A stretch of DNA of 62,314 nucleotides from Bacteroidota bacterium (GTDB taxonomy: Bacteria > Bacteroidota > Bacteroidia > 2-12-FULL-35-15), in assembly GCA_023251835.1 (NCBI GenBank), contig JAHEXZ010000024.1, positions 1 through 62,314 on the forward strand, in the 5' to 3' direction. A program made the translations under genes and the position numbers. Shown here piece after piece: positions 1-62,314 of this stretch (its first letter is position 1; each line of letters opens with the position of its first letter). The notes under the pieces are model-generated. The model made no database searches. It had not been told where the DNA came from and saw only the letters and a program-made list of their open reading frames with translations.

Positions 1-636
1 AAAAACATCTTCTACCCCACTTGATGTGAGATTATATACTCCAACTCCAGGATCAAAATCAACAGTACCTGTATTAAAGTAACCTGTAGTGTAAACATTT
101 CCAAAATAGTCAACAATTATGGAGGTGCAACTAGCACCATCTATACTTTTAGCCCATACAAAATTTCCAGAGGAGTCAAGTTTTGAAATGAATCCACTAC
201 CGACTCCTGAAGTCAGATTAAAGATTGCTGTTCCTGGATCAAAATCTGCGGTTCCAGAAAAAACACCAGTAGTGTATACATTTCCCGAAGTGTCTAGCGC
301 AATGGATAAGCCAATATCGTAATTAGTTCCACCCATATTCTTTGCCCATACAAAATTTCCAGCAGGATCTAATTTTGAAATGAAAACATCTCGCTCCCCA
401 GCCGAACTTAAATTATAGACTCCCAAACCAGGATCAAAGTCAACTCCTCCAGTAAATACACCAACAGTATATACATTTCCCGAGGCATCAATAGTTATCG
501 AATTCCCTCGGTCCTCAGCAGCCCCCCCCATGCTTTTAGCCCATTGAAAATTTTGCGCAATCGTAATTACCGAAAGCCCAGTTATTGCAATAAAGGTTAA
601 GAATAAACTTTTCTTTTTGACTATATTCTTTTTCAT
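1..636 (-). CDS. Secreted SBBP-repeat beta-propeller protein, C-terminus beyond the window
   Basis: The frame is open from the ATG at 636 to the window edge (212 codons seen). Residues 1-28 are a signal peptide: a Lys-rich start, a hydrophobic core and an end at ITIAQ. Three tandem units of about 65 residues follow, starting at W32, W97 and W161. Each runs WAKxMGG, then a SGNVYTxGxFxG segment, then DFDPG, then FISKLDxxGNF. This is the SBBP (seven-bladed beta-propeller-like) pattern common in exported Bacteroidota proteins. Such proteins usually end in a T9SS sorting domain; that part is not visible here. The role is probably extracellular or cell-surface; no substrate can be named. It lies 8 bp downstream of a decayed secreted-protein gene on the same strand. 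Confidence 0.85.
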   Translation of the reverse strand, partial: MKKNIVKKKSLFLTFIAITGLSVITIAQNFQWAKSMGGAAEDRGNSITIDASGNVYTVGVFTGGVDFDPGLGVYNLSSAGERDVFISKLDPAGNFVWAKNMGGTNYDIGLSIALDTSGNVYTTGVFSGTADFDPGTAIFNLTSGVGSGFISKLDSSGNFVWAKSIDGASCTSIIVDYFGNVYTTGYFNTGTVDFDPGVGVYNLTSSGVEDVF

Positions 637-644
637 ACAATTTT

Positions 645-1241
645 TCAATACTTAACGGTTAATGTACCCGTTAATTTTTTCTTTTTAACCACTGACTCTA
701 TTACATAATAGTAATCTCCAACAGGTGCCAACAAGCCATTATATGAGCCATTCCAAGGTATGTATTTCCTTGTTGATGATCTACACATTGTCCAATTAAA
801 TTGAATAAGTTTACTTGTACATCCTCGAATTGGATTATTCCTAAAATTGCCCACACAATCTGGCTTACCATCACCATCTACATTACCTATTGAAATCATT
901 GTGAATTATTTCAACTTGAATTATCTATTTTCGTTGCAAAGAATATTGTTCCAATAATGCCTGCGTTTCGTAACACTGAAACTGTATTATCTAAATTATT
1001 CACAGCAGCCTGATCCGGCTTTCCATTCCCATCCAAATCGCCTATCGAAACACCACGCCAATAACTGGTTGAACTATTTCCTGTAAGGTGTTGTATTAAA
1101 GTTGTTTCCGGTTATGGTTACTATAGTTCCAATATAGCCTGATGTTGGCGTAAATGAGCTAATGATAGGTTGTGCCAACAGATTTGGTAAATATAAAATT
1201 GCAATGAAGACAAGGATATACTTTATTAAGATTCTGACCAT
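645..1241 (-). pseudogene. Decayed secreted TIG/FG-GAP repeat protein with T9SS type B sorting domain
   Basis: Three pieces of one protein family lie in order but in different frames. The first (1241 to 1074) has a signal peptide ending LLAQ, then an IPT/TIG-domain start (ISSFTPTSGYIGT, VTITGNNFNTT), and stops. The second, overlapping in another frame, reads VSIGDLDGNGKPDQAAVNN and SVLRNAG, an FG-GAP/VCBS blade, and stops near 910. The third (899 to 645) begins ISIGNVDGDGKPD, another blade, and jumps to WNGSYNGLLAPVGDYYYVI and KKLTGTLTVKY, which resemble the gliding-motility-associated (type B) sorting domain. Intact relatives are several hundred residues long, so large internal stretches are missing as well as two frame changes. 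I read it as a dead gene. The last piece has its own ATG at 899 and could in principle still be translated. Confidence 0.8.
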
Positions 1242-1588
1242 CCTTAGTTATTTCGTTGTTAATGTAATTTATTCATTAGTGTTTGGCTTGGTAAATATAC
1301 GAATCTATAAATTAGACCTATAAATTAGAATCCATTAAATCGCATTCTTTGATGGTAATAACAACACAAAAGTGAGATAAAAAACTTGGTAAGCGGACCA
1401 TTCGATATTTAGTTTCTATATTTCCAACAAGCCCCCTTTTAGGCTCTGAAGGCGTAAATTTAGAATGTCTTTTGCTTTTTGAATAAAAAAACATTAACTT
1501 TGGTATGAACTTTTCATTGTTCATAAAAAGCGCGTATTATTGCACCCCTTTTTAGATTTAAAGGTATTATTGTATAAACATCCCTCAA
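1242..1588. other. Gene-free intergenic stretch
   Basis: This 347 bp lies between the start of the decayed secreted gene and the small gene at 1589. It is AT-rich and contains a short direct repeat, CTATAAATTAGA, around 1303-1325. A 68-codon frame on the minus strand (1318-1524) has no recognisable motif and no good translation start, so I do not call it. No tRNA or clear terminator is visible. Promoters for the two flanking transcripts must lie here, but I cannot place them confidently. Confidence 0.5.
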
Positions 1589-1768
1589 ATGGAAAAACTA
1601 CACGTAACACAAATCCTGGTAAAAAATGCCAAACTAACTGCTGTAAAGCTAAATGAAACCAGTATAACCGTTACTAAATTAATTGATGAAACTAAACAAA
1701 AGCAAGCCGAGGTTCTCAAACTTAAAGAAGTTGACCAGGAAAGGCTTAGAATGGTAGTTCAATTATAA
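1589..1768 (+). CDS. Small unknown protein (59 aa), probably helical
   Basis: The ATG at 1589 opens 59 codons ending TAA at 1768. The product begins MEKLHVTQILV and is rich in Lys, Thr, Val and Leu. Its second half (KLIDETKQKQAEVLKLKEV) has heptad-like spacing of Leu/Val and may form a helix or short coiled coil. There is no signal peptide or membrane segment. It sits 13 bp upstream of the next small gene on the same strand, so the two may be co-transcribed. I do not recognise the family; coding status rests on the clean frame and the neighbour. Confidence 0.45.
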   Translation: MEKLHVTQILVKNAKLTAVKLNETSITVTKLIDETKQKQAEVLKLKEVDQERLRMVVQL

Positions 1769-1781
1769 AAAGGTTTCAGGA

Positions 1782-2051
1782 GTGAAAGTATTACAATATT
1801 CAAATAATAGCCTTGCTTCTGCATTAGAAAATCAGTACACTTCTGCGGAAGTTATTTCCTCGAAAAATCATTTCATATACCTAACTAATTATCTTAGCAG
1901 TTCTGATATGGCTACTAAGACTATAGTCATTGAAGAAGATTATATTAGCAAAGATTTTAAAACGGAATTAAAACAGCATCTTATACTTAATCAAAACATA
2001 CATAAGAGTTTATTTCAACATATCGCCAACACAAAATATTATCAGTTTTAA
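1782..2051 (+). CDS. Small unknown protein (89 aa)
   Basis: The frame starts at a GTG (1782) preceded by AGGTTTCAGGA, a plausible ribosome-binding stretch, and ends TAA at 2051. The product starts with KVLQYSNNSLASAL and includes an acidic middle (TIVIEEDYISKDF) and a His-rich end. It has no signal peptide and no membrane helix. It follows the 59-aa gene by 13 bp and is convergent with the pseudouridine synthase gene (47 bp apart). No family is recognised. It could be a lineage-specific small cytoplasmic protein. Confidence 0.5.
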   Translation: MKVLQYSNNSLASALENQYTSAEVISSKNHFIYLTNYLSSSDMATKTIVIEEDYISKDFKTELKQHLILNQNIHKSLFQHIANTKYYQF

Positions 2052-2098
2052 ATTGATAAACTTTAGCAATAGATTTCCGTTCACAATAGGGCAGCATT

Positions 2099-2683
2099 TC
2101 AAATAGAAATATGTAACTTTTTGTATACGGCATCGCGTTTTAGTTCCCTCACTTCACCGGGTTGCATTTTTTCCAGCCGTATATCTTCAATTGCAATACG
2201 AATCAAACGTAAACAGGGGAATCCCACTCCTGCCGTCATTTTGCGTACCTGATGGTATTTCCCCTCTGTTAGAACAAGCTCAATCCATGAAGTTGGAAGG
2301 CGCTCACTAATGGGGTGGCCTCTTGGCGGCAGATTTTCAGGCTTTTTTATCAATTTGACTTTACATGGCTTTGTTGTATAGGGTCCGTCATCCAAAGCAA
2401 TGGTTATACCTGATTCAATTTGTTCCAATGCTTCAGGGGTAATAATTCCCTGTAGCTGAACCTGGTAAATGCGGTTGTGTTCAAATTCGGGTTTTAACAG
2501 TTTATAGTTTAAATTTTTGTCGTTGGTTAGAATTAACAGCCCTTCACTGTTTTCGTCTAATCTTCCAACAGGGTAAACATCCTTGGGAAATTTAAAATCC
2601 AACAAATCAAGACACTTCTTTTTGTGAGAAGAAGTGAATTGAGAAATCATTTTATAGGGTTTATAGATGATGTAATAATTCAA
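2099..2683 (-). CDS. RluE-like rRNA pseudouridine synthase
   Basis: The protein (194 aa) isomerises uridine to pseudouridine in rRNA. It belongs to the RsuA/RluB/E/F family and, like RluE (23S rRNA U2457), has no N-terminal S4 RNA-binding domain: the catalytic domain starts at residue 1 with YYIIYKPYKM. The catalytic motif YPVGRLDENSEGLL is at 37-50 with the nucleophile Asp at 43. The family's C-terminal motif GKYHQVRKMTAGVG is near 146-159. Length and order match RluE. The exact target uridine cannot be deduced. It is the downstream neighbour of lipB on the same strand, with a CACAGATT repeat between them. Confidence 0.9.
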   Translation of the reverse strand: MNYYIIYKPYKMISQFTSSHKKKCLDLLDFKFPKDVYPVGRLDENSEGLLILTNDKNLNYKLLKPEFEHNRIYQVQLQGIITPEALEQIESGITIALDDGPYTTKPCKVKLIKKPENLPPRGHPISERLPTSWIELVLTEGKYHQVRKMTAGVGFPCLRLIRIAIEDIRLEKMQPGEVRELKRDAVYKKLHISI

Positions 2684-2705
2684 GGTATAGAGAAACTATT
2701 TTTTT

Positions 2706-2764
2706 GCCACAGATTACACAGATTATCACAGATTGTATTTTTTAATCTGTGAATCTGTGGCCAC
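2706..2764. repeat. CACAGATT dispersed repeat with inverted ends
   Basis: The left end reads GCCACAGATTACACAGATTA and the right end is its inverted form, AATCTGTGAATCTGTGGCC. CACAGATT or a close form occurs three times in the left half. This is a known type of intergenic repeat in many bacteria. Here it covers the last codons of lipB, so residues of about 256-267 of LipB and its stop codon are repeat-derived. Confidence 0.8.
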
Positions 2765-3529
2765 AAATTCACACTCAAACAAATCAGCAAAATGCTTTTT
2801 TAGTTTTTGTTTTACTTCTTCTTCATTTACATGGTATCCAAGCTCTTTATCCATAGAAGTAACAGCCTTATCAACAATACCACAAGGGACTATATTTCCA
2901 AAATAATCCAGATTGACATTTACATTTAAAGCAAAACCATGCATAGTAACCCATCGGCTGGCACGCACCCCCATAGCACAAATTTTACGGGTATTCAAAG
3001 GATTTTCAGCTTCCAGCCATACCCCGGTTTCACCCTTGCTTCTGCCTGCAGAAATACCATATTCAGCTAATGTTCGGATAACCATTTCTTCAAGATAACG
3101 CAGGTATTTATGAATATCAGTAAAAAAATTATCTAAATCAAGAATCGGGTAGCCAACAATTTGTCCCGGTCCATGATAGGTAATATCCCCCCCCCTGTTA
3201 ATCTTATAATAAGATGCGCTCTTTTCATTTAACTGTTGCTCATTGATTAGCAGGTGCTCTTTATTGCCACTGTTTCCGAGTGTATATACATGGGGATGCT
3301 GGCAGAAAAGAAGGTAGTTCGGAGTTGCGAGTCGGGAATCGGGGGTTAAGAGTTGGGAGTTGGAAGCAGGGAATTCGGGGTTGGTAGAATTTGGTTTATC
3401 ATCATTAAAAAATTTTCGATTATTCATTTTAATTCCTACTACTTCATTAAACAGTTTTTCCTGGTAATCCCATGCCTGTTTATAATCAATCAATCCTAAA
3501 TCAATAAAAATAACCTGTTGCATTTTCAA
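2726..3529 (-). CDS. lipB: Octanoyltransferase LipB with repeat-derived insertion and tail
   Basis: LipB moves octanoyl groups from acyl carrier protein to lipoyl domains, the first step of lipoate assembly in the cytoplasm. The family core is clear: HPHVYTLG near 78-85, RGGDITYHGPGQ at 112-123, the Lys of KICAMGVRASRW at 182, and the catalytic Cys of PCGIVDKAVTSM at 216. The protein is 267 aa, longer than the roughly 210-245 usual. The excess is explained by residues of about 48-73, a low-complexity Pro/Ser/Thr/Asn run encoded by a TTGGGAGT-type minisatellite, and by residues of about 256-267, encoded by the CACAGATT repeat. Both lie outside the catalytic motifs, so activity is probably kept. 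Confidence 0.93.
   Translation of the reverse strand: MKMQQVIFIDLGLIDYKQAWDYQEKLFNEVVGIKMNNRKFFNDDKPNSTNPEFPASNSQLLTPDSRLATPNYLLFCQHPHVYTLGNSGNKEHLLINEQQLNEKSASYYKINRGGDITYHGPGQIVGYPILDLDNFFTDIHKYLRYLEEMVIRTLAEYGISAGRSKGETGVWLEAENPLNTRKICAMGVRASRWVTMHGFALNVNVNLDYFGNIVPCGIVDKAVTSMDKELGYHVNEEEVKQKLKKHFADLFECEFVATDSQIKKYNL
3313..3388. repeat. GAGTTGGGAGTTGG-type minisatellite inside lipB
   Basis: The plus strand shows degenerate 7-8 base units such as GGAGTTGCGAGTCGGGAATC and AGAGTTGGGAGTTGG. The reverse strand reads as YAACTCC repeats, a class normally found between genes in Bacteroidota. Here it is in frame within lipB and encodes residues of about 48-73. Confidence 0.75.
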
Positions 3530-3642
3530 AAATTGTCTCTTGCCTCATCTCTTTCATATATAAAAGTACGTAAAAGGAATATGGAGTGGGGTATATAAAA
3601 AATAAATAGTTAAAATATTAATTGCGTCCTCAATTTCCACCC

Positions 3643-3676
3643 CTCCCCCCTTTGGAGATGGGCTGGGGAGAGACCT
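3643..3676. repeat. GC-rich CCCCTCC/GGGGAGAGG dispersed repeat
   Basis: A CCCCTCCCCCC block is followed by TTTGGAGATGGGCTGGGGAGAGA, directly abutting the stop codon of the isomerase gene. The halves are partly complementary (CTCCCC with GGGGAG), so it can fold. Relatives of this element occur near 34513, 34635 and 55330, always at gene ends or starts. Confidence 0.6.
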
Positions 3677-4660
3677 TTATATTTTTGAAAGCTCAGATTT
3701 CAAATGATTAATGACATTTATTTCCATTAAATCAACCCCACGCATCTCACCAAGCAGAACAGAAATCCAGTCGCCTAAGTGAATAAAATAAATTGCTTTT
3801 TCAATAGAAGTGTTTCCCTTTGAATAAATCTCTGTAATATGCGATGTATACTTTTTTATAACTTCTTTGTTTATTTCTATTCTTGCCATGTTTCTTGAAT
3901 ACTCCTGTTTATCAATAAAAATTAAAACAGACAGCTTATCATTTTTCTCTGTCCAGCCTACCAGCTCATTATGATTCATTTCAGGAATAATTTGGTGCCA
4001 GCATAACATTTTTGCATTTTCATTCAATTGCTGCCGAAACCGAATAGCAACCCCTTCATAATAAGTAGTAGCATAAATTACAGGCGTTTTACCCTTTAGC
4101 TTTTCGGCAATGCTGTTTGCTTCAGCAATTATATTCGACTCTTCATCATCAATAAGCTTTATAGCATTTTCAAGCTCTTTTTTATATCTGTCATCAATGA
4201 CTTTGAAAAACCCTAAAATAAAAAACAACTGTGTTAATGAATATCCCAGACAGGCACGGGGAGGCATACCGCCAGGTACAAGTATATGGTCATATTTTTT
4301 TTCTTTGGAAATTTCCAGCAACTTACCTCCGGAGGTTATACTTGCAATTTTTGCATTTTTTGCAGCAGCTAATTCCAAACAATTTAGTGTTTCTTCCGTA
4401 TTTCCGGAATAGGATGAAACAATTACGAGCGTATTTTCATTTACATATGCCGGAATAAAATAACCTTTTGTTATGTTTATTGGCACTTTTGAGTATCCGG
4501 CCACAAGTTCGCTCACAATGGTTCCACCAATGCCGGAACCACCAAGTCCACATATCAATACATTAGAAATGGGAGTTCCCACATTGCTTAATTTAGCATT
4601 GACTCCAATAGTAATTGCATCAGACAATTGTTTTGAAAAATTTGCTACTAACGTTTTCAT
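3677..4660 (-). CDS. Bifunctional phosphoglucose/phosphomannose isomerase (SIS family)
   Basis: The enzyme (327 aa) should interconvert glucose-6-P or mannose-6-P with fructose-6-P in the cytoplasm. It is the small archaeal/bacterial type made of two SIS domains rather than the classical long Pgi. The first SIS loop GLGGSGIGG is at 38-46 and the phosphate-binding SSYSGNTEET is at 82-91. The conserved PEMNHNELVGW, which carries catalytic Glu and His in this family, lies in the C-terminal half. It diverges from lysS, and both promoters lie in the 246 bp between them. The assignment to the bifunctional family is firm; which sugar is preferred is not known. Confidence 0.88.
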   Translation of the reverse strand: MKTLVANFSKQLSDAITIGVNAKLSNVGTPISNVLICGLGGSGIGGTIVSELVAGYSKVPINITKGYFIPAYVNENTLVIVSSYSGNTEETLNCLELAAAKNAKIASITSGGKLLEISKEKKYDHILVPGGMPPRACLGYSLTQLFFILGFFKVIDDRYKKELENAIKLIDDEESNIIAEANSIAEKLKGKTPVIYATTYYEGVAIRFRQQLNENAKMLCWHQIIPEMNHNELVGWTEKNDKLSVLIFIDKQEYSRNMARIEINKEVIKKYTSHITEIYSKGNTSIEKAIYFIHLGDWISVLLGEMRGVDLMEINVINHLKSELSKI

Positions 4661-4691
4661 TCCTGTTTTTTATAAAAAAGTTTTATATTGT

Positions 4692-4699
4692 CAAAAATA
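4692..4699 (-). promoter_or_regulatory. Putative -7 element (TATTTTTG) for the isomerase gene
   Basis: On the minus strand TATTTTTG fits the Bacteroidota -7 consensus TAnnTTTG and lies 31 bp upstream of the start codon at 4660. No convincing TTTG at -33 is seen at the usual spacing, so the call rests on one element. Confidence 0.45.
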
Positions 4700-4876
4700 G
4701 TATTTTTATTAACTCGTGTTACACTAATTTATTTTAGCGATTAATCTTTTACCTGCCAACAAAAGGCCTTTCCCAAAAAGAATGGTTTCAGATTTTATAT
4801 AATATTACTAAAAAAATTTCTGCTATATCGGGTTATTGATGCGTAATGGTAATTAGTATAAATATCTTATTACCGT

Positions 4877-4884
4877 TATATTTG
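4877..4884 (+). promoter_or_regulatory. Putative -7 element (TATATTTG) for lysS
   Basis: TATATTTG matches TAnnTTTG and is 22 bp before the lysS ATG at 4907, giving a short leader with the A-rich AACGAAAGAAC before the start. A matching -33 TTTG is not evident. Confidence 0.5.
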
Positions 4885-4906
4885 CAAAAAATAACGAAAG
4901 AACAAC

Positions 4907-6487
4907 ATGAGTACTGAATTGAACGAACAGGAAATCTTAAGGCGTAATAAGCTGGAAGAAATTACTAAAAGTGGCATTGATGCTTATCCTGCTGCATTAT
5001 TTGAAGTAAATGCAACGGCAAAGAGCATATTAGAAAGTTTTACCCCGGAAAAGGCTGAAGAGTTTAAAAATATTAGCATTGCAGGCCGTATGATGGGTAT
5101 ACGTGATATGGGCAAAGCTTGTTTTGTGAACCTTCAGGATTCCACCGGCCGTATCCAACTATACATACGCAGAGATGATATTTGCCCGGGTGAAGACAAA
5201 AACACATTTGATCTGTTGTTTAAAAAGAACACCGATATTGGTGATATTATTGGTGTTACAGGCTATGTTTTTATTACTAAAGTTGGTGAAACCTCTATTC
5301 ATGTAACTTCATATAAAATGTTGAGTAAATCATTACGTCCTTTACCTATTGTAAAACGTGATGAACAGGGAAATGCTTATGATGAAGTAACGGATCCTGA
5401 GTTCCGCTACCGCCAGCGCTATGTTGATTTGATTATTAATCCACATGTTAAAGAAACATTTATAAAGCGTACTAAATTAGTAAATACCATTCGTGAGTTT
5501 TTGAATGCACAAGGTGCTCTTGAAGTAGACACACCAGTATTACAAGCTATCCCGGGAGGAGCGGCTGCACGGCCTTTCCTTACTCATCATAACACGCTGG
5601 ATATTCCAATGTATTTAAGAATTGCGAATGAATTATATCTAAAACGATTGATTGTGGGGGGATTTGACTGGGTATATGAATTTAGCCGCAACTTCAGAAA
5701 TGAAGGTATGGACAGGACACATAACCCTGAATTTACGGTATTGGAATGGTATACAGCTTATAAAGATTATAACTGGATGATGGACATTACCGAAAAGTTA
5801 TTTGAAAAAATAGCCATTGAATTACATGGTACAACAAAGGTAAAAGTCGGAGATAATGAAATTGATTTTAAAGCACCTTTTAAACGAATTACCATATTTG
5901 ATGCCATTAATGAAGCATTTAAAAGAAGCGGAAAGCCATATGTTATTAACAGTGATATGGGTGAGGAAGAATTAAGGAAAGTTTGTTTAGAGTTGTATAA
6001 AGATGTTGATCCCAATATTGGGAAAGGTAAATTAGTAGATTTACTCTTCGGCAATGAAGCAGAACCTTATTTTATACAACCTACCTTTATCATTGATTAT
6101 CCAATTGAAATGAGTCCGCTTACCAAAAAACACCGCAGCAAACCAGGGTTGGTAGAACGTTTTGAATTGATGGTGAATGGTAAAGAACTTGCAAATGCTT
6201 ATTCAGAATTAAATGATCCTATTGATCAGCGTGAGCGTTTTGAGGAGCAGGCCAGGCTGATGGAACGTGGTGATGATGAAGCCATGTTTATTGACCAGGA
6301 TTTTTTACGAGCATTAGAATATGGCATGCCCCCTACAGCAGGCATTGGTATTGGAATTGACAGGCTGGCCATGATTATGACTGATTCCCATTCTATACAG
6401 GATGTGCTATTCTTCCCTCAAATGAGGCCGGAAGTAAAAATAAATACCGAGGAAGCCGAACTTACTGACTCCTCCTCCAAAAAATAA
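4907..6487 (+). CDS. lysS: Lysine--tRNA ligase, class II
   Basis: LysS charges tRNA-Lys with lysine in the cytoplasm. The protein (526 aa) has an N-terminal OB-fold anticodon-binding domain (about 56-145, with ISIAGRMMGIRDMGK) and a class II catalytic domain. Motif 2 includes FRNEGMDRTHNPEFTVLEWY (263-282). Motif 3 reads GIGIGIDRLAMIM near the C-terminus. HRSKPGLVERFELM and GKELANAYSELNDP are typical of bacterial LysS. The length is normal. It heads a run of same-strand genes with very short gaps reaching to gpsA. Confidence 0.98.
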   Translation: MSTELNEQEILRRNKLEEITKSGIDAYPAALFEVNATAKSILESFTPEKAEEFKNISIAGRMMGIRDMGKACFVNLQDSTGRIQLYIRRDDICPGEDKNTFDLLFKKNTDIGDIIGVTGYVFITKVGETSIHVTSYKMLSKSLRPLPIVKRDEQGNAYDEVTDPEFRYRQRYVDLIINPHVKETFIKRTKLVNTIREFLNAQGALEVDTPVLQAIPGGAAARPFLTHHNTLDIPMYLRIANELYLKRLIVGGFDWVYEFSRNFRNEGMDRTHNPEFTVLEWYTAYKDYNWMMDITEKLFEKIAIELHGTTKVKVGDNEIDFKAPFKRITIFDAINEAFKRSGKPYVINSDMGEEELRKVCLELYKDVDPNIGKGKLVDLLFGNEAEPYFIQPTFIIDYPIEMSPLTKKHRSKPGLVERFELMVNGKELANAYSELNDPIDQRERFEEQARLMERGDDEAMFIDQDFLRALEYGMPPTAGIGIGIDRLAMIMTDSHSIQDVLFFPQMRPEVKINTEEAELTDSSSKK

Positions 6488-6511
6488 TTTGTAGCATAAA
6501 GTACTCCATTA

Positions 6512-9500
6512 ATGAAACGTTATAATGATTTACTTCAGTTTATTAGTAAAAATTATAACGGCTTCGTTTTTATAGCTCTTTTTTATTCGCTATGGCTTGT
6601 ATTTAAGTATATATCCACCTACGACCCTGAGCTTCATTCTTTTTCAGGAAGGATGATTGGACAAGCTACATTACAAGGCTACGACATTCAGCAAAGAATA
6701 GCGGTTTTTTATAAATCGGGGCTATTGCTCTTTTCAGGACTAATACTCTTTTCTATAGCCGCATGGCGAATAGATGTTTTCCTGGGTAATTTTCTAAAAT
6801 CTACTGAAATACAAATTATCAATTACAGTTCACTGACAGGAATTATTTTATATTTCTTTTTATTCTGGCATTCGCCTGTAAAGGGTTCGCTGGAGCTCAT
6901 ATACACCATACACAAAATTGTATTTGTTACTTTTCTTTTAAAGAAAACTATATTTAGGAGCATAAACAACGCATCATCTATTACTACTCCGTTCTATGCA
7001 ATTGCCTTTGTCTGTGGATTTTCTTTGCTTTTCCTGCTGAACGAAATTGCTGTTTTATTTAATCTCTTTCCGAAGGCCAACCTGCATTATACGCTTTTTG
7101 TAAGTGTACTCGTGCTTTTTATTTTTACCGTATTGAAATTGAAACAAAAAAACAAATCCGAATCTGTATATGAAATTGACAGGATAGCTTATATACTTCT
7201 CCCGATAGCCTTCCTTCCTATGCTATCAGTTATAAAGGATGAGCTTTACATGATTCTGAATGGTCATAAGATTTATTATTTCAGTCCACGCAAACTTTAT
7301 CTGGCCGGCTTATGTTTTTTATTCTCCATAGTTGCTTGGCGTTACAGGGCATTTAATAAAAACAGAGACGTAAAAAGCGCAGTGCGGCTTGTTGGCCAAC
7401 GTTACTTTCCTTTACTGATTTCTGGCCTGATTCTGTTTGCATTCTATGCTCCAACCATTGAGGCATCAACAGAAATGTTTGAATCAGGAAACTATATATT
7501 GCCATTGATGGAGTTTAAGAAATTTGGCGTGCTCCCCATTGTTGAGAAATTCAACGCTCATCTATTGTCTGAACTTTTTTTTGGGGCAATTTACGCCATT
7601 TTAAATGGGTTAAAGGGGCATGAAGTATTTATATACAACTTTTTCTTTACCCTATTATGGGCTTTATTGGCTTATTGGTTCCTTTATAAATTCCTGCATA
7701 ATCCATACAAAGCACTATTCATAATTTTATTGTTTCCCATAGCTGAGTCTTTGTTATCAGAATACCATATAACTGCATTGCTTGCAATTTTTGTACTGCA
7801 TAAAAACATAGAACAAAAATCCTCTTTTAAAAATTATATCTTGCTTCTTTTATGTATTACATTTTTAATTTTATGGCGTATAGATATAGGTTATCCTGCT
7901 ATACTGGCAACCGCAGGAACATTGTTTATTTATTGGGCTAACCAAAAAAAGTTTGTTTTTAATGCCGCCTTACTTATTAAGGCAATATTTGTATATGCTG
8001 CCCTCACAGTATTTATAGTTCTTTCATTGGCTTTGTACCGGCACTTAAACATTTTCACAAGTATTTACAGCACGCTCAATTATTTGTCTTCTGCTCAATC
8101 CTATGGTTATATCAGCCTGGGAGATATTTCTTTGCCTTCAATTGCCATGCAGTATTTTGTTTTTCCTCTGGTTCTTATGCTTGTTTTCTGTGTTTTTTTA
8201 GTTGTATTCAAAAGGAGCACTACTTCCCGCTCACAACGATTTATTTACACCTCACTGATCTTTTTATCGCTTTATTATTTTATTAATTTTCAGAGAGGGA
8301 TTGTTGCACATACGCTGACAGGTGGACCGGATATATGGCTTTCTCCGTTTTTATTCTTTATTTTAGCTGCCAGTATATATCTGTTCCTGTACAAGAAACA
8401 AGCGGCAACTAAATTTATTCTGTTTATAATACTTGCCTGCCTGCTTGTGCTAAATTATAAATATCCAACAACAAATGCACAGGAAAATGTGTATTCAAAA
8501 ATCATCAGCAAAGTTGAGCAATTTCCTCGCATAGATCCCCATGAAAATATTACCAGGTGTGTAAATGACATGCAATACGAAAACAGTAAGTTCGGAAGCT
8601 TTAAAAAGTTAATTACCGAACACCTCACTGAGAAGCAAACCTTTATCGATTTTTCAAATACCCCAATGCTGTATTATTTAACCGAAAAAATTTCCCCTTC
8701 TCACTTTTATCAGAACCCATTAACGCTGCATAATGATTATTTGCAGGATACCTTTATTGCAGGTTTAAAAACTTATGATGCACCATTGCTTGTGTTTTCT
8801 CACTTTCCTGAAACCTGGTGGGACAATGCAATAGGTGTCCCCAATACAATAAGGCATTACAGAATGGCAGAGTATTTCTATATGAATTACGAACCATTTG
8901 CAATGATTGACAGCCTGTGTATATGGAAAAGAAAAAATTTCAAGCTTACTAACAATAAGCGTATTGTATATACCTATACACTACCAAAAGATTCACTATC
9001 TTCCGGCACCATAATTTCAGGAACTATTGCTAATTCTGAAAACAAGAATTATGTATTTGAATTAAACTCCGGAAAGCATATCAAATCAAATGAAGCAGCA
9101 CCACTTATAATGATTCATCCGGATAGTGAAACAAAAAAAGTAAGCTCCTTTTTCAATGAAGTAAACCACAATATATATTATATATTGAACTCCGCAACAA
9201 AAGAGTTCTCTTTCCGGGTAGAAAATACAGCAAAAAAAATACAGTCTCTTCAGGTTAGCGAAGTCGAATATTTGCCTGAATTTTATTCGTCTCAACCTAA
9301 AAATAACGACATTAAAGAGCTTCCCTACATTTGGGGCACTTATGACAAAACTGTTCACCATGCCCCCGCGCTTACTGAATTGTTGCATGCCCCTGAGATA
9401 GTGCAAGACAACTATTCACATTATTTCTTTTTTCCAACAGGAATTGACAAAACATCAGGAAACACCGTGCTTATCTCACTCCGGTGCAACAATGAACAGC

Positions 9501-9715
9501 CTGAAACAATAGAACTATATTATGGTGACAACAAAACAGGATATAAAGGCTCTTACACATTTTCGATTCCTCCCGGAAAAGGTATACGGGAATTTGCAGT
9601 AAGAACCAGCGCTCAATATAATTGGTACGATACTGATATAGATTACATCGCTTTAAACAAGAAAGGTGCAACCATTATCACCCTGGAAGAAATAAAATTA
9701 CTTAAAGGAAATTAA
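6512..9715 (+). CDS. Large polytopic membrane protein with C-terminal soluble region
   Basis: The protein has 1067 residues. Roughly the first 660 hold many hydrophobic helices, for example FVFIALFYSLWLVF at the start, FAFYAPTIEAST-flanking helices in the middle, and FILFIILACLLVLNY before the soluble part. The remaining 400 residues are hydrophilic and beta-rich, ending in two stretches that look like lectin-type or jelly-roll strands (VLISLRCNNEQPETIELYYG and following). The layout resembles GT-C-type glycosyltransferases, which use lipid-linked sugars on the outer face of the inner membrane, but I see no firm catalytic motif. It starts 24 bp after lysS and ends 6 bp before a methyltransferase gene, pointing to an operon for a surface glycan. 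The function is inferred from context only. Confidence 0.75.
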   Translation: MKRYNDLLQFISKNYNGFVFIALFYSLWLVFKYISTYDPELHSFSGRMIGQATLQGYDIQQRIAVFYKSGLLLFSGLILFSIAAWRIDVFLGNFLKSTEIQIINYSSLTGIILYFFLFWHSPVKGSLELIYTIHKIVFVTFLLKKTIFRSINNASSITTPFYAIAFVCGFSLLFLLNEIAVLFNLFPKANLHYTLFVSVLVLFIFTVLKLKQKNKSESVYEIDRIAYILLPIAFLPMLSVIKDELYMILNGHKIYYFSPRKLYLAGLCFLFSIVAWRYRAFNKNRDVKSAVRLVGQRYFPLLISGLILFAFYAPTIEASTEMFESGNYILPLMEFKKFGVLPIVEKFNAHLLSELFFGAIYAILNGLKGHEVFIYNFFFTLLWALLAYWFLYKFLHNPYKALFIILLFPIAESLLSEYHITALLAIFVLHKNIEQKSSFKNYILLLLCITFLILWRIDIGYPAILATAGTLFIYWANQKKFVFNAALLIKAIFVYAALTVFIVLSLALYRHLNIFTSIYSTLNYLSSAQSYGYISLGDISLPSIAMQYFVFPLVLMLVFCVFLVVFKRSTTSRSQRFIYTSLIFLSLYYFINFQRGIVAHTLTGGPDIWLSPFLFFILAASIYLFLYKKQAATKFILFIILACLLVLNYKYPTTNAQENVYSKIISKVEQFPRIDPHENITRCVNDMQYENSKFGSFKKLITEHLTEKQTFIDFSNTPMLYYLTEKISPSHFYQNPLTLHNDYLQDTFIAGLKTYDAPLLVFSHFPETWWDNAIGVPNTIRHYRMAEYFYMNYEPFAMIDSLCIWKRKNFKLTNNKRIVYTYTLPKDSLSSGTIISGTIANSENKNYVFELNSGKHIKSNEAAPLIMIHPDSETKKVSSFFNEVNHNIYYILNSATKEFSFRVENTAKKIQSLQVSEVEYLPEFYSSQPKNNDIKELPYIWGTYDKTVHHAPALTELLHAPEIVQDNYSHYFFFPTGIDKTSGNTVLISLRCNNEQPETIELYYGDNKTGYKGSYTFSIPPGKGIREFAVRTSAQYNWYDTDIDYIALNKKGATIITLEEIKLLKGN

Positions 9716-9721
9716 AGTTTT

Positions 9722-10600
9722 ATGGTTTGCCCGATTTGCAGTTCTAAACAAACAGAGATTAAGTTCAACTTAACAGATGAACACCAGGTATTGTGCTGTA
9801 TAAATTGCGGGGTTGAATTCTTGTTCCCGCAATTAAACGATAATGAATTAAAAAAATTATATTCTGAAAACTATTACGTGTCCTGGGGTATTTCCGGGAA
9901 GCATGAAAATGAAAGTACAAAACAAATGAAAACAGCTACTTTTCATTTACGTTTGAACCGGATAAAACAATACATACCATCCGGGAAGATACTGGATGTA
10001 GGATGCGCTACGGGTTATTTCCTGGAAGCAGCACAACAAATCGGATTCGAACCTTATGGTGTGGAATTTTCAGAATATTCTTCTTCTATTGCAAAGAAAA
10101 AATTTGGAGAACAAAAAATATTTTCCGGAACTCTTGAAGAGAGTAATTTCCCTGATAGCGCTTTTGATGTAATTACCATGTTCGATTTAATTGAACATGT
10201 ATGCATACCAGAGCAAACATTAACCAAAGCCGCCAGTCTGCTCAATAAAAATGGAATAATTGCAATTATGACACCCGATACAAAAACCATTTCCAACAAT
10301 TTAATGGGGAAACGTTGGACACATTATAAGCTGGAACATTTCTTTTATTTTAGCCGTAGTTCTATTAACTATATAGCTAATCGATGTGGTCTGGATGTTG
10401 TACATTATGAACGGGGAAAAAAAGCATTAAATATTAACTATCTCTATACGCAGCTGAATATTTATAAACACTGGTTGCTAACCCCTTTGATAAATATTAT
10501 ACACACACTACTTCCCGCTAAATTAACCGCCCGTAATTTTTATTTTTCAATTGGAGAAATGGTTGTTATTATAAAGAAGCATGCTTCCAACACGTTATAA
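9722..10600 (+). CDS. SAM-dependent methyltransferase with N-terminal zinc ribbon
   Basis: A 292-residue class I methyltransferase. A zinc-ribbon pair lies at the N-terminus (CPIC near 3-6 and CINCG near 30-34). The SAM-binding loop is ILDVGCATGYF with a following acidic residue in YGVEFSEYS. A post-motif reads DLIEHVCIPEQTL, and MTPDTKTI follows motif III. This architecture is common in glycan and polysaccharide clusters, where it methylates a sugar or a lipid carrier; the substrate cannot be read here. Its end overlaps the next gene by 20 bp, so the two are translationally coupled. Confidence 0.88.
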   Translation: MVCPICSSKQTEIKFNLTDEHQVLCCINCGVEFLFPQLNDNELKKLYSENYYVSWGISGKHENESTKQMKTATFHLRLNRIKQYIPSGKILDVGCATGYFLEAAQQIGFEPYGVEFSEYSSSIAKKKFGEQKIFSGTLEESNFPDSAFDVITMFDLIEHVCIPEQTLTKAASLLNKNGIIAIMTPDTKTISNNLMGKRWTHYKLEHFFYFSRSSINYIANRCGLDVVHYERGKKALNINYLYTQLNIYKHWLLTPLINIIHTLLPAKLTARNFYFSIGEMVVIIKKHASNTL

Positions 10601-11699
10601 AATAGAACATAAGACAGAGACGATTTTACTACGCTGTGAACAATGGTTTGGATGTTATTTCAGCGCACTTTTAGTTGCATTTATCTTATTATTTGTTGCA
10701 GCTATTTACGTTACACCATCCATTGCTCCTAAAGAGTTGGGACGTGGCTATGCAGCCCTATCAATAAACCCTTTCGATTTTAACGAACACAATAACCTAC
10801 GGCTAAGAATTCTTACTCCTCTTTTAGCCCATTATTTAGGATTAAGAGGAAAACTGTACATTATCTTTCCGTTAATTATAGCGTTATTCTTCTTAACAAC
10901 TGTTTATTTCTTTCTTCGTAAAAGACTATTGCCTTTGGAAAGTCTTTATACCACCATGCTTATTTGTTTTTCTTCACCCATTCTTTTCTTACTTCACTAC
11001 CAGGGTTATGTAGATGTTACATCTTACCTGATTATTTTGCTGATTATTATTTACATAAAAAAAGTTTACGTATGGATTCCCTTCATGGCACTGTTGCTGC
11101 TCAACCACGAAAGTAATCTGTTTATTGTTCCGTCTTTGCTGTTTATGCACTATTTATCCGTATCTGATAAAACAAAAGCAACTGTTTATATCATTACAGG
11201 TACAATACTGGCCTTAATTCCATTTTATTTTTTCAGGAGCTATATTTCTGAATTATCGCCAGTAGAATACAATTTTAAAATGTATATTTCACAGATAAAA
11301 GAAAATATTAAAGTTGTTTTACCATATTGCGGTGTCGGAATTTTTTATGCATTCAAATTGTTTTGGCTTTTTCCTGCACTTGCAATATTCCTTTATTGGA
11401 AAGAAAAAAACAAACAGCAGCTATTATTGTTTCTGCTTATTCTTTTAGGGGCTTTAGGGCAGTTAGTTGTAGCATCAGATACATCAAGACTTTTAGGCCT
11501 TGCATTTCTTCTGATACTTTTTTCAGCCTTTAAAATAAAAGAAACATACGGTACAGCACTCTTTACAAAATGGTCATTCTATCTTATACTTGTTAATTTT
11601 TTAATACCACAGTTTTATGTGGGGCAGTCGGTGATGATCCCTTTCTATCCTCTTCCGGTCTTACTGGTATTGAAATATTGTTTTGGTATTGAAACCTGA
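10581..11699 (+). CDS. Polytopic inner-membrane protein, possibly GT-C-like
   Basis: The 372-residue protein has about nine hydrophobic helices, the first being FSALLVAFILLFVAAIYV. The loop after helix 1 (APKELGRGYAALSINPFDF) is followed by LRLRILTPLLAHYLGLRG, a pattern seen in uncharacterised integral membrane proteins of glycan clusters. No catalytic motif is clear. The ATG at 10581 lies within the end of the methyltransferase gene (20-bp overlap); no better start is seen before the first helix. It could be a glycosyltransferase or a flippase-like accessory protein. Confidence 0.75.
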   Translation: MLPTRYKIEHKTETILLRCEQWFGCYFSALLVAFILLFVAAIYVTPSIAPKELGRGYAALSINPFDFNEHNNLRLRILTPLLAHYLGLRGKLYIIFPLIIALFFLTTVYFFLRKRLLPLESLYTTMLICFSSPILFLLHYQGYVDVTSYLIILLIIIYIKKVYVWIPFMALLLLNHESNLFIVPSLLFMHYLSVSDKTKATVYIITGTILALIPFYFFRSYISELSPVEYNFKMYISQIKENIKVVLPYCGVGIFYAFKLFWLFPALAIFLYWKEKNKQQLLLFLLILLGALGQLVVASDTSRLLGLAFLLILFSAFKIKETYGTALFTKWSFYLILVNFLIPQFYVGQSVMIPFYPLPVLLVLKYCFGIET

Positions 11700-11720
11700 A
11701 ATCTGAAAAAGTAAATATAG

Positions 11721-12959
11721 TTGAAGCTGCAATCTAAAATAGTTATCGACCGCTTTGTCGGGCTACCCGTGGTATACGGATTGAATGTAATGGCAAGGTT
11801 TCTGGGCATTATGCTCCGACTGAATCATTCCTTCAAAAAAACGCCTGAAACCATTGCTATATGTAAGTTTGTTGGACTTGGAAGTATCATACAGGCAACA
11901 CCTTTGATTCAAACGCTTCGGATAAATTATCCACAGGCACGTATTCTATTTATTACAACAGATTCTAACAAAACCCTATTTAGACATATTAAAGGAGTGA
12001 ATGAAGTTTTGACCATTTCGGATAAAAAATTCAGCAGCTTGGTAGTGTCCACATCAAAACTACTTTTTAGATTATGGAAACAAAAACCTGATATCTATAT
12101 CGATTTGGAGATTTACTCAAATTACAGCAGTATAATTGCTACAATGAGCGCGTCAAGAAACCGGATTGGTTTCTTTAAAAATGATAAAACCTATCGCAAA
12201 GGCATATATACTCACATGTTGTTTTTTAATATTAAATCACCTATATCCCAGGTTTATCTGCAATTTGCACGTTTAATGGGCTGTAAATATATTGTAGACA
12301 CACTTTCTATAGATACTGAAATTAATGTTCCGGATACAATTCAAAATATGTTTAAAAAAGTAGGAAGTTCTGCCGGCCATTATATTGTTATTAATCCCAA
12401 CGCCTCTGATTTAAGGCTCGAAAGAAGATGGCCAACACATTATTTTATTTCTCTGATTGAAGAAATAAATAAAGAATTTCCCAATTATAAGGTTATTCTA
12501 ATAGGATCAAAAGATGAAAGTGCTTATGTCAGTGAAATTGCTTCAAAAAAACAATTTGCTAATTGTACGGACTCTTCAGGTAAGTTAACCATTTCCGAAC
12601 TTATTGCATTAATTGACAATGCGGCCCTTATGATTACGAATGACACAGGCCCGATGCACATTGCTTTCGCTTTAAAAACAAAAACAGTTGCGTTATTCGG
12701 CCCCTGCTCTCCCCAACAATATGGGGGAGCAGAAAAAACAATTACACTTTATAAAAATGTATATTGTAGTCCTTGTGTGCATGAATTTATGGTTCCACCC
12801 TGCAAAGGCGATAATCAGTGTATGAAAAAAATAACCATTGAAGAAGTATTGAATAGTATACGGCAACAGTTAAGTTCTGGAATACACGTTACCGAAAACA
12901 AAACAAATATTGACTATACTAATGGTTCAATTCCTTTGGGAGTAGTAGTAAGACAGTAA
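11721..12959 (+). CDS. Glycosyltransferase family 9 (heptosyltransferase-like)
   Basis: A 412-residue GT9 enzyme, the family of ADP-heptose:LPS heptosyltransferases, acting at the cytoplasmic face of the inner membrane. The N-terminal acceptor domain carries CKFVGLGSIIQATPLIQTL in place of the usual GDxxxxTP motif, so one key loop differs. The C-terminal nucleotide-sugar domain shows VINPNASDLRLERRWP, then TNDTGPMHIAFAL and VALFGPCSPQQYG, which are characteristic. Four Cys near the end (CSPCVHEF, CKGDNQCM) are also typical of this group. Translation appears to start at TTG (11721). Sugar and acceptor are unknown; position in the cluster suggests a surface glycan or LPS core. Confidence 0.88.
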   Translation: MKLQSKIVIDRFVGLPVVYGLNVMARFLGIMLRLNHSFKKTPETIAICKFVGLGSIIQATPLIQTLRINYPQARILFITTDSNKTLFRHIKGVNEVLTISDKKFSSLVVSTSKLLFRLWKQKPDIYIDLEIYSNYSSIIATMSASRNRIGFFKNDKTYRKGIYTHMLFFNIKSPISQVYLQFARLMGCKYIVDTLSIDTEINVPDTIQNMFKKVGSSAGHYIVINPNASDLRLERRWPTHYFISLIEEINKEFPNYKVILIGSKDESAYVSEIASKKQFANCTDSSGKLTISELIALIDNAALMITNDTGPMHIAFALKTKTVALFGPCSPQQYGGAEKTITLYKNVYCSPCVHEFMVPPCKGDNQCMKKITIEEVLNSIRQQLSSGIHVTENKTNIDYTNGSIPLGVVVRQ

Positions 12960-12961
12960 AA

Positions 12962-15226
12962 GTGCGATTTTTACACCAAATGAAAACAACAGTTGAAAAA
13001 TTAAAGATTTCGCATTTTACTTATGCATTTTTGCTGCTGATTATTGCCATACTCGGTTACTGGCAAATCGCATTTCTAAAATATTCAGTAACTCATGATA
13101 TGATTAACTGCTGGATTCCATGGCGTTATCACATTTCAGAATGTTTTCGCAACCATGTATTTCCATTCTGGAATCCTTATCAGCAGTTAGGCTACCCAAT
13201 ACATGCCGATTTACAGGGACCAACGTGGTACCTGGAATCCATTCTTTTAAGCATGACTACCGGGCAAACCAATTATACATTACATTTCTTGTTCATCTTT
13301 TATGTTTTTCTGGCAGGTGTAGGCATGTATTTTCTTTGCTTAGCTTTTCATAAGAATCGAACTGTTGCTTTTTTAACAGGCATCTGTTATATGCTTGGTG
13401 GATTTTTTGTTGCTCATGTTCAGCATTTTTATGCAATAATCGGGGCAGCCTGGCTACCTTTTATTATTCTTAATTATTATAAAATGTATATAGAAAAACG
13501 TTTCCTGTATGCTTTATATGCCGCTGTTTTTATGTTCTTTAATCTTACTGGTGGGAATCACACATTTTCTATTATACTCGTATACTTGTTTATTAGCTTT
13601 TTTGTTTTCTTTACTATATCCGCTATCAGAGAAAAAAACAAGAAAGATATTGTTCGTTATGTACAATTAAATGCACTATTTATACTGGCAACTGTACTTA
13701 TGGCATCAGTAGTGTTAGTGGCATTTTATCAAACGGCTTCGTACATTGAACGGTTGAGCGGGATGAGCTATAAAGCAGCTTCCGTTTGTCCGTTATCTCC
13801 CCAATCGTTATTATCCCTTTTATTGCCTTTTTCAACTGTAAATAGTATTGACTTTTACAATACCGACCAATCTATGTGTAATATTTATGTGGGAAGTATT
13901 ATGTTTATATTTATAGTGCTGGCCCTAATGAGCAAAAAGCAGCCTTTTGAAAAAATGCTTTTTGTATTTGCCTTTGTTTGCCTGCTGGCTTCATTTGGCG
14001 CTTACACTCCTATGCATAAATTTTTATTTAATTTCTTTCCTTTAATGAACAGGTTCCGTTTCCCGAGTTATTTCAGTTTGTTTTCAGTAATTATATTCCT
14101 GGTACTGGGAAGCAAGCAAATGGCAATGCTGGCTTCGGAAAAACAAGAAAACTACAAAAAAATATTTCTGACCACGGTATTTACTTTAGCAATAATTGTT
14201 ACTCTTGTGATTATCGCGCTCACAAGAAAACAGGGAAGCGCCTTCTTTTTTTTAAAAAAATACGATACAATCTTTGATTTTATTAAATCGGCTTCTTTCT
14301 TTCAAAACATTGTATTGCAGGGGGCTATACAGCTTTTATTCTTAGGAATTTTTATTGCAACAATCATTTCTCCTTTAAAAAAACATTGGCTTAAAATCAT
14401 GGGTATACTCATTGTAGTGGACATGTTTATCGCAACTCAATTAAATATAGCTTATGTGGGCTTTTCCTCATCGTCTCCAAAGGAACTGCATGATTATATT
14501 ATCACCTTACCGCACAATTTCCAGGTTCCAGCCAGCAATAACATCAGTGAAAACACAGAACAATTGGGACAAAAACATGGCTTATACAGGAATACGAGCA
14601 TTTTCCACAAACGTGTTTCCGCAGATGTATTTAACTCATATGCTTTTAAAAATTATGTTCTGTTGTCGGATTCACTACCCCTGCTATTTAAGGCAATGCA
14701 GAAAAATCCCTTGCTTTATTTTTCAGACTTCATCTATCCGGAGAATGAAGTGGATAAACTTGATTCGGCTAAAATAACACACTCCACTATTCTATTAGGA
14801 GAAGACAATTATAGGAAGTTGGTGAATGAAATAGAACAAAATAAAACAGACTCCGCAACTACTATTACTATTACTTCCTATACGCCCAATGCTGTCAGCC
14901 TAAAAGCTACATCAGCCAAACAACAATTGCTAACTTTTCTGCAAAGTTATTACCCTGGCTGGAAAGCGACCATTGATGGTAAACCATCGGAAATATACCT
15001 ATCCAATTATCTGACAATATCAATACTTTTTCCTAAAGGAGAGCATGAAGTAATGTTTACCTATAATAACTCTGCTATTATAACGGCAGCAGCCATTTCA
15101 TACACTTCATTTATTGTTCTCCTGTTATTATTTTCATATACTTGGATTATAAAGGATAAAAACTATTGGAGTTCGGCTGTTATATGGCTAATACTAATTG
15201 GTAGCCTGTTGTATTATTTCATATAA
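12962..15226 (+). CDS. YfhO-family membrane protein
   Basis: The protein (754 aa) has the YfhO-family hallmarks. These are an early periplasmic loop after helix 1 with DMINCWIPWRYHISECF and PFWNPYQQLGYPIHAD, about a dozen helices, and a periplasmic segment ending in LQSYYPGWKATIDGKP and FPKGEHEVMFTY before the last two helices. In Gram-positives YfhO takes part in glycosylating teichoic acid. In Bacteroidota the role is generally unassigned but sugar-transfer (GT-C-like) activity is likely. The frame begins at GTG 12962, 2 bp after the GT9 stop; an ATG at 12980 is an alternative. It is the last gene of the compact cluster, 57 bp before gpsA. Confidence 0.87.
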   Translation: MRFLHQMKTTVEKLKISHFTYAFLLLIIAILGYWQIAFLKYSVTHDMINCWIPWRYHISECFRNHVFPFWNPYQQLGYPIHADLQGPTWYLESILLSMTTGQTNYTLHFLFIFYVFLAGVGMYFLCLAFHKNRTVAFLTGICYMLGGFFVAHVQHFYAIIGAAWLPFIILNYYKMYIEKRFLYALYAAVFMFFNLTGGNHTFSIILVYLFISFFVFFTISAIREKNKKDIVRYVQLNALFILATVLMASVVLVAFYQTASYIERLSGMSYKAASVCPLSPQSLLSLLLPFSTVNSIDFYNTDQSMCNIYVGSIMFIFIVLALMSKKQPFEKMLFVFAFVCLLASFGAYTPMHKFLFNFFPLMNRFRFPSYFSLFSVIIFLVLGSKQMAMLASEKQENYKKIFLTTVFTLAIIVTLVIIALTRKQGSAFFFLKKYDTIFDFIKSASFFQNIVLQGAIQLLFLGIFIATIISPLKKHWLKIMGILIVVDMFIATQLNIAYVGFSSSSPKELHDYIITLPHNFQVPASNNISENTEQLGQKHGLYRNTSIFHKRVSADVFNSYAFKNYVLLSDSLPLLFKAMQKNPLLYFSDFIYPENEVDKLDSAKITHSTILLGEDNYRKLVNEIEQNKTDSATTITITSYTPNAVSLKATSAKQQLLTFLQSYYPGWKATIDGKPSEIYLSNYLTISILFPKGEHEVMFTYNNSAIITAAAISYTSFIVLLLLFSYTWIIKDKNYWSSAVIWLILIGSLLYYFI

Positions 15227-15283
15227 CTTTATGGAATAATACAACAGGTTACTTCATATTTATAATATATCTGCAATAATACA

Positions 15284-16282
15284 ATGGATACATCAAAACA
15301 AATAGCAGTAATAGGTGGAGGCAGCTGGGCAACAGCCATTACAAAAATGTTGTGTAATAATTCTCCAAAAACACATTGGTGGTTACGCAATCCGGCAACA
15401 ATTGAGTATATAAAAAAACATAAACACAATCCCAATTATTTAACGTCTGTTGAATTTGATACCAAAAAATTAGAACTGAACGAAAATTTAAAAGAAATTA
15501 TCTCGGAGACCAATATTATTATAATGGCCGTTCCTTCTGCATTTTTAAAAACTGCACTTTCTGAAATAACATCTGAAGATTTGAAAAACAAACAAATTAT
15601 TTCTGCTATTAAAGGCATTGTTCCTGAACACAATCTAATTGTTGGTGAATTTTTTAACAAAGAATACAAAATTCCAATAAATAATATAGGAGTTATCACC
15701 GGGCCCTGCCATGCAGAAGAAGTTGCAATGGAAAAACTTTCTTATTTAACTGTTGCTTCACAAAACACTTCTCTCGCAGAGTTTGTTGCTTCACAATTGA
15801 ATTGCAGGTATATCAAAACTACCGTATCAGACGATATTTATGGAACCGAATATTCGGCTGTATTAAAGAATGTTTTTGCAATAGCAAGTGGTATCTGTCA
15901 TAGCCTTGGATATGGTGATAATTTTCAGGCAGTATTAATTGCAAATGCAATACAGGAAATAAAACGGTTTGTAGATAGTGTACACCCTATTGATAGAGAC
16001 ATTAAAAGCTCTGCCTACCTTGGTGACCTTTTAGTTACGGCCTATTCACAATTCAGCCGTAACCGTACTTTTGGCGGAATGATTGGTAAGGGCTATTCAG
16101 TAAAGTCCGCACAGCTCGAAATGAATATGGTTGCAGAAGGGTATTATGGGGCGAAATGTATCTATGAAATAAATAAAAGTTACGGTGTGAATATGCCAAT
16201 TACAAATGCTGTATATAATATTCTTTACGAAAAAGCAATTCCTGCAATAGAAATAACAATATTATGTGACAGGCTTTCGTAA
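15284..16282 (+). CDS. gpsA: Glycerol-3-phosphate dehydrogenase [NAD(P)+]
   Basis: GpsA reduces dihydroxyacetone phosphate to sn-glycerol-3-phosphate for phospholipid synthesis. The protein is 332 aa, the normal size. The Rossmann loop AVIGGGSWATAITKML is at the N-terminus, TGPCHAEEVAMEKLSYLTVA is the family signature, and EYSAVLKNVFAIASGICHSLG holds the catalytic Lys. It is convergent with uvrC with only 4 bp between the stops and no room for a separate terminator, so the transcripts must overlap. Confidence 0.97.
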   Translation: MDTSKQIAVIGGGSWATAITKMLCNNSPKTHWWLRNPATIEYIKKHKHNPNYLTSVEFDTKKLELNENLKEIISETNIIIMAVPSAFLKTALSEITSEDLKNKQIISAIKGIVPEHNLIVGEFFNKEYKIPINNIGVITGPCHAEEVAMEKLSYLTVASQNTSLAEFVASQLNCRYIKTTVSDDIYGTEYSAVLKNVFAIASGICHSLGYGDNFQAVLIANAIQEIKRFVDSVHPIDRDIKSSAYLGDLLVTAYSQFSRNRTFGGMIGKGYSVKSAQLEMNMVAEGYYGAKCIYEINKSYGVNMPITNAVYNILYEKAIPAIEITILCDRLS

Positions 16283-16286
16283 AATC

Positions 16287-18134
16287 TCAAGCAGACGGGT
16301 TGTAATGCTCCACTAATAACTTTGCCTTTGACTTGCCTATGACCTCAATCAATTCATCTTCCGTTGCCACTTTTATATTTTTAACAGACCTGAAATGCGA
16401 TAGTAATTTTTGAGCCGTTGTTGTACTTATTCCTTTTATCTCTGTGAGCTCTGTTTTTAATGTACCTTTATCTCTTCTACTTCGGTGGTGTGTGATTCCA
16501 AAACGATGTGCTTCATCACGTATTTGCTGAATTATTTTTAATGTTTCGCTTCGTTTGTCCAAATATATTGGGATTGAATCGCCCGGAAAATAAATCTCCT
16601 CTAACCGTTTTGCAATACCAATAATTCCTACTTTACCCCTTAATCCTAATTTCTCAAGACTTCCCATAGCAGCACTCAATTGGCCCTTTCCACCATCTAT
16701 AACTATTAGTTGTGGCAAAGGTTGATTTTCATCTAACACCCGTTTATAACGTCTGTAAATAATTTCTTCCATAGATGCGAAATCATCCGGGCCTTCAACA
16801 GTTTTAATATTAAAATGGCGATAATCTTTTTTACTGGGTTTGGCATCTTTAAATACGGTCATCGCAGCAACAGGATATACTCCCTGAAAGTTAGAATTAT
16901 CAAAACATTCTATATGCCGAGGTTCCTCACTCAAATGCAAATCTTTTTTCATCTGTTCAAGAATCCTTTTAGTATGACGCTCCGGATCAACCAGGCTTTC
17001 CTGCTTCAATTTATCTTTTCTATAATAATCTGCATTACGGCTTGAGAGTTCCAACAAATGTTTTTTATCTCCACGCTGAGGAACACTAAACTCTATTCCC
17101 GGAAATTCCGTTTCTATTATAAAAGGGACTATTACCTCTTTTGAATCACTGTGAAAACGTTCACGCAGTTCCGCAATAGCAAGCGTCAGCAGTTCTTCAT
17201 CGGTTTCATCTAATTTCTTTTTTAGTTCAATTGTATGTCCCTGGATAATTGCACCATTTACCACTTTTAAAAAATTCACATATCCTGACTTTTCATCTGT
17301 AATAATTGAAAACACATCTACATTGTGTATTGCAGGGCTTACCACGGTTGATTTACTTTGAAATTTTTCAAGCAAATCAATTTTTTCCTTAACTAATTGC
17401 GCTTTTTCAAATTCCAGCTTGTCAACACATTGCTGTAAAAAAACTTTCAACTGCCGCGCAACAGAAGCAATATTCCCCTTAATAATTTCTTTTATTTCAG
17501 AAATAGTCTGATTGTATTCCACTTCTTTTTCTTTACCAACGCAAGGAGCTTTACAATTGCCCAAATGAAACTCCAGACATACTTTAAATTTATTGGATTT
17601 AATATTTTCTTCCGTCAATTTCAAATTGCAATTACGCAGCTTATACAGTTTCCTGATTAAATCTAATACGGTATTCATTACCTTAACCGAAGTATAAGGC
17701 CCAAAGTAGTGCGAACCATCTTTAACAAGATGGCGCGTGCTAAACACCCGTGGAAATGGTTCATTTGTGATGCATATCCAGGGATAGGTTTTATCATCTT
17801 TCAGCATCACATTGTAACGTGGCTGATATTTTTTTATCAGATTATTTTCAAGCAGCAGCGCATCAATTTCACTATCAACAATAATATATTTAATATCAGA
17901 AATCTTTTTTACCAACACTTGAGTTTTACCATTTTCATACTGATCTTTATTAAAATAAGAGGAAACCCGCTTCTTTAAATTTTTGGCTTTGCCCACATAA
18001 ATAATCTTTTGTTCCGCATCATAATACTGGTAAACACCAGGGTTATCAGGCAGCGTACGAACAAGGTTTTGTATATATTCGGATTTTTCCAATGTATTTA
18101 TTGCTATCAATTCAACGGAATAAAAATGCCCCAT
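16287..18134 (-). CDS. uvrC: Excinuclease ABC subunit C
   Basis: UvrC makes the dual incisions in nucleotide excision repair. Domains in order: GIY-YIG nuclease (about 30-108; PGVYQYYDAEQKIIYVGKAK), cysteine-rich patch (KVCLEFHLGNCKAPCVG), UVR motif (VDKLEFEKAQLVKEKIDLL), RNase H-like endonuclease domain (ECFDNSNFQGVYPVAAM, DYRHFNIK, LIVIDGGKGQLSAA), and a C-terminal helix-hairpin-helix (LTEIKGISTTTAQKLLSHF). The length of 615 is normal. The ATG at 18134 gives a 14-residue N-terminal extension relative to typical starts; an internal TTG just before EKSEYIQNL is an alternative start. Confidence 0.97.
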   Translation of the reverse strand: MGHFYSVELIAINTLEKSEYIQNLVRTLPDNPGVYQYYDAEQKIIYVGKAKNLKKRVSSYFNKDQYENGKTQVLVKKISDIKYIIVDSEIDALLLENNLIKKYQPRYNVMLKDDKTYPWICITNEPFPRVFSTRHLVKDGSHYFGPYTSVKVMNTVLDLIRKLYKLRNCNLKLTEENIKSNKFKVCLEFHLGNCKAPCVGKEKEVEYNQTISEIKEIIKGNIASVARQLKVFLQQCVDKLEFEKAQLVKEKIDLLEKFQSKSTVVSPAIHNVDVFSIITDEKSGYVNFLKVVNGAIIQGHTIELKKKLDETDEELLTLAIAELRERFHSDSKEVIVPFIIETEFPGIEFSVPQRGDKKHLLELSSRNADYYRKDKLKQESLVDPERHTKRILEQMKKDLHLSEEPRHIECFDNSNFQGVYPVAAMTVFKDAKPSKKDYRHFNIKTVEGPDDFASMEEIIYRRYKRVLDENQPLPQLIVIDGGKGQLSAAMGSLEKLGLRGKVGIIGIAKRLEEIYFPGDSIPIYLDKRSETLKIIQQIRDEAHRFGITHHRSRRDKGTLKTELTEIKGISTTTAQKLLSHFRSVKNIKVATEDELIEVIGKSKAKLLVEHYNPSA

Positions 18135-18183
18135 TCATTTAAAATAAGAACGAGGCATCTTTACCAAAAAGTATTACCACAGT

Positions 18184-21100
18184 TTATTTGCCATGACAAT
18201 TCTTATATTTTTTACCGCTTCCACAAGGGCAGGCATCATTACGCCCTATCTTCTGCTCTACTCTCACAGGTTGTGGCTTAGGCCTTGGCTGGCCATCGCC
18301 TGTTGACTCATTTCGTTCATTACGGTTAGTTTGTACCTGCTCCTTACGAGGCATCTGCACACGTGCCTGCTGAACAGTATTTTGTGTTTCATTTGGCAGA
18401 TTGGCGCGTATCAGGAAGGAAACAACGTCTTTATTCACATCCGTAACCATACGTTTAAACAGCTCAAACGATTCAAACTTATATACCAGCAATGGATCTT
18501 TTTGCTCATATACAGCGTTCTGAACCGATTGTTTCAGATCGTCCATTTCACGCAAATGCTCCTTCCAGGCATCATCAATCATAGCGAGTGTTGTTCCTTT
18601 TTCAAGTCCTAATGCCAGCTCGCGACCATGAGTTTCATACGCCCGTTTTAAATTCACCACTACCTGCAATGTTTTTATACCATCAGATAAAGGCGTTACC
18701 ATATTTTCATAGGTATTGGATTTATCCTCATATATATTTTTGATGATTGGGAATGCTTTGTTGGCAATATATTCGTTTTTATGAATATAATTATCTTCTG
18801 CTTTCTTATACAAATCATCAGAAGCCTCCTGTGCACTCATCTTTTTAAACTCTTCTTCGCCAAATGGAGGCTCAATTGCCAACACACGAAGCACTTCCAT
18901 TGCAAAATTTTCATAATCTTTAACATCATGATATTCATTTACAATAGACTCGCAGGTGTCATATATGGAGTTAGCAATATCTACAGCCAAACGTTCGCCA
19001 AATAAAGCATGTCTTCTCTTTTTATAGATTACTTCACGTTGTGAATTCATCACATCATCATATTCGATCAAACGTTTACGTATACCGAAGTTGTTTTCTT
19101 CCACTTTCTTTTGCGCACGTTCAATAGATTTGGTAATCATAGAATGTTGTATAACTTCTCCTTCCTCAATACCCATTCTGTCCATCAGTTTAGCAATACG
19201 CTCAGAGCCAAACAAACGCATTAAGTCATCTTCCAGCGATGCAAAAAACTGTGATGAACCCGGGTCGCCCTGACGGCCGGCACGGCCACGCAACTGGCGG
19301 TCGACACGCCTTGATTCATGTCGCTCAGTACCTATGATAGCCAATCCTCCAGCCTCTTTTACACCTGCCCCCAGCTTAATATCCGTACCACGACCTGCCA
19401 TGTTGGTTGCAATTGTAACAGTGCCTGCTAATCCTGCCTGCTGAACAATTTCAGCTTCGCGCTGGTGCATTTTGGCATTTAATACATTGTGCTTGATACC
19501 TCGCAGCTTTAACATGCGGCTTAACAATTCCGAAATCTCCACTGATGTAGTTCCCACCAATACAGGTCTTCCGACTTCCACACACTTTACAATCTCATCA
19601 ATAACAGCATTGTATTTTTCACGTTTAGTTTTATATACTAAGTCTTCGTGATCCATACGTGAAACAGGTTTATTAGTAGGGATAGACACTACATCTAATT
19701 TGTAAATATCCCAGAACTCACCCGCCTCTGTTTCTGCAGTACCAGTCATACCAGCTAATTTACTGTACATACGGAAATAATTTTGTAATGTAACAGTAGC
19801 GTAAGTTTGTGTTGCAGCTTCCACTTTTACATTTTCTTTCGCCTCAATCGCCTGGTGTAAACCATCTGAATACCTGCGACCTTCCATTATACGGCCTGTT
19901 TGTTCATCTACAATTTTTACTTTTCCGTCCATAATCACATATTCCACATCTTTCTCAAACAGTGTATATGCTTTTAACAACTGAGTAATAGTGTGTACAC
20001 GTTCTGATTTAATTGAAAAATCGCGGATAAGCTCTTCTTTTCCTTTTAATTTTTCTTCTGTTGAAAGGTTGGATTTTTCTATTGCCGCTATCTCAGAACC
20101 AACATCTGGCAACACAAAAAAACTTGCATCTTCTGATGAAGTTGCAATTAATTCGAGTCCTTTTTCAGTAAGTTCAATGGAATTATGTTTTTCATCTATC
20201 ACAAAAAACAATTCAGCATCCACCTTATGCATTTCCTTGGATTGATCCTGCAAATAATAATTTTCTGTTTTTTGCAATACAGCCCTGACACCTGTTTCAC
20301 TCAAATATTTGATAAGTGCTTTATTTTTTGGCAAACCTCTATGCGCACGTAACAAGGCAAGACCACCATCTTTTTCATTTCCTTCACTCATCAACCTTTT
20401 AGCATCAGTCAACGCGGTGTTTATATATGTTTTCTGAGCATTTACTATTTTTTCGATACGTGGTTTAAGTACTGCAAACTCCTGGTTATCGCCTTTTGGA
20501 GTTGGGCCGGAAATGATCAATGGTGTACGTGCATCATCAATTAATACACTATCCACCTCATCAACAATAGCATAGTTATGTTTGCGCTGAACAAGATCTT
20601 CAGGGTTGCGGGCCATATTATCACGCAAATAATCAAAACCAAATTCATTATTGGTTCCAAATGTAATATCAGCAAGATAGGCTTTTCTGCGCTCTTCCGA
20701 GTTGGGTTCATGCTTATCAATACAATCCACACTTAAACCGTGAAATTCAAACAGTGGTCCATTCCACTCGGAGTCACGTTTTGCAAGATAATTATTAACT
20801 GTAACCACATGAACACCTTTCCCGGCAAGTGCATTCAGGTATACAGGCAATGTACCAACCAATGTTTTTCCCTCGCCTGTACTCATCTCTGCAATCTTAC
20901 CCTGATGTAGTACAATACCACCAATCAACTGCACATCATAATGAACCATATCCCATGTTATTGGGCTTCCCGCAGCCATCCAGCTATTACTCCATATAGC
21001 TTTATCACCGCTTATCTGTATAGAATCGCGCCTGGTTGCAATATCCCGATCCATTGCTGTGGCCGTTACTTCAATTGTTTTATTTTCCTTAAAACGCCTT

Positions 21101-21468
21101 GCCGTTTCTTTCATTACAGCAAAAGCCTCAGGTAATAATTCATCAATAATCTCCTTGTTTTTTTTGTAAATCTCTTTTTCTAGTTCATCAATTTCAAGAT
21201 AAAATTTTTCCTTATCTTCTATGCTTAATGCCAAATCTGATTCAATATTCTCCCGGATAGCATTTACCCGGTTTTGTTCTTTAGCAGATGCATCGGCAAT
21301 GCGTTTTTTAAAATCCATTGTTTTTGTCCTTAACGCATCATTGCTTATTATTGCAAGCTTGGGATATTCGGCTAATACTTTGTTAACTATAGGCTCTATC
21401 TCTTTTAGATCTCTTTCTGACTTTGTTCCAAAAATTTTGGAAATTTTTTTTGTGATAAACTCTAACAT
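18184..21468 (-). CDS. secA: Preprotein translocase ATPase SecA
   Basis: SecA drives preproteins through SecYEG, the first step for all the signal-peptide proteins in this window. Walker A is EMSTGEGKT (194-202), followed by [17 protein letters not shown]. Walker B is [17 protein letters not shown]. The helicase motif [13 protein letters not shown] and [19 protein letters not shown] are present. The C-terminus carries the zinc-binding SEC-C motif [15 protein letters not shown] (1080-1094), which binds SecB or ribosomes in other bacteria. At 1094 aa it is longer than E. coli SecA (about 900), as is usual in Bacteroidota. uvrC follows 49 bp downstream on the same strand. Confidence 0.98.
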
Positions 21469-21505
21469 TCTGTATATCGGTTGGTTAATTACATTAAAAG
21501 GAACG

Positions 21506-21513
21506 CAAATTTA
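21506..21513 (-). promoter_or_regulatory. Putative -7 element (TAAATTTG) for secA
   Basis: TAAATTTG on the minus strand fits TAnnTTTG and lies 37 bp before the secA ATG. No clear -33 TTTG accompanies it. Confidence 0.45.
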
Positions 21514-21617
21514 GCTAAAATTCAGCGGATTTCCGTTTTTTTCCTTGTCTCGGGCCCCTTGATTTGTCAAATATTATTCCCTTTCAATCTAACTGACAAA
21601 TTAGCAGCCATAGCAAT

Positions 21618-21655
21618 AAAAAAGCCCCGCTAATTCTATCAGCAGGGCTTTCTTT
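21618..21655 (-). terminator. Rho-independent terminator after the DUF2795-like gene
   Basis: On the minus strand AAGCCC-T-GC pairs across an 11-base loop region with GC-G-GGGCTT (one mismatch) and is followed by six T. It begins about 15 bp after the stop of the gene at 21670. A T-rich run on the other side may let it act on both strands. Confidence 0.8.
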
Positions 21656-21669
21656 TAATTGGATACTAA

Positions 21670-21891
21670 TTAGTATTCATCTTCATTGAAAAAGAAATCA
21701 TCCTTGGTAGGATAATCCGGCCAAATTTCTTCAATGCTCTCGTATATCTCACCTTCATCTTCAATTTCCTGAAGATTTTCAATAACTTCCATAGGCGCAC
21801 CAGAGCGAATTGCAAAATCAATCAATTCATCTTTTGTTGCCGGCCAGGGTGCATCTTCTAAGTTTTTTGCTAATTCAAGTGTCCAATACAT
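21670..21891 (-). CDS. Small acidic DUF2795-like protein (73 aa)
   Basis: The 73-residue product starts MYWTLELAKNLEDAPWPATK, continues DELIDFAIRSGAPMEVIENL and ends in a very acidic tail (EDEGEIYESIEEIWPDYP, FFFNEDEY). It matches the DUF2795-type small proteins conserved across Bacteroidota, which have a PAT(K)xEL helix-turn-helix-like region. Function is unknown. It stands alone with its own promoter and terminator. The acidic charge and strong isolation suggest a soluble cytoplasmic protein made in quantity. Confidence 0.8.
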   Translation of the reverse strand: MYWTLELAKNLEDAPWPATKDELIDFAIRSGAPMEVIENLQEIEDEGEIYESIEEIWPDYPTKDDFFFNEDEY

Positions 21892-21980
21892 TGTTTTTTA
21901 TTTTTTAAAAATTAAAACATAAAATTTGTGCCAATTGTTATACTAAAAAATCAAACTTTTATAGAATTCCGATTTTTGTG

Positions 21981-22010
21981 CAAAAGTAAAAATTAATTTC
22001 ACTTATCAAA
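21981..22010 (-). promoter_or_regulatory. Bacteroidota-type promoter (TTTG-N18-TACTTTTG)
   Basis: On the minus strand the -33 TTTG is at 22010-22007 and the -7 TACTTTTG at 21988-21981, separated by 18 bp, close to the consensus TTTG-N19-TAnnTTTG. It points to the DUF2795-like gene and leaves a leader of roughly 80 bases. Confidence 0.7.
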
Positions 22011-22013
22011 ATG

Positions 22014-22048
22014 AAAAAAATAATTAATAGATCTCATGCGAGATTATT
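22014..22048 (-). terminator. Possible weak terminator after the cobalamin adenosyltransferase gene
   Basis: On the minus strand ATCTC-GCAT-GAGAT forms a 5-bp stem, extendable by AATA/TATT with a bulge, and a run of seven T follows. It lies about 60 bp after the stop at 22109. The stem is short, so the call is tentative. Confidence 0.3.
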
Positions 22049-22108
22049 TTTTATCTGCGCCTCATTCAAAAGGAGAAGAATAAAAATTAATTTCTCAGAA
22101 GGAGGCTA

Positions 22109-22687
22109 TTACATACGTGGTTTCCAGGGTATTTCCTGTGCATGTAAATCCTGGCTAAACTTGCGGGAAAGCACAAAAAGATAATCGCTCAGACGATTCA
22201 GATATTTGGTTATTATATCAGCCACATAGCTGTTTTCGGAAAGATGAGTGGTCAAACGTTCTGCTCTGCGGCATACACATCGGGCAATATGACAAAAAGA
22301 AACTGTAGTATGTCCTCCAGGCAATATAAAAGAACGCATTTCAGGTAATACTTCATTCATTTTATCCATCTCCTGCTCTAATAATGTAACATCTTCCTCT
22401 TTCAGATCAGGAATTTTCATGGTTCGGCCTTGCTCACCACGTGTTCTTGATTTTTCAGGGTCAGAAGCTAATGAAGAACCTATGGTAAATAGCCGATCCT
22501 GTATTTCAATTAACATTTTTTTACCATGTTCATCTATTGATTGATCCCTGATTAAACCAATATATGAATTCAATTCATCCACCGTTCCATACGCTTCAAT
22601 ACGAATGTGATGCTTGGGAACACGTGTTCCGCCTATCAATGATGTCTGACCTTTATCGCCTGTTTTTGTATATATTTTGAATGTCAT
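22109..22687 (-). CDS. Cob(I)alamin adenosyltransferase, PduO type
   Basis: This enzyme transfers the adenosyl group of ATP to cob(I)alamin to give coenzyme B12. The N-terminal motif KIYTKTGDKGQTSLIGG and the following RIEAYGTVDELNSYIG are the PduO-type ATP-binding signatures. FILPGGHTTVSFCHIARCVC and RRAERL carry the conserved Arg and active-site region. The length of 192 fits the family. It starts 11 bp after the ABC ATPase gene on the same strand, so they are probably co-transcribed. It implies that the host uses an adenosylcobalamin enzyme or salvages B12, although no such enzyme lies in the window. Confidence 0.92.
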   Translation of the reverse strand: MTFKIYTKTGDKGQTSLIGGTRVPKHHIRIEAYGTVDELNSYIGLIRDQSIDEHGKKMLIEIQDRLFTIGSSLASDPEKSRTRGEQGRTMKIPDLKEEDVTLLEQEMDKMNEVLPEMRSFILPGGHTTVSFCHIARCVCRRAERLTTHLSENSYVADIITKYLNRLSDYLFVLSRKFSQDLHAQEIPWKPRM

Positions 22688-22698
22688 GGGTTATCGAA

Positions 22699-23421
22699 TT
22701 AATGTACAGGTATTGCGCTGCCTACTATTGTTATGTTTTCATTTTTATAGTCCCGCTCCACTAACCCATCTTTTAAGCGAACAATGCGGTGAGCATGCTG
22801 TGCAATGTCTTCTTCATGTGTTACAAGTATAATGGTGTTGCCATTTTTATGAATTTCCTGCAGCAAGCCCATAATTTCTATGGACGTTTTTGAATCTAAA
22901 TTGCCTGTAGGCTCATCGGCCAGAATAATTGCAGGATGGTTCACCAAGGCTCGTGCAATTGCAACGCGCTGACGTTGACCTCCTGATAATTCATTTGGTT
23001 TGTGCATCATGCGTTCTCCAAGTCCAACCTGTTCCAACACCTCTTTTCCACGTTTTAAACGCTCAGTTTTATTGTATCCTGCATAAACTAATGGTAACAT
23101 CACATTTTCAAGCGCTGTTGAACGTGGCAACAGGTTAAACGACTGAAATACAAAACCTATTTCTTTATTCCTCACCTCTGCTAATTCATTATCCAACATC
23201 TTTGCTACTGAAACTCCATTCAAAATATACTCCCCGCCAGATGGGGTATCTAAGCATCCCAAAACATTCATTAACGTTGATTTTCCACTTCCTGAAGGCC
23301 CCATAAGAGCTACATACTCATTCTTGAAAATATCCAGCGACACGGAACGTAATGCGTGTATAATTTCTGTGCCTATTTTATAGGCTTTCGCGATGTTGGA
23401 TAGTCTGATTATTGACTGCAT
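22699..23421 (-). CDS. ABC transporter ATP-binding protein (LolD/MacB class)
   Basis: A 240-residue ATPase with Walker [10 protein letters not shown] (41-49), Q-loop [11 protein letters not shown], signature [15 protein letters not shown] (145-159), Walker [17 protein letters not shown] and the His switch [10 protein letters not shown]. The sequence type ([22 protein letters not shown]) is that of LolD/MacB/FtsE exporters of the inner membrane. No permease gene is adjacent, so its partner must be encoded elsewhere. It lies upstream of the cobalamin adenosyltransferase gene; I see no functional link. Confidence 0.93.
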
Positions 23422-23602
23422 AGTTACAAATTACAAATTTAAGCGAATAACTAATTTGGGGTTCCTGATTCCAATAGTTAATCGAAACGAATCTTTTGCG
23501 AATTTACGATTACTACTCTATTATATGAAAGCGAATATTTATAATGAAAATAAAGATATAGAAAAAATATAAATTCTAATTGGTAATTTTCTTTGAAAGA
23601 GT

Positions 23603-23633
23603 ATTCGTTATTCGTGTAAACTCGTAATTCGTA
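23603..23633. repeat. ATTCGT/ACGAAT-type intergenic repeat
   Basis: The unit ATTCGTTATTCGTGTAAACT followed by CGTAATTCGTA lies just after the methyltransferase stop. Related text occurs at 23488-23509 (CGAATCTTTTGCGAATTTAC) and at 57669-57712 beside a perfect palindrome. It is a dispersed repeat style of Bacteroidota intergenic DNA. Confidence 0.5.
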
Positions 23634-23642
23634 GGTAACAAA

Positions 23643-24383
23643 CTAAAACCTGATTACAAAATGTTCCTTCACCTGTTCTTTACGAAAAAAAACAATTCCA
23701 AAATAAAACAAATCAATAGTAACCTTTACAATATCTTTATTTTTTATTTCAGTCCAAACCGCTTTCATCTCGGGAGAACTATATAAGTCTGAAATTACAA
23801 ATACGCTGGATTCCTTTATTTTTCCAAGACATTGGTCAAAAAAATGTAACGTATTTTGTGCCTCCCCTTTTATATAAACAAAATCAAGATATTCTGTCTT
23901 GTTTATAACGTTTGGCAGGGATCTTTCTATTGCATCATTGATTGATTCAATATTCTTTAATCCCAATTGTTTAAAATTTTCCTTAGCAATCCCTGCAATT
24001 TGTTCCGATCTCTCAAGAGTAATTATTTTTGTATGTGTATTTGCCGAAGCCATATACGCTGTTTCAATGCCCAGCGAAGTTCCAATTTCTATTACTTGTT
24101 CGGGTTGAAAATAATTAACCAGCCGAAACAACAATTGCCCACATTTAGCAGGTTTTAGTTCAGCCGCCAACTGACTAATTCTTTTACCTTCTACCTGGTT
24201 ATCAGAATTCAACAGCTTGTCTTTGAGTTTTTCAATACTTTTATAGGAATAATACGCTTTATCATTATAAATTACATTTGTTACAAGGTCAAAAATAAAG
24301 GGCGAATGTACTCCATGTTCATCAACCGATTTTATTCTGTATATACAATAGTTATATAGCAAAGTTATCTTTTGCTTCATCAT
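23643..24383 (-). CDS. Class I SAM-dependent methyltransferase
   Basis: A 246-residue protein beginning with MKQKITLLYNYCIYRIKSV and then DEHGVHSPFIFDLV, a conserved N-terminal signature of a Bacteroidota methyltransferase group. The SAM loop reads QVIEIGTSLGIETAYMA with acidic ITLERSEQ after it, and DFVYIKGEAQNTLHFFDQC corresponds to the motif IV region of O-methyltransferases. Asp is replaced by Lys/Gly in the usual DxD position (YIKGEAQ), so metal-dependent catalysis is doubtful. Substrate unknown. It is 19 bp downstream of the T9SS/transposase fusion gene. Confidence 0.8.
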   Translation of the reverse strand: MMKQKITLLYNYCIYRIKSVDEHGVHSPFIFDLVTNVIYNDKAYYSYKSIEKLKDKLLNSDNQVEGKRISQLAAELKPAKCGQLLFRLVNYFQPEQVIEIGTSLGIETAYMASANTHTKIITLERSEQIAGIAKENFKQLGLKNIESINDAIERSLPNVINKTEYLDFVYIKGEAQNTLHFFDQCLGKIKESSVFVISDLYSSPEMKAVWTEIKNKDIVKVTIDLFYFGIVFFRKEQVKEHFVIRF

Positions 24384-24402
24384 GCTTAGAGCGCCTGCCT
24401 GC

Positions 24403-25542
24403 TCATTCTTTTATTATTAATCGTTCTTCAACAACCGTATCATTGATGAGTTTTACAAGATAAACCCCGTTCTCCCAATTACCAATGTCAATTTGTATCT
24501 TATTACCACTTATACGTTTTTTAATTTGTTCTTTTCCATTGATATCGGAGATTGACAAATACCCTTGTTTTATCGTGGTTTCAATAATTAAATTGCATGT
24601 TGCCGGGTTAGGATAAATTAGAAATTTTGTTTTGTTAAGTAATGGAATAGCAGTATTAATATCCTTCACCAAACATATATTGTCATAATATATTTTAGCC
24701 TGAACAGGCCTGGAACAATTTGTCCATAGGTTTTCATTTTCCATTGTAATCCAGGTGGCAGGCTCAAAACCTTTGTTTTCACCGAAAATTTTAAATCCCT
24801 CCGGTGCCTGTATAAATGGCTGGGTTAAATCAACAATGGTATCAATATTACTACCATTCAGAGAGAAACTTATATATGCACCAGCATCATTATCAAATAG
24901 CAACTGCAAATAATACCAGCTATTTTTTTCAAGATGAAAATTAAATATAGACGTATCTATTGGTTTCCATTGGCCATTGTGCCATATATTCCATCGCTCA
25001 TTTGCCCATGGATTCTGAACATATTGAATTCCGGCAGTAAACGTTAAATTAGTTCCTGAAACATTTTTTGTGCTTTGCATACTAAACTCCGGGCCCGTTT
25101 GTGCGGTATCGGCTTCCTGTGGAATAAAAGCATAGCAACTGAGCGTATACTTTCCAACCAGTCCTTCTTCACTGATTTTTTCCTGACCTATAACATGATT
25201 GCTGTTATTAGTTAAATTTTTGTTTGCCCATACTCTTAATCCGTAAGAACCATCATGTGTATATTCGTTTGAGCGGCTAACTTCTCCTATGCTATCATCA
25301 TAGCATAGATTTCCTCCAACCAACTCTTCATAAATTCCCCATGCATTATCCGTTTCAAAGTCTTCTTTAAAAACAGTATCCGCCTGATTTTGTGCTTTTA
25401 CCACATTTAAACTCAAAATCGTAACTAATGATAATGTGATATCACGGTATTTTTGACGACTAAATATATCTACCCATTCAACCACATGTAATGTTATAAA
25501 GTGTAGTTTATCTTGTTCTTTAATTTGGTAACCGGTTGGCAT
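24403..25542 (-). CDS. T9SS-exported protein whose N-terminus derives from a Y1/RAYT transposase
   Basis: The 379-residue product falls into three parts. Residues 1-35 (MPTGYQIKEQDKLHF, then VVEWVDIFSRQKYRDI) are the start of a REP-associated tyrosine (Y1/IS200-like) transposase as found in Bacteroidota. The match then stops, and LSLVTILSLNVVKAQ reads as the core and cleavage end of a signal peptide. The body (about 55-295) looks like a jelly-roll or lectin-like domain (EDFETDNAWGIYEEL, WYYLQLLFDNDAGAYISFSL). The C-terminus (FLIYPNPATCNLIIE to VEERLIIKE) is a T9SS type A sorting domain. Either the signal peptide works with a long charged N-region, or an internal start is used. The RAYT catalytic HUH motif is absent. 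Confidence 0.8.
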   Translation of the reverse strand: MPTGYQIKEQDKLHFITLHVVEWVDIFSRQKYRDITLSLVTILSLNVVKAQNQADTVFKEDFETDNAWGIYEELVGGNLCYDDSIGEVSRSNEYTHDGSYGLRVWANKNLTNNSNHVIGQEKISEEGLVGKYTLSCYAFIPQEADTAQTGPEFSMQSTKNVSGTNLTFTAGIQYVQNPWANERWNIWHNGQWKPIDTSIFNFHLEKNSWYYLQLLFDNDAGAYISFSLNGSNIDTIVDLTQPFIQAPEGFKIFGENKGFEPATWITMENENLWTNCSRPVQAKIYYDNICLVKDINTAIPLLNKTKFLIYPNPATCNLIIETTIKQGYLSISDINGKEQIKKRISGNKIQIDIGNWENGVYLVKLINDTVVEERLIIKE

Positions 25543-25612
25543 TCTTATTCAAATATACAACTATTTTATAGTTGACTTTCTATGATATACCAAAATCTGA
25601 AGTGCTGTACGT

Positions 25613-25748
25613 CAGGCCGGAGGCCTTGTTAAAGAAGGCGTAGCCGAAGACGCTACGCCCAACTGTTATTTTTTATTTTATGTTTCTGATACGTTAACGG
25701 GGGTTTTACGATTATGCCGAAGCGCAATGAACTAAGTCCGTGGACTTA
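25613..25748. repeat. REP-like palindrome cluster
   Basis: Three short palindromes lie together: GGCCGGAGGCC at 25615-25625, GGCGTAGC-N7-GCTACGCC at 25637-25659 (perfect 8-bp stem), and TAAGTCC-GT-GGACTTA at 25733-25748 (perfect 7-bp stem). They sit between the RAYT-derived start at 25542 and the TPR gene at 25755. Palindromes of this kind are the typical partners of RAYT transposases. Confidence 0.65.
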
Positions 25749-25754
25749 TTCATT

Positions 25755-26372
25755 TTATTTTATCAGACTTAAACCTTCCAATGCAGATGCATTATCCGGA
25801 TAGAGCAGCAATATTTTTTTGAAAAGGATTTTTGCTTCCTTAGCCTTACCATATTTATAATTTGTCCAGGCCAACATAATTAGCGAATCATAGTCAAAAG
25901 GGTACATATTGGTTACCTTTTCAAAGTAATTACAGGCAGATTTATAATCCTTCTTTTCATAACAAATTACTCCCAAACGATAGTTTGCTGTGGTATTTTG
26001 CGGGTCTATTTCCAGGATTTTAAGGTATTGATCGGATATGAGATTTTTATTACCAAGAGCGGCAATGGGATAAATGTAACCAAGTCTGGCTTCAATGGAG
26101 TTAGGCTTTAGTGCAATAGCTCTTTTATAATAGCCCTGCGATTCAATATAGAGGCCGGCTTCATAGTGCAGCCAGCCTGCACGGATATTTGTTTCATAAG
26201 ATTTTTCATCGTATCCTTTTTTTATGGCTTCAGCTGCTTGTGCATATTCGCCAAGGTATTCGAGTGCATAACTGTTGTTAAATGCTTCCTGTTGTTTATC
26301 CTGAGCATACCCTTTTATTCCTGTTGCTATGATAATAAACAGTGCGATTTTTATTTTCTTTAAAGCGTCCAT
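25755..26372 (-). CDS. Exported tetratricopeptide-repeat protein (TPR C)
   Basis: The 205-residue protein has a signal peptide (KKIKIALFIIIATGIKGYAQ) and about five TPR-like helix pairs, for instance NIRAGWLHYEAGLYIESQGY, YKRAIALKPNSIEARLGY and YFEKVTNMYPFDYDSLIML. It is a paralogue of the TPR gene at 31029-31643: both share the arrangement and end with SALEGLSLIK. It probably acts in the periplasm as a protein-interaction scaffold for the outer-membrane protein encoded just upstream, whose gene it overlaps by 13 bp. Confidence 0.85.
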   Translation of the reverse strand: MDALKKIKIALFIIIATGIKGYAQDKQQEAFNNSYALEYLGEYAQAAEAIKKGYDEKSYETNIRAGWLHYEAGLYIESQGYYKRAIALKPNSIEARLGYIYPIAALGNKNLISDQYLKILEIDPQNTTANYRLGVICYEKKDYKSACNYFEKVTNMYPFDYDSLIMLAWTNYKYGKAKEAKILFKKILLLYPDNASALEGLSLIK

Positions 26373-27676
26373 TTCAATCCTCCAACTATTGTTTGTGTTT
26401 TATAGATTATTGATACCGGTTCAATGGTATAGGTGTTATTCATCCGGGAATAAGTGTTTTCCCTGTTAAAACAATCGTACCGTAGTGAAAGTTCAAGATG
26501 GTTAAAAGCAGGTGAAATAATAGCGAATCCATATTTATACAAAATTTTATCTCCCGTGTTAAACACAACAAATGCATTGTTTTCAGTATAGTTCTGAAGG
26601 TTTCCGTATGTAATTCCTCCTTCTGCCCAAACTTTTGATAGTAATTTTATGCCTAACTTTTGTCCGGCAATAATACGATTGGTATTGTTTTCATTCAAAT
26701 ATACAAGCATTGATGAACCATAGAAATTGGTATTTGCAAAAGGGAAATAAGCTACCGAGATGCCTGCTTGTAACTGATTGTAACTATTTAATTTAGAATA
26801 ACCCGTATATAAATTATACGTAAAAATGCCGATTGATTTTGATAGGACAATTGAAGTCGCATAATTTATAAATGAAGTATCTTTTTTAGTAAAAATGTAT
26901 TTATTTTGAAAGCTGTCATATCCTGCATTTAGTTTTCCGAAACCAACATTAATAAAGTGAAAGGCCGGTGAAATGGAAACCCGCTTATATATACCCGTTG
27001 CACTTATGTAGTAATCACGTTGAATAAGCTGATAAGCATCCAATGTATCTTTATCATTAATTTTTATATCTCTTAAAAAATCAATTCCTATATTGCTATA
27101 ACCTTGGTATAGCGACCACTTATTTCCCAATTGGTGCGAGGTACCAATGTGCCAGTACTGCATATTTTTAGTGATAGTAGATTCACCGTAGATATTGAAT
27201 TGTCCGTCTATATCAATAGTTTTATAAACATTGTTCAGGTTACTCAGACCAATACCGCCTTCCGCATAGGCTCCTTCAATTAGTTTGTTACTGGGTCTAA
27301 TTTTATTCGTCAATGTAGAAGGGAAGTATGTTGAGAGTGCCCTTGCTTCATTGGCTCTGCCGGAGAAAACATAGCTGTAATACAGGTATTCAAGGGCAAG
27401 AGTATCAGAATTAAACTGAACAGCTTTTTCAAAATGTTGTATTGCCTTTATATATTTTTTCTGTTCAAAATAAGCAATGCCAACCCGCATACGTATATAG
27501 AAATAATCATACCCTTCAGAAATAGCTTTTTCGCCATATTTAATGAGCTGTTTCCAATCCTGGTTAAAATAAAGCTGCATACTTTTTTGTTCTGCAACTG
27601 CTGAATTAGTGATGGGCTGGGCTTTACCTGAAGTTAAACCTATAAAAAAGAAAGTAAGAAAAAATAATTTATACAT
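26360..27676 (-). CDS. Outer-membrane beta-barrel protein with N-terminal TPR domain
   Basis: The 438-residue protein starts with a signal peptide ending in SGKAQ, followed by TPR-like units (about 25-135; WKQLIKYGEKAISEGYDYFY, YIKAIQHFEKAVQFNSDTLA). From about residue 145 it alternates short amphipathic strands with aromatic residues (WHIGTSHQLGNKWSLYQGYS, FTYNLYTGYSKLNSYNQLQ), ending GGLKWTL, as expected for a barrel. The arrangement recalls YaiO-type outer-membrane proteins, though I cannot confirm that. The 13-bp overlap with the TPR gene downstream suggests joint function. A diverged partial copy of its 5' part lies at 30800-30997. Confidence 0.8.
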   Translation of the reverse strand: MYKLFFLTFFFIGLTSGKAQPITNSAVAEQKSMQLYFNQDWKQLIKYGEKAISEGYDYFYIRMRVGIAYFEQKKYIKAIQHFEKAVQFNSDTLALEYLYYSYVFSGRANEARALSTYFPSTLTNKIRPSNKLIEGAYAEGGIGLSNLNNVYKTIDIDGQFNIYGESTITKNMQYWHIGTSHQLGNKWSLYQGYSNIGIDFLRDIKINDKDTLDAYQLIQRDYYISATGIYKRVSISPAFHFINVGFGKLNAGYDSFQNKYIFTKKDTSFINYATSIVLSKSIGIFTYNLYTGYSKLNSYNQLQAGISVAYFPFANTNFYGSSMLVYLNENNTNRIIAGQKLGIKLLSKVWAEGGITYGNLQNYTENNAFVVFNTGDKILYKYGFAIISPAFNHLELSLRYDCFNRENTYSRMNNTYTIEPVSIIYKTQTIVGGLKWTL

Positions 27677-27681
27677 TTTTT

Positions 27682-27907
27682 TGAAATGCGTTCTCTTTAT
27701 TGTTCTTTTACTTTATCAGACTTAATCCTTCTAAAGCAGACTTGTCATTGGGACTGTATAACAATACTTTATTAAATAAAGTTTTTGCTTCATTTTTATT
27801 GCCAAGAAAATAGTTGGTACAACCGCTCATGAGCATATTGTTATAATTAAAAGGAGTAAGGTTTAATGAAACATCAAAGTATTTCTTTGCATTCACATAA
27901 TCTTTCT
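27682..27907 (-). pseudogene. Duplicated 3' fragment of the TPR A gene
   Basis: This stretch is nearly identical to 31001-31227, the 3' end of the intact TPR A gene plus its downstream leader. Its open part (27708-27896) reads NAKKYFDVSLNLTPFNYNNM and ends SALEGLSLIK, with Cys instead of Trp in MSGCTNYF. The homology stops abruptly at 27907, 43 bp from the stop of the sortilin-like gene. It lacks the signal peptide and the first two thirds of the gene, so it is a remnant. Confidence 0.88.
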
Positions 27908-27950
27908 TTGATATCGCCTGCCACTTGTACCTTTTTGTTGTTCGGTCGTG

Positions 27951-30659
27951 TCAATTGTCCGTGATTACTAATTTTCCAGTTACAAAAGTTTTGCCGTCTT
28001 GCGTCAGTCGTAGAAAATAAAGTCCACTTGGTAAATTGTCACGATACAAAGTAATTGTTTCTCCTGCTCCGATGGTTACAGAGGTTATCTGTTTTACTAT
28101 CTGTCCGAATGAACTGTAAAGTGTTAAGGTTGCGTCTTTGAAAGCATTGTTTGTCTGTATATTTGTTACAGAAGAAAAGGGGTTTGGAAATACTTGGTAC
28201 TGGTTGCGGGGAACTTGGTACTGGTCAATAATGTCTGTATTGAAATCACGTATCCAAACTCCTCCACCTCTGGTATTTACAAACAATTTTTCGGGATTTG
28301 AAGGGGCGGCATCTATCGCCATTGCTGCTTTAGTGGAAATATTGTTTGTTACATCCTGCCATGAAATACCTCCGTTTGTACTTCTTACAACACCTATATG
28401 AGGACTAACTAATGTTATAGTACTGTTGTTTATAACAAAATCCCAAATATCCCCATCAATGGCATTGGGATTGGTCATTTGCGTGTTGTAAAGTAAAGTC
28501 CAATAAATTCCATCTCCGTTATTCATCCAGAAACCACTGTCAGTAGCTGCAAATAATGAATCGCCATTATTCTTTTTTAGTTGATAAATAGTGGTTCCGA
28601 TAGTTGTTGTATTTATTTGTAAAGCGGAACCATTTGTTAGGTCTATACGAAATATTTTTCCATTATTATCCCTTCCTGCAAAAATGTAATTTCCCTTTTT
28701 GATCATAGAGCGTATGTATTCCTTTTCCCAAACAAGTTCCCATGTAGAAATAAAGTTCCCCGAAGTATCAAGCGTTGCCTTATAAATTCCCATTGTATCA
28801 TTAATAAGGTTAGTATCCTGTTCGTATCGCGCTACATATAGTGTTCTTTGTACGGGTGAATCATAATCAACAAAAAATGACCATATACCGCCAATAGGAT
28901 AACCATTTACCTTTAAATCCTGTCCCTGATTTTTTTGGGATTTACTGCCGCCCATTAATTTCCAACTGCCATTTTCGCCAAAATTGGTGGATAAATATAT
29001 GTTTCCGTAATCTGAATTCAGGTGTTTTCCCCTTGATGCTGCATATATTATATTCGGATAATATTTATCCACAATTATTTCAGCAGCATCCCCAATACTG
29101 GTAACAGAATCATAAGATTTATGATAGTTTGTTTGATAGATGCTATTACCCCCATCTGTTGATTTAAACCATGCATGGTCGCCAAAACCAATATAAAATA
29201 TGTTGGGATTAAGAGGGTCGATTGCAGTGGATGTTGCAAGGGCTATTCCTTCTAATCCAGTGGTTATCCATTTTTTCGGGAACGAGCCACTAATCAATTT
29301 TGTACTAATCTGTTTCCAATAGTATGTTCCATTAGCGCTAATAGAATCAGACCTAAAAATCTGTCCGGCATCGGCAATAAAATAAATTACCGTTGAATCT
29401 AATGGACTAAGTGATAATGAATATGGCTGCAAACGAACCACACTATACCCACTACTATCATTTTCTTTCCATCCATATTCCACACAATATTTATTAGTAA
29501 TGTTTTTCCACTTAATAGTGCTGGTAGAATAATTTGTATCGTTAATGGTTCTGACATCAGCGTATTTATATACTCCCGCTGTAGTATCACGTCTAGAACT
29601 TATCATATTGGCTGTATATATTGCGCCCGCACTATTTGTATCTAATTTAATGTCAAAGAAATTAGTTATATCTATCAGTTCAGAAGGGCTTGCTCCTTTT
29701 TCTAAAGGTATACTATTTCTTCCGACAGGAAACCATGACAGCCCCCATGTAGTTGTTTTATAGATTCCTCCCTGCCATTCATTTTCCCAAGTTGACCAAT
29801 TGCTGATACTATCGGGGTTGCACATAACAGACAAATACATTTCATTTGGATATTTTGTATCAGAAATCATACGGCCACCCCAATGGCCATAACCGATATC
29901 GGCAGGTAGTCCCTGATTAAGCGTATCTGTGAGCATCCAGTTAGTGCCTGCTTCTTTGAGTTTATAAACACCATAATTAGTGCTGATGAATATTTCATTA
30001 CTGTCTGCCGAACCAAGTGATAATGGGTTTATTATGATGCTGAAAATATTTACATCCGGGTGATTAAGCACGGTATCCATATTTATGGCTTCTGCCCATG
30101 TTGAACCGGTATCATTACTGAAATATATTTTTCCATCTATAGCATTCCTTATCCGACCCTCAGCCATTACTGAGGCAGGGCCACCCTGACCGGCATATAT
30201 TTTATTATCAAAAGCTGAATGAAAGGCAAAGCACCCGATGTTATAGCCGAGTTCATTATCATATGGTGCTTGCCAGGAATAAAGAGTGTGAACTGCCTGC
30301 CATTGTGCAGTTGGAGCGGATGAAGTGCGTCTGTATATCTGATGGGAACGAGCACCCAAAAATAACAGGTCTGGAATAGTAGGATGAATAGCAAAACTTT
30401 CCGCTTGATGGGCATTGTATCCATAAGTAGCAAAATCCAACCCGTTGCTTAAGTCATTCCAGGATTGCCCCCTATCAGTACTCTTTCTAACACCACTTAC
30501 ATTTACTGTCGCATAGACAGTATTAAGATTATTCCAGTCTGCGGTTACATCAATAAAATGACCACCACCACCCGGACCTATCATCTGCCATTGCGAAAAA
30601 ACCTGCGTGCAAATTGTTGCAAAGAATGATACTGTGATAAGGTGATTTTTTGTTTTCAT
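27951..30659 (-). CDS. T9SS-exported sortilin/VPS10-like beta-propeller protein
   Basis: The 902-residue protein has a signal peptide (ending ICTQVFSQ). A long series of BNR/sortilin-type blades follows: TVNVSGVRKSTDRGQSWNDL, KIYFSNDTGSTWAEA, GIYKTTTWGLSWFPVG, AWFKSTDGGNSIYQTNY and VVRSTNGGISWQDVTNN. These Asp-box-like repeats build beta-propellers that often bind or cleave glycans at the cell surface. The C-terminus (YQVFPNPFSSVTNIQT to FVTGKLVITDN) is a T9SS type A sorting domain. No catalytic residues can be assigned. It sits between two partial duplicates of its neighbours, suggesting that it arrived by recombination into the TPR/barrel operon. Confidence 0.88.
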   Translation of the reverse strand: MKTKNHLITVSFFATICTQVFSQWQMIGPGGGGHFIDVTADWNNLNTVYATVNVSGVRKSTDRGQSWNDLSNGLDFATYGYNAHQAESFAIHPTIPDLLFLGARSHQIYRRTSSAPTAQWQAVHTLYSWQAPYDNELGYNIGCFAFHSAFDNKIYAGQGGPASVMAEGRIRNAIDGKIYFSNDTGSTWAEAINMDTVLNHPDVNIFSIIINPLSLGSADSNEIFISTNYGVYKLKEAGTNWMLTDTLNQGLPADIGYGHWGGRMISDTKYPNEMYLSVMCNPDSISNWSTWENEWQGGIYKTTTWGLSWFPVGRNSIPLEKGASPSELIDITNFFDIKLDTNSAGAIYTANMISSRRDTTAGVYKYADVRTINDTNYSTSTIKWKNITNKYCVEYGWKENDSSGYSVVRLQPYSLSLSPLDSTVIYFIADAGQIFRSDSISANGTYYWKQISTKLISGSFPKKWITTGLEGIALATSTAIDPLNPNIFYIGFGDHAWFKSTDGGNSIYQTNYHKSYDSVTSIGDAAEIIVDKYYPNIIYAASRGKHLNSDYGNIYLSTNFGENGSWKLMGGSKSQKNQGQDLKVNGYPIGGIWSFFVDYDSPVQRTLYVARYEQDTNLINDTMGIYKATLDTSGNFISTWELVWEKEYIRSMIKKGNYIFAGRDNNGKIFRIDLTNGSALQINTTTIGTTIYQLKKNNGDSLFAATDSGFWMNNGDGIYWTLLYNTQMTNPNAIDGDIWDFVINNSTITLVSPHIGVVRSTNGGISWQDVTNNISTKAAMAIDAAPSNPEKLFVNTRGGGVWIRDFNTDIIDQYQVPRNQYQVFPNPFSSVTNIQTNNAFKDATLTLYSSFGQIVKQITSVTIGAGETITLYRDNLPSGLYFLRLTQDGKTFVTGKLVITDN

Positions 30660-30799
30660 TTTTAAAAAAAAGATTCTGAATTTGTCAAAACCTGCAGTTA
30701 TACCGAAGTTATACCAAAGTAACTAAGATTTTGGAGAATTAACAAACGGTTATTGAAAAAAAGGTAGTTACTCAGTCGAGTATACAACAAAGGTAGAAA

Positions 30800-30997
30800 C
30801 AGGTTACTCAGACCAATACCGCCTTCCGCATAGGCGCCTTCAATTAGTTTATTCTTAGGTTTAATTTTATTAGTCAATGTGGAAGGGAAGTATGTTGAGA
30901 GCGCCATTGCTTCATTGGTTCTGCCGGAGAAAACATAGCTGTAATACAGGTATTCAAGGGCAAGAGTATCAGAATTAAACTGAACAGCTTTTTCAAA
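30800..30997 (-). pseudogene. Duplicated 5' fragment of the TPR/barrel gene
   Basis: This block matches 27236-27434 within the intact barrel gene almost base for base. It encodes TLALEYLYYSYVFSG, ALSTYFPSTLTNKIKPKNK and AEGGIGLSNL, then diverges at 30800. At its other end it joins directly to the leader after TPR A, so the first roughly 250 bp of the barrel gene, including its start codon and signal peptide, are deleted here. It cannot make the protein. Confidence 0.87.
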
Positions 30998-31028
30998 AAT
31001 TGAGATGCATTCTCTTTATTGTTCTTTT

Positions 31029-31643
31029 TTACTTTATCAGACTTAATCCTTCTAAAGCAGACTTGTCATTGGGACTGTATAACAATACTTTATTAAATAA
31101 AGTTTTTGCTTCATTTTTATTGCCAAGGAAATAGTTGGTCCAACCGCTCATGAGCATATTATTATAATTAAAAGGAGTAAGGTTTAATGAAACATCAAAG
31201 TGTTTTTTTGCATTCACATAATCTTTCCTGTAATAGTAAATCATTCCCAAATTGTAATTTGCCGAAGCACTTTTTGGGTCCAATTTAAGAATAGATAAAT
31301 ATGTTTTTTCTATTTCGTTCCAACTTTGGGTTACAGTCAAAGGGTTAATAATAGCCCACAATGGTTCAGTAGCAGCAGGCATCAATTGAATAGCTTTTTG
31401 ATAGTAGCTAACTGCATCTTTAGATTTTCCGGCTATATAATTTAGCCAACCAAGGCGAAGGTTTGTTTCATAAGATGATGCATTATAAACTGTGTTAATT
31501 GAATTTATTGCAGCATCGTATTTTTGAAGAGCTTCATAATCATAAGACTGGCTAAAAGCGTTTATTAATTCTTTGTTTTGAGCTGTTACATTTAAAACAG
31601 TTGTTGCAAGTACAATGGCAATTGATTTTTTTAGAAGTTTCAT
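31029..31643 (-). CDS. Exported tetratricopeptide-repeat protein (TPR A)
   Basis: The 204-residue protein has a signal peptide (KKSIAIVLATTVLNVTAQ) and TPR units including NLRLGWLNYIAGKSKDAVSY, YQKAIQLMPAATEPLWAI and HFDVSLNLTPFNYNNMLMS. It is a paralogue of TPR C (25755-26372); both end SALEGLSLIK. It lies 62 bp after the urea-transporter/M23 gene on the same strand and probably shares its transcript. A periplasmic scaffold role is inferred. Confidence 0.85.
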   Translation of the reverse strand: MKLLKKSIAIVLATTVLNVTAQNKELINAFSQSYDYEALQKYDAAINSINTVYNASSYETNLRLGWLNYIAGKSKDAVSYYQKAIQLMPAATEPLWAIINPLTVTQSWNEIEKTYLSILKLDPKSASANYNLGMIYYYRKDYVNAKKHFDVSLNLTPFNYNNMLMSGWTNYFLGNKNEAKTLFNKVLLYSPNDKSALEGLSLIK

Positions 31644-31644
31644 A

Positions 31645-31705
31645 GGTTTATAGGTTATTGAGTTATTGCTTATTGAGTTGTTGTTGGGTTATTAGGTTAT
31701 TGTGA
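31645..31705. repeat. GGTTATTGAGTTATTG-type simple repeat in a leader
   Basis: Irregular units of GGTTATTGAGTTATTGCTTA, TTGTTGTTGGG and TTATTAGGTTATTGTG fill the gap between the fusion gene and TPR A, just before the TPR A start codon. Similar text (GGTTATTGGGTTATC) occurs at 45066-45080. Confidence 0.5.
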
Positions 31706-33919
31706 TTAATAAGTAGTTAAATAAATGTATGATTCGCTTTTATTTTTATAATGAATAGTAAACCGATGCATTTTATTATCTCTCAGTTCGAGTTCAAAAT
31801 TAATTTTTTTAAAAGTATAATGTATAAATTTTGTCTCAATTTCTGTATGAATAATCAATTTTTGTGGAGCATAAATATTATCGGCATAAGTAAAAGTAGA
31901 TGAATGATTTGCTTTTGTAAACAGATAAAAAGGAGCTACAACATCCTGAAATGGCTGTAACCATCTGCTATTAAAATGGGTTAATGGGACCTGATCAACT
32001 ATTTTTATGTTTTCATAATAACCTAATAATTGTCTGTAAGCAGCAAGATAAAAATGAAACAACAGTGATTTTTTATCGCCTTCAAAGTCAGTAAAATAGA
32101 GCATTGTGCCATCATTTATAAAGTAGGCCTGGGATTTGGTTGCTTCACAATAAATATATGTTCTGTTCCAGGCATCTGTTAAAACTTCCCAGTTAAAGAC
32201 AATGCTGGTGTTTTCTTTTTGAAAACTGATTTTAGTTCCGGGGAAAAAGGGAAAACTTAAAATTAACAGCTGGTTTACCTGTACATTACTGATAAATGCC
32301 CCTTCCTGCGGAACTTCTGATATATGAAGGAATTTTTCTTTGCCTTTACGCTCGATAAAATAAGCAATAGGATAAGCTAAAGTTTTGGCTCCCACCGTAG
32401 GGATAGTTTGTAACTGAAAGTGAATATGAGGTTCCGGAGAACGCCCGGAATTTCCACAAGTTGCTATAAATGTACCTTTTGTGATATACTGACCGATAAA
32501 AACGTTAAACGAATCTTTTTTTATGTGACTTATCTGCGAAAATAACCCGTTAAGGTGGTTTAAAATTAAAGTATTTCCCCAGTTGTGTTCGGTATCAACT
32601 TCTCCAACTTCATTTTCTTCAACAGTATTTATTATATCGTATACATAACCATCATAAGGAGCATATATTTCCTTATTGTAACAATAAAAATAATCTCTGG
32701 AAAAATATTCTCTGAAATTAGTGGGTTCGCGGTAGGTATTATTTTTAGAATCAATAATAACAAAATCGAGTGCTTTGCTCCAATCGCCCAGGTGGGTTAT
32801 CTTACCATCATATCCCTGGCTTACATACCATTCCCCTGCAAATGGCAGTGCAATTTTAGCCAGATGCTCATTTTTAAAACGTTGTATAGAGTTAAGAAAT
32901 TTATAAATTGTTTTCTCCGGAGAAAAATATTGAATAGTGGTTATATGAAGATACCTCTGAAACCAGCGTTGATTCATAGTAAACAGAAAGGCTGTACACA
33001 CCAGGTTAAATGAAAGAGAATATGCTCTTAGCTGAAAAACAGACAAAATCTTACCAAATGATAAGAGTACAAACATTAATACCGGTGTAAGAATAATGGC
33101 CGTGATGTAGCTGTAAATATTAGGAATCAGGAAAAAGCAACCTACAGCAATCGAAAGAAAAATAAAGTTGGCACCTTGTAAATAAAAATTTAAATCGTTG
33201 ACATTGACACCAAATAATGAATAAAAAAAATAAGCACAGAAAAGACCAATAACGGAAAGGGAAAATGTAATACGTGAGAAATAAAGCAGGCCCAAAGCAA
33301 TTAACATTCCGCCAAGAACCGAATCCTGGAAAAAGGTGCCGGCAAGTGTTTTAAAATAAATAAGAGCAAAAGTAAAAATGGGCAGTTGATCAGCAGAGTG
33401 AACAAACTGGTAAAACAGTGAGGATTCATTACGAACAATATCATTAATAACATATATATGGCTCTCATCCCAATGAATATTAGTAAGGGCCGAGGACGCA
33501 AGAGAAATAGTCCAGTAAGTAATCAGAAACGGAAGCGTTAAAAAGGGAAGATTATATATAGCCAATAAGCCTTTTAGCCATACTGTTATCATCAATAAAG
33601 TAGAAATAGCCGTTAAAAAAAGAACAACAAATGTAACATTAAACGAGTATTCATATCCTAAGGAAAGACCTATGAACAGCGCATTAAAACCAAAGATTCC
33701 TTTTTGTATTTCATCTCTGTTAAATCCAAGGGCGTAAGCCATAGTGTTTACAATGATTACTGCCAGCAAACCGCATAATCCTACCGGTGGTGAAAAAAAA
33801 GTAACTACTAAAATAATGGATGCAAAAACCGGGTTTAATGAAAAAAAAACGAGGCTGTAACTATTCAATATACTTTGAATCCAATAGTTTTCTTCTATTT
33901 TTTCGGTTGTTGTTTTCAA
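31706..33919 (-). CDS. Urea transporter (UT family) fused to an M23 peptidase-like domain
   Basis: The 737-residue protein begins (TTG at 33919) with about 330 residues of hydrophobic helices typical of the SLC14/UT urea-channel family (SLNPVFASIILVVTFFSP, ALGFNRDEIQKGIFGFNALF, FFQDSVLGGMLIALGLLYFS). After about residue 350 comes an M23/LytM-type domain: THLGDWSKALDFVI supplies His and Asp, WGNTLILNHLNGLFSQISHI the conserved loop, and GNSGRSPEPHIHFQLQ the HxH zinc ligands. M23 enzymes cut peptidoglycan cross-links. The last 170 residues are beta-rich and unassigned. The topology suggests a periplasmic peptidase tethered to an inner-membrane channel. Confidence 0.85.
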   Translation of the reverse strand: MKTTTEKIEENYWIQSILNSYSLVFFSLNPVFASIILVVTFFSPPVGLCGLLAVIIVNTMAYALGFNRDEIQKGIFGFNALFIGLSLGYEYSFNVTFVVLFLTAISTLLMITVWLKGLLAIYNLPFLTLPFLITYWTISLASSALTNIHWDESHIYVINDIVRNESSLFYQFVHSADQLPIFTFALIYFKTLAGTFFQDSVLGGMLIALGLLYFSRITFSLSVIGLFCAYFFYSLFGVNVNDLNFYLQGANFIFLSIAVGCFFLIPNIYSYITAIILTPVLMFVLLSFGKILSVFQLRAYSLSFNLVCTAFLFTMNQRWFQRYLHITTIQYFSPEKTIYKFLNSIQRFKNEHLAKIALPFAGEWYVSQGYDGKITHLGDWSKALDFVIIDSKNNTYREPTNFREYFSRDYFYCYNKEIYAPYDGYVYDIINTVEENEVGEVDTEHNWGNTLILNHLNGLFSQISHIKKDSFNVFIGQYITKGTFIATCGNSGRSPEPHIHFQLQTIPTVGAKTLAYPIAYFIERKGKEKFLHISEVPQEGAFISNVQVNQLLILSFPFFPGTKISFQKENTSIVFNWEVLTDAWNRTYIYCEATKSQAYFINDGTMLYFTDFEGDKKSLLFHFYLAAYRQLLGYYENIKIVDQVPLTHFNSRWLQPFQDVVAPFYLFTKANHSSTFTYADNIYAPQKLIIHTEIETKFIHYTFKKINFELELRDNKMHRFTIHYKNKSESYIYLTTY

Positions 33920-34078
33920 AATTTCGAATAAAGCTAAATTTAAAGCGATAAATTTAGAATTTTATTTGAATTAGAGACAAATAGAAATTTTTAACCAAAA
34001 TAAAAAAAGCAATCTTTATAACGAGAAATCGGCTATATTTACAGAACTACTATGTTAAGAATATATATGTGCTAACCC

Positions 34079-34510
34079 ATGGGATCTACAGTTAATCTGA
34101 AAAAGCGAATAAAGGAAGCCAATTTATTGAAACAACAAGCCCCTGTAAAGAATTTTATAGCATGGTTTGAAATCCCTGCCTATAATCATTACAGGTCGGT
34201 TGCTTTTTATAATTATATCTTTGGAATTGAAATAACAACCGTTGAGCTAAATGGTTTTGCTATGAGCTTTTTTCCTTCTGAAAATGGTATTGGAGGTGCA
34301 ATAGTAACCGGACAGGGTTGTGTTCCGGGTGAAACGGGTACTCTTATTTATCTGAACGGTGGTAACGATTTGAACGATGTTCTGTCAAAAATTAATGAGG
34401 CTGGTGGCAGAGTGGTGATGGAAAAAACATTTCTAAGTGAAACTGCCGGATATTTTGCATTATTTATTGATTCCGAGGGGAATAGGCTTGCATTACATTC
34501 TAAACATTAA
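34079..34510 (+). CDS. VOC (glyoxalase-fold) family protein
   Basis: A 143-residue protein with a basic helical extension (residues 1-20) before one VOC domain: NFIAWFEIPAYNHYRSVAFY, then FYNYIFGIEITTVEL, GCVPGETGTLIYLNGG and GYFALFIDSEGNRLALHS. The usual first metal ligand (His) is replaced by Glu in WFEIP, as in many single-domain VOC proteins related to bleomycin-resistance/dioxygenase folds. The substrate is unknown. It is a single gene in front of the decarboxylase operon, separated from it by 157 bp containing GC-rich repeats. Confidence 0.85.
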   Translation: MGSTVNLKKRIKEANLLKQQAPVKNFIAWFEIPAYNHYRSVAFYNYIFGIEITTVELNGFAMSFFPSENGIGGAIVTGQGCVPGETGTLIYLNGGNDLNDVLSKINEAGGRVVMEKTFLSETAGYFALFIDSEGNRLALHSKH

Positions 34511-34512
34511 AA

Positions 34513-34555
34513 GCCCCTCCCGGCCTCCACTGTGGGGGAGGAGTTTAAAGGGGTG
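34513..34555. repeat. GC-rich CCCCTCCC/GGGGGAGG repeat
   Basis: CCCCTCCC (34514-34521) can pair with GGGGGAGG (34534-34541); AAAGGGGTG follows. It starts 3 bp after the VOC gene stop and belongs to the same family as 3643-3676. Confidence 0.55.
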
Positions 34556-34570
34556 AAAATATACTTAGCT

Positions 34571-34597
34571 AATGACCTGATAGCTATCGGGTCATTC
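34571..34597. repeat. Palindrome centred on GATAGCTATC
   Basis: AATGACC, T, GATAGCTATC, G, GGTCATT form a 27-bp near-perfect palindrome with one mismatched pair. The same core occurs at 57674-57691. It is a common Bacteroidota intergenic palindrome. Confidence 0.65.
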
Positions 34598-34634
34598 AGT
34601 CGAAGAATAATTAACTCTACGTAAATACAAAAAA

Positions 34635-34664
34635 AGCCTCACCAAAAGGGGAGGTTGGGAGGCG
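34635..34664. promoter_or_regulatory. Repeat-derived hairpin containing the ribosome-binding site of the decarboxylase gene
   Basis: GCCTC at 34636-34640 can pair with GAGGC at 34659-34663. GGGAGG (34657-34662) lies 5 bases before the ATG at 34668 and is a strong Shine-Dalgarno sequence, unusual in a phylum that mostly uses A-rich leaders. The element is another GC-rich dispersed repeat. If folded, it would mask the site. Confidence 0.45.
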
Positions 34665-34667
34665 CTT

Positions 34668-37409
34668 ATGAACTCAAAACATTACAATGTAAATCAATTA
34701 CGAATTGATTTATGGAATGAGCTAAAAGAAAAAACCAACGCAATAACACGTATTCCGTTGGAAGATAAAAGCCATAAAGAGCGTTTAACGGATATACATG
34801 AAGTGCTTCGGAATTTGTTGAGCATTGAGCAGTATTTTGCTTTCCCTGGTGCTTCACTTGTCAGTCGCATCATTGCTGCAATAAAAAAGGGAGAACTAAA
34901 AGCGGTTAGTAATCAGGTTGCAGAAATAGTACATTTATTGGTTAGCGACAATTACCGCACTCATCCGGAAACAATGGATGAGCATTTTGAAGAGCGCTTC
35001 AGGAATGAAATAATTCCTCCGAAACAGGCAAGCGCAACAAAAAAGAATTATTTTGAAGTTCTTTATGTTGAAGACTTATCTGTTAATGAAGAAATTGTCA
35101 TAAAAAACAGGATAAAGGAAATAATCAATCCACTTAGTACATTAACGTATGATCTGCTGGTACAGCGCTCTTTCCAGGATGCCTTAATTTGTCTTTTTTT
35201 CAATTATAATATTCAGGCTGCAGTGATTAGGTCGGCACCTTTATACTATTCTTCCAACATTACATCATTAATCCGGCCTTTTATTCAGAATGTGTTGAAA
35301 ATAGATTTATCAGGTGTTGCTAATGCCGAATTGGGGTTATTGCTTGGTAAGTATATACGTCAGTTCAGACCTGAATTAGATATTTATTACATAACAGATG
35401 CTTCATTAACACATCTGGAAGATACTACTCTGAATACCTTTAGACGTATTTTTTATCGTATGGAAGATTTGCAGGAGTTACATCTGACAATTATCAATGG
35501 TATCAATGAACGTTTTGAAACTCCTTTTTTTACTGCTTTAACGGAATATAGCAAAAAACCAACAAGTGTGTTTCATGCTATGCCTATTTCAAGAGGTAAT
35601 TCGGTTTTTAAATCGCGCTGGATTTCTGATTTGGGTGATTTTTATGGACGCAATGTATTTTTGGCTGAAACATCTGCCACCAATGGGGGACTTGATTCTC
35701 TGTTGCAGCCTAAAGGCACAATGAAAAGAGCACAACAGAAAGCGGCAAAAGCATTTGGGGCAGAACATACCTTTTTTGTAACTAATGGCACATCAACAGC
35801 CAATAAAATTGTACAGCAGGCATTGATACGTCCTGGTGACGTAGTGCTGGTTGACAGGGATTGTCACAAATCACATCACTATGGATTAGTACTGGCAGGC
35901 GCCTTTCCGGTGTATTTAGATTCTTACCCTATCCAGGAACACTCTATTTATGGAGCTGTACCATTGAAAGTGATAAAGGAAAAGCTGATGACACTTAAAA
36001 ATGCGGGCAGGTTAGATAAAGTAAGAATGTTGTTACTGACCAACTGTACGTTTGATGGCCTGGTATATAATGTAGAGCGGGTAATGGAAGAAGTGCTTGC
36101 CATAAAGCCCGATATGGTGTTTCTATGGGATGAAGCATGGTTTGCTTATGCCGGCTTTACTTATACTTTTAAACAACGTACAGGAATGTATGTGGCACAA
36201 AAATTATTTCAAAAATACCGGAGTGAGGCTTATAGGGAGCAGTACAAAGAACATATTGCGGGATTAAAGCCTGGTGAGCAGCCTTCTTTACCTGATCCTG
36301 AAAAAGTGAAGATAAGAGTATATGCCACTCAAAGTACACATAAAACGCTTTCCTGTTTCCGTCAGGGCTCAATGATACAGATATGGGATGAAGAATATAG
36401 CCGCAGGGTTGCCGATAATTTTCAGGAGGCCTATATGACACATACTACCACATCGGCTAACTACCAGATAATAGCTTCTATGGATGCAGGCCGCAGGCAG
36501 GTGGAGCTGGAAGGATATGAGCTGGTGGAAAAAAGCATTGAGATGGCAATGATATTACGTTCTAAAATACAAAACCATCCAAAACTCAGTAAATATTTTC
36601 ATGTACTTTCTGTGGAGGATATTATTCCTAAAAAGTATCGTGAATTTGGATTGACTGAATATTATACTCCCGAAAACGGCTGGACACGTATGGAGGATGC
36701 CTGGGAAAAAGATGAGTTTGTGTTGGACCCCACTAAAATTACGCTTTCTGTGGGTAAGGCAGGTATCAGTGGCGATGCATTTAAAAATAATTATTTGATG
36801 GATCGTTTTAATATTCAGTTGAATAAAACTTCACGTAATACGGTTTTATTTATGACTAATATTGGAACAACAAGAGGAAGTGTTACTTTCTTAATTAATG
36901 CCCTGTTGCAGATTGCTGCCGAATTGGATGAAAGCAACCGTTCACTGAATAAAAGAGAGGCTGAAATTTCAAAAAAACACATAGATTCATTAATAAACAA
37001 TGCGCCCCCATTGCCTGATTTCAGTTATTTCCACCGTTCATTCCAGGCTACACCGGGGGTGCCGGGAGGTAATATTCGTGAAGCCTTCTTCTTAGCTTAT
37101 GATGAGGATATGTGCGATTATATTCCTTTGAAGGTTTGTTTACTTGAGTTGAAAAATAACAGGGAACTGGTTTCTACCTCTTTTGTGATTCCTTATCCAC
37201 CAGGATTTCCAATACTCGTACCCGGACAGGTAGTGAGTGAAGAAATTCTTCGTTTTATGATTGCCTTGGATATTAAAGAAGTACATGGCTATCGTGCTGA
37301 TTTGGGATTGAAAGTGTTTACAGAAGAAGCATTGAACCGTAAAAATACGCTTTCTGCGATGGGTGCTATGCCTGTTAATATTGGTGGGAAGACCAAGTCT
37401 AAAAGTTAA
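34668..37409 (+). CDS. PLP-dependent Orn/Lys/Arg-type decarboxylase, long form
   Basis: The 913-residue protein has about 320 N-terminal residues of unassigned or wing-like sequence, then a fold-type-I PLP domain of the ornithine/lysine/arginine decarboxylase family. Recognisable are FGAEHTFFVTNGTSTANKIV, VDRDCHKSHHYGLVLAG, LLTNCTFDGLVYNVE, the PLP-ring Asp in FLWDEAWFAYAG, and the Schiff-base Lys in ATQSTHKTLSCFRQGSM. A C-terminal domain (about 750-900) has CDYIPL and VIPYPPGFPILVPGQVVS, typical of this family. It is longer than E. coli CadA/LdcC (about 710-715), mainly at the N-terminus. It should remove CO2 from a basic or related amino acid to give an amine; the substrate is not readable. 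The ATP-grasp gene follows 14 bp downstream. Confidence 0.88.
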   Translation: MNSKHYNVNQLRIDLWNELKEKTNAITRIPLEDKSHKERLTDIHEVLRNLLSIEQYFAFPGASLVSRIIAAIKKGELKAVSNQVAEIVHLLVSDNYRTHPETMDEHFEERFRNEIIPPKQASATKKNYFEVLYVEDLSVNEEIVIKNRIKEIINPLSTLTYDLLVQRSFQDALICLFFNYNIQAAVIRSAPLYYSSNITSLIRPFIQNVLKIDLSGVANAELGLLLGKYIRQFRPELDIYYITDASLTHLEDTTLNTFRRIFYRMEDLQELHLTIINGINERFETPFFTALTEYSKKPTSVFHAMPISRGNSVFKSRWISDLGDFYGRNVFLAETSATNGGLDSLLQPKGTMKRAQQKAAKAFGAEHTFFVTNGTSTANKIVQQALIRPGDVVLVDRDCHKSHHYGLVLAGAFPVYLDSYPIQEHSIYGAVPLKVIKEKLMTLKNAGRLDKVRMLLLTNCTFDGLVYNVERVMEEVLAIKPDMVFLWDEAWFAYAGFTYTFKQRTGMYVAQKLFQKYRSEAYREQYKEHIAGLKPGEQPSLPDPEKVKIRVYATQSTHKTLSCFRQGSMIQIWDEEYSRRVADNFQEAYMTHTTTSANYQIIASMDAGRRQVELEGYELVEKSIEMAMILRSKIQNHPKLSKYFHVLSVEDIIPKKYREFGLTEYYTPENGWTRMEDAWEKDEFVLDPTKITLSVGKAGISGDAFKNNYLMDRFNIQLNKTSRNTVLFMTNIGTTRGSVTFLINALLQIAAELDESNRSLNKREAEISKKHIDSLINNAPPLPDFSYFHRSFQATPGVPGGNIREAFFLAYDEDMCDYIPLKVCLLELKNNRELVSTSFVIPYPPGFPILVPGQVVSEEILRFMIALDIKEVHGYRADLGLKVFTEEALNRKNTLSAMGAMPVNIGGKTKSKS

Positions 37410-37423
37410 ACAAATAGAATTAT

Positions 37424-38896
37424 ATGGCAACCAAAACCTTAAAAACAATAACCGACATCCGGCAGTTTTTTAAAAGCAATGAAACGCCCGTTTATTTTAT
37501 TAGCGCTACTAACTTTAATTTGCTGGGCATGGATGAGTGGGTAAAGGAATTCAAATTCATTAGTCATATCGATTCTTTTGATGGTCAGCATCCTAACTTA
37601 TTTTCTCCTAAGGAAGAAGTACCTCATGAAGAATTTCAGAGTATAGAAGACATAAATAATTATTTGCTGCAACATCCTGAAGTTATTAATTATATTAAAT
37701 CCCGTTGTGTAAACGGAAAAGCAGGAAAAGCATTGTTTTTAATGTTTGATGAAAAAACAGAACAGCTTGCCAAAGCACTGGGATTGGATGTTTGTTTTCC
37801 TCCGGCAAGGCTGCGTTCTTTTCTCGACAATAAAGTAAATACCAACCGTGTAGCAGAAAAGGCCGGTGTAGCCTGTGTTCCCTATGTTTTATCGCCTGTG
37901 GAGAGCTACAGCCAGTTATGCAAAGTAGCCGGAAAACTGGGCGAAAACTTAGTAATTCAAACACCCTATGGCGATTCAGGGCACACTACTTTTTTCATTT
38001 CCAATGAAGAAGATTTTGATAAATACAAAGAAGAGATTCTGAAAGAGAAAGAAGTAAAAATAATGAAACACATCAACTGTTATGGTACCGCAATTGAAGG
38101 ATGTGTTACAAAGCATGGAACACTGGTAGCTCCACTCATGGCAGAGTTGGTAGGCTTTAAGGAGCTGACTCCATATAAAGGCGGCTGGTGCGGCAATGAA
38201 ATATATGGTAATGCTTTTACTCCGGATATACGCGAAAAAGCAAAAAAACATACACAGCGTTTTGGTGATCAGCTTCGTAAAGAAGGATATAAAGGATACT
38301 TTGAACTGGACTTTTTAATTGACAAAGACAATGGCGAAGTATACCTTGGTGAGCTGAACCCACGTATTTCAGGGGCCAGCTCTATGACTAATCATGCATT
38401 GTTTGCTGTAACAGATGTGCCGCTCTTTTTGTTCCATTTGCTGGAATGGATGGATGTGCCTTATGAAATAGATGTAAATGAACTTACAAACCGTTGGACA
38501 AAAGCTGAAAATATGGACAGCTGGAGTCAGCTGATTATTAAACATACACGAAAAACTCTTGAATTTACTACAGAGGCAGCTGCATCTGGTATATGGGAAA
38601 TGCAAAGAAACGGAAGAATTAAATTTAAAAAAATGAATACCCACCGTCAATCCGTTGTAGGTGATAATGAAGCGTTTTTTCTGCAAATCACTCAAAAAGA
38701 CGATTACCTGTACGAAGGGGCAGATATGGGTATTCTGGTGATGAGAGGCCGTTTAATGACTGACGATTTCCAGCTTACTGAAAGAGCAAAAAGATGGATC
38801 AGGGCTTTGCGAATGCAATACAAAGCAGATATGATAGATGCCAGCTTATTGACCGAAGAGGAACTTATGGAAGCCGGAGATTTTAAGTTGTTATAG
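37424..38896 (+). CDS. ATP-grasp ligase (biotin-carboxylase-like)
   Basis: A 490-residue ATP-grasp enzyme. An N-terminal Rossmann-like part (about 1-120) is followed by LRSFLDNKVNTNRVAEKAGV, which opens the ATP-grasp fold. Then come the flexible Gly-rich loop IQTPYGDSGHTTFFI and the metal-binding strand pair YFELDFLIDKDNGEVYLGEL followed by NPRISG, whose Glu and Asn hold Mg-ATP. No biotinyl or carboxyltransferase domain is present, so despite resemblance to carbamoyl-phosphate synthase and biotin carboxylase it more likely joins a carboxylate to an amine through an acyl phosphate. The 14-bp gap after the decarboxylase points to a shared pathway. Confidence 0.85.
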   Translation: MATKTLKTITDIRQFFKSNETPVYFISATNFNLLGMDEWVKEFKFISHIDSFDGQHPNLFSPKEEVPHEEFQSIEDINNYLLQHPEVINYIKSRCVNGKAGKALFLMFDEKTEQLAKALGLDVCFPPARLRSFLDNKVNTNRVAEKAGVACVPYVLSPVESYSQLCKVAGKLGENLVIQTPYGDSGHTTFFISNEEDFDKYKEEILKEKEVKIMKHINCYGTAIEGCVTKHGTLVAPLMAELVGFKELTPYKGGWCGNEIYGNAFTPDIREKAKKHTQRFGDQLRKEGYKGYFELDFLIDKDNGEVYLGELNPRISGASSMTNHALFAVTDVPLFLFHLLEWMDVPYEIDVNELTNRWTKAENMDSWSQLIIKHTRKTLEFTTEAAASGIWEMQRNGRIKFKKMNTHRQSVVGDNEAFFLQITQKDDYLYEGADMGILVMRGRLMTDDFQLTERAKRWIRALRMQYKADMIDASLLTEEELMEAGDFKLL

Positions 38897-38964
38897 ATAA
38901 CTGAAAAAAGTATGACTTTTATCAGATCTTATTTTATATGACACCATAATTGTATAATTATTAT

Positions 38965-38972
38965 TATTTTTG
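38965..38972 (+). promoter_or_regulatory. Putative -7 element (TATTTTTG) for the LytTR regulator
   Basis: TATTTTTG fits TAnnTTTG and lies 63 bp before the ATG at 39036 in a very AT-rich leader. No TTTG at the proper -33 distance was found. Confidence 0.35.
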
Positions 38973-39035
38973 TGAATTAATTAATTTTAGTTATTATTTC
39001 ATAAATTTTAAATAAATTCTAAAATTTCGATAGAA

Positions 39036-39740
39036 ATGAATTGCATAATCGTTGATGATGATGAATTAATACAGAATACACTGGAAGCCTTAGTTACAGA
39101 AACAGATTTCTTAAACTTGGTAAAGGTCTGTAGTACAGCCAGTGAAGCATCTGAAATTTTAAAGCAGGAAGAAATCGATTTAATTTTTCTGGATGTCAGA
39201 CTACCGGGAATGAATGGTTTTGAATTGCTGAACAGCATAGAAGAAAACAGGCCGCAAATAATAATCATTACTTCCGATAAAGGTATTGCTGCCGATGCCT
39301 ATAATTTTGATGTATGTGACTTTATTTTAAAACCAATTACCCGAATTCGTTTTTTAAAGGCTGTTGCAAAGGCAAAAAGGGCAAAGAGTATGAATATGCA
39401 TACAGATTCGGATAAAAAGTATGCCGCATACGATGCTCTTTTTGTAAAAGTTAATTCTGTTCTGAAAAAAGTAAACGTACATGATATTATCTATATAGAA
39501 GCCATGGCAGATTATCTTACCGTTCATACAGGAACAAATAAGTACGTCTTAAAATCTACCATGAAAAATATTATGGATAAGCTTCCTGAAAAAGAATTTG
39601 TTCGTGTTCACAACTCCTTTATTGTACGTATTGATAAAATTTCAATCATAGAAGAGGCTAAAATATTAATAAACAAAAAAATTATTCCCATCAGTAGAAA
39701 CAAAAGAAAATCTTTGTTGAAAAGTCTTAATTTATTGTAG
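39036..39740 (+). CDS. LytTR-family response regulator
   Basis: The 234-residue protein has an N-terminal receiver domain (IIVDDDELIQ; phosphoacceptor Asp in LIFLDVRLPGMNGFELL; switch Thr/Lys in ITSDKG and FILKPITRIRFL). The C-terminal LytTR DNA-binding domain reads FVKVNSVLKKVNVHDIIYIE, ADYLTVHT and FVRVHNSFIVRIDKI. LytTR regulators bind imperfect direct repeats upstream of target genes. The partner LytS-type histidine kinase is not adjacent, so it is an orphan. It stands alone between the decarboxylase operon and a repeat. Confidence 0.93.
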   Translation: MNCIIVDDDELIQNTLEALVTETDFLNLVKVCSTASEASEILKQEEIDLIFLDVRLPGMNGFELLNSIEENRPQIIIITSDKGIAADAYNFDVCDFILKPITRIRFLKAVAKAKRAKSMNMHTDSDKKYAAYDALFVKVNSVLKKVNVHDIIYIEAMADYLTVHTGTNKYVLKSTMKNIMDKLPEKEFVRVHNSFIVRIDKISIIEEAKILINKKIIPISRNKRKSLLKSLNLL

Positions 39741-39788
39741 TAATGCAAATTAGGGGTTGGAAATTATTTTTTCAAAGGAAAATATGCT

Positions 39789-39866
39789 AAAGAAAAAATT
39801 ATGTGCGGTGGTCATTTCGAGTTTATCGAGAAACGTGCGTGAGGCATTTGATGATACTGGCCTATT
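39789..39866. repeat. Half copy of the GGTCATTTCGAG palindromic repeat
   Basis: This 78-bp block, starting near AAAGAAAAAATT and including GGTCATTTCGAGTTTATCGA at 39810-39829, is the reverse complement, with few changes, of 45161-45240. It carries only one arm of the palindrome seen there. TAATGCAAATTAGGGGTTG at 39741 has a direct counterpart at 45087. Confidence 0.75.
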
Positions 39867-39918
39867 GATTTAACTAATTTTTTTGAAAATTTAATTAAGT
39901 CGTTCCAATTTTCAGTCA

Positions 39919-40968
39919 TTAATGCTTCGCATGGATTCTTTTTTTAGTAATTGCTCCTTTTATTTTTAACCATAAAAAGCATATAAAGCCGGAAGCTGTT
40001 AAAACTGTAACAAAAGAAAAGCTTAACCAAAGTGGTGACGAAACGGTTTTATATATTTCTGTTGCCGTATTTCCAATTAGTATCCATTGAATAACATAAA
40101 CTGCTGTTATATTTTTTCCCATCCATTTCAGGTATCTAAATAAAATGTTTGTACCTGCTTTTATTTCAACTTCATTCATAAAAAATCCATAGAATAGAAA
40201 AAATGTTATTATCCAAATAAAGAAAATAACGCCATGATGATAATAGGTCTGCAAATCTGATGCTGTTGAAACAGCATAATGAATTGTAAGTACAAGAAAC
40301 AGGCATAAAAACAGTCCCAGTCCTGTTTTGGCTTTTAAAGAATAAAATGAACTAAAATCATACCGCTGCGTTATCTTGTAAAATACCATACCGGAAAGAG
40401 AATAGGAAAGCCATGGAAACAAGGGGAAATAAGACCACCAGCTATCGCCATAAAAATAAGCAAGGATATACTTTAAAAATGTCTGTTGAGGTACATAATT
40501 TAAGAACATCTCTCCCAAAGCAGCAGCAACAATTGCAAAAATAATTGGCAGCAGGATATTTTTTTCTAATATCCCTTTTAACAAAGCAATGATAATTATA
40601 CATAAACCGGCATGTGGCAATATATCAACCCCAAAAATATAGGGTAACATATCCATATTAAGTTTCCCCCGGCTAACGGAAATAAGCAGATTTAAGTTTA
40701 ATGCAATATTTAAGGCAAGTCCCAGAGCAATAATTTTAAATCCACGAAATACAAGTTGAGCGGTTGTTTTGTTTGAAATAGCTATAAAATAGCCCATAAA
40801 GAACAGAAATACAGGTGCTACCGGAGGCCCTCCAAGGAAAAGCAATAATTTACCTGTTTTACTGCTGAAAATATCATCTGTTGCAAACAATTCAATTATA
40901 TGCACCTGTATCATCAACAGTGCAGCTATTCCCTTTAATAAATCGGCAGTTTGAGTTCTTGTTTTCAT
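39919..40968 (-). CDS. HGSNAT-like (DUF1624) membrane acetyltransferase-family protein
   Basis: A 349-residue membrane protein with about nine helices. The N-terminus RTQTADLLKGIAALLMIQVH, with Asp and His in helix 1, and the loop GGPPVAPVFLFFMGYF match the heparan-alpha-glucosaminide N-acetyltransferase catalytic family (DUF1624), related to acyltransferase 3. Such proteins move an acyl group across the membrane to a sugar; no acceptor can be named. It is 18 bp downstream of recQ on the same strand. Confidence 0.75.
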   Translation of the reverse strand: MKTRTQTADLLKGIAALLMIQVHIIELFATDDIFSSKTGKLLLFLGGPPVAPVFLFFMGYFIAISNKTTAQLVFRGFKIIALGLALNIALNLNLLISVSRGKLNMDMLPYIFGVDILPHAGLCIIIIALLKGILEKNILLPIIFAIVAAALGEMFLNYVPQQTFLKYILAYFYGDSWWSYFPLFPWLSYSLSGMVFYKITQRYDFSSFYSLKAKTGLGLFLCLFLVLTIHYAVSTASDLQTYYHHGVIFFIWIITFFLFYGFFMNEVEIKAGTNILFRYLKWMGKNITAVYVIQWILIGNTATEIYKTVSSPLWLSFSFVTVLTASGFICFLWLKIKGAITKKRIHAKH

Positions 40969-40986
40969 TAGACCGGGGAAAGTGGC

Positions 40987-43194
40987 CTAGTTACCGAATT
41001 CACTCATAAAACGTATGCGCATCAAACGCACATCTTCTTCGGTATATTCATCTTCCCCTAATTCTGCCATTGCAGCTTCAATTGAATCAGTATCAGACTC
41101 TCTAAAGTAAGTCAGTGCTTCCTGTTGCTTATCATCATCTATTGTATCATTTATATAATAAGCAATATTTACTTTAGTTCCGGAAGATACAATACTTTCA
41201 ATCTCTGTAATTAAGTCGGCAAGGCTCAATCCTTTGGCACTGGCAACATCTTCTAAAGGTAATTTTCTGTCAATGCTTTGGATAATGTGTACTTTTAACC
41301 CTGATTTATTAACGACCGATTTTACTACCATATCCGATGGCCGCTCAATTTCATTTTCTTCAACATATTTTGCGATAAGGTCAAGAAAGGGTTTACCAAA
41401 TTTTTGTGCTTTACCTTGTCCAACCCCTGTTATATTCACCAATTCTTCCATTTTTATAGGGTATTGGATGGCCATTTCTTCCAATGACAGCTCCTGGAAT
41501 ATAACGTATGGCGGCAACTTCATTTTATGGGCGGTCTGTTTCAACAGGTCTTTTAATGCTGCAAACAAAACCGGATCGGCACCGGAACCAGCTTTATTTC
41601 CGGAGCTACCACCCTCTTCTTCATCTGAATCAGTGCTTTCATAATCATGATCCTTTGTAATCATAATGCTGAACGGGTCTTCCATGAATGTTTTGCCTTC
41701 TTTAGTTGCTTTTAAAAGACCGTAGTTTTCAACATCCTTTGTAAGTAAGCCTGACACCAGTGCCTGGCGGATTACAGCATTCCAATACTTTTCATTTTTA
41801 TCGTCTTCAGCACCTTTACCAAAACATTCTAATTCATTATGTTTATACGACTTTGTGGTTGAATTAATAACCCCCAGCAGAATATTAATAATGTCTTTTG
41901 TTTTGAATTTTTCTTTTACATCTAAAATAGCTTCAATTGCTAAAGCCACGTCATCCATTCCTTCAAATTTTTGTTTCGGGTTACGACAATTATCGCACAT
42001 ACCTCCACAATTTGTTTCGTCAAACTCTTCTCCGAAATAGTGGAGCAGGAACTTTCTTCTGCAGCTGGATGTTTCGGCATAAGAAACGGTTTCGTGTAAT
42101 AGTTGTTTTCCTATTTCCTGTTCAGAAACAGGTTTACCCTTCATAAATTTTTCGAGTTTCATAATATCCTCATGGCTATAAAAGGTAATACAGTTACCTT
42201 CACCTCCATCTCGTCCGCTGCGGCCTGTTTCCTGGTAATAGCCTTCTAATGATTTAGGAATATCATGATGAATTACAAAACGAACATCCGGTTTGTCGAT
42301 ACCCATACCAAAAGCAATGGTAGCCACAATAACATCAATATCTTCCATCAGAAACAAATCTTGTGTTTTAGCACGTTCTTTGGCTTCAAGCCCGGCATGA
42401 TAGGGTAAAGCTTTTATGCCATTTACACGTAATGTTTCAGCCAGCTCATCTACTTTTTTACGGCTCAGACAGTATACAATACCCGATTTTCCGGGGTTTG
42501 CTTTAATATATTTAATGATTTCTTTTATTACATTTTGTTTAGGACGTACATCATAGTATAAGTTGGAGCGATTGAAAGAAGATTTGAAAAGGTTTGCACC
42601 CACCATCCCCAGGTTTTTTTGTATATCCTGTTGTACTTTAGGTGTAGCAGTAGCTGTTAGTGCAATAATAGGTACTTTTCCTATCTGTTCTATAATATAG
42701 CGTAGTCTGCGGTATTCAGGGCGAAAATCATGTCCCCATTCCGAAATACAATGTGCTTCATCAATAGCGAAGAAAGATATTTTTATTTCTTTGAAAAAAG
42801 TAACATTGGCTTCTTTGGTAAGGCTTTCGGGAGCGACATACAGCAGTTTGGTTTTTCCTTCGGTAATGTCTTTTTTTACTTTGGCAATCTCCATTTTTGA
42901 TAATGAAGAGTTAAGAAAATGTGCAATACCTTCTTCATTACCAAAATTACGCAAGGCATCCACCTGGTTTTTCATCAATGCAATAAGTGGAGAAATAATA
43001 ATTGCAGTACCATCACTTACCAATGCAGGCAACTGATAACATAAAGATTTGCCACCACCTGTCGGCATGATTACAAAGGCATCTTTCCCATCCAGCAAAC
43101 TTGTAATGATTGCATCCTGCTGTCCTTTAAAGCTATCGAACCCAAAAAATTTTTGCAGGTAATGATTGAGAGATGTTCCTATATCGAGCATCAT
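40987..43194 (-). CDS. recQ: ATP-dependent DNA helicase RecQ
   Basis: RecQ unwinds DNA 3'-5' in recombination and fork repair. The protein is 735 aa. Walker A MPTGGGKSLCYQLPAL is at 43-58, followed by FFAIDEAHCISEWGHDFRPE and QETGRSGRDGGEGNCITFY (motif VI). The zinc-binding RQC region reads CRRKFLLHYFGEEF and CGGMCDNCR. A C-terminal HRDC domain (PPYVIFQELSLEEMA, ITGVGQGKAQKFG) is followed by a helix-turn-helix tail common in Bacteroidota RecQ. It diverges from kdsD with 168 bp between them. Confidence 0.96.
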   Translation of the reverse strand: MMLDIGTSLNHYLQKFFGFDSFKGQQDAIITSLLDGKDAFVIMPTGGGKSLCYQLPALVSDGTAIIISPLIALMKNQVDALRNFGNEEGIAHFLNSSLSKMEIAKVKKDITEGKTKLLYVAPESLTKEANVTFFKEIKISFFAIDEAHCISEWGHDFRPEYRRLRYIIEQIGKVPIIALTATATPKVQQDIQKNLGMVGANLFKSSFNRSNLYYDVRPKQNVIKEIIKYIKANPGKSGIVYCLSRKKVDELAETLRVNGIKALPYHAGLEAKERAKTQDLFLMEDIDVIVATIAFGMGIDKPDVRFVIHHDIPKSLEGYYQETGRSGRDGGEGNCITFYSHEDIMKLEKFMKGKPVSEQEIGKQLLHETVSYAETSSCRRKFLLHYFGEEFDETNCGGMCDNCRNPKQKFEGMDDVALAIEAILDVKEKFKTKDIINILLGVINSTTKSYKHNELECFGKGAEDDKNEKYWNAVIRQALVSGLLTKDVENYGLLKATKEGKTFMEDPFSIMITKDHDYESTDSDEEEGGSSGNKAGSGADPVLFAALKDLLKQTAHKMKLPPYVIFQELSLEEMAIQYPIKMEELVNITGVGQGKAQKFGKPFLDLIAKYVEENEIERPSDMVVKSVVNKSGLKVHIIQSIDRKLPLEDVASAKGLSLADLITEIESIVSSGTKVNIAYYINDTIDDDKQQEALTYFRESDTDSIEAAMAELGEDEYTEEDVRLMRIRFMSEFGN

Positions 43195-43362
43195 TTTCGT
43201 AAATTTATATTAAACTTAATGTGTAATAGATTATCAAAAGAAAAAAACTAATTTTATACCGTTTTTATCAAACCAATAAAGTCGTGGTACGTACTGTAAA
43301 TATATAATAAAATTTGCTTGTAATCACAAACAATTCCACACTTTATTTAATTTTTCTACGAA

Positions 43363-44334
43363 GTGAATAATTCTTTCGATAAAATAATTGAATTAGCCAA
43401 ACATACTATAGCCATTGAGGCTGATGCTGTTCGTGGTTTGCAAAATTATATAAATACTGATTTTGCTGCCTGTGTGCAACTGATCTATGAATCTAAGGGA
43501 AGGGTTATTGTTACCGGCATTGGTAAAAGTGCAATCATTGCCCAAAAGATAGTAGCTACTTTCAATTCTACCGGCACACCTTCTGTATTTATGCACGCTG
43601 CTGATGCAATACATGGCGATTTAGGCACTATTCAACAGGATGATGTGGTGATATGTATTTCAAAGAGTGGTAATACGCCTGAAATTAAGGTATTGGTACC
43701 GCTCCTAAAAACGGGTGGAAATAAATTAATAGCATTGGCAGGAAATACAACCTCTTACCTTGCATCGCAGGCAGATTATATATTAAATACTTTTGTTGAA
43801 AAGGAAGCCTGCCCTAATAATCTTGCTCCAACATCGAGCACTACAGCGCAGCTGGCAATGGGGGATGCATTAGCGGTATGTTTACTTGATTACAGAGGAT
43901 TTTCAAGCAAAGATTTTGCAAAATATCATCCGGGGGGAGCTTTGGGAAAAAAATTGTATTTGAAAGCTGGCGATATTGCAGTTCAAAATCAAAAACCACA
44001 GGTAAAGCCGGACGACTCAATAAAATCGGTTATCTTGGAGATTTCTTCTAAACGTTTAGGAGCTGCGGCTGTGATAGATGCTAATAATGAGCTCGCAGGT
44101 GTGATTACAGACGGTGATTTACGCAGGATGCTGGAAAAGGCAGATTCTATTATAACCTTAAAAGCATCGGATATTATGAATAAGAATCCCAAAAAAATTG
44201 AAGCAGAAGAACTGGCAATAAATGCAATGCAGTTGCTGGAGAAGAATAATATTACACAATTGATTGTTACTGATAAAGGCAGGTATATGGGTTTTGTGCA
44301 TTTGCATGATTTGATAAAAGAGGGGATAATTTGA
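43363..44334 (+). CDS. kdsD: Arabinose-5-phosphate isomerase (KdsD/KpsF type)
   Basis: KdsD turns ribulose-5-P into arabinose-5-P, the first step to KDO for lipopolysaccharide. The 323-residue protein has an SIS domain (VTGIGKSAIIAQKIVATFNS, VICISKSGNTPEIKVLVPLL, CPNNLAPTSSTTAQLAMGDA) followed by two CBS domains (about 210-323; RLGAAAVIDANNELAGVITD and AMQLLEKNNITQLIV). Order and length are typical. The start is GTG (43363). It is followed at once by a glycosyltransferase gene, so this transcript serves envelope glycan synthesis. Confidence 0.94.
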   Translation: MNNSFDKIIELAKHTIAIEADAVRGLQNYINTDFAACVQLIYESKGRVIVTGIGKSAIIAQKIVATFNSTGTPSVFMHAADAIHGDLGTIQQDDVVICISKSGNTPEIKVLVPLLKTGGNKLIALAGNTTSYLASQADYILNTFVEKEACPNNLAPTSSTTAQLAMGDALAVCLLDYRGFSSKDFAKYHPGGALGKKLYLKAGDIAVQNQKPQVKPDDSIKSVILEISSKRLGAAAVIDANNELAGVITDGDLRRMLEKADSIITLKASDIMNKNPKKIEAEELAINAMQLLEKNNITQLIVTDKGRYMGFVHLHDLIKEGII

Positions 44335-45053
44335 TGACCAAACGAATAGCAGCCATAGTTCCTGCGTACAATGAGGAAACGGCTATTGAGGCTGTTGTTA
44401 CCGGCATTAATGAAATAGCTAAATCGGAGCAGTTGGCAATAGATGTGGTGGTTGTTAATGATTGCTCAAAAGACCGTACAGCAATGGTAATAGCCGGTCT
44501 TCCATGTATTGCATTAAATCTTCCGATTAATCTGGGGATTGGAGGTGCTGTTCAAACAGGTTTTAAATATGCCTTGCAAAATGGTTATGATTATGCTATT
44601 CAGGTAGACGGAGATGGCCAACACCCGGCCTCTGAAATTCCAAAAATTGTAAAAGCCGCTGTTGACAATAGTTTTGATGTGGTAATTGGCTCCCGTTTTA
44701 TTTCCAATGAAGGTTTTCAATCGTCAACAATACGAAGGGTAGGAATTAGCTATTTTAAATGGTTAAACCGTTTGTTGCTTGGAATAATAGTTAATGATAG
44801 CACTTCAGGCTTTCGTTTGATTAACAGGGAAGTGCTAAAAGTAGTAGCGGAGTACTATCCTGATGAATATCCTGAACCGGAAGCTATTGTAGTGTATTCT
44901 CTTAAAAATTTTAAAATAGGAGAAGTTGCTGTAACCATGAAAGAGCGCCAGGGCGGAGTTTCTTCAATAGGCACATTTGCTTCGATATACTATATGCTCA
45001 AGGTTACATTAGCAATTATTTTTACATTTACACGAATGAAATTTAGAAAATGA
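44334..45053 (+). CDS. Glycosyltransferase family 2, DPM1/polyprenyl-phosphate type
   Basis: The ATG at 44334 shares its A with the kdsD stop (TGATG), so translation is coupled; an in-frame TTG at 44331 is the less likely start. The 239-residue protein has the GT2 nucleotide loop AAIVPAYNEETAIEAVV, the first Asp in VVNDCSKDRT, and the DxD-like YAIQVDGDGQHPASEIPKIV. KERQGGVSSIGTFASIYYML at the C-terminus precedes a hydrophobic end. This is the type that loads a sugar on a polyprenyl phosphate. The DUF2304 gene after the repeat is its usual companion. Confidence 0.9.
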   Translation: MTKRIAAIVPAYNEETAIEAVVTGINEIAKSEQLAIDVVVVNDCSKDRTAMVIAGLPCIALNLPINLGIGGAVQTGFKYALQNGYDYAIQVDGDGQHPASEIPKIVKAAVDNSFDVVIGSRFISNEGFQSSTIRRVGISYFKWLNRLLLGIIVNDSTSGFRLINREVLKVVAEYYPDEYPEPEAIVVYSLKNFKIGEVAVTMKERQGGVSSIGTFASIYYMLKVTLAIIFTFTRMKFRK

Positions 45054-45082
45054 TTCTTTGTTAATGGTTATTGGGTTATCAG

Positions 45083-45240
45083 TTAATAATGCGAATTAGG
45101 GGTTGAATGAAAGACACATTGTGGGTAGGTCATTTCGAGTTTATCGAGAAATCAGGGTAGCAATAGGCCAACATCATCAAATGCCTCGCGCACGTTTCTC
45201 GATAAACTCGAAATGACCACCACACAAAATTTTTTCTTTA
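45083..45240. repeat. Full copy of the GGTCATTTCGAG palindromic repeat (MITE-like)
   Basis: Perfect 24-bp inverted arms lie at 45128-45151 (GGTCATTTCGAG...) and 45195-45218, around a 43-bp centre. The right half, 45161-45240, is found inverted at 39789-39866. No coding capacity is present. It splits the glycan operon between the GT2 and DUF2304 genes. Confidence 0.82.
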
Positions 45241-45279
45241 ACACAATAACTGATAACTGATAACCGAATACCCCCCAAA

Positions 45280-45654
45280 ATGGCAAAAATTCAAATCATA
45301 GCAATAACAATTAGTTTACTGTTTTTGCTTTATATTGTGCGTTTAATTATAAAAGGAAAACTACGTGAGGAGTATTCTATTGTATGGATTGTTTGTACAA
45401 TTGTATTGATTCTGTTTTCATTTTGGCGGAATGGTCTTGAACTGCTTGCTACAATACTTGGCGTATATGAAGCACCTAACCTGATATTTACAGGAGCTAT
45501 ATTTGCTATATTTATTTATCTTTTGCATTTAAGCATAGTGGTTTCGAAGTTACATTCGCAAAATAAACAACTGGCACAGGAGATAGCCCTGCTTAAAGAG
45601 GAATATATCAGAAAAAAAGAAATAAAAAACGCTGCTGTCACTAAAGAATCTTAA
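45280..45654 (+). CDS. DUF2304 family membrane protein
   Basis: A 124-residue protein with three hydrophobic helices (IIAITISLLFLLYIVRLI; YSIVWIVCTIVLILFSFW; LIFTGAIFAIFIYLLHLSIV) and a charged coiled-coil tail (SKLHSQNKQLAQEIALLKEE). The motif LREEYSIVW between helices 1 and 2 is typical of DUF2304. These genes regularly accompany polyprenyl-phosphate glycosyltransferases, as here, and may anchor them. The molecular function is unknown. It ends 11 bp before the acyltransferase gene. Confidence 0.88.
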   Translation: MAKIQIIAITISLLFLLYIVRLIIKGKLREEYSIVWIVCTIVLILFSFWRNGLELLATILGVYEAPNLIFTGAIFAIFIYLLHLSIVVSKLHSQNKQLAQEIALLKEEYIRKKEIKNAAVTKES

Positions 45655-45665
45655 CGTATAATTAA

Positions 45666-46769
45666 TTGAAAAAACTTGCAGTTATAAACGGATTAAGAGG
45701 GTATGCTATTCTTGGAGTAATTTATTTTCACCTGATAGGTGTTTTTTTTAACCGTCCGGGCTGGGTAACTTATTATATAGGCGATATCCCCATATTCCCA
45801 TTGACTTATTTAGGACATGGCTGGTTGGGCGTTGATTTGTTTTTTATTCTTTCGGGTTTTGTGTTGTATTTGCCATATGCAACAGGCAGTAGAACACTTG
45901 TAACCAAAGATGATTTGTGGGGTTTCTATAAAAACCGTGCGGCACGTTTGATGCCTTTGTATTATACTGTTGTAATCATCTCTGTTATTTTTATTGTACG
46001 CTGGTCGCATGTCCATGACTGGGCTTTCTGGAAAGAAATGCTGCTCATGTTTACTGTTACTTTTAATTTTACAAAAGAGACGTTTATACCTCAATGCAAT
46101 TATGTGTTATGGTCACTGGGCATAGAAGTATTGTTTTCAGTATTATTTCCGATATTAATATGGGGAATTGCAAAAAGAGGTATTGTAAGATTTTCTCTGA
46201 TTATATTTTACTTCAGTTTTATTGTAAGGATGGTTTCCTGCATGTATCCTGAGTATAATGTAGCGGCACACTTAAACATGATTAAAGACAGCATTTTTGG
46301 CCGTTTAGACGATTTTATTGTTGGAATGCTGTTATGCCACTGGTTCGTAACAGGATGGAAACAGGCCTGGTTTGAAAAATATACTATTGCTTTATTTGTA
46401 TTTTCAATGATAATAATTACGTTGGGATGTTATTTCTCTGATTATGTTTTTCTGCATCTGGTTCCTTCATACTATGAACCCATGATTAATACGGTATTCC
46501 AATTGGGTTTTGGAACATTAATGTTGTCACTGCTATATATGGAAAAAAATGTGTTGCGTTATTTGTTTACCAATAAATTTCTGCAATTGTCCGGAATGAT
46601 GTGTTATAGCTTATATGTATGGCATGGTAATATGCGTATGGTATTTATGGCTGATTATTCAGCATTGCGTATCATCAGCTATTATTTTTTCTTGTTTGCC
46701 CTGTCTTTCTTTACCTACAGGTACATTGAATTTGGCAATAAAAAACTGAAAGATATATTGCCGAAATAG
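45666..46769 (+). CDS. Acyltransferase 3 family membrane protein
   Basis: A 367-residue protein with about ten helices. Family motifs are VINGLRGYAILGVIYFHLIG with the catalytic His, LGHGWLGVDLFFILSGFVLY, and FYKNRAARLMPLYYTV with the conserved Arg pair. Such proteins O-acetylate or otherwise acylate surface sugars at the inner membrane. The start appears to be TTG (45666), 11 bp after DUF2304. Grouping with kdsD and GT2 suggests LPS or polysaccharide decoration. Confidence 0.9.
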   Translation: MKKLAVINGLRGYAILGVIYFHLIGVFFNRPGWVTYYIGDIPIFPLTYLGHGWLGVDLFFILSGFVLYLPYATGSRTLVTKDDLWGFYKNRAARLMPLYYTVVIISVIFIVRWSHVHDWAFWKEMLLMFTVTFNFTKETFIPQCNYVLWSLGIEVLFSVLFPILIWGIAKRGIVRFSLIIFYFSFIVRMVSCMYPEYNVAAHLNMIKDSIFGRLDDFIVGMLLCHWFVTGWKQAWFEKYTIALFVFSMIIITLGCYFSDYVFLHLVPSYYEPMINTVFQLGFGTLMLSLLYMEKNVLRYLFTNKFLQLSGMMCYSLYVWHGNMRMVFMADYSALRIISYYFFLFALSFFTYRYIEFGNKKLKDILPK

Positions 46770-46802
46770 GGGGGTGACTCCTTTCATTTTTATTAATTTT
46801 TT

Positions 46803-47168
46803 ATGTCGAACCAGGTATTTATATGCAAGGATGGCTTCATAAATCACGTTTATGAAGGAGATCAAACGTATGAAATTGTCATGCATGATGTTGAAAAAAT
46901 CATTCTGTTATCAAGGGAGTTTCGCGATAACAATAAACCGGTTAAAGTATTGGTAGATTATACCAATATTGGAACTGCTGATGCGGGAGCACGAAAGGCT
47001 GGTGGTGATGCCATTAAAATATTAATTGATTATGATAAAATTGCTTTGTTTGGGACAAAAGCCTGGCATACCCTTATGGCCAATCTTATTATTCTTGCAA
47101 CGGGCCGAAGCGCAATAGTAAAAGTGTTCGAAACAAGAACGGAAGCAATTAACTGGCTTAATAAATAA
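46803..47168 (+). CDS. Small STAS/SpoIIAA-like protein
   Basis: A 121-residue soluble protein without signal peptide. The layout of IVMHDVEKIILLSREFRDNN, PVKVLVDYTNIGTADAGARK, YDKIALFGTKAWHTLMANLI and KVFETRTEAINWLNK follows the SpoIIAA-like/STAS fold, where a helix-strand order binds lipids or phosphorylated partners. The function is unknown. It is 33 bp after the acyltransferase gene on the same strand and ends 126 bp before the convergent sprA. Confidence 0.7.
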   Translation: MSNQVFICKDGFINHVYEGDQTYEIVMHDVEKIILLSREFRDNNKPVKVLVDYTNIGTADAGARKAGGDAIKILIDYDKIALFGTKAWHTLMANLIILATGRSAIVKVFETRTEAINWLNK

Positions 47169-47255
47169 TATAACATCTACCGAAACTACCCGCTACAGAC
47201 TACTGTTAAGGCAATCTTGTGACGCAAAATCTGAGGTCTGATAAGCTGTACGCTC

Positions 47256-47274
47256 ATAGACCTGTCAGGTTTAT
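47256..47274. repeat. ACCTGTCAGGT palindrome
   Basis: ATA-G-ACCTG-T-CAGGT-T-TAT is an interrupted palindrome in the gap between the convergent STAS-like gene and sprA. There is no T-run next to it, so it is probably a dispersed repeat rather than a terminator. Confidence 0.45.
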
Positions 47275-47294
47275 GATTAACACAGCGCTACCTT

Positions 47295-50200
47295 TTAATT
47301 CGAAAGCGTTAATCTTAAACTAACACCGGCATTGGTATTGGTAGTTGGGAAAGAATTTGATACCACAGGCTTATTGATGATACGATCATAAAAAAAGCGT
47401 ATATTGATTCGTTCATTGATCACATAATCGGCCGCTAATTTTATAGATATAATATTTGTTCCTCCTGTAGCCTGACTCACCTGTTCTACAATACGTCTGA
47501 TAACAGTCTGGTTTTTCCGGAACGACAAATCACATTTTAAATTTAAATCACTCTTAATCGGTTTGCCTTTAATCGTTATTTTCTTCCCTAAACTTACATC
47601 CTTAATGCGGTATCCGGTACCTACAACAATTTCACTTCCGGCCACCTCGGTAATGGTCTTACTCGTCAGGCCAAGTGATAAATTCCGATCCTTTTTGTAT
47701 TCACAATTTATCAGTATGCTGTTATGAAGAGTAATATCCACTTTAACAAGCGGGCTCCACTGCTCAGAAATGGTAACTGTATTAATAAGATCTTTTACCA
47801 GGAAGTTAGGGTTATTAGAATAGCTTGAAACAGCTTCTTTTACAGCTGTATAACCATCATTGTCAGGATCTTTGTATAACAGGTTAGAAGTATAACTACC
47901 TACATTGTAAGTGGAACGGTAAGCATGGCTTAATGTAATAGATTTAAAATATTTTTTTAACAGTTCTATCTTGGATAATCCATCATACGTTGCGCGCCAG
48001 TTGGGTTTAGGTAGTACAGGAAAAGCTGTTAAACCCACAGAAAGAGGATTTGTGCCTGAATAAGCAGCTAAAAATGCAGGAATCAGTATAGCTTGCGATG
48101 TAGGATTGTACCCCTCTGCAAAACCATTGATAGTAGTTAGTGATGAATCATTCTCCGCCCCCAAACGTTTTGATATTTCTGACCGTGAATTTAAGAAGGC
48201 GCTGAATGTTTCATTTCCATTCTTAAAAGATGTTTTGTATGTTAAAAATGACATGCTGAAATTACCGGTTTCTATAGGCGATTCAGATTTAAAATGATCA
48301 GTTATGGTACCATCGTCTAATGTATCATTCACTTTCCACCTGAAAAATTCATTTTTGTTTCTGGTTGTTGTTCGTACACCTGTTACTTCTATCTTCAGAT
48401 CCGGTATAGGCTCTATATTGGCTTTTATATTCAGATTCTGGCTGCTTGTTTGAACAAATGGCGTGTTTAAAGAGCGGGTTTTCACTAACCAGTTATTTTC
48501 TACAGCTATTGGCCGTATATCCTTCTGATCACCTAAAATAAAACCAGGGGTAGGACCTGCGAAATTAGCATCCATTCCCATCATATTGGTAAATTGGCCA
48601 TATCCGGGAAGTATAGTTCCATTATTCATGGAATAAGTTATATTCACGTTCTTTAAACTCATTACTACACGTGCAACATATTCAAATATTGGCGATAGAT
48701 TAACATTCTTCTTGGTGGTATCTTTTGCTTCAGTAGTATTTGTTTTATTTTTTGGCGGAGCCGGCTTGTTGTTTTTGCCACTGCCCTTACTTCCTTTTTG
48801 ATTTATTCTTTTGAAGTAAGGAATTTTATTATACAAAGTAACCATATTCATCTGTCCGGTATATTGTATCGCGCGCGAGTTTTGAATAGTATTACCCAAA
48901 GTGTCAGCATTAAATGGAGCTCTTATCCAGTTATAGGTTCCTGTGTATCGTACTGATGCAGTAGTAAAATCCATTAGAGGCAACTTGTTAATGGGTACAG
49001 CATAGTTGACATTCAACTGATGATTGTATTGAGTAGTTTTCCCTAAGTCAAGAAAATTATTGATAATCGTATCCTTTTTCTCTTTAGTGTCAAGTGCTCC
49101 GTATGGCTCCAGAATACGAGCTTCATTGGTAGCAACAAAATCGAGTTTAAGACCTTTTGTTATATCATACTTAAAATCATAGTTGCGGTTCATTGTGAAT
49201 CGTTTGTTATAAGTAGGTATAACGAGCATTTCTCCTTCAGTTATATCTCGTGTTTTCATAGTATTATAACCTCTTTCAATATCCGTTGAAAAACCCAGCT
49301 TATTGGGAAAAAGATAAAAATTAACATCCTTAATGAGCAACAAATATTTGGATTTCAGTAATTTAGATTTTGCAAATGGTTTAATATTTTTAGGACTGGG
49401 CGAATAGCTATACATTAACCCGGCTTTATAATTCCTTGTAGAGTCATAGTCAACATTTACATTTCTTTTGAATATTTCACTGAATGAATAAGATGCTGCC
49501 CAGTTTTCAATATCATAAATATGGCCCTTTTTGGAGTTCTTACCTTTACTCTTTTTTACATTGGTAAAATTGATGCTCCTTCGCTTTGTATAATCCTGTG
49601 TTGCCCATTTTAATGAGTCACGGGCAGCTTTTGACAGGTTAGGATCTTTTAACTGTGGTACTAAAAGAATATCCGGATCAAGCGGATTATATTGAGGTGT
49701 AATAAATGACTCAGAATAACCAAGAAACATAGGTATCTGAATATTTGCATCTGTTGGCAGAAATTTTCCAAGTTCAAAACTGGATGTTATATCATATTGT
49801 TTTAATGTTGCCCTTTTTCGCTGACTTACTTTGTTTTCAATACTTCCAAAGCCTGGCGCATAATAATTTCCGGACAGTGATAACGTACCAAAGTCGGCTA
49901 ACTTAGCAGTTACCCGGGCATTGGCTGCTCCTCCTCCCGATTCGTCAAAATCGGTTAAACGTAATTCATTTACCCATACCTGCCCGCATTTTGATAAACC
50001 ATCATCGGCATCACCCATACCTGCCTTTTTTGGGTTTCTTATGCCTATCATTATTGTTTTAACAGCGCTTAAATTAGGGTTTCCTTTTACACTTATCTTT
50101 CGTGTTCCATCCATAACGGAATATTCAGAAGTTAAACTTTGGTTGGCAGCATTTCGCTCTAATTTGGTCGTTTGTAATTTACCAAACTCCAGAACCATAT

Positions 50201-53200
50201 CATTCGCTTCCGGCCATACACGATATTGGTCATCCAGATTGGTTCCATTGTAATACCCGGGAGGAGTTACCTGTAAAGGAATATCATACTCATAATAATT
50301 ATCCGTATAATCAGTACCTAAACGGATGAATACATGCAAATCATTGTTATTTAAAGGTGTACTTGTAGTTGACCCTTCAGCATGAATAAACATTCGTAGT
50401 TTCTTGTAGGAACGTACATCCAAATCCACATTTTTAAAAGCAGCTCTTCCATCTCCATCTTTCAGATCACAAACGGTAAGTGCTAATGCCTGCTCATTTA
50501 GTGCCAATAAATTGGCTGATGCTACATTTATCTGACGATTGATATTTGGAGGTAATACATAATTTACAGGTTCTTTGCTTCCATTTTCTTCAATGCTTAC
50601 GGCTGCAACATTAAACAAAGTAGTAGCTTCATCATTTGGAATGTAAATACCCGGCTGTAACAGGTCAAAACCATATTTCCGCCATTCTGTTCTTACCAAC
50701 TCCAGGCGTGCAAAACGTAAAACAATGGGTTTATCAACGCCTTTTATAAACATACGTATAAAGCGGATGGATTGAAAATTTTCAATGGAACCAACCTTTT
50801 GTTCCGGTGTTTTGATAGGTATTTTAAACTGGTACCAGTTAATTGGTTTTGAAACTCCGTTTTTAATGTTTTGTCCGTTTGTAGGAAATACATTTGTTAT
50901 ATAATTAGTACCAACACCTGATGCAAAATCATTAGGCTTTAAACTAATATGATACTGGTAATATCCCTCAGCCGTACTTAAATTATTATCACGGTTAATA
51001 TCCTCAACATTGGGTGTCAGAGAGGCTGATGTAGGATAACTTTCAGGCGACTGCTCTGTAGTGCGTGAATTGCCTTCCATACCATTGAACTTTTTATACC
51101 TGTCCAGCGCTTTAACATTGGCGTTATCATAATCAGTCCCTCTGAAATAGTGAAAATCATCAGCCGAAGGGTCGGCACTTATTTCGGAATAGGCCGAAGG
51201 TGATACGATTCCCTGAACAGTATTCAAATAATTGCTGAAAAAAGTTTGTTCAGTGATACTTGATGTTGTTGTTGGTGTTGGTGATGCAATACCATCCAAA
51301 CCTACATCCTGATATGGGCGTTCAGCCGGGTCGTTATTGAATGTGTTTAATAGAGGTTGTACAGCAGGAACAAGCCCCCAATCAGTAGCTACAGTGGTAG
51401 TAGGATTGGCAGGTGTTGGTAATCCATTTTCTGCGCTTTTATAATTATCTCGCAGAATATCTTCTGAAACATTACCAATATTAAAATATAAATCACCGGT
51501 GGTGCTTGGCCCGCTTGGATTAAGGGTAACATTATCGCTGTTAAAAGGATCCATCAGCCAGAACTGTATATATTCCACATTTGCAGCCTGGAAGTCATTG
51601 GTTTGGATAGAACGCATAATACCAGCCCAGCGTGTTTCGGGAGAGTTCAGTTTTCCATTGGCATCCAAACCGGCTGATATTCCGGAAATCGGTGCTGCAT
51701 CATAATTGTAGGGGCCTTTTTCATTCGGATAATAAGCCAGATCAAACATAGCAATATTTGATGGCACGCCTGTAGGGAGAGGTCGGTTAGGAAACACTTC
51801 TGTTTCAGGGACTTCCCGAACTAAGTTGTTAGACATATCATCATCCGTAATATTGCCTGGTGTTAATCCTGTAGTCTGACGTATAAACATGGGGTCTAAT
51901 ACGTACCAGGCAAGTTTTGCGCGGTTATATCCATACGCTAAGCTGTCGGATAAATCACCTTCAGGAAATAAGTTGGTGGTGCCAGGTCCGGCCTGACCCT
52001 GAGGAGTGCTGGCAATAGTCCATGAGCTTTGTGATCTTAAATCAATAGTAGACTGGCTTCCTTCAAAATCATCAATATAGGAATTACCGTTTTTGCCAAT
52101 GGCTTTATTATGGCCGGGAACAAGATAAGCGTATTCTGCAGCAGCATTAATAGTACTCATCTCTTTGGTATCAATAAAAGGTATTTTATCAATCAGCCGG
52201 GTTAAAAATGGTGCTTCGGTACGATAGTTTCCATCTAATCCCCATATTGTATTCGACATGGCTTCGTCACCAATATTAACCTTTTGTGTTATAGGTCGTT
52301 CTGTTAAATTCATTACTGTAGCTCCCAGGTTAAAGTCATTATTAACTTTGTAGTCGAGGTGGGTGGCAAGCAGGGTTTTTTGTTGAATGGCAAATAACGC
52401 ATTACTTTCAAGTGATATTTTAATAGGGGTTCCTGAATTTAAAATACCATCGTTAATGATTTTTACACGTCCTAATGTATAATCAACAGTATAATCTACA
52501 TTTTCTGTAAGCTGAATGCCTCCGGCAGTAACTGTAACAGAACCCTGAGGCACATTTGGCGAGCCTAATGAAATGTCAGAGCTGGAAGAGGATTGGTATT
52601 GTCCTCTGAACTTAAAGCGGTTCAAATTTGGAAATTGTTGGGCTACAGTTCTGGTTGAGTCATACAACTGATCAAAAACATAGCTGTTTGCCAAATTCGG
52701 ATCGTTGAATTGCAGGCGCAAATAATCCCCGAATGGTTCAACAACAGGAAAAATAACCCGTCCATTGTTTGCATTGATGGTTACTCCATCAATAAAATCA
52801 AATAAACCATCTGAAATATGATCATTTTGTTGATTTAGTTTGTCGACACGTAATACCTGAATAAGCGGTTTTCCACTGATATTTGTTTCATTTGTAGGAA
52901 CAGGCAGGTAGTTAATATAGGTACCGGTTTGTAAGTTATTATAAAAAATATTCAACTTAAAGTCTTGTGAATTAACTTGATATGCCCCAATGGAATAGAT
53001 ATTTTTCATCATCAGGTTCCACATCGGGTGGCGGGTATTAACAGCGGTGCTTTTCAGCATTTTAGTAATTAATGCCTGCGGTGCGCTGATACCACCATCA
53101 GAAAATTCGCCTACCTGGTATACTTCACCATTAAGTGTGTATTGAAAAGCAACTGAAAGAATCTGGTCAGGATTTAACTGTTGATTTAAGGAAATATAAC

Positions 53201-54614
53201 CGAGCTTTGCATTGAGCGTATATTCTGTGGGTTGTAATTTTCTTGCAGAAGCAATCATTTCAAAATTAATAGTCTGCCGCATCGTTTCCCCTGAAAGTGT
53301 TTTAATCCTCGAAACGGCTGTATTAAAAGCTCTCACTAAAGAATCTGAATAAAGATGGCTGTATAAATCGTTTTGACCATTAAATGGCAATGCGGAGGGA
53401 TGCAGATCGTGTACATAGGTTTGATCGGCAGGTATATGTGTGCCATCTTCTGCCAATTCGGATAAGGCAACTATGCTGCGGATATCATTTGTAGAGTTAT
53501 TGGTATTGGAAATCCATACCTCTATACGGCTAATATTTACACCCGAATTTACAAAAGGCAGGCTTACTAAGGCTGTATTGTATTGGTCGCGAAAATAGTG
53601 TGAAAGGAAATAGTGTTTATTAGCTTCATAATTATCAGCTTCAATTTCAAATTTGCTTACCTGTGCTCCACCAGTAACTTCAACCTCTGATTTTTTACCT
53701 TTTTGCTGGGATGCTAAAGCTGTAACCGTCAATCTGCCAAACTGAAGCTGGGTTTTCACACCAAAAAGAGTCTGGCTACCGGTTATCAATGAACCATTTA
53801 AAGGGAGACTTACATTCCCTGCCTCTATTTTTTTGATAATATCATCTTCGTCACCTGTATATGCCAGCTTCATCTGGTTTTCAAAATCAAACATAGCTTC
53901 CGTATTATAGCTGGTAGTTAAGCTTAGTTTTGTTCCGATTTTACCTATAACGTTTAACTGGATGCGCTCATTAAAATCAAAAGTATTAACCTTTCGGTTT
54001 CTTACTGGTATGGCAGGGTTTTCTGTTTTTGTACCATTGTAAGCAAATATTAATTCGGCTGAGCCGTTTGGACGAATGTCAACAGTATTACCACCAAATA
54101 TACGGTCGAATATTTCACCACCTACATTCAATTTGGGGATAGAAGGTTTATTTTGATTGTTTTGCGACTCGGCATCAGAACGGGCATTCCAGTATTTTTT
54201 TACCTGTTTTTTGAACATATAGTTCTGATACTCTTCACTTTCCATATATGTAGGGGGGCGGTAATTCATTCCACCCATACTTTGGCTAATAGTATAGTTG
54301 CCTGTAGTAGGATCGTACTCCACATCGGTTTTAATATTGGATGGGTCATTTAGTTTTAACCCTCCTGAGTTGGGATAATTTAAAGGGTCACCGGTAGATT
54401 CGTCCTGGAAATCATAATGAAGCGGTACTGGTGTACCATTTCCGTTGGTTTCAGGGGTGTCAATAACAAAATCGGGCTGGGGAATTTCATTGGTAACAGA
54501 AGCGCGTATTGCATGTTTATAAGAACTGACTTTTGCGTCAGAGCCAACAATCAGTGACAACAATCCTGCTGATAAGCCTCCTACAACTATGTATTTCGTA
54601 TACGCCTTTGTCAA
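47295..54614 (-). CDS. sprA: Cell-surface protein SprA, T9SS outer-membrane translocon
   Basis: SprA (Sov in Porphyromonas) is the giant barrel through which type IX cargo leaves the outer membrane; in Flavobacterium it is also needed for gliding. The 2439-residue product has a short N-terminal hydrophobic segment (TTG start at 54614; VVGGLSAGLLSLIVG) and the family's early motifs PSIPKLNVGGEIFDRIFGG, VDIRPNGSAELIFAYNGT and FDFNERIQLNVIGKIGTKLS. Later landmarks are YIDDFEGSQSTIDLRSQSSW and GQVWVNELRLTDFDESGGGA, with a C-terminal barrel ending SLRLTLSN. The length fits the family (about 2400-2500). It follows ruvA on the same strand. Confidence 0.97.
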   Translation of the reverse strand: MTKAYTKYIVVGGLSAGLLSLIVGSDAKVSSYKHAIRASVTNEIPQPDFVIDTPETNGNGTPVPLHYDFQDESTGDPLNYPNSGGLKLNDPSNIKTDVEYDPTTGNYTISQSMGGMNYRPPTYMESEEYQNYMFKKQVKKYWNARSDAESQNNQNKPSIPKLNVGGEIFDRIFGGNTVDIRPNGSAELIFAYNGTKTENPAIPVRNRKVNTFDFNERIQLNVIGKIGTKLSLTTSYNTEAMFDFENQMKLAYTGDEDDIIKKIEAGNVSLPLNGSLITGSQTLFGVKTQLQFGRLTVTALASQQKGKKSEVEVTGGAQVSKFEIEADNYEANKHYFLSHYFRDQYNTALVSLPFVNSGVNISRIEVWISNTNNSTNDIRSIVALSELAEDGTHIPADQTYVHDLHPSALPFNGQNDLYSHLYSDSLVRAFNTAVSRIKTLSGETMRQTINFEMIASARKLQPTEYTLNAKLGYISLNQQLNPDQILSVAFQYTLNGEVYQVGEFSDGGISAPQALITKMLKSTAVNTRHPMWNLMMKNIYSIGAYQVNSQDFKLNIFYNNLQTGTYINYLPVPTNETNISGKPLIQVLRVDKLNQQNDHISDGLFDFIDGVTINANNGRVIFPVVEPFGDYLRLQFNDPNLANSYVFDQLYDSTRTVAQQFPNLNRFKFRGQYQSSSSSDISLGSPNVPQGSVTVTAGGIQLTENVDYTVDYTLGRVKIINDGILNSGTPIKISLESNALFAIQQKTLLATHLDYKVNNDFNLGATVMNLTERPITQKVNIGDEAMSNTIWGLDGNYRTEAPFLTRLIDKIPFIDTKEMSTINAAAEYAYLVPGHNKAIGKNGNSYIDDFEGSQSTIDLRSQSSWTIASTPQGQAGPGTTNLFPEGDLSDSLAYGYNRAKLAWYVLDPMFIRQTTGLTPGNITDDDMSNNLVREVPETEVFPNRPLPTGVPSNIAMFDLAYYPNEKGPYNYDAAPISGISAGLDANGKLNSPETRWAGIMRSIQTNDFQAANVEYIQFWLMDPFNSDNVTLNPSGPSTTGDLYFNIGNVSEDILRDNYKSAENGLPTPANPTTTVATDWGLVPAVQPLLNTFNNDPAERPYQDVGLDGIASPTPTTTSSITEQTFFSNYLNTVQGIVSPSAYSEISADPSADDFHYFRGTDYDNANVKALDRYKKFNGMEGNSRTTEQSPESYPTSASLTPNVEDINRDNNLSTAEGYYQYHISLKPNDFASGVGTNYITNVFPTNGQNIKNGVSKPINWYQFKIPIKTPEQKVGSIENFQSIRFIRMFIKGVDKPIVLRFARLELVRTEWRKYGFDLLQPGIYIPNDEATTLFNVAAVSIEENGSKEPVNYVLPPNINRQINVASANLLALNEQALALTVCDLKDGDGRAAFKNVDLDVRSYKKLRMFIHAEGSTTSTPLNNNDLHVFIRLGTDYTDNYYEYDIPLQVTPPGYYNGTNLDDQYRVWPEANDMVLEFGKLQTTKLERNAANQSLTSEYSVMDGTRKISVKGNPNLSAVKTIMIGIRNPKKAGMGDADDGLSKCGQVWVNELRLTDFDESGGGAANARVTAKLADFGTLSLSGNYYAPGFGSIENKVSQRKRATLKQYDITSSFELGKFLPTDANIQIPMFLGYSESFITPQYNPLDPDILLVPQLKDPNLSKAARDSLKWATQDYTKRRSINFTNVKKSKGKNSKKGHIYDIENWAASYSFSEIFKRNVNVDYDSTRNYKAGLMYSYSPSPKNIKPFAKSKLLKSKYLLLIKDVNFYLFPNKLGFSTDIERGYNTMKTRDITEGEMLVIPTYNKRFTMNRNYDFKYDITKGLKLDFVATNEARILEPYGALDTKEKKDTIINNFLDLGKTTQYNHQLNVNYAVPINKLPLMDFTTASVRYTGTYNWIRAPFNADTLGNTIQNSRAIQYTGQMNMVTLYNKIPYFKRINQKGSKGSGKNNKPAPPKNKTNTTEAKDTTKKNVNLSPIFEYVARVVMSLKNVNITYSMNNGTILPGYGQFTNMMGMDANFAGPTPGFILGDQKDIRPIAVENNWLVKTRSLNTPFVQTSSQNLNIKANIEPIPDLKIEVTGVRTTTRNKNEFFRWKVNDTLDDGTITDHFKSESPIETGNFSMSFLTYKTSFKNGNETFSAFLNSRSEISKRLGAENDSSLTTINGFAEGYNPTSQAILIPAFLAAYSGTNPLSVGLTAFPVLPKPNWRATYDGLSKIELLKKYFKSITLSHAYRSTYNVGSYTSNLLYKDPDNDGYTAVKEAVSSYSNNPNFLVKDLINTVTISEQWSPLVKVDITLHNSILINCEYKKDRNLSLGLTSKTITEVAGSEIVVGTGYRIKDVSLGKKITIKGKPIKSDLNLKCDLSFRKNQTVIRRIVEQVSQATGGTNIISIKLAADYVINERINIRFFYDRIINKPVVSNSFPTTNTNAGVSLRLTLSN

Positions 54615-54736
54615 AACTTATAAATCAATCAGTAAAGGTTAATAATTTTTTATGCTTAAAGGCATAATATCATTAATAAGAATTTGACAACTTGTGTAGC
54701 GTAACAAATTGATTTTAAGTCTTTTAATATTTTGTT

Positions 54737-55324
54737 TTAAAGATTTTTAAGTGCTGCTTTGATAAGCTGTTCCACTGTTTGTCCTGTACCTTCTGTTTTA
54801 ATAATTTTATCCAGTACTTTATCAACGGTCGACTTATTAAAACCTAACATCACAAGGGCAGATAACGCTTCTTGTTTTAAAATATTGTTTGGGGAAACAA
54901 AAAATTCTGTGGCAGTTGTAGTTTTTCCTATCTTATCTTTTAAATCAACGATGATTCGTTGAGCAGTTTTTTCTCCTATCCCTTTTACACTTTTGATAAG
55001 TGCTACATTGCCTGTTGCTATGGCATTTTGTATTTCAGCAGCAGTTAATGAAGATAACATCAGCAGGGCACTTGTTCCTCCAACCCCTGAAACAGAAACC
55101 AGCTGGCGGAACAAGCTGCGTTCAGCTATATCAGCAAAGCCATAAAAACGAGGCATATCATCGCGAACATACAATTGTTCGGTGTACAATTTACATTTTT
55201 CGCTGTCGCCAATTTTGCTGAATGTGTTCAGGGATATTTGCATGACATAACCTACTCCAGCAGCATCAATTACAGCATAGGTAGGTGTTTTTTCGACTAA
55301 TTTTCCTTCAATGTGGTTAATCAT
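54737..55324 (-). CDS. ruvA: Holliday junction ATP-dependent helicase subunit RuvA
   Basis: RuvA binds four-way junctions and loads RuvB for branch migration. The 195-residue protein has the N-terminal OB domain (MINHIEGKLVEKTPTYAVID), two helix-hairpin-helix motifs (LVSVSGVGGTSALLMLS and IKSVKGIGEKTAQRIIVDLK) and a C-terminal RuvB-contacting helical domain (EALSALVMLGFNKSTVDKVL). The size is normal. It sits between maeB and sprA, an order seen in other Bacteroidota. Confidence 0.97.
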   Translation of the reverse strand: MINHIEGKLVEKTPTYAVIDAAGVGYVMQISLNTFSKIGDSEKCKLYTEQLYVRDDMPRFYGFADIAERSLFRQLVSVSGVGGTSALLMLSSLTAAEIQNAIATGNVALIKSVKGIGEKTAQRIIVDLKDKIGKTTTATEFFVSPNNILKQEALSALVMLGFNKSTVDKVLDKIIKTEGTGQTVEQLIKAALKNL

Positions 55325-55354
55325 ATATACCTTTCGGGGGTTGGGGGAGAGGTG

Positions 55355-57625
55355 CTATTTCCTCGCCTGAGCGTCTACTACCGCAATGGTAATCATATTT
55401 ACAATTTCACGTACCGAACTACCCAGTTGCAATATATGAACAGGCTTTTTCATACCAATCAGAATAGGGCCTATTGCTTCTGCCCCTCCCAATTCTTGCA
55501 TAAGTTTATAAGCTATATTACCGGAGGCCAGGTTAGGGAAAATGAGTGTATTTGCCTTTTTATCAACCAGTTCTGAAAAAGGAAACTGTTCTTTTAATAA
55601 TTCCCTATTGAGTGCAAAATTGGCCTGAACTTCACCATCTACTATCATACCTGGATAATTTTTATGAAGTATTTCAACAGCATCGCGCATTTTATTTGGT
55701 ACTTCACCATCGGCAGAACCAAAGTTTGAATACGATAATAATGCAATACGGGGAGTAATATTAAATTCTTTAACGCTGTTTGCTGTAAGAACAGTTATAT
55801 CTACCAGTTCCTGAACAGAAGGGTCTACATTCATTGTTGTATCAGCAAAAAAGAAAGGGCCTTGCTTTGTATTAAGAATATACATTCCTGCAACACGTTT
55901 TATATCTTCCTGCACTCCAATGATTTGCAATGCTGCGCTGATGGGGTCAGAATATTTGCGGGTGAGGCCTGAAATCATGGCATCAGCAACTCCGGTTTCC
56001 ACCATCATAGCACCAAAATGGTTACGTTCACGCATAATTTTTCGGGCTTCATACAAGGTAAAGCCTCTACGTTTACGTTTGTTGAAAAAAATGTCACCGA
56101 AACGCATTCTCCGGTCTTCTTCAGCAGCACTTCGCGGATCTATAATAGGTATATCCGCCAAACCGAGATTATGTTCCTCAATTAATTTCTTTATTTTGTC
56201 TATATCACCTAACAATATAGGTTTAGCAACGCCCTCATCAGCAACCTGTTGTGCAGCTTTTAAAATCTTGTAATGATCTGCTTCTGCAAATACAACCCGT
56301 TTAGGATTTTGTTTTGCTTTACTGGTTAAGCTGCGTATTAGTTTGTTATCGAGTCCTAAGCGATTGATTAACTGTTGTTTATAGTCTTCCCAGTCGGTGA
56401 TTTTATGCTGTGCAACTCCTGATTCAATGGCGGCTTTGGCTACAGCAGGCGCCACATTATAAATCAACCGTGAATCTATTGGTTTGGGAATAATATATTC
56501 CGGCCCAAAGGTTATATTTTTAGAATCGTAGGCCAGGTTTACCGCATCCGGTACAGGCTCTTTAGCCAGCTGTGCAATGGCATATACTGCTGCCAGTTTC
56601 ATTTCTTCATTTATCTGAGTAGCTCTTACATCCAATGCCCCCCGGAATATGAAGGGAAAACCAAGCACGTTATTCACCTGGTTGGGATAATCACTTCGTC
56701 CAGTTGCCATGATGATATCCGGCCTTGCCGCCATAGCATCAGCATAAGGAATTTCAGGGTTGGGGTTGGCCAAAGCAAAAACAATAGGATATTTCGCCAT
56801 TGATTGTATCATTTCCTGGTTAACAATATTTCCTTTTGAAAGCCCAACAAAGATATCAGCATCCTTTATAGCTTCGCTTAATGTTTTTACTGTTTTATTT
56901 GAAGTAACAAAAAACTTTTTTTGCTCATCCAGGTCGGTACGTTCTTCACTCAAAACACCTTTGCTATCGAGCATAATGATGTTTTCTTTTTTAGCTCCAA
57001 CTGCAATATATAATTTAGCACAGGATATGGCAGCAGCTCCGGCCCCATTTATAACTATTCTTACCTGATCTATTTTTTTACTGGCTACTTCACAAGCATT
57101 TAACAAAGCTGCTGAGGATATAATGGCAGTACCGTGCTGATCGTCATGCATCAATGGAATATTTAGCTCTTTTTTTAACCTGGATTCAATCTCAAAACAT
57201 TCAGGTGCTTTGATGTCCTCCAGGTTGATACCTCCAAAGGTTGGGGCAATAGCTTTTACTGTATTCACAAACAGGTCAATATCTGTTGCATCTACCTCAA
57301 TATCAAACACATCAATATCGGCAAAAATTTTAAAAAGTAAACCTTTTCCTTCCATTACCGGTTTAGAGCCCAAGGCACCGATATTGCCTAATCCAAGAAC
57401 AGCAGTTCCGTTAGATATTACAGCTACCAAATTGCCTTTGGCTGTATATTTATATACATCTTCCGGATTTTTTTCAATCTCCAGACAGGGTTCTGCAACA
57501 CCGGGTGAATAAGCTAACGTTAAATCGCGCTGTGAGCTATGGGGTTTGGTGGGTATAACTTCAATTTTTCCAGGCCGGCCTTGTGAATGGTAATCTAAGG
57601 CTTCCTGCTTTCTTAATTTTGACAT
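55355..57625 (-). CDS. maeB: NADP-dependent malic enzyme with C-terminal phosphotransacetylase-like domain
   Basis: MaeB decarboxylates malate to pyruvate and makes NADPH. The 756-residue protein has the malic enzyme part (about 1-425: [60 protein letters not shown]) and a phosphotransacetylase-like part (about 430-756: [40 protein letters not shown]). In the related E. coli MaeB the second part senses acetyl-CoA and lacks Pta activity. Length and order match. It is the first of the maeB-ruvA-sprA row. Confidence 0.95.
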
Positions 57626-57673
57626 TTTCTAAAAAAATTTGTGGATTGCGAATATAACAAAAATACCTGCGAA

Positions 57674-57691
57674 TCCCGATAGCTATCGGGA
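57674..57691. repeat. Perfect palindrome TCCCGATAGCTATCGGGA
   Basis: An 18-bp perfect palindrome embedded in GCGAA...ACGAATTTTTGCGAATTACG text between the T9SS gene and maeB. It shares its core with 34571-34597. Confidence 0.75.
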
Positions 57692-57731
57692 CGAATTTTT
57701 GCGAATTACGAGTTGTCTACTGTTAAGTTGC

Positions 57732-59405
57732 TTATTGCCAACTGCCACCGCCACAGTCAATAATTATTTTTTGATTATACATTTTTTTCCCATCATTAAC
57801 TTTCAGGAAATAGATACCTTTTGGAGCATCTGATATGTTTACTTCATTGGTTAATTGTGAGTTAAATGTTGATTGATAAACTTTTTCTCCCAGTATATTG
57901 TATATTCCAAAGGCACAATTCTTAAATCCTGCATCCGTTTTAATAATAAAATTTCCACCAGAAGGGTTAGGCATTATTTCTATTGATTTTAATAAGGTTT
58001 CTGTTTCTCTAATATTGGTAGAGTTAATATTGTAACAAGCCGAAGTATCTGAACACCCGTTAATAGTAATCACTACAGCATAATTACCAGGAGCAGTTGG
58101 TATAAAACTCTGATTAGTTTCACCTGTAATTGCTATATTTCCATTACAGTTTATCCATTGATAAGCATCTGCAAAAGCATTTGCAGTAAGGATTCCGCCA
58201 AAATCCAGCACAGTAGTATCTATAATAGGTATTGTTACGCTTATTGTTTGTGCGGATGAAGATCCGCAAGTATTATTTGCAGTCACGGAAATGATTCCGC
58301 TTGCAACGCCTGAAACGGTTGCAATAGATGTTGTGGAAGAAGAGCCTGTCCAGCCCGAAGGTAATGTCCATGTATAACTTGTTGCATCACTTACTGTGGC
58401 GATGCTGTATGTGTTTGAGCTTCCGGAACAGACAGTTGTGTTACCGGTTATAACAGAAGGTGTTGGAGGAACGGCATTATTTACAGTAACTGGAACAGGT
58501 GCTGAAGTAGCTGTACATCCGCCATTAGTAACTGTTACTGTATATGAACCGGAAGAGTTGATTGTAATAGCCTGGGTTGTATCACCATTTGACCAGAGAT
58601 TTTCGGCAGAAGCACTGGAAGTAAGTATTACGTTACCTCCCTGGCAGAATAAGGTTGAGCCATTGGGTGTGATGGTAGGAACGGGTGGAGTAGTTGCTAC
58701 GTTAATATAAGCTGTTTTAACAAGCGTGTCTGCCCCTATTGAATTAATAACGATTAAGGTTACGTCATAAGTTCCCTGAGTATTGTAGGTTACACTTGGA
58801 GAAGAGCTATTGCTCGTGGAAGGGGTGCCTCCCGGGAATGACCATTGCCATGCAGTAGGAGTATTAAGACTGTTATCAGTAAATAGTACTGTTTGGCCTG
58901 TACAAGTTGTAGAATCTGAGGCTGAAAAATTTGCTATAGGGGGAAAATAAACACATTGGTTGTATTGATTCCAGGAATAGCCATCACCATTACCCCCAAA
59001 ATAAGCATAATAGGCTGGTGGGATTTGCGTACAAGAAGTATAATTAGCATTATCTGCACTTTCTCCTCCTCCAACACCACCAAAATAAGCATAGTAAGAG
59101 AGAGGGGTTTGGTTGCATGTATTATAGTTGACAGTATCTATAATTTCCCCATCTCCATTACCGCCAAAATAAACATAATAAGACAATGGAGTTTGGCTGC
59201 ATGAATTGTAGTTGGTCATATCCATACATCCCCCATCTCCATTGCCTCCGAAATAGACATAGTAAGATATTGGTAGTTGGGTACAGTAATTATAATTAAT
59301 GGTATCCTGTATTGCCCCACCTCCACTACCTCCGTTGTACTGGGCAAAAGAAGCATTGTATGTCAACAAGAAAAAAGCAAGAACCCTTAGAAAAAAGATT
59401 TTCAT
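57732..59405 (-). CDS. T9SS-exported PKD protein with four 28-residue repeats
   Basis: The 557-residue protein has a signal peptide (1-22, ending NASFAQ) and four 28-residue repeats (about 23-142; YYxYFGGNGDG then NYNxCxQTPLS). A PKD domain follows (ANFSASDSTTCTGQTVLFTD, WQWSFPGGTPSTS), then an Ig-like module (GNVILTSSASAENLWSNGDT), a second PKD-like module (YTWTLPSGWTGSSSTTS) and another Ig-like part. It ends in a T9SS type A sorting domain (IEIMPNPSGGNFIIK to YNQKIIIDCGG). It is a cell-surface or secreted protein; no enzyme domain is present. The neighbour upstream is an FGE-sulfatase-like gene 27 bp away, probably in the same operon. Confidence 0.88.
   Translation of the reverse strand: MKIFFLRVLAFFLLTYNASFAQYNGGSGGGAIQDTINYNYCTQLPISYYVYFGGNGDGGCMDMTNYNSCSQTPLSYYVYFGGNGDGEIIDTVNYNTCNQTPLSYYAYFGGVGGGESADNANYTSCTQIPPAYYAYFGGNGDGYSWNQYNQCVYFPPIANFSASDSTTCTGQTVLFTDNSLNTPTAWQWSFPGGTPSTSNSSSPSVTYNTQGTYDVTLIVINSIGADTLVKTAYINVATTPPVPTITPNGSTLFCQGGNVILTSSASAENLWSNGDTTQAITINSSGSYTVTVTNGGCTATSAPVPVTVNNAVPPTPSVITGNTTVCSGSSNTYSIATVSDATSYTWTLPSGWTGSSSTTSIATVSGVASGIISVTANNTCGSSSAQTISVTIPIIDTTVLDFGGILTANAFADAYQWINCNGNIAITGETNQSFIPTAPGNYAVVITINGCSDTSACYNINSTNIRETETLLKSIEIMPNPSGGNFIIKTDAGFKNCAFGIYNILGEKVYQSTFNSQLTNEVNISDAPKGIYFLKVNDGKKMYNQKIIIDCGGGSWQ
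58980..59339 (-). repeat. Four tandem 84-bp coding repeats
   Basis: Four units of 84 bp (28 codons) lie right after the signal peptide. Each has the pattern YFGGNGDG, a variable acidic stretch, NY(N/T)xC(S/N/T)Q, and P(L/P)(S/A)YY. Cys and Gly-Asn-Gly-Asp are conserved and other positions drift, so the units are old and selected at the protein level. Confidence 0.8.
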
Positions 59406-59432
59406 GTTTTGACGGAATCAATAAATTATTTT

Positions 59433-60872
59433 TTATCTCACACCTCTGCCACCTTGATTTTTATTTCGCGATGTAGAATAGGTTACTTGTCGATTAGATA
59501 CGGTCATAGCAATGTTTGATGTAGTACTAAATGATCCTGCACGAGCTGTAACATTTACACTTGAAGGCCAATTAGTAGCATCTCCAAAACCACTGGCATT
59601 AATAGTTCCATCTCCTAAAATGCCATTAAAAGTGGTTAAGCTGATAGATACAGAAAATTCCAGAACATTCCCTCCCAGATCAAGAGCCCCGTAATAAGCA
59701 GCTCCTGAAGAGCTTCTTCCTGATGAACCGGTAGCTGCATAACCCACTCTTACCGGCCCCGTCATAGCATTGTTATAATTACACAATCCTGTAGCGGTAT
59801 TACTAAAGCCCTCACTTGCAGTTCCTGCATTTATCAGATTCGCTGAATTTACCGCAGTAATAGTTGTATTTCCCCATGGATACTCTCCTGGAAGTGGTGT
59901 AAGCGGGCCTCTGCATATTTTTTCAAATTCTATATCTGTCATAGGTCTTAGTCCAGCCCAATCAAGGTATGCGGTTACATCGGCTAAACTGAGATAATTA
60001 CAAGCAATATTTTGTCCATCATCACTACTGTTAAAAGCATTCCCCGAATTCAGATTACAACCATAAACAGCAGGATCAGCGCCATTACTAGAGGTCATTG
60101 TAGCAATGCCATTTCTGTCGGTTCCTGAATTAACTAATGCGTAGGTACCGGCAGCACTCGTTGGCGCATTTGTTGTCCGGTTAACCTGTTGCGATAAAGT
60201 AAGTGAATTTAAAAAATCAACATATTGTTGTTGAGACAGTTCATATTTCATACAATAAAAAGAATTGGTTCCCATTGGATAACTACTGGGAAGTGTATAT
60301 TGATAGGAAGTGCTATTGCCACTATACCAATAATACACACTCGTACCGCTTGATTGGTTGGTTGCAGTAATTTGCCTTTGTATAAAAGTATAATCATAGT
60401 TGTACCCATCACCTATATAAAAGTCTCCGGAAGGCACATTTACCATTTCAATACCTAATACCTTGTAATTATAGGTTCCGGGAGTGATGTTCATTTTCAG
60501 TGTAACAGAAGTGTTGGAAATGTTTCCTGCTCCAATAGCAGCCCTACGTATAAATACACCTTTACCATCACTCATGGCATCCACTTGTAAGGGGCTACCC
60601 GCAGTGTGATCGGTAGATAAGGTACTTAAATTTGCATGAGCCCATTCTCGTGTAGCACAATCTTGGTATTTTACTATTACCCACACAGCATCCCTATTAT
60701 TAGGAGCCGTATTCACATTCCAACTGTTTTCCCAGCTGATATTGAATGTAATATTGCTGCCCGATACAATTGAACCTGAGATGTTTAGGTTGTTAGCAGT
60801 TGTGTGTTGTATACTTGCTAAAAAAACAATTATTGCAAGTAATCTTTTTATTTGTGTTAGAATCTGATTCAT
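59433..60872 (-). CDS. Exported FGE-sulfatase (SUMF1)-domain protein
   Basis: The 479-residue protein has a signal peptide (LLAIIVFLASIQHTTA) and a beta-rich N-terminal part (about 25-150; ISWENSWNVNTAPNNRDAVW). The SUMF1/FGE-like domain follows from VNVPSGDFYIGDGYN through FYCMKYELSQQQYVDFLNSL and LDWAGLRPMTDIEFEKICRG, with ALDLGGNVLEFSV and NKNQGGRGVR at the end. The paired catalytic Cys of true formylglycine-generating enzyme are not evident near the C-terminus, so it is probably a binding or structural member of the family. It has no visible T9SS sorting domain. It lies between two PKD/T9SS genes. Confidence 0.85.
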   Translation of the reverse strand: MNQILTQIKRLLAIIVFLASIQHTTANNLNISGSIVSGSNITFNISWENSWNVNTAPNNRDAVWVIVKYQDCATREWAHANLSTLSTDHTAGSPLQVDAMSDGKGVFIRRAAIGAGNISNTSVTLKMNITPGTYNYKVLGIEMVNVPSGDFYIGDGYNYDYTFIQRQITATNQSSGTSVYYWYSGNSTSYQYTLPSSYPMGTNSFYCMKYELSQQQYVDFLNSLTLSQQVNRTTNAPTSAAGTYALVNSGTDRNGIATMTSSNGADPAVYGCNLNSGNAFNSSDDGQNIACNYLSLADVTAYLDWAGLRPMTDIEFEKICRGPLTPLPGEYPWGNTTITAVNSANLINAGTASEGFSNTATGLCNYNNAMTGPVRVGYAATGSSGRSSSGAAYYGALDLGGNVLEFSVSISLTTFNGILGDGTINASGFGDATNWPSSVNVTARAGSFSTTSNIAMTVSNRQVTYSTSRNKNQGGRGVR

Positions 60873-60932
60873 TTTGTGTTTATTTGGGTTTAAATTAAAT
60901 TTTAAATTGAAAAATTTGGTTAAAAAAAATTT

Positions 60933-62314
60933 TTATTTTGTTATCACAAGTTGTCTTACTTCATTATGCTCTTCAGAAATAACTTTTAAAGAATATACCC
61001 CCTGCTCTAATATAGATAAATCAATACTATTTGAAGCTATGGATGTTTGTTTAGAATAAACTAATTTACCAAGCGCATTATATATTTGAATGACTGTTTT
61101 TTTATCCGAATTAAAGTCAATCATAAAAATACCTGTTGAAGGATTTGGGTATATTTTTACTTTCGATAAAGTCCATGTTTCCATAGCAGTAGTGGTGATG
61201 TTATAACAAGCTGAAGTATCAGAACAGCCATTAAGGGTAATCACCACAGCATAATTACCAGAAGCAGTTGGCATAAAGCTTTGGTTGGCTGCCCCAGGAA
61301 TTGTTATATTCCCATTACAGTTTATCCACTGATAAGTTACTCCGGCAGCATCTGCAGTAAATGTTCCACCTGATTGAGAAACGGAAGTATCTACGCTATC
61401 GGCTGTAACGACAATAGCGGATGAGGTGGCTGTACAGCCACCCAGAGTAACTGTTGCTGTATAAGAACCGGAAGAGCTGATTGTAGTTGTTTGAGCCGTA
61501 TCGCCATTCGACCATAAATTTCCGGTGGAAACATTGGATGTAAGGATAACATTCCCTCCCTGACAAAATGCGGTTGGCCCATTTGCTGAAATAGTTGGCG
61601 CAAGTGGAGCTGTTGCTACTGTGATGTAAGCTATTTTAACAAGCGTGTCTGCCCCTATTGAATTAATAACGGTTAAGGTTACGTCATAAGTTCCCTGAGT
61701 ATTGTAGGTTACACTTGGGGCAGCAGCTATGCTTGTAGATGGTGTACCACCGGGAAATGACCAGTACCAGGATGTAGGAGCATTAAAGCTGTTGTCAGTA
61801 AATAGTACTGTTTGACCTGTGCAAACAGTGGAATCAGAAACTGAAAAATTTGCTATAGGTGAAACCGTAGGAATTGCACAATCTATTTGGAAAGTCTGGC
61901 TGTAAGCAGCTGTAGATTCAGCATTTACCAGTACAAAAATGGAGTCTCCGGCATTTAAGTTAATGGTTGTAATGTTGCCTACGTTGCTTTTATACCCTAA
62001 GCAAGTCCAGCCACTGCTGCTGCATCCGTTGACTGCATTCTTATATAAATATTCTACATAGTTGGAAGAGGAAGCGGCCGTAGTTTTAAACTGATAGGTG
62101 CCTGTGGAAGGGGCTATAAATTTATAGATTTGCTCTGTGCCACCCTGCCCTGAAATGTAGTAACAACTGGTGCTCACACCATTGGGGTAATTAGGATCGC
62201 CATAACCACCACTTGTCTGAAAAGTTACTCCTGTTCCGCAGCTTATGGTTTGTATGGATGTACATGCATAAGGTATTCCACAAGATAGTTCAAACGTTTG
62301 ACTGTAGCTGCTGG
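60933..62314 (-). CDS. T9SS-exported PKD protein, N-terminus beyond the window
   Basis: The frame is open to the window edge; the GTG at 62177 is internal, since the coding text continues upstream (SYSQTFELSCGIPYACTS). Two modules of pre-peptidase-C-like beta-sandwich type (the second: GGTEQIYKFIAPSTGTYQFK, LNAGDSIFVLVNAEST, AYSQTFQIDC) are followed by a PKD domain (FSVSDSTVCTGQTVLFTDNS), Ig-like modules (FCQGGNVILTSNVSTGNLWS, GCTATSSAIVVTA) and a T9SS type A sorting domain (VKIYPNPSTGIFMID to NEVRQLVITK). The PKD and Ig parts are nearly identical in DNA to the gene at 57732. Its role is likely adhesion or surface binding. Confidence 0.87.
   Translation of the reverse strand, partial: SSYSQTFELSCGIPYACTSIQTISCGTGVTFQTSGGYGDPNYPNGVSTSCYYISGQGGTEQIYKFIAPSTGTYQFKTTAASSSNYVEYLYKNAVNGCSSSGWTCLGYKSNVGNITTINLNAGDSIFVLVNAESTAAYSQTFQIDCAIPTVSPIANFSVSDSTVCTGQTVLFTDNSFNAPTSWYWSFPGGTPSTSIAAAPSVTYNTQGTYDVTLTVINSIGADTLVKIAYITVATAPLAPTISANGPTAFCQGGNVILTSNVSTGNLWSNGDTAQTTTISSSGSYTATVTLGGCTATSSAIVVTADSVDTSVSQSGGTFTADAAGVTYQWINCNGNITIPGAANQSFMPTASGNYAVVITLNGCSDTSACYNITTTAMETWTLSKVKIYPNPSTGIFMIDFNSDKKTVIQIYNALGKLVYSKQTSIASNSIDLSILEQGVYSLKVISEEHNEVRQLVITK

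Follow-up and report, generated by a model that had tools for sequence, protein, structure and literature searches.

The Puu pathway of Escherichia coli, which involves gamma-glutamyl-putrescine, is encoded by a single operon holding a ligase, an aldehyde dehydrogenase, an amide hydrolase and a GABA aminotransferase. In animals, carnosine and homocarnosine are synthesized by GADL1 together with the ATP-grasp enzyme CARNS1 (PMC7367687). Cryo-EM structures have been determined for the Mycobacterium tuberculosis decarboxylase homologue Rv2531c (PDB 9n0n, 9n0o and 9n0p), the activity of which is not established (PMC12910592). The window analyzed in the current work (the whole stretch of 62,314 nucleotides, from a member of the Bacteroidota) contains a gene pair which can be compared with each of these systems, being composed of a decarboxylase gene (DEC) and a gene for an ATP-grasp protein (Table 1). 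Considering that DEC belongs to the unsolved Rv2531c family and that the ATP-grasp protein is mislabelled in databases as a biotin carboxylase, this operon is of relevance for three reasons: glutamate, aspartate or gamma-glutamyl amides can be tested as the substrates of a family with structures but no known activity, a misleading name (NF005096 ‘biotin carboxylase’) is corrected, and a newly defined, phylum-crossing operon ties amide chemistry to GABA metabolism.

Table 1 Features of the DEC/ATP-grasp locus, numbered from the first letter of the window; residues are numbered along the DEC protein.
Feature	Position	Strand	Description
c5	34079..34510	+	143 aa, small VOC/glyoxalase-fold-like protein
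DEC	34668..37409	+	913 aa, Rv2531c-family fold-type-I PLP decarboxylase; PLP lysine K559
DEC family-specific residues	R309, R565, R609, R610, Q854		sequence comparison
Intergenic gap between DEC and the ATP-grasp gene	37410..37423	+	14 bp, consistent with co-transcription
ATP-grasp gene	37424..38896	+	490 aa, ATP-grasp enzyme of NF005096/PRK06524; predicted amide ligase

DEC and its ATP-grasp partner are a real, functionally linked unit. The first-pass annotation had described two intact, closely spaced genes on the same strand with complete catalytic motifs, and this description was confirmed for both open reading frames, for the PLP lysine motif STHK of DEC and for the metal/ATP residues of the ATP-grasp protein (E294, E310, N312 and R314, in the arrangement E...ExNxR), the latter being invariant in 22 homologues. 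DEC is positioned directly 5’ of the ATP-grasp gene, on the same strand, in 96 of the 99 loci for which 3 kb or more of sequence precedes the latter, and the adjacency is therefore not due to chance. This conservation in relatives, which had been suggested as a check, extends far outside the Bacteroidota. Furthermore, the proteins show co-evolution (r = 0.90), and in one phylum all 15 genomes bearing the ATP-grasp gene also bear DEC.

DEC matches the Pfam family OKR_DC_1 (PF01276, E 8.8e-80) and, like AdiA, LdcI and their kin, possesses the OKR major (PLP) domain with its lysine motif and the usual order of wing domain and core. About 200 extra residues, mainly N-terminal, had initially been attributed to this protein; the N-terminal extension is real, but only residues 1 to approximately 130 are additional, as the sequence from 131 onwards represents the usual wing domain (the alignment with AdiA begins at AdiA residue 4), while a further insert of about 30-40 residues separates the two halves of the core (approximately 510-548). 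Profiling of the N-terminal region, also proposed at that stage, revealed that the entire layout is shared with Rv2531c, which aligns with DEC over residues 7-894 (phmmer E 4e-236) and carries the same family-specific residues, though on a long branch of the DEC tree. These five residues are invariant in 33 selected family members representing all branches. In contrast to AdiA and LdcI, neither the glutamate of the PGE element (motif YPPGxPxxxPGE) nor the TPGH loop was found in DEC, PGQ and MPISRG being present instead: glutamine replaces this glutamate in 94 of 95 relatives, an arginine replaces serine six residues past the PLP lysine and another arginine is located within the TPGH loop. PGQ and the gained arginines are common to members linked to the ATP-grasp gene, to members linked to AspT (see below) and to Rv2531c. 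Q854, R309 and R565 may, judging from this pattern, participate in recognition of the substrate side chain.

A sister branch of DEC is located beside aspartate-alanine antiporters (AspT, TIGR03802) at six loci in alphaproteobacteria and another phylum. Three of these loci also encode an aspartate 4-decarboxylase. A succinate-semialdehyde dehydrogenase (SSADH) occurs together with a class III aminotransferase at one of the six, and an acid chaperone of the HdeA/B type at one. No ligase adjoins these sister genes, and as their products share every family-specific residue, a free acidic amino acid represents the simpler substrate. Considering the PGE to PGQ replacement, the invariant arginines gained and the AspT antiporters, a basic-amino-acid or polyamine product of DEC appears unlikely.

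The pair, previously viewed as a compact two-gene pathway, is either what remains of an operon of six to seven genes or a minimal version of it, and this operon is apparently undescribed in bacteria so far. In the Bacteroidota the gene order is c4 > c2 > (c5) > DEC > ATP-grasp > c3 > c6, and the same enzymes are encoded in the phylum of genome G335 and on proteobacterial plasmids. Most genomes other than that of the window combine the pair with a GABA aminotransferase (c4), a C-N hydrolase (c2), a VOC protein (c5), a C45 Ntn-hydrolase (c3) and a succinate-semialdehyde-type dehydrogenase (c6). The c4 product is homologous to E. coli GabT (E 2e-114), of which I50, the carboxylate-binding R141 and E211 are kept by 52, 53 and 54 of 55 members, respectively, and the best matches of c6 are SSADH families. 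The c3 product belongs to the AAT family (PF03417 and NF040521 both over cut-off), with a conserved cysteine in a GCSQ motif as candidate nucleophile, while c2 is weakly closest to N-carbamoylputrescine amidase. A c5 gene precedes DEC in 48 of 78 well-flanked loci; its VOC match is under the Pfam cut-off for the window copy and over it for a Gillisia relative. The genus of the window retains only c5, DEC and the ATP-grasp gene, and orthologues of c2, c3 and c4 were not found in the window's genome, indicating that the pair can persist without the breakdown enzymes.

From these data we propose, with a probability of roughly 40%, that an amide pathway centred on GABA has DEC and the ATP-grasp protein as its two core enzymes, and we infer its substrates and products as follows. 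DEC would act on an acidic amino acid by releasing the alpha-carboxyl group as CO2; glutamate to GABA is the most likely conversion, aspartate to beta-alanine the alternative. The ATP-grasp enzyme would then activate a carboxylate, most likely that of GABA, as an acyl phosphate and couple it to an amine or amino acid X, thereby generating a gamma-aminobutyryl amide. In genomes with the complete operon, amides of the pathway would be cleaved by the C45 Ntn-hydrolase and the C-N hydrolase, after which the c4 aminotransferase would form succinate semialdehyde and the SSADH-like c6 enzyme succinate, the window's genus having the synthetic half only. The GabT residues of c4 and the SSADH match of c6 point to a pathway ending at a GABA-like omega-amino acid, and this end point, with no redox enzyme upstream, points back to glutamate. 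A link to GABA is also seen in Shinella and Roseateles XES5, where no linked DEC occurs and the ATP-grasp and C45 genes are part of a cluster of the arginine to 4-guanidinobutyrate to GABA type. The original notion that one enzyme makes an amine and the other an amide is still the best mechanism, except that the decarboxylation product probably supplies the carboxylate, as suggested by the gene context; the family-wide residue changes, AspT, the GABA aminotransferase and SSADH, in turn, point to an acidic substrate and GABA rather than to an Orn/Lys/Arg-type amine or polyamine product. In GADL1 and CARNS1 an acidic-amino-acid PLP decarboxylase likewise feeds an ATP-grasp ligase using beta-alanine or GABA (PMC7367687), although GADL1 is of a subfamily unrelated to DEC and homology between CARNS1 and the ATP-grasp protein was seen only at superfamily level. 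More tentatively, the operon may represent a new bacterial pathway making and turning over gamma-aminobutyryl (or beta-alanyl) amides by means of an unrecognized class of PLP acidic-amino-acid decarboxylases within the Orn/Lys/Arg fold family, a class which would also include Rv2531c and an AspT-coupled branch resembling an acid-resistance module. Counting against the GABA-amide reading are the need to explain why a single operon would encode both a synthetase and a hydrolase acting on one amide, a DEC gene near arginine/ornithine genes in Roseateles, and the C. necator cluster, in which no clear GABA-forming route was seen.

The reverse order of reactions is unlikely, yet accommodates several of the same observations. 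Here, the ATP-grasp enzyme would join the gamma-carboxylate of glutamate to X, DEC would convert the resulting gamma-glutamyl-X to GABA-X and the hydrolases would split the latter, a condense-then-decarboxylate logic as in BtrJ/BtrK of butirosin biosynthesis. The neutral Gln854 would suit an amide side chain, the two genes adjoin each other almost throughout and the operon includes two amide hydrolases; the ligase-free, AspT-linked DEC proteins with their identical family-specific residues argue against it.

Rather improbable is a Puu-like catabolism of polyamines, in which DEC would produce putrescine, agmatine or cadaverine, one amine would be protected through acylation by the ATP-grasp enzyme, the aminotransferase and dehydrogenase would oxidize the other end and a hydrolase would release GABA or 5-aminovalerate. 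The Orn/Lys/Arg fold family of DEC is consistent with this scheme, as is a ligase, aldehyde dehydrogenase and hydrolase set like PuuA-C-D accompanied, as in E. coli, by a GABA aminotransferase, even if the ligase and hydrolases are from other families, no amine oxidase is present and a decarboxylase is included. The arginine-catabolism context in Shinella and Roseateles also favours it. Against it stand the loss of the PGE glutamate and the gain of arginines in DEC, the GABA carboxylate arginine kept by the aminotransferase, the two oxidations needed where just one aminotransferase and one dehydrogenase are available, and sister DEC genes adjoining AspT rather than polyamine antiporters.

The ATP-grasp protein was modelled with a pLDDT of 80.5, and the best matches of the model in the PDB have E values of about 1e-17. 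Its nearest folds are those of biotin carboxylase and PurK, with TM-scores of 0.5-0.6 on the query. Both enzymes activate bicarbonate, which counts against the GABA-amide reading and agrees with a PurK- or CPS-like N-carboxylase forming a carbamate or ureido compound, to be removed later by the C-N hydrolase, whose nearest relative would fit this role. Such an activity is nevertheless improbable, considering that these TM-scores are modest and ATP-grasp folds broadly alike, that alanine occupies the position of the biotin-carboxylase catalytic glutamate and that the C45 hydrolase would have no obvious role. Finally, a true biotin carboxylase subunit beside an unrelated decarboxylase is hardly credible: the protein scores 754.9 bits against NF005096 (curated cut-off 684), but the catalytic RxQVEHPVTE segment with Glu296 was not found, homologues reading R314-I-S/T-G-A-S-S instead (residue 318 being alanine in 21 of 22 and valine in one), the ORFs neighbouring the gene at 118 loci yielded no credible [AV]MKM biotinylation site (two matches being spurious), and the protein co-evolves with DEC. 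Pfam and NCBIfam likewise identified no biotinyl or carboxyltransferase domain, as initially reported. The family name, already suspected of being misleading, is thus not borne out, given that the protein lacks this catalytic segment and that its gene has no carrier protein gene in the vicinity; it is predicted to be an amide ligase.

Conversion of lysine to 5-aminovalerate was considered in view of the resemblance of the C-N hydrolase to DavA, of the class III aminotransferase to DavT and of the aldehyde dehydrogenase to DavD, and was rejected as no monooxygenase or oxidase of a DavBATD-like route is present. A guanidine or urea carboxylase was similarly discarded, no biotin carrier or carboxyltransferase being found among the recurrent neighbour families examined. 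Searches of PHROGs gave no match, and nothing usable was found in the literature on PRK06524, on ATP-grasp/decarboxylase pairs, on C45 proteins with biotin carboxylase or on the substrate-contacting glutamate of OKR decarboxylases. The upstream urea transporter gene (31706-33919), evaluated as a partner through an arginine-urea link, is probably merely a neighbour, being on the divergent strand and having its association with the pair limited to 12 loci, all from the window's genus and close relatives. The operon is also carried on rhizobial conjugative plasmids, one copy being located a few genes from nifHDKEN.

The decarboxylase gene (DEC, 913 aa) and the adjacent ATP-grasp gene (ATP, 490 aa) lie on the same strand, 14 bp apart and in unbroken reading frames, in agreement with the positions proposed by the first-pass annotation, and it is near certain that the unit they form, and its operon, are real. 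A genome-wide scan yielded 80 loci with titles that are nearly all Bacteroidota. After loci from proteobacterial plasmids and additional genomes had been included, a same-strand DEC was found directly 5' of ATP in 96 of the 99 loci that have at least 3 kb of upstream sequence, the exceptions being plasmids of Shinella, Roseateles and Cupriavidus necator. The DEC and ATP distance matrices are correlated (r = 0.90 for 86 loci; as high in 0 of 2000 permutations), a value to which the common ancestry of the carriers adds. The window's phylum, represented by 296 genomes, has ATP in four, all of which contain DEC, and the single further DEC is truncated by a contig end; in a second phylum (294 genomes), that of G335, a locus titled Planctomycetota, DEC accompanies ATP in 15/15 genomes. 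Metagenome bins may carry incorrect titles. Within the window's genus ATP was found in nine of 25 genomes, once as a mere fragment, and its presence is therefore patchy. The two genes are rare, but where they occur they tend to go together.

Coordinates of features in the window and in two other loci
Feature	Position	Strand	Remark
DEC	34668-37409	+	ORF without internal stop
ATP	37424-38896	+	ORF without internal stop
Urea transporter/Peptidase_M23 ORF	31706-33919	-	737 aa, TTG start; PF03253 (14-314), Peptidase_M23 (410-504)
G+C-rich inverted-repeat-like stretches	34514-34560 and 34630-34663		between VOC gene and DEC
Paralogous TPR proteins	25755-26372 and 31029-31643	-	about 205 aa
LytTR response regulator	39036-39740	+	139 bp 3' of ATP
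Rhizobium leguminosarum Vaf10 DEC-ATP-C45	L105 7252-13440		adjoins nifHDKEN; conjugative plasmid
Annotated 'alanine racemase'	L102 15785-17572		595 aa

Clustering of ORFs around 118 loci revealed recurrent same-strand neighbours, the most frequent order of which, among the 78 loci flanked by 5.8 kb or more on the 5' side and 3 kb or more on the 3' side, is class III aminotransferase (56 loci), C-N hydrolase (63), small VOC-like protein (48), DEC (75), ATP, C45 hydrolase (56) and aldehyde dehydrogenase (35). Family searches place the aminotransferase in the 4-aminobutyrate type, with GabT residues I50, R141 and E211 kept in 52/55, 53/55 and 54/55 sequences, respectively, the dehydrogenase in the SSADH type, and the C45 hydrolase in C45_proenzyme/AAT; the C-N hydrolase (PF00795) bears a weak likeness to N-carbamoylputrescine amidase, formamidase and aliphatic amidase. 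In the window's genus the operon is reduced to the VOC-like gene, DEC and ATP, and close copies of the aminotransferase and both hydrolases are absent from the window genome (96.6% complete; best matches about 22-34% identical). No published description of the operon was found in the open-licence literature. The inverted-repeat-like sequences 5' of DEC (CCCCTCCC...GGGGGAGG and GCCTCACCAAAAGGGGAGG) each occur once in the window and are rare by chance; they may represent a terminator or dispersed repeats.

ATP scores 754.9 bits with NF005096 (PRK06524, 'biotin carboxylase'), for which the cut-off is 684, its Pfam match is weak, and the best fold matches of its AlphaFold model (pLDDT 80.5, pTM 0.82) are biotin carboxylase and PurK (TM 0.5-0.6 on the query, identity 11-15%). 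The catalytic Glu of biotin carboxylase is replaced by Ala in 21 of 22 ATP homologues. Residues E294, E310, N312 and R314 show no variation, and the neighbourhoods of ATP loci contain no credible biotinylation site. Acyl-phosphate formation and amide bond synthesis are the chemistry we infer for ATP from its superfamily and the co-occurring amide hydrolases; a reaction that depends on bicarbonate is less likely.

DEC matches OKR_DC_1 (8.8e-80), and among solved structures its sequence comes closest to 9n0o/9n0n, titled 'Probable amino acid decarboxylase' (E 4e-236 over residues 7-894), with AdiA and LdcI well behind (about 1e-58 to 1e-42). 9N0O is listed as Mycobacterium tuberculosis Rv2531c in PMC12910592, according to which its activity was left unclarified by the cryo-EM study. 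Residue 131 of DEC pairs with residue 4 of the AdiA family model, and the N-terminal addition therefore comprises the first ~130 residues only; Rv2531c aligns with DEC through both this addition and a second extra, an insert near 510-548. Solved AdiA- and Ldc-type enzymes carry YPPGxPxxxPGE, whereas DEC, Rv2531c and 94/95 relatives have PGQ, and in those solved enzymes neutral residues occupy the positions of the near-invariant DEC arginines R309 (TPGH loop), R565 (six residues past the PLP lysine), R609 and R610. Both features occur in all DEC branches, and suggest a substrate side chain shifted from cationic to anionic or neutral.

In a sister clade (support 100/100), aspartate-alanine antiporters adjoin DEC in six loci (L113, L114, L177, L180, L181 and L182), one of them from the G335 phylum (antiporter identity 71%). 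Three of the six have aspartate 4-decarboxylase nearby, one has SSADH together with a class III aminotransferase, and one has both an HdeA/B chaperone and a carbonic anhydrase; the arrangement resembles a so far unrecognised module of acidic-amino-acid decarboxylase and antiporter. In Shinella and Roseateles XES5, ATP and the C45 gene are housed, without a linked DEC, in a cluster of the arginine-to-4-guanidinobutyrate-to-GABA type, the plasmid concerned in Roseateles carrying an unlinked DEC. In the operon itself, no oxidase precedes the GABA aminotransferase. Taken together, the residue changes, the antiporter-linked clade, the GABA-type clusters and the lack of an upstream oxidase lead us to favour glutamate to GABA as the DEC reaction, and aspartate to beta-alanine second; an acidic substrate class is likely.

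In the preferred model, DEC would supply GABA (or beta-alanine) and ATP would couple it with an amine; where the operon is complete, the two hydrolases, GABA aminotransferase and SSADH would recover it. This amide model, to which a probability of roughly 0.4 is given, would account for the minimal form retaining DEC and ATP, for the GABA theme of the remaining operon genes, and for the replacement of DEC by another GABA source. A parallel logic is offered by animal GADL1 and carnosine/homocarnosine synthase (PMC7367687).

In 12 loci of the window's genus and its close relatives, the urea transporter/Peptidase_M23 fusion, which seems unusual, is kept 5' of the operon in divergent orientation. 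Between the two TPR paralogues lie a further TPR protein (438 aa) and a Por-secretion-tail protein (902 aa), and portions of this block are retained beside the operon in the genus. Relatives of the LytTR regulator (cluster 11) occur near the operon, on either strand, in Gillisia and others. In R. leguminosarum, DEC-ATP-C45 is followed by a dipeptide-type ABC transporter, an amidase, an RpiR regulator and a serine hydrolase, and S. meliloti SM11 also carries the C45-to-serine-hydrolase block. The L102 protein, with an ornithine-racemase-like domain and an arginase-like C-terminal part, is a possible racemase/arginase-like fusion.
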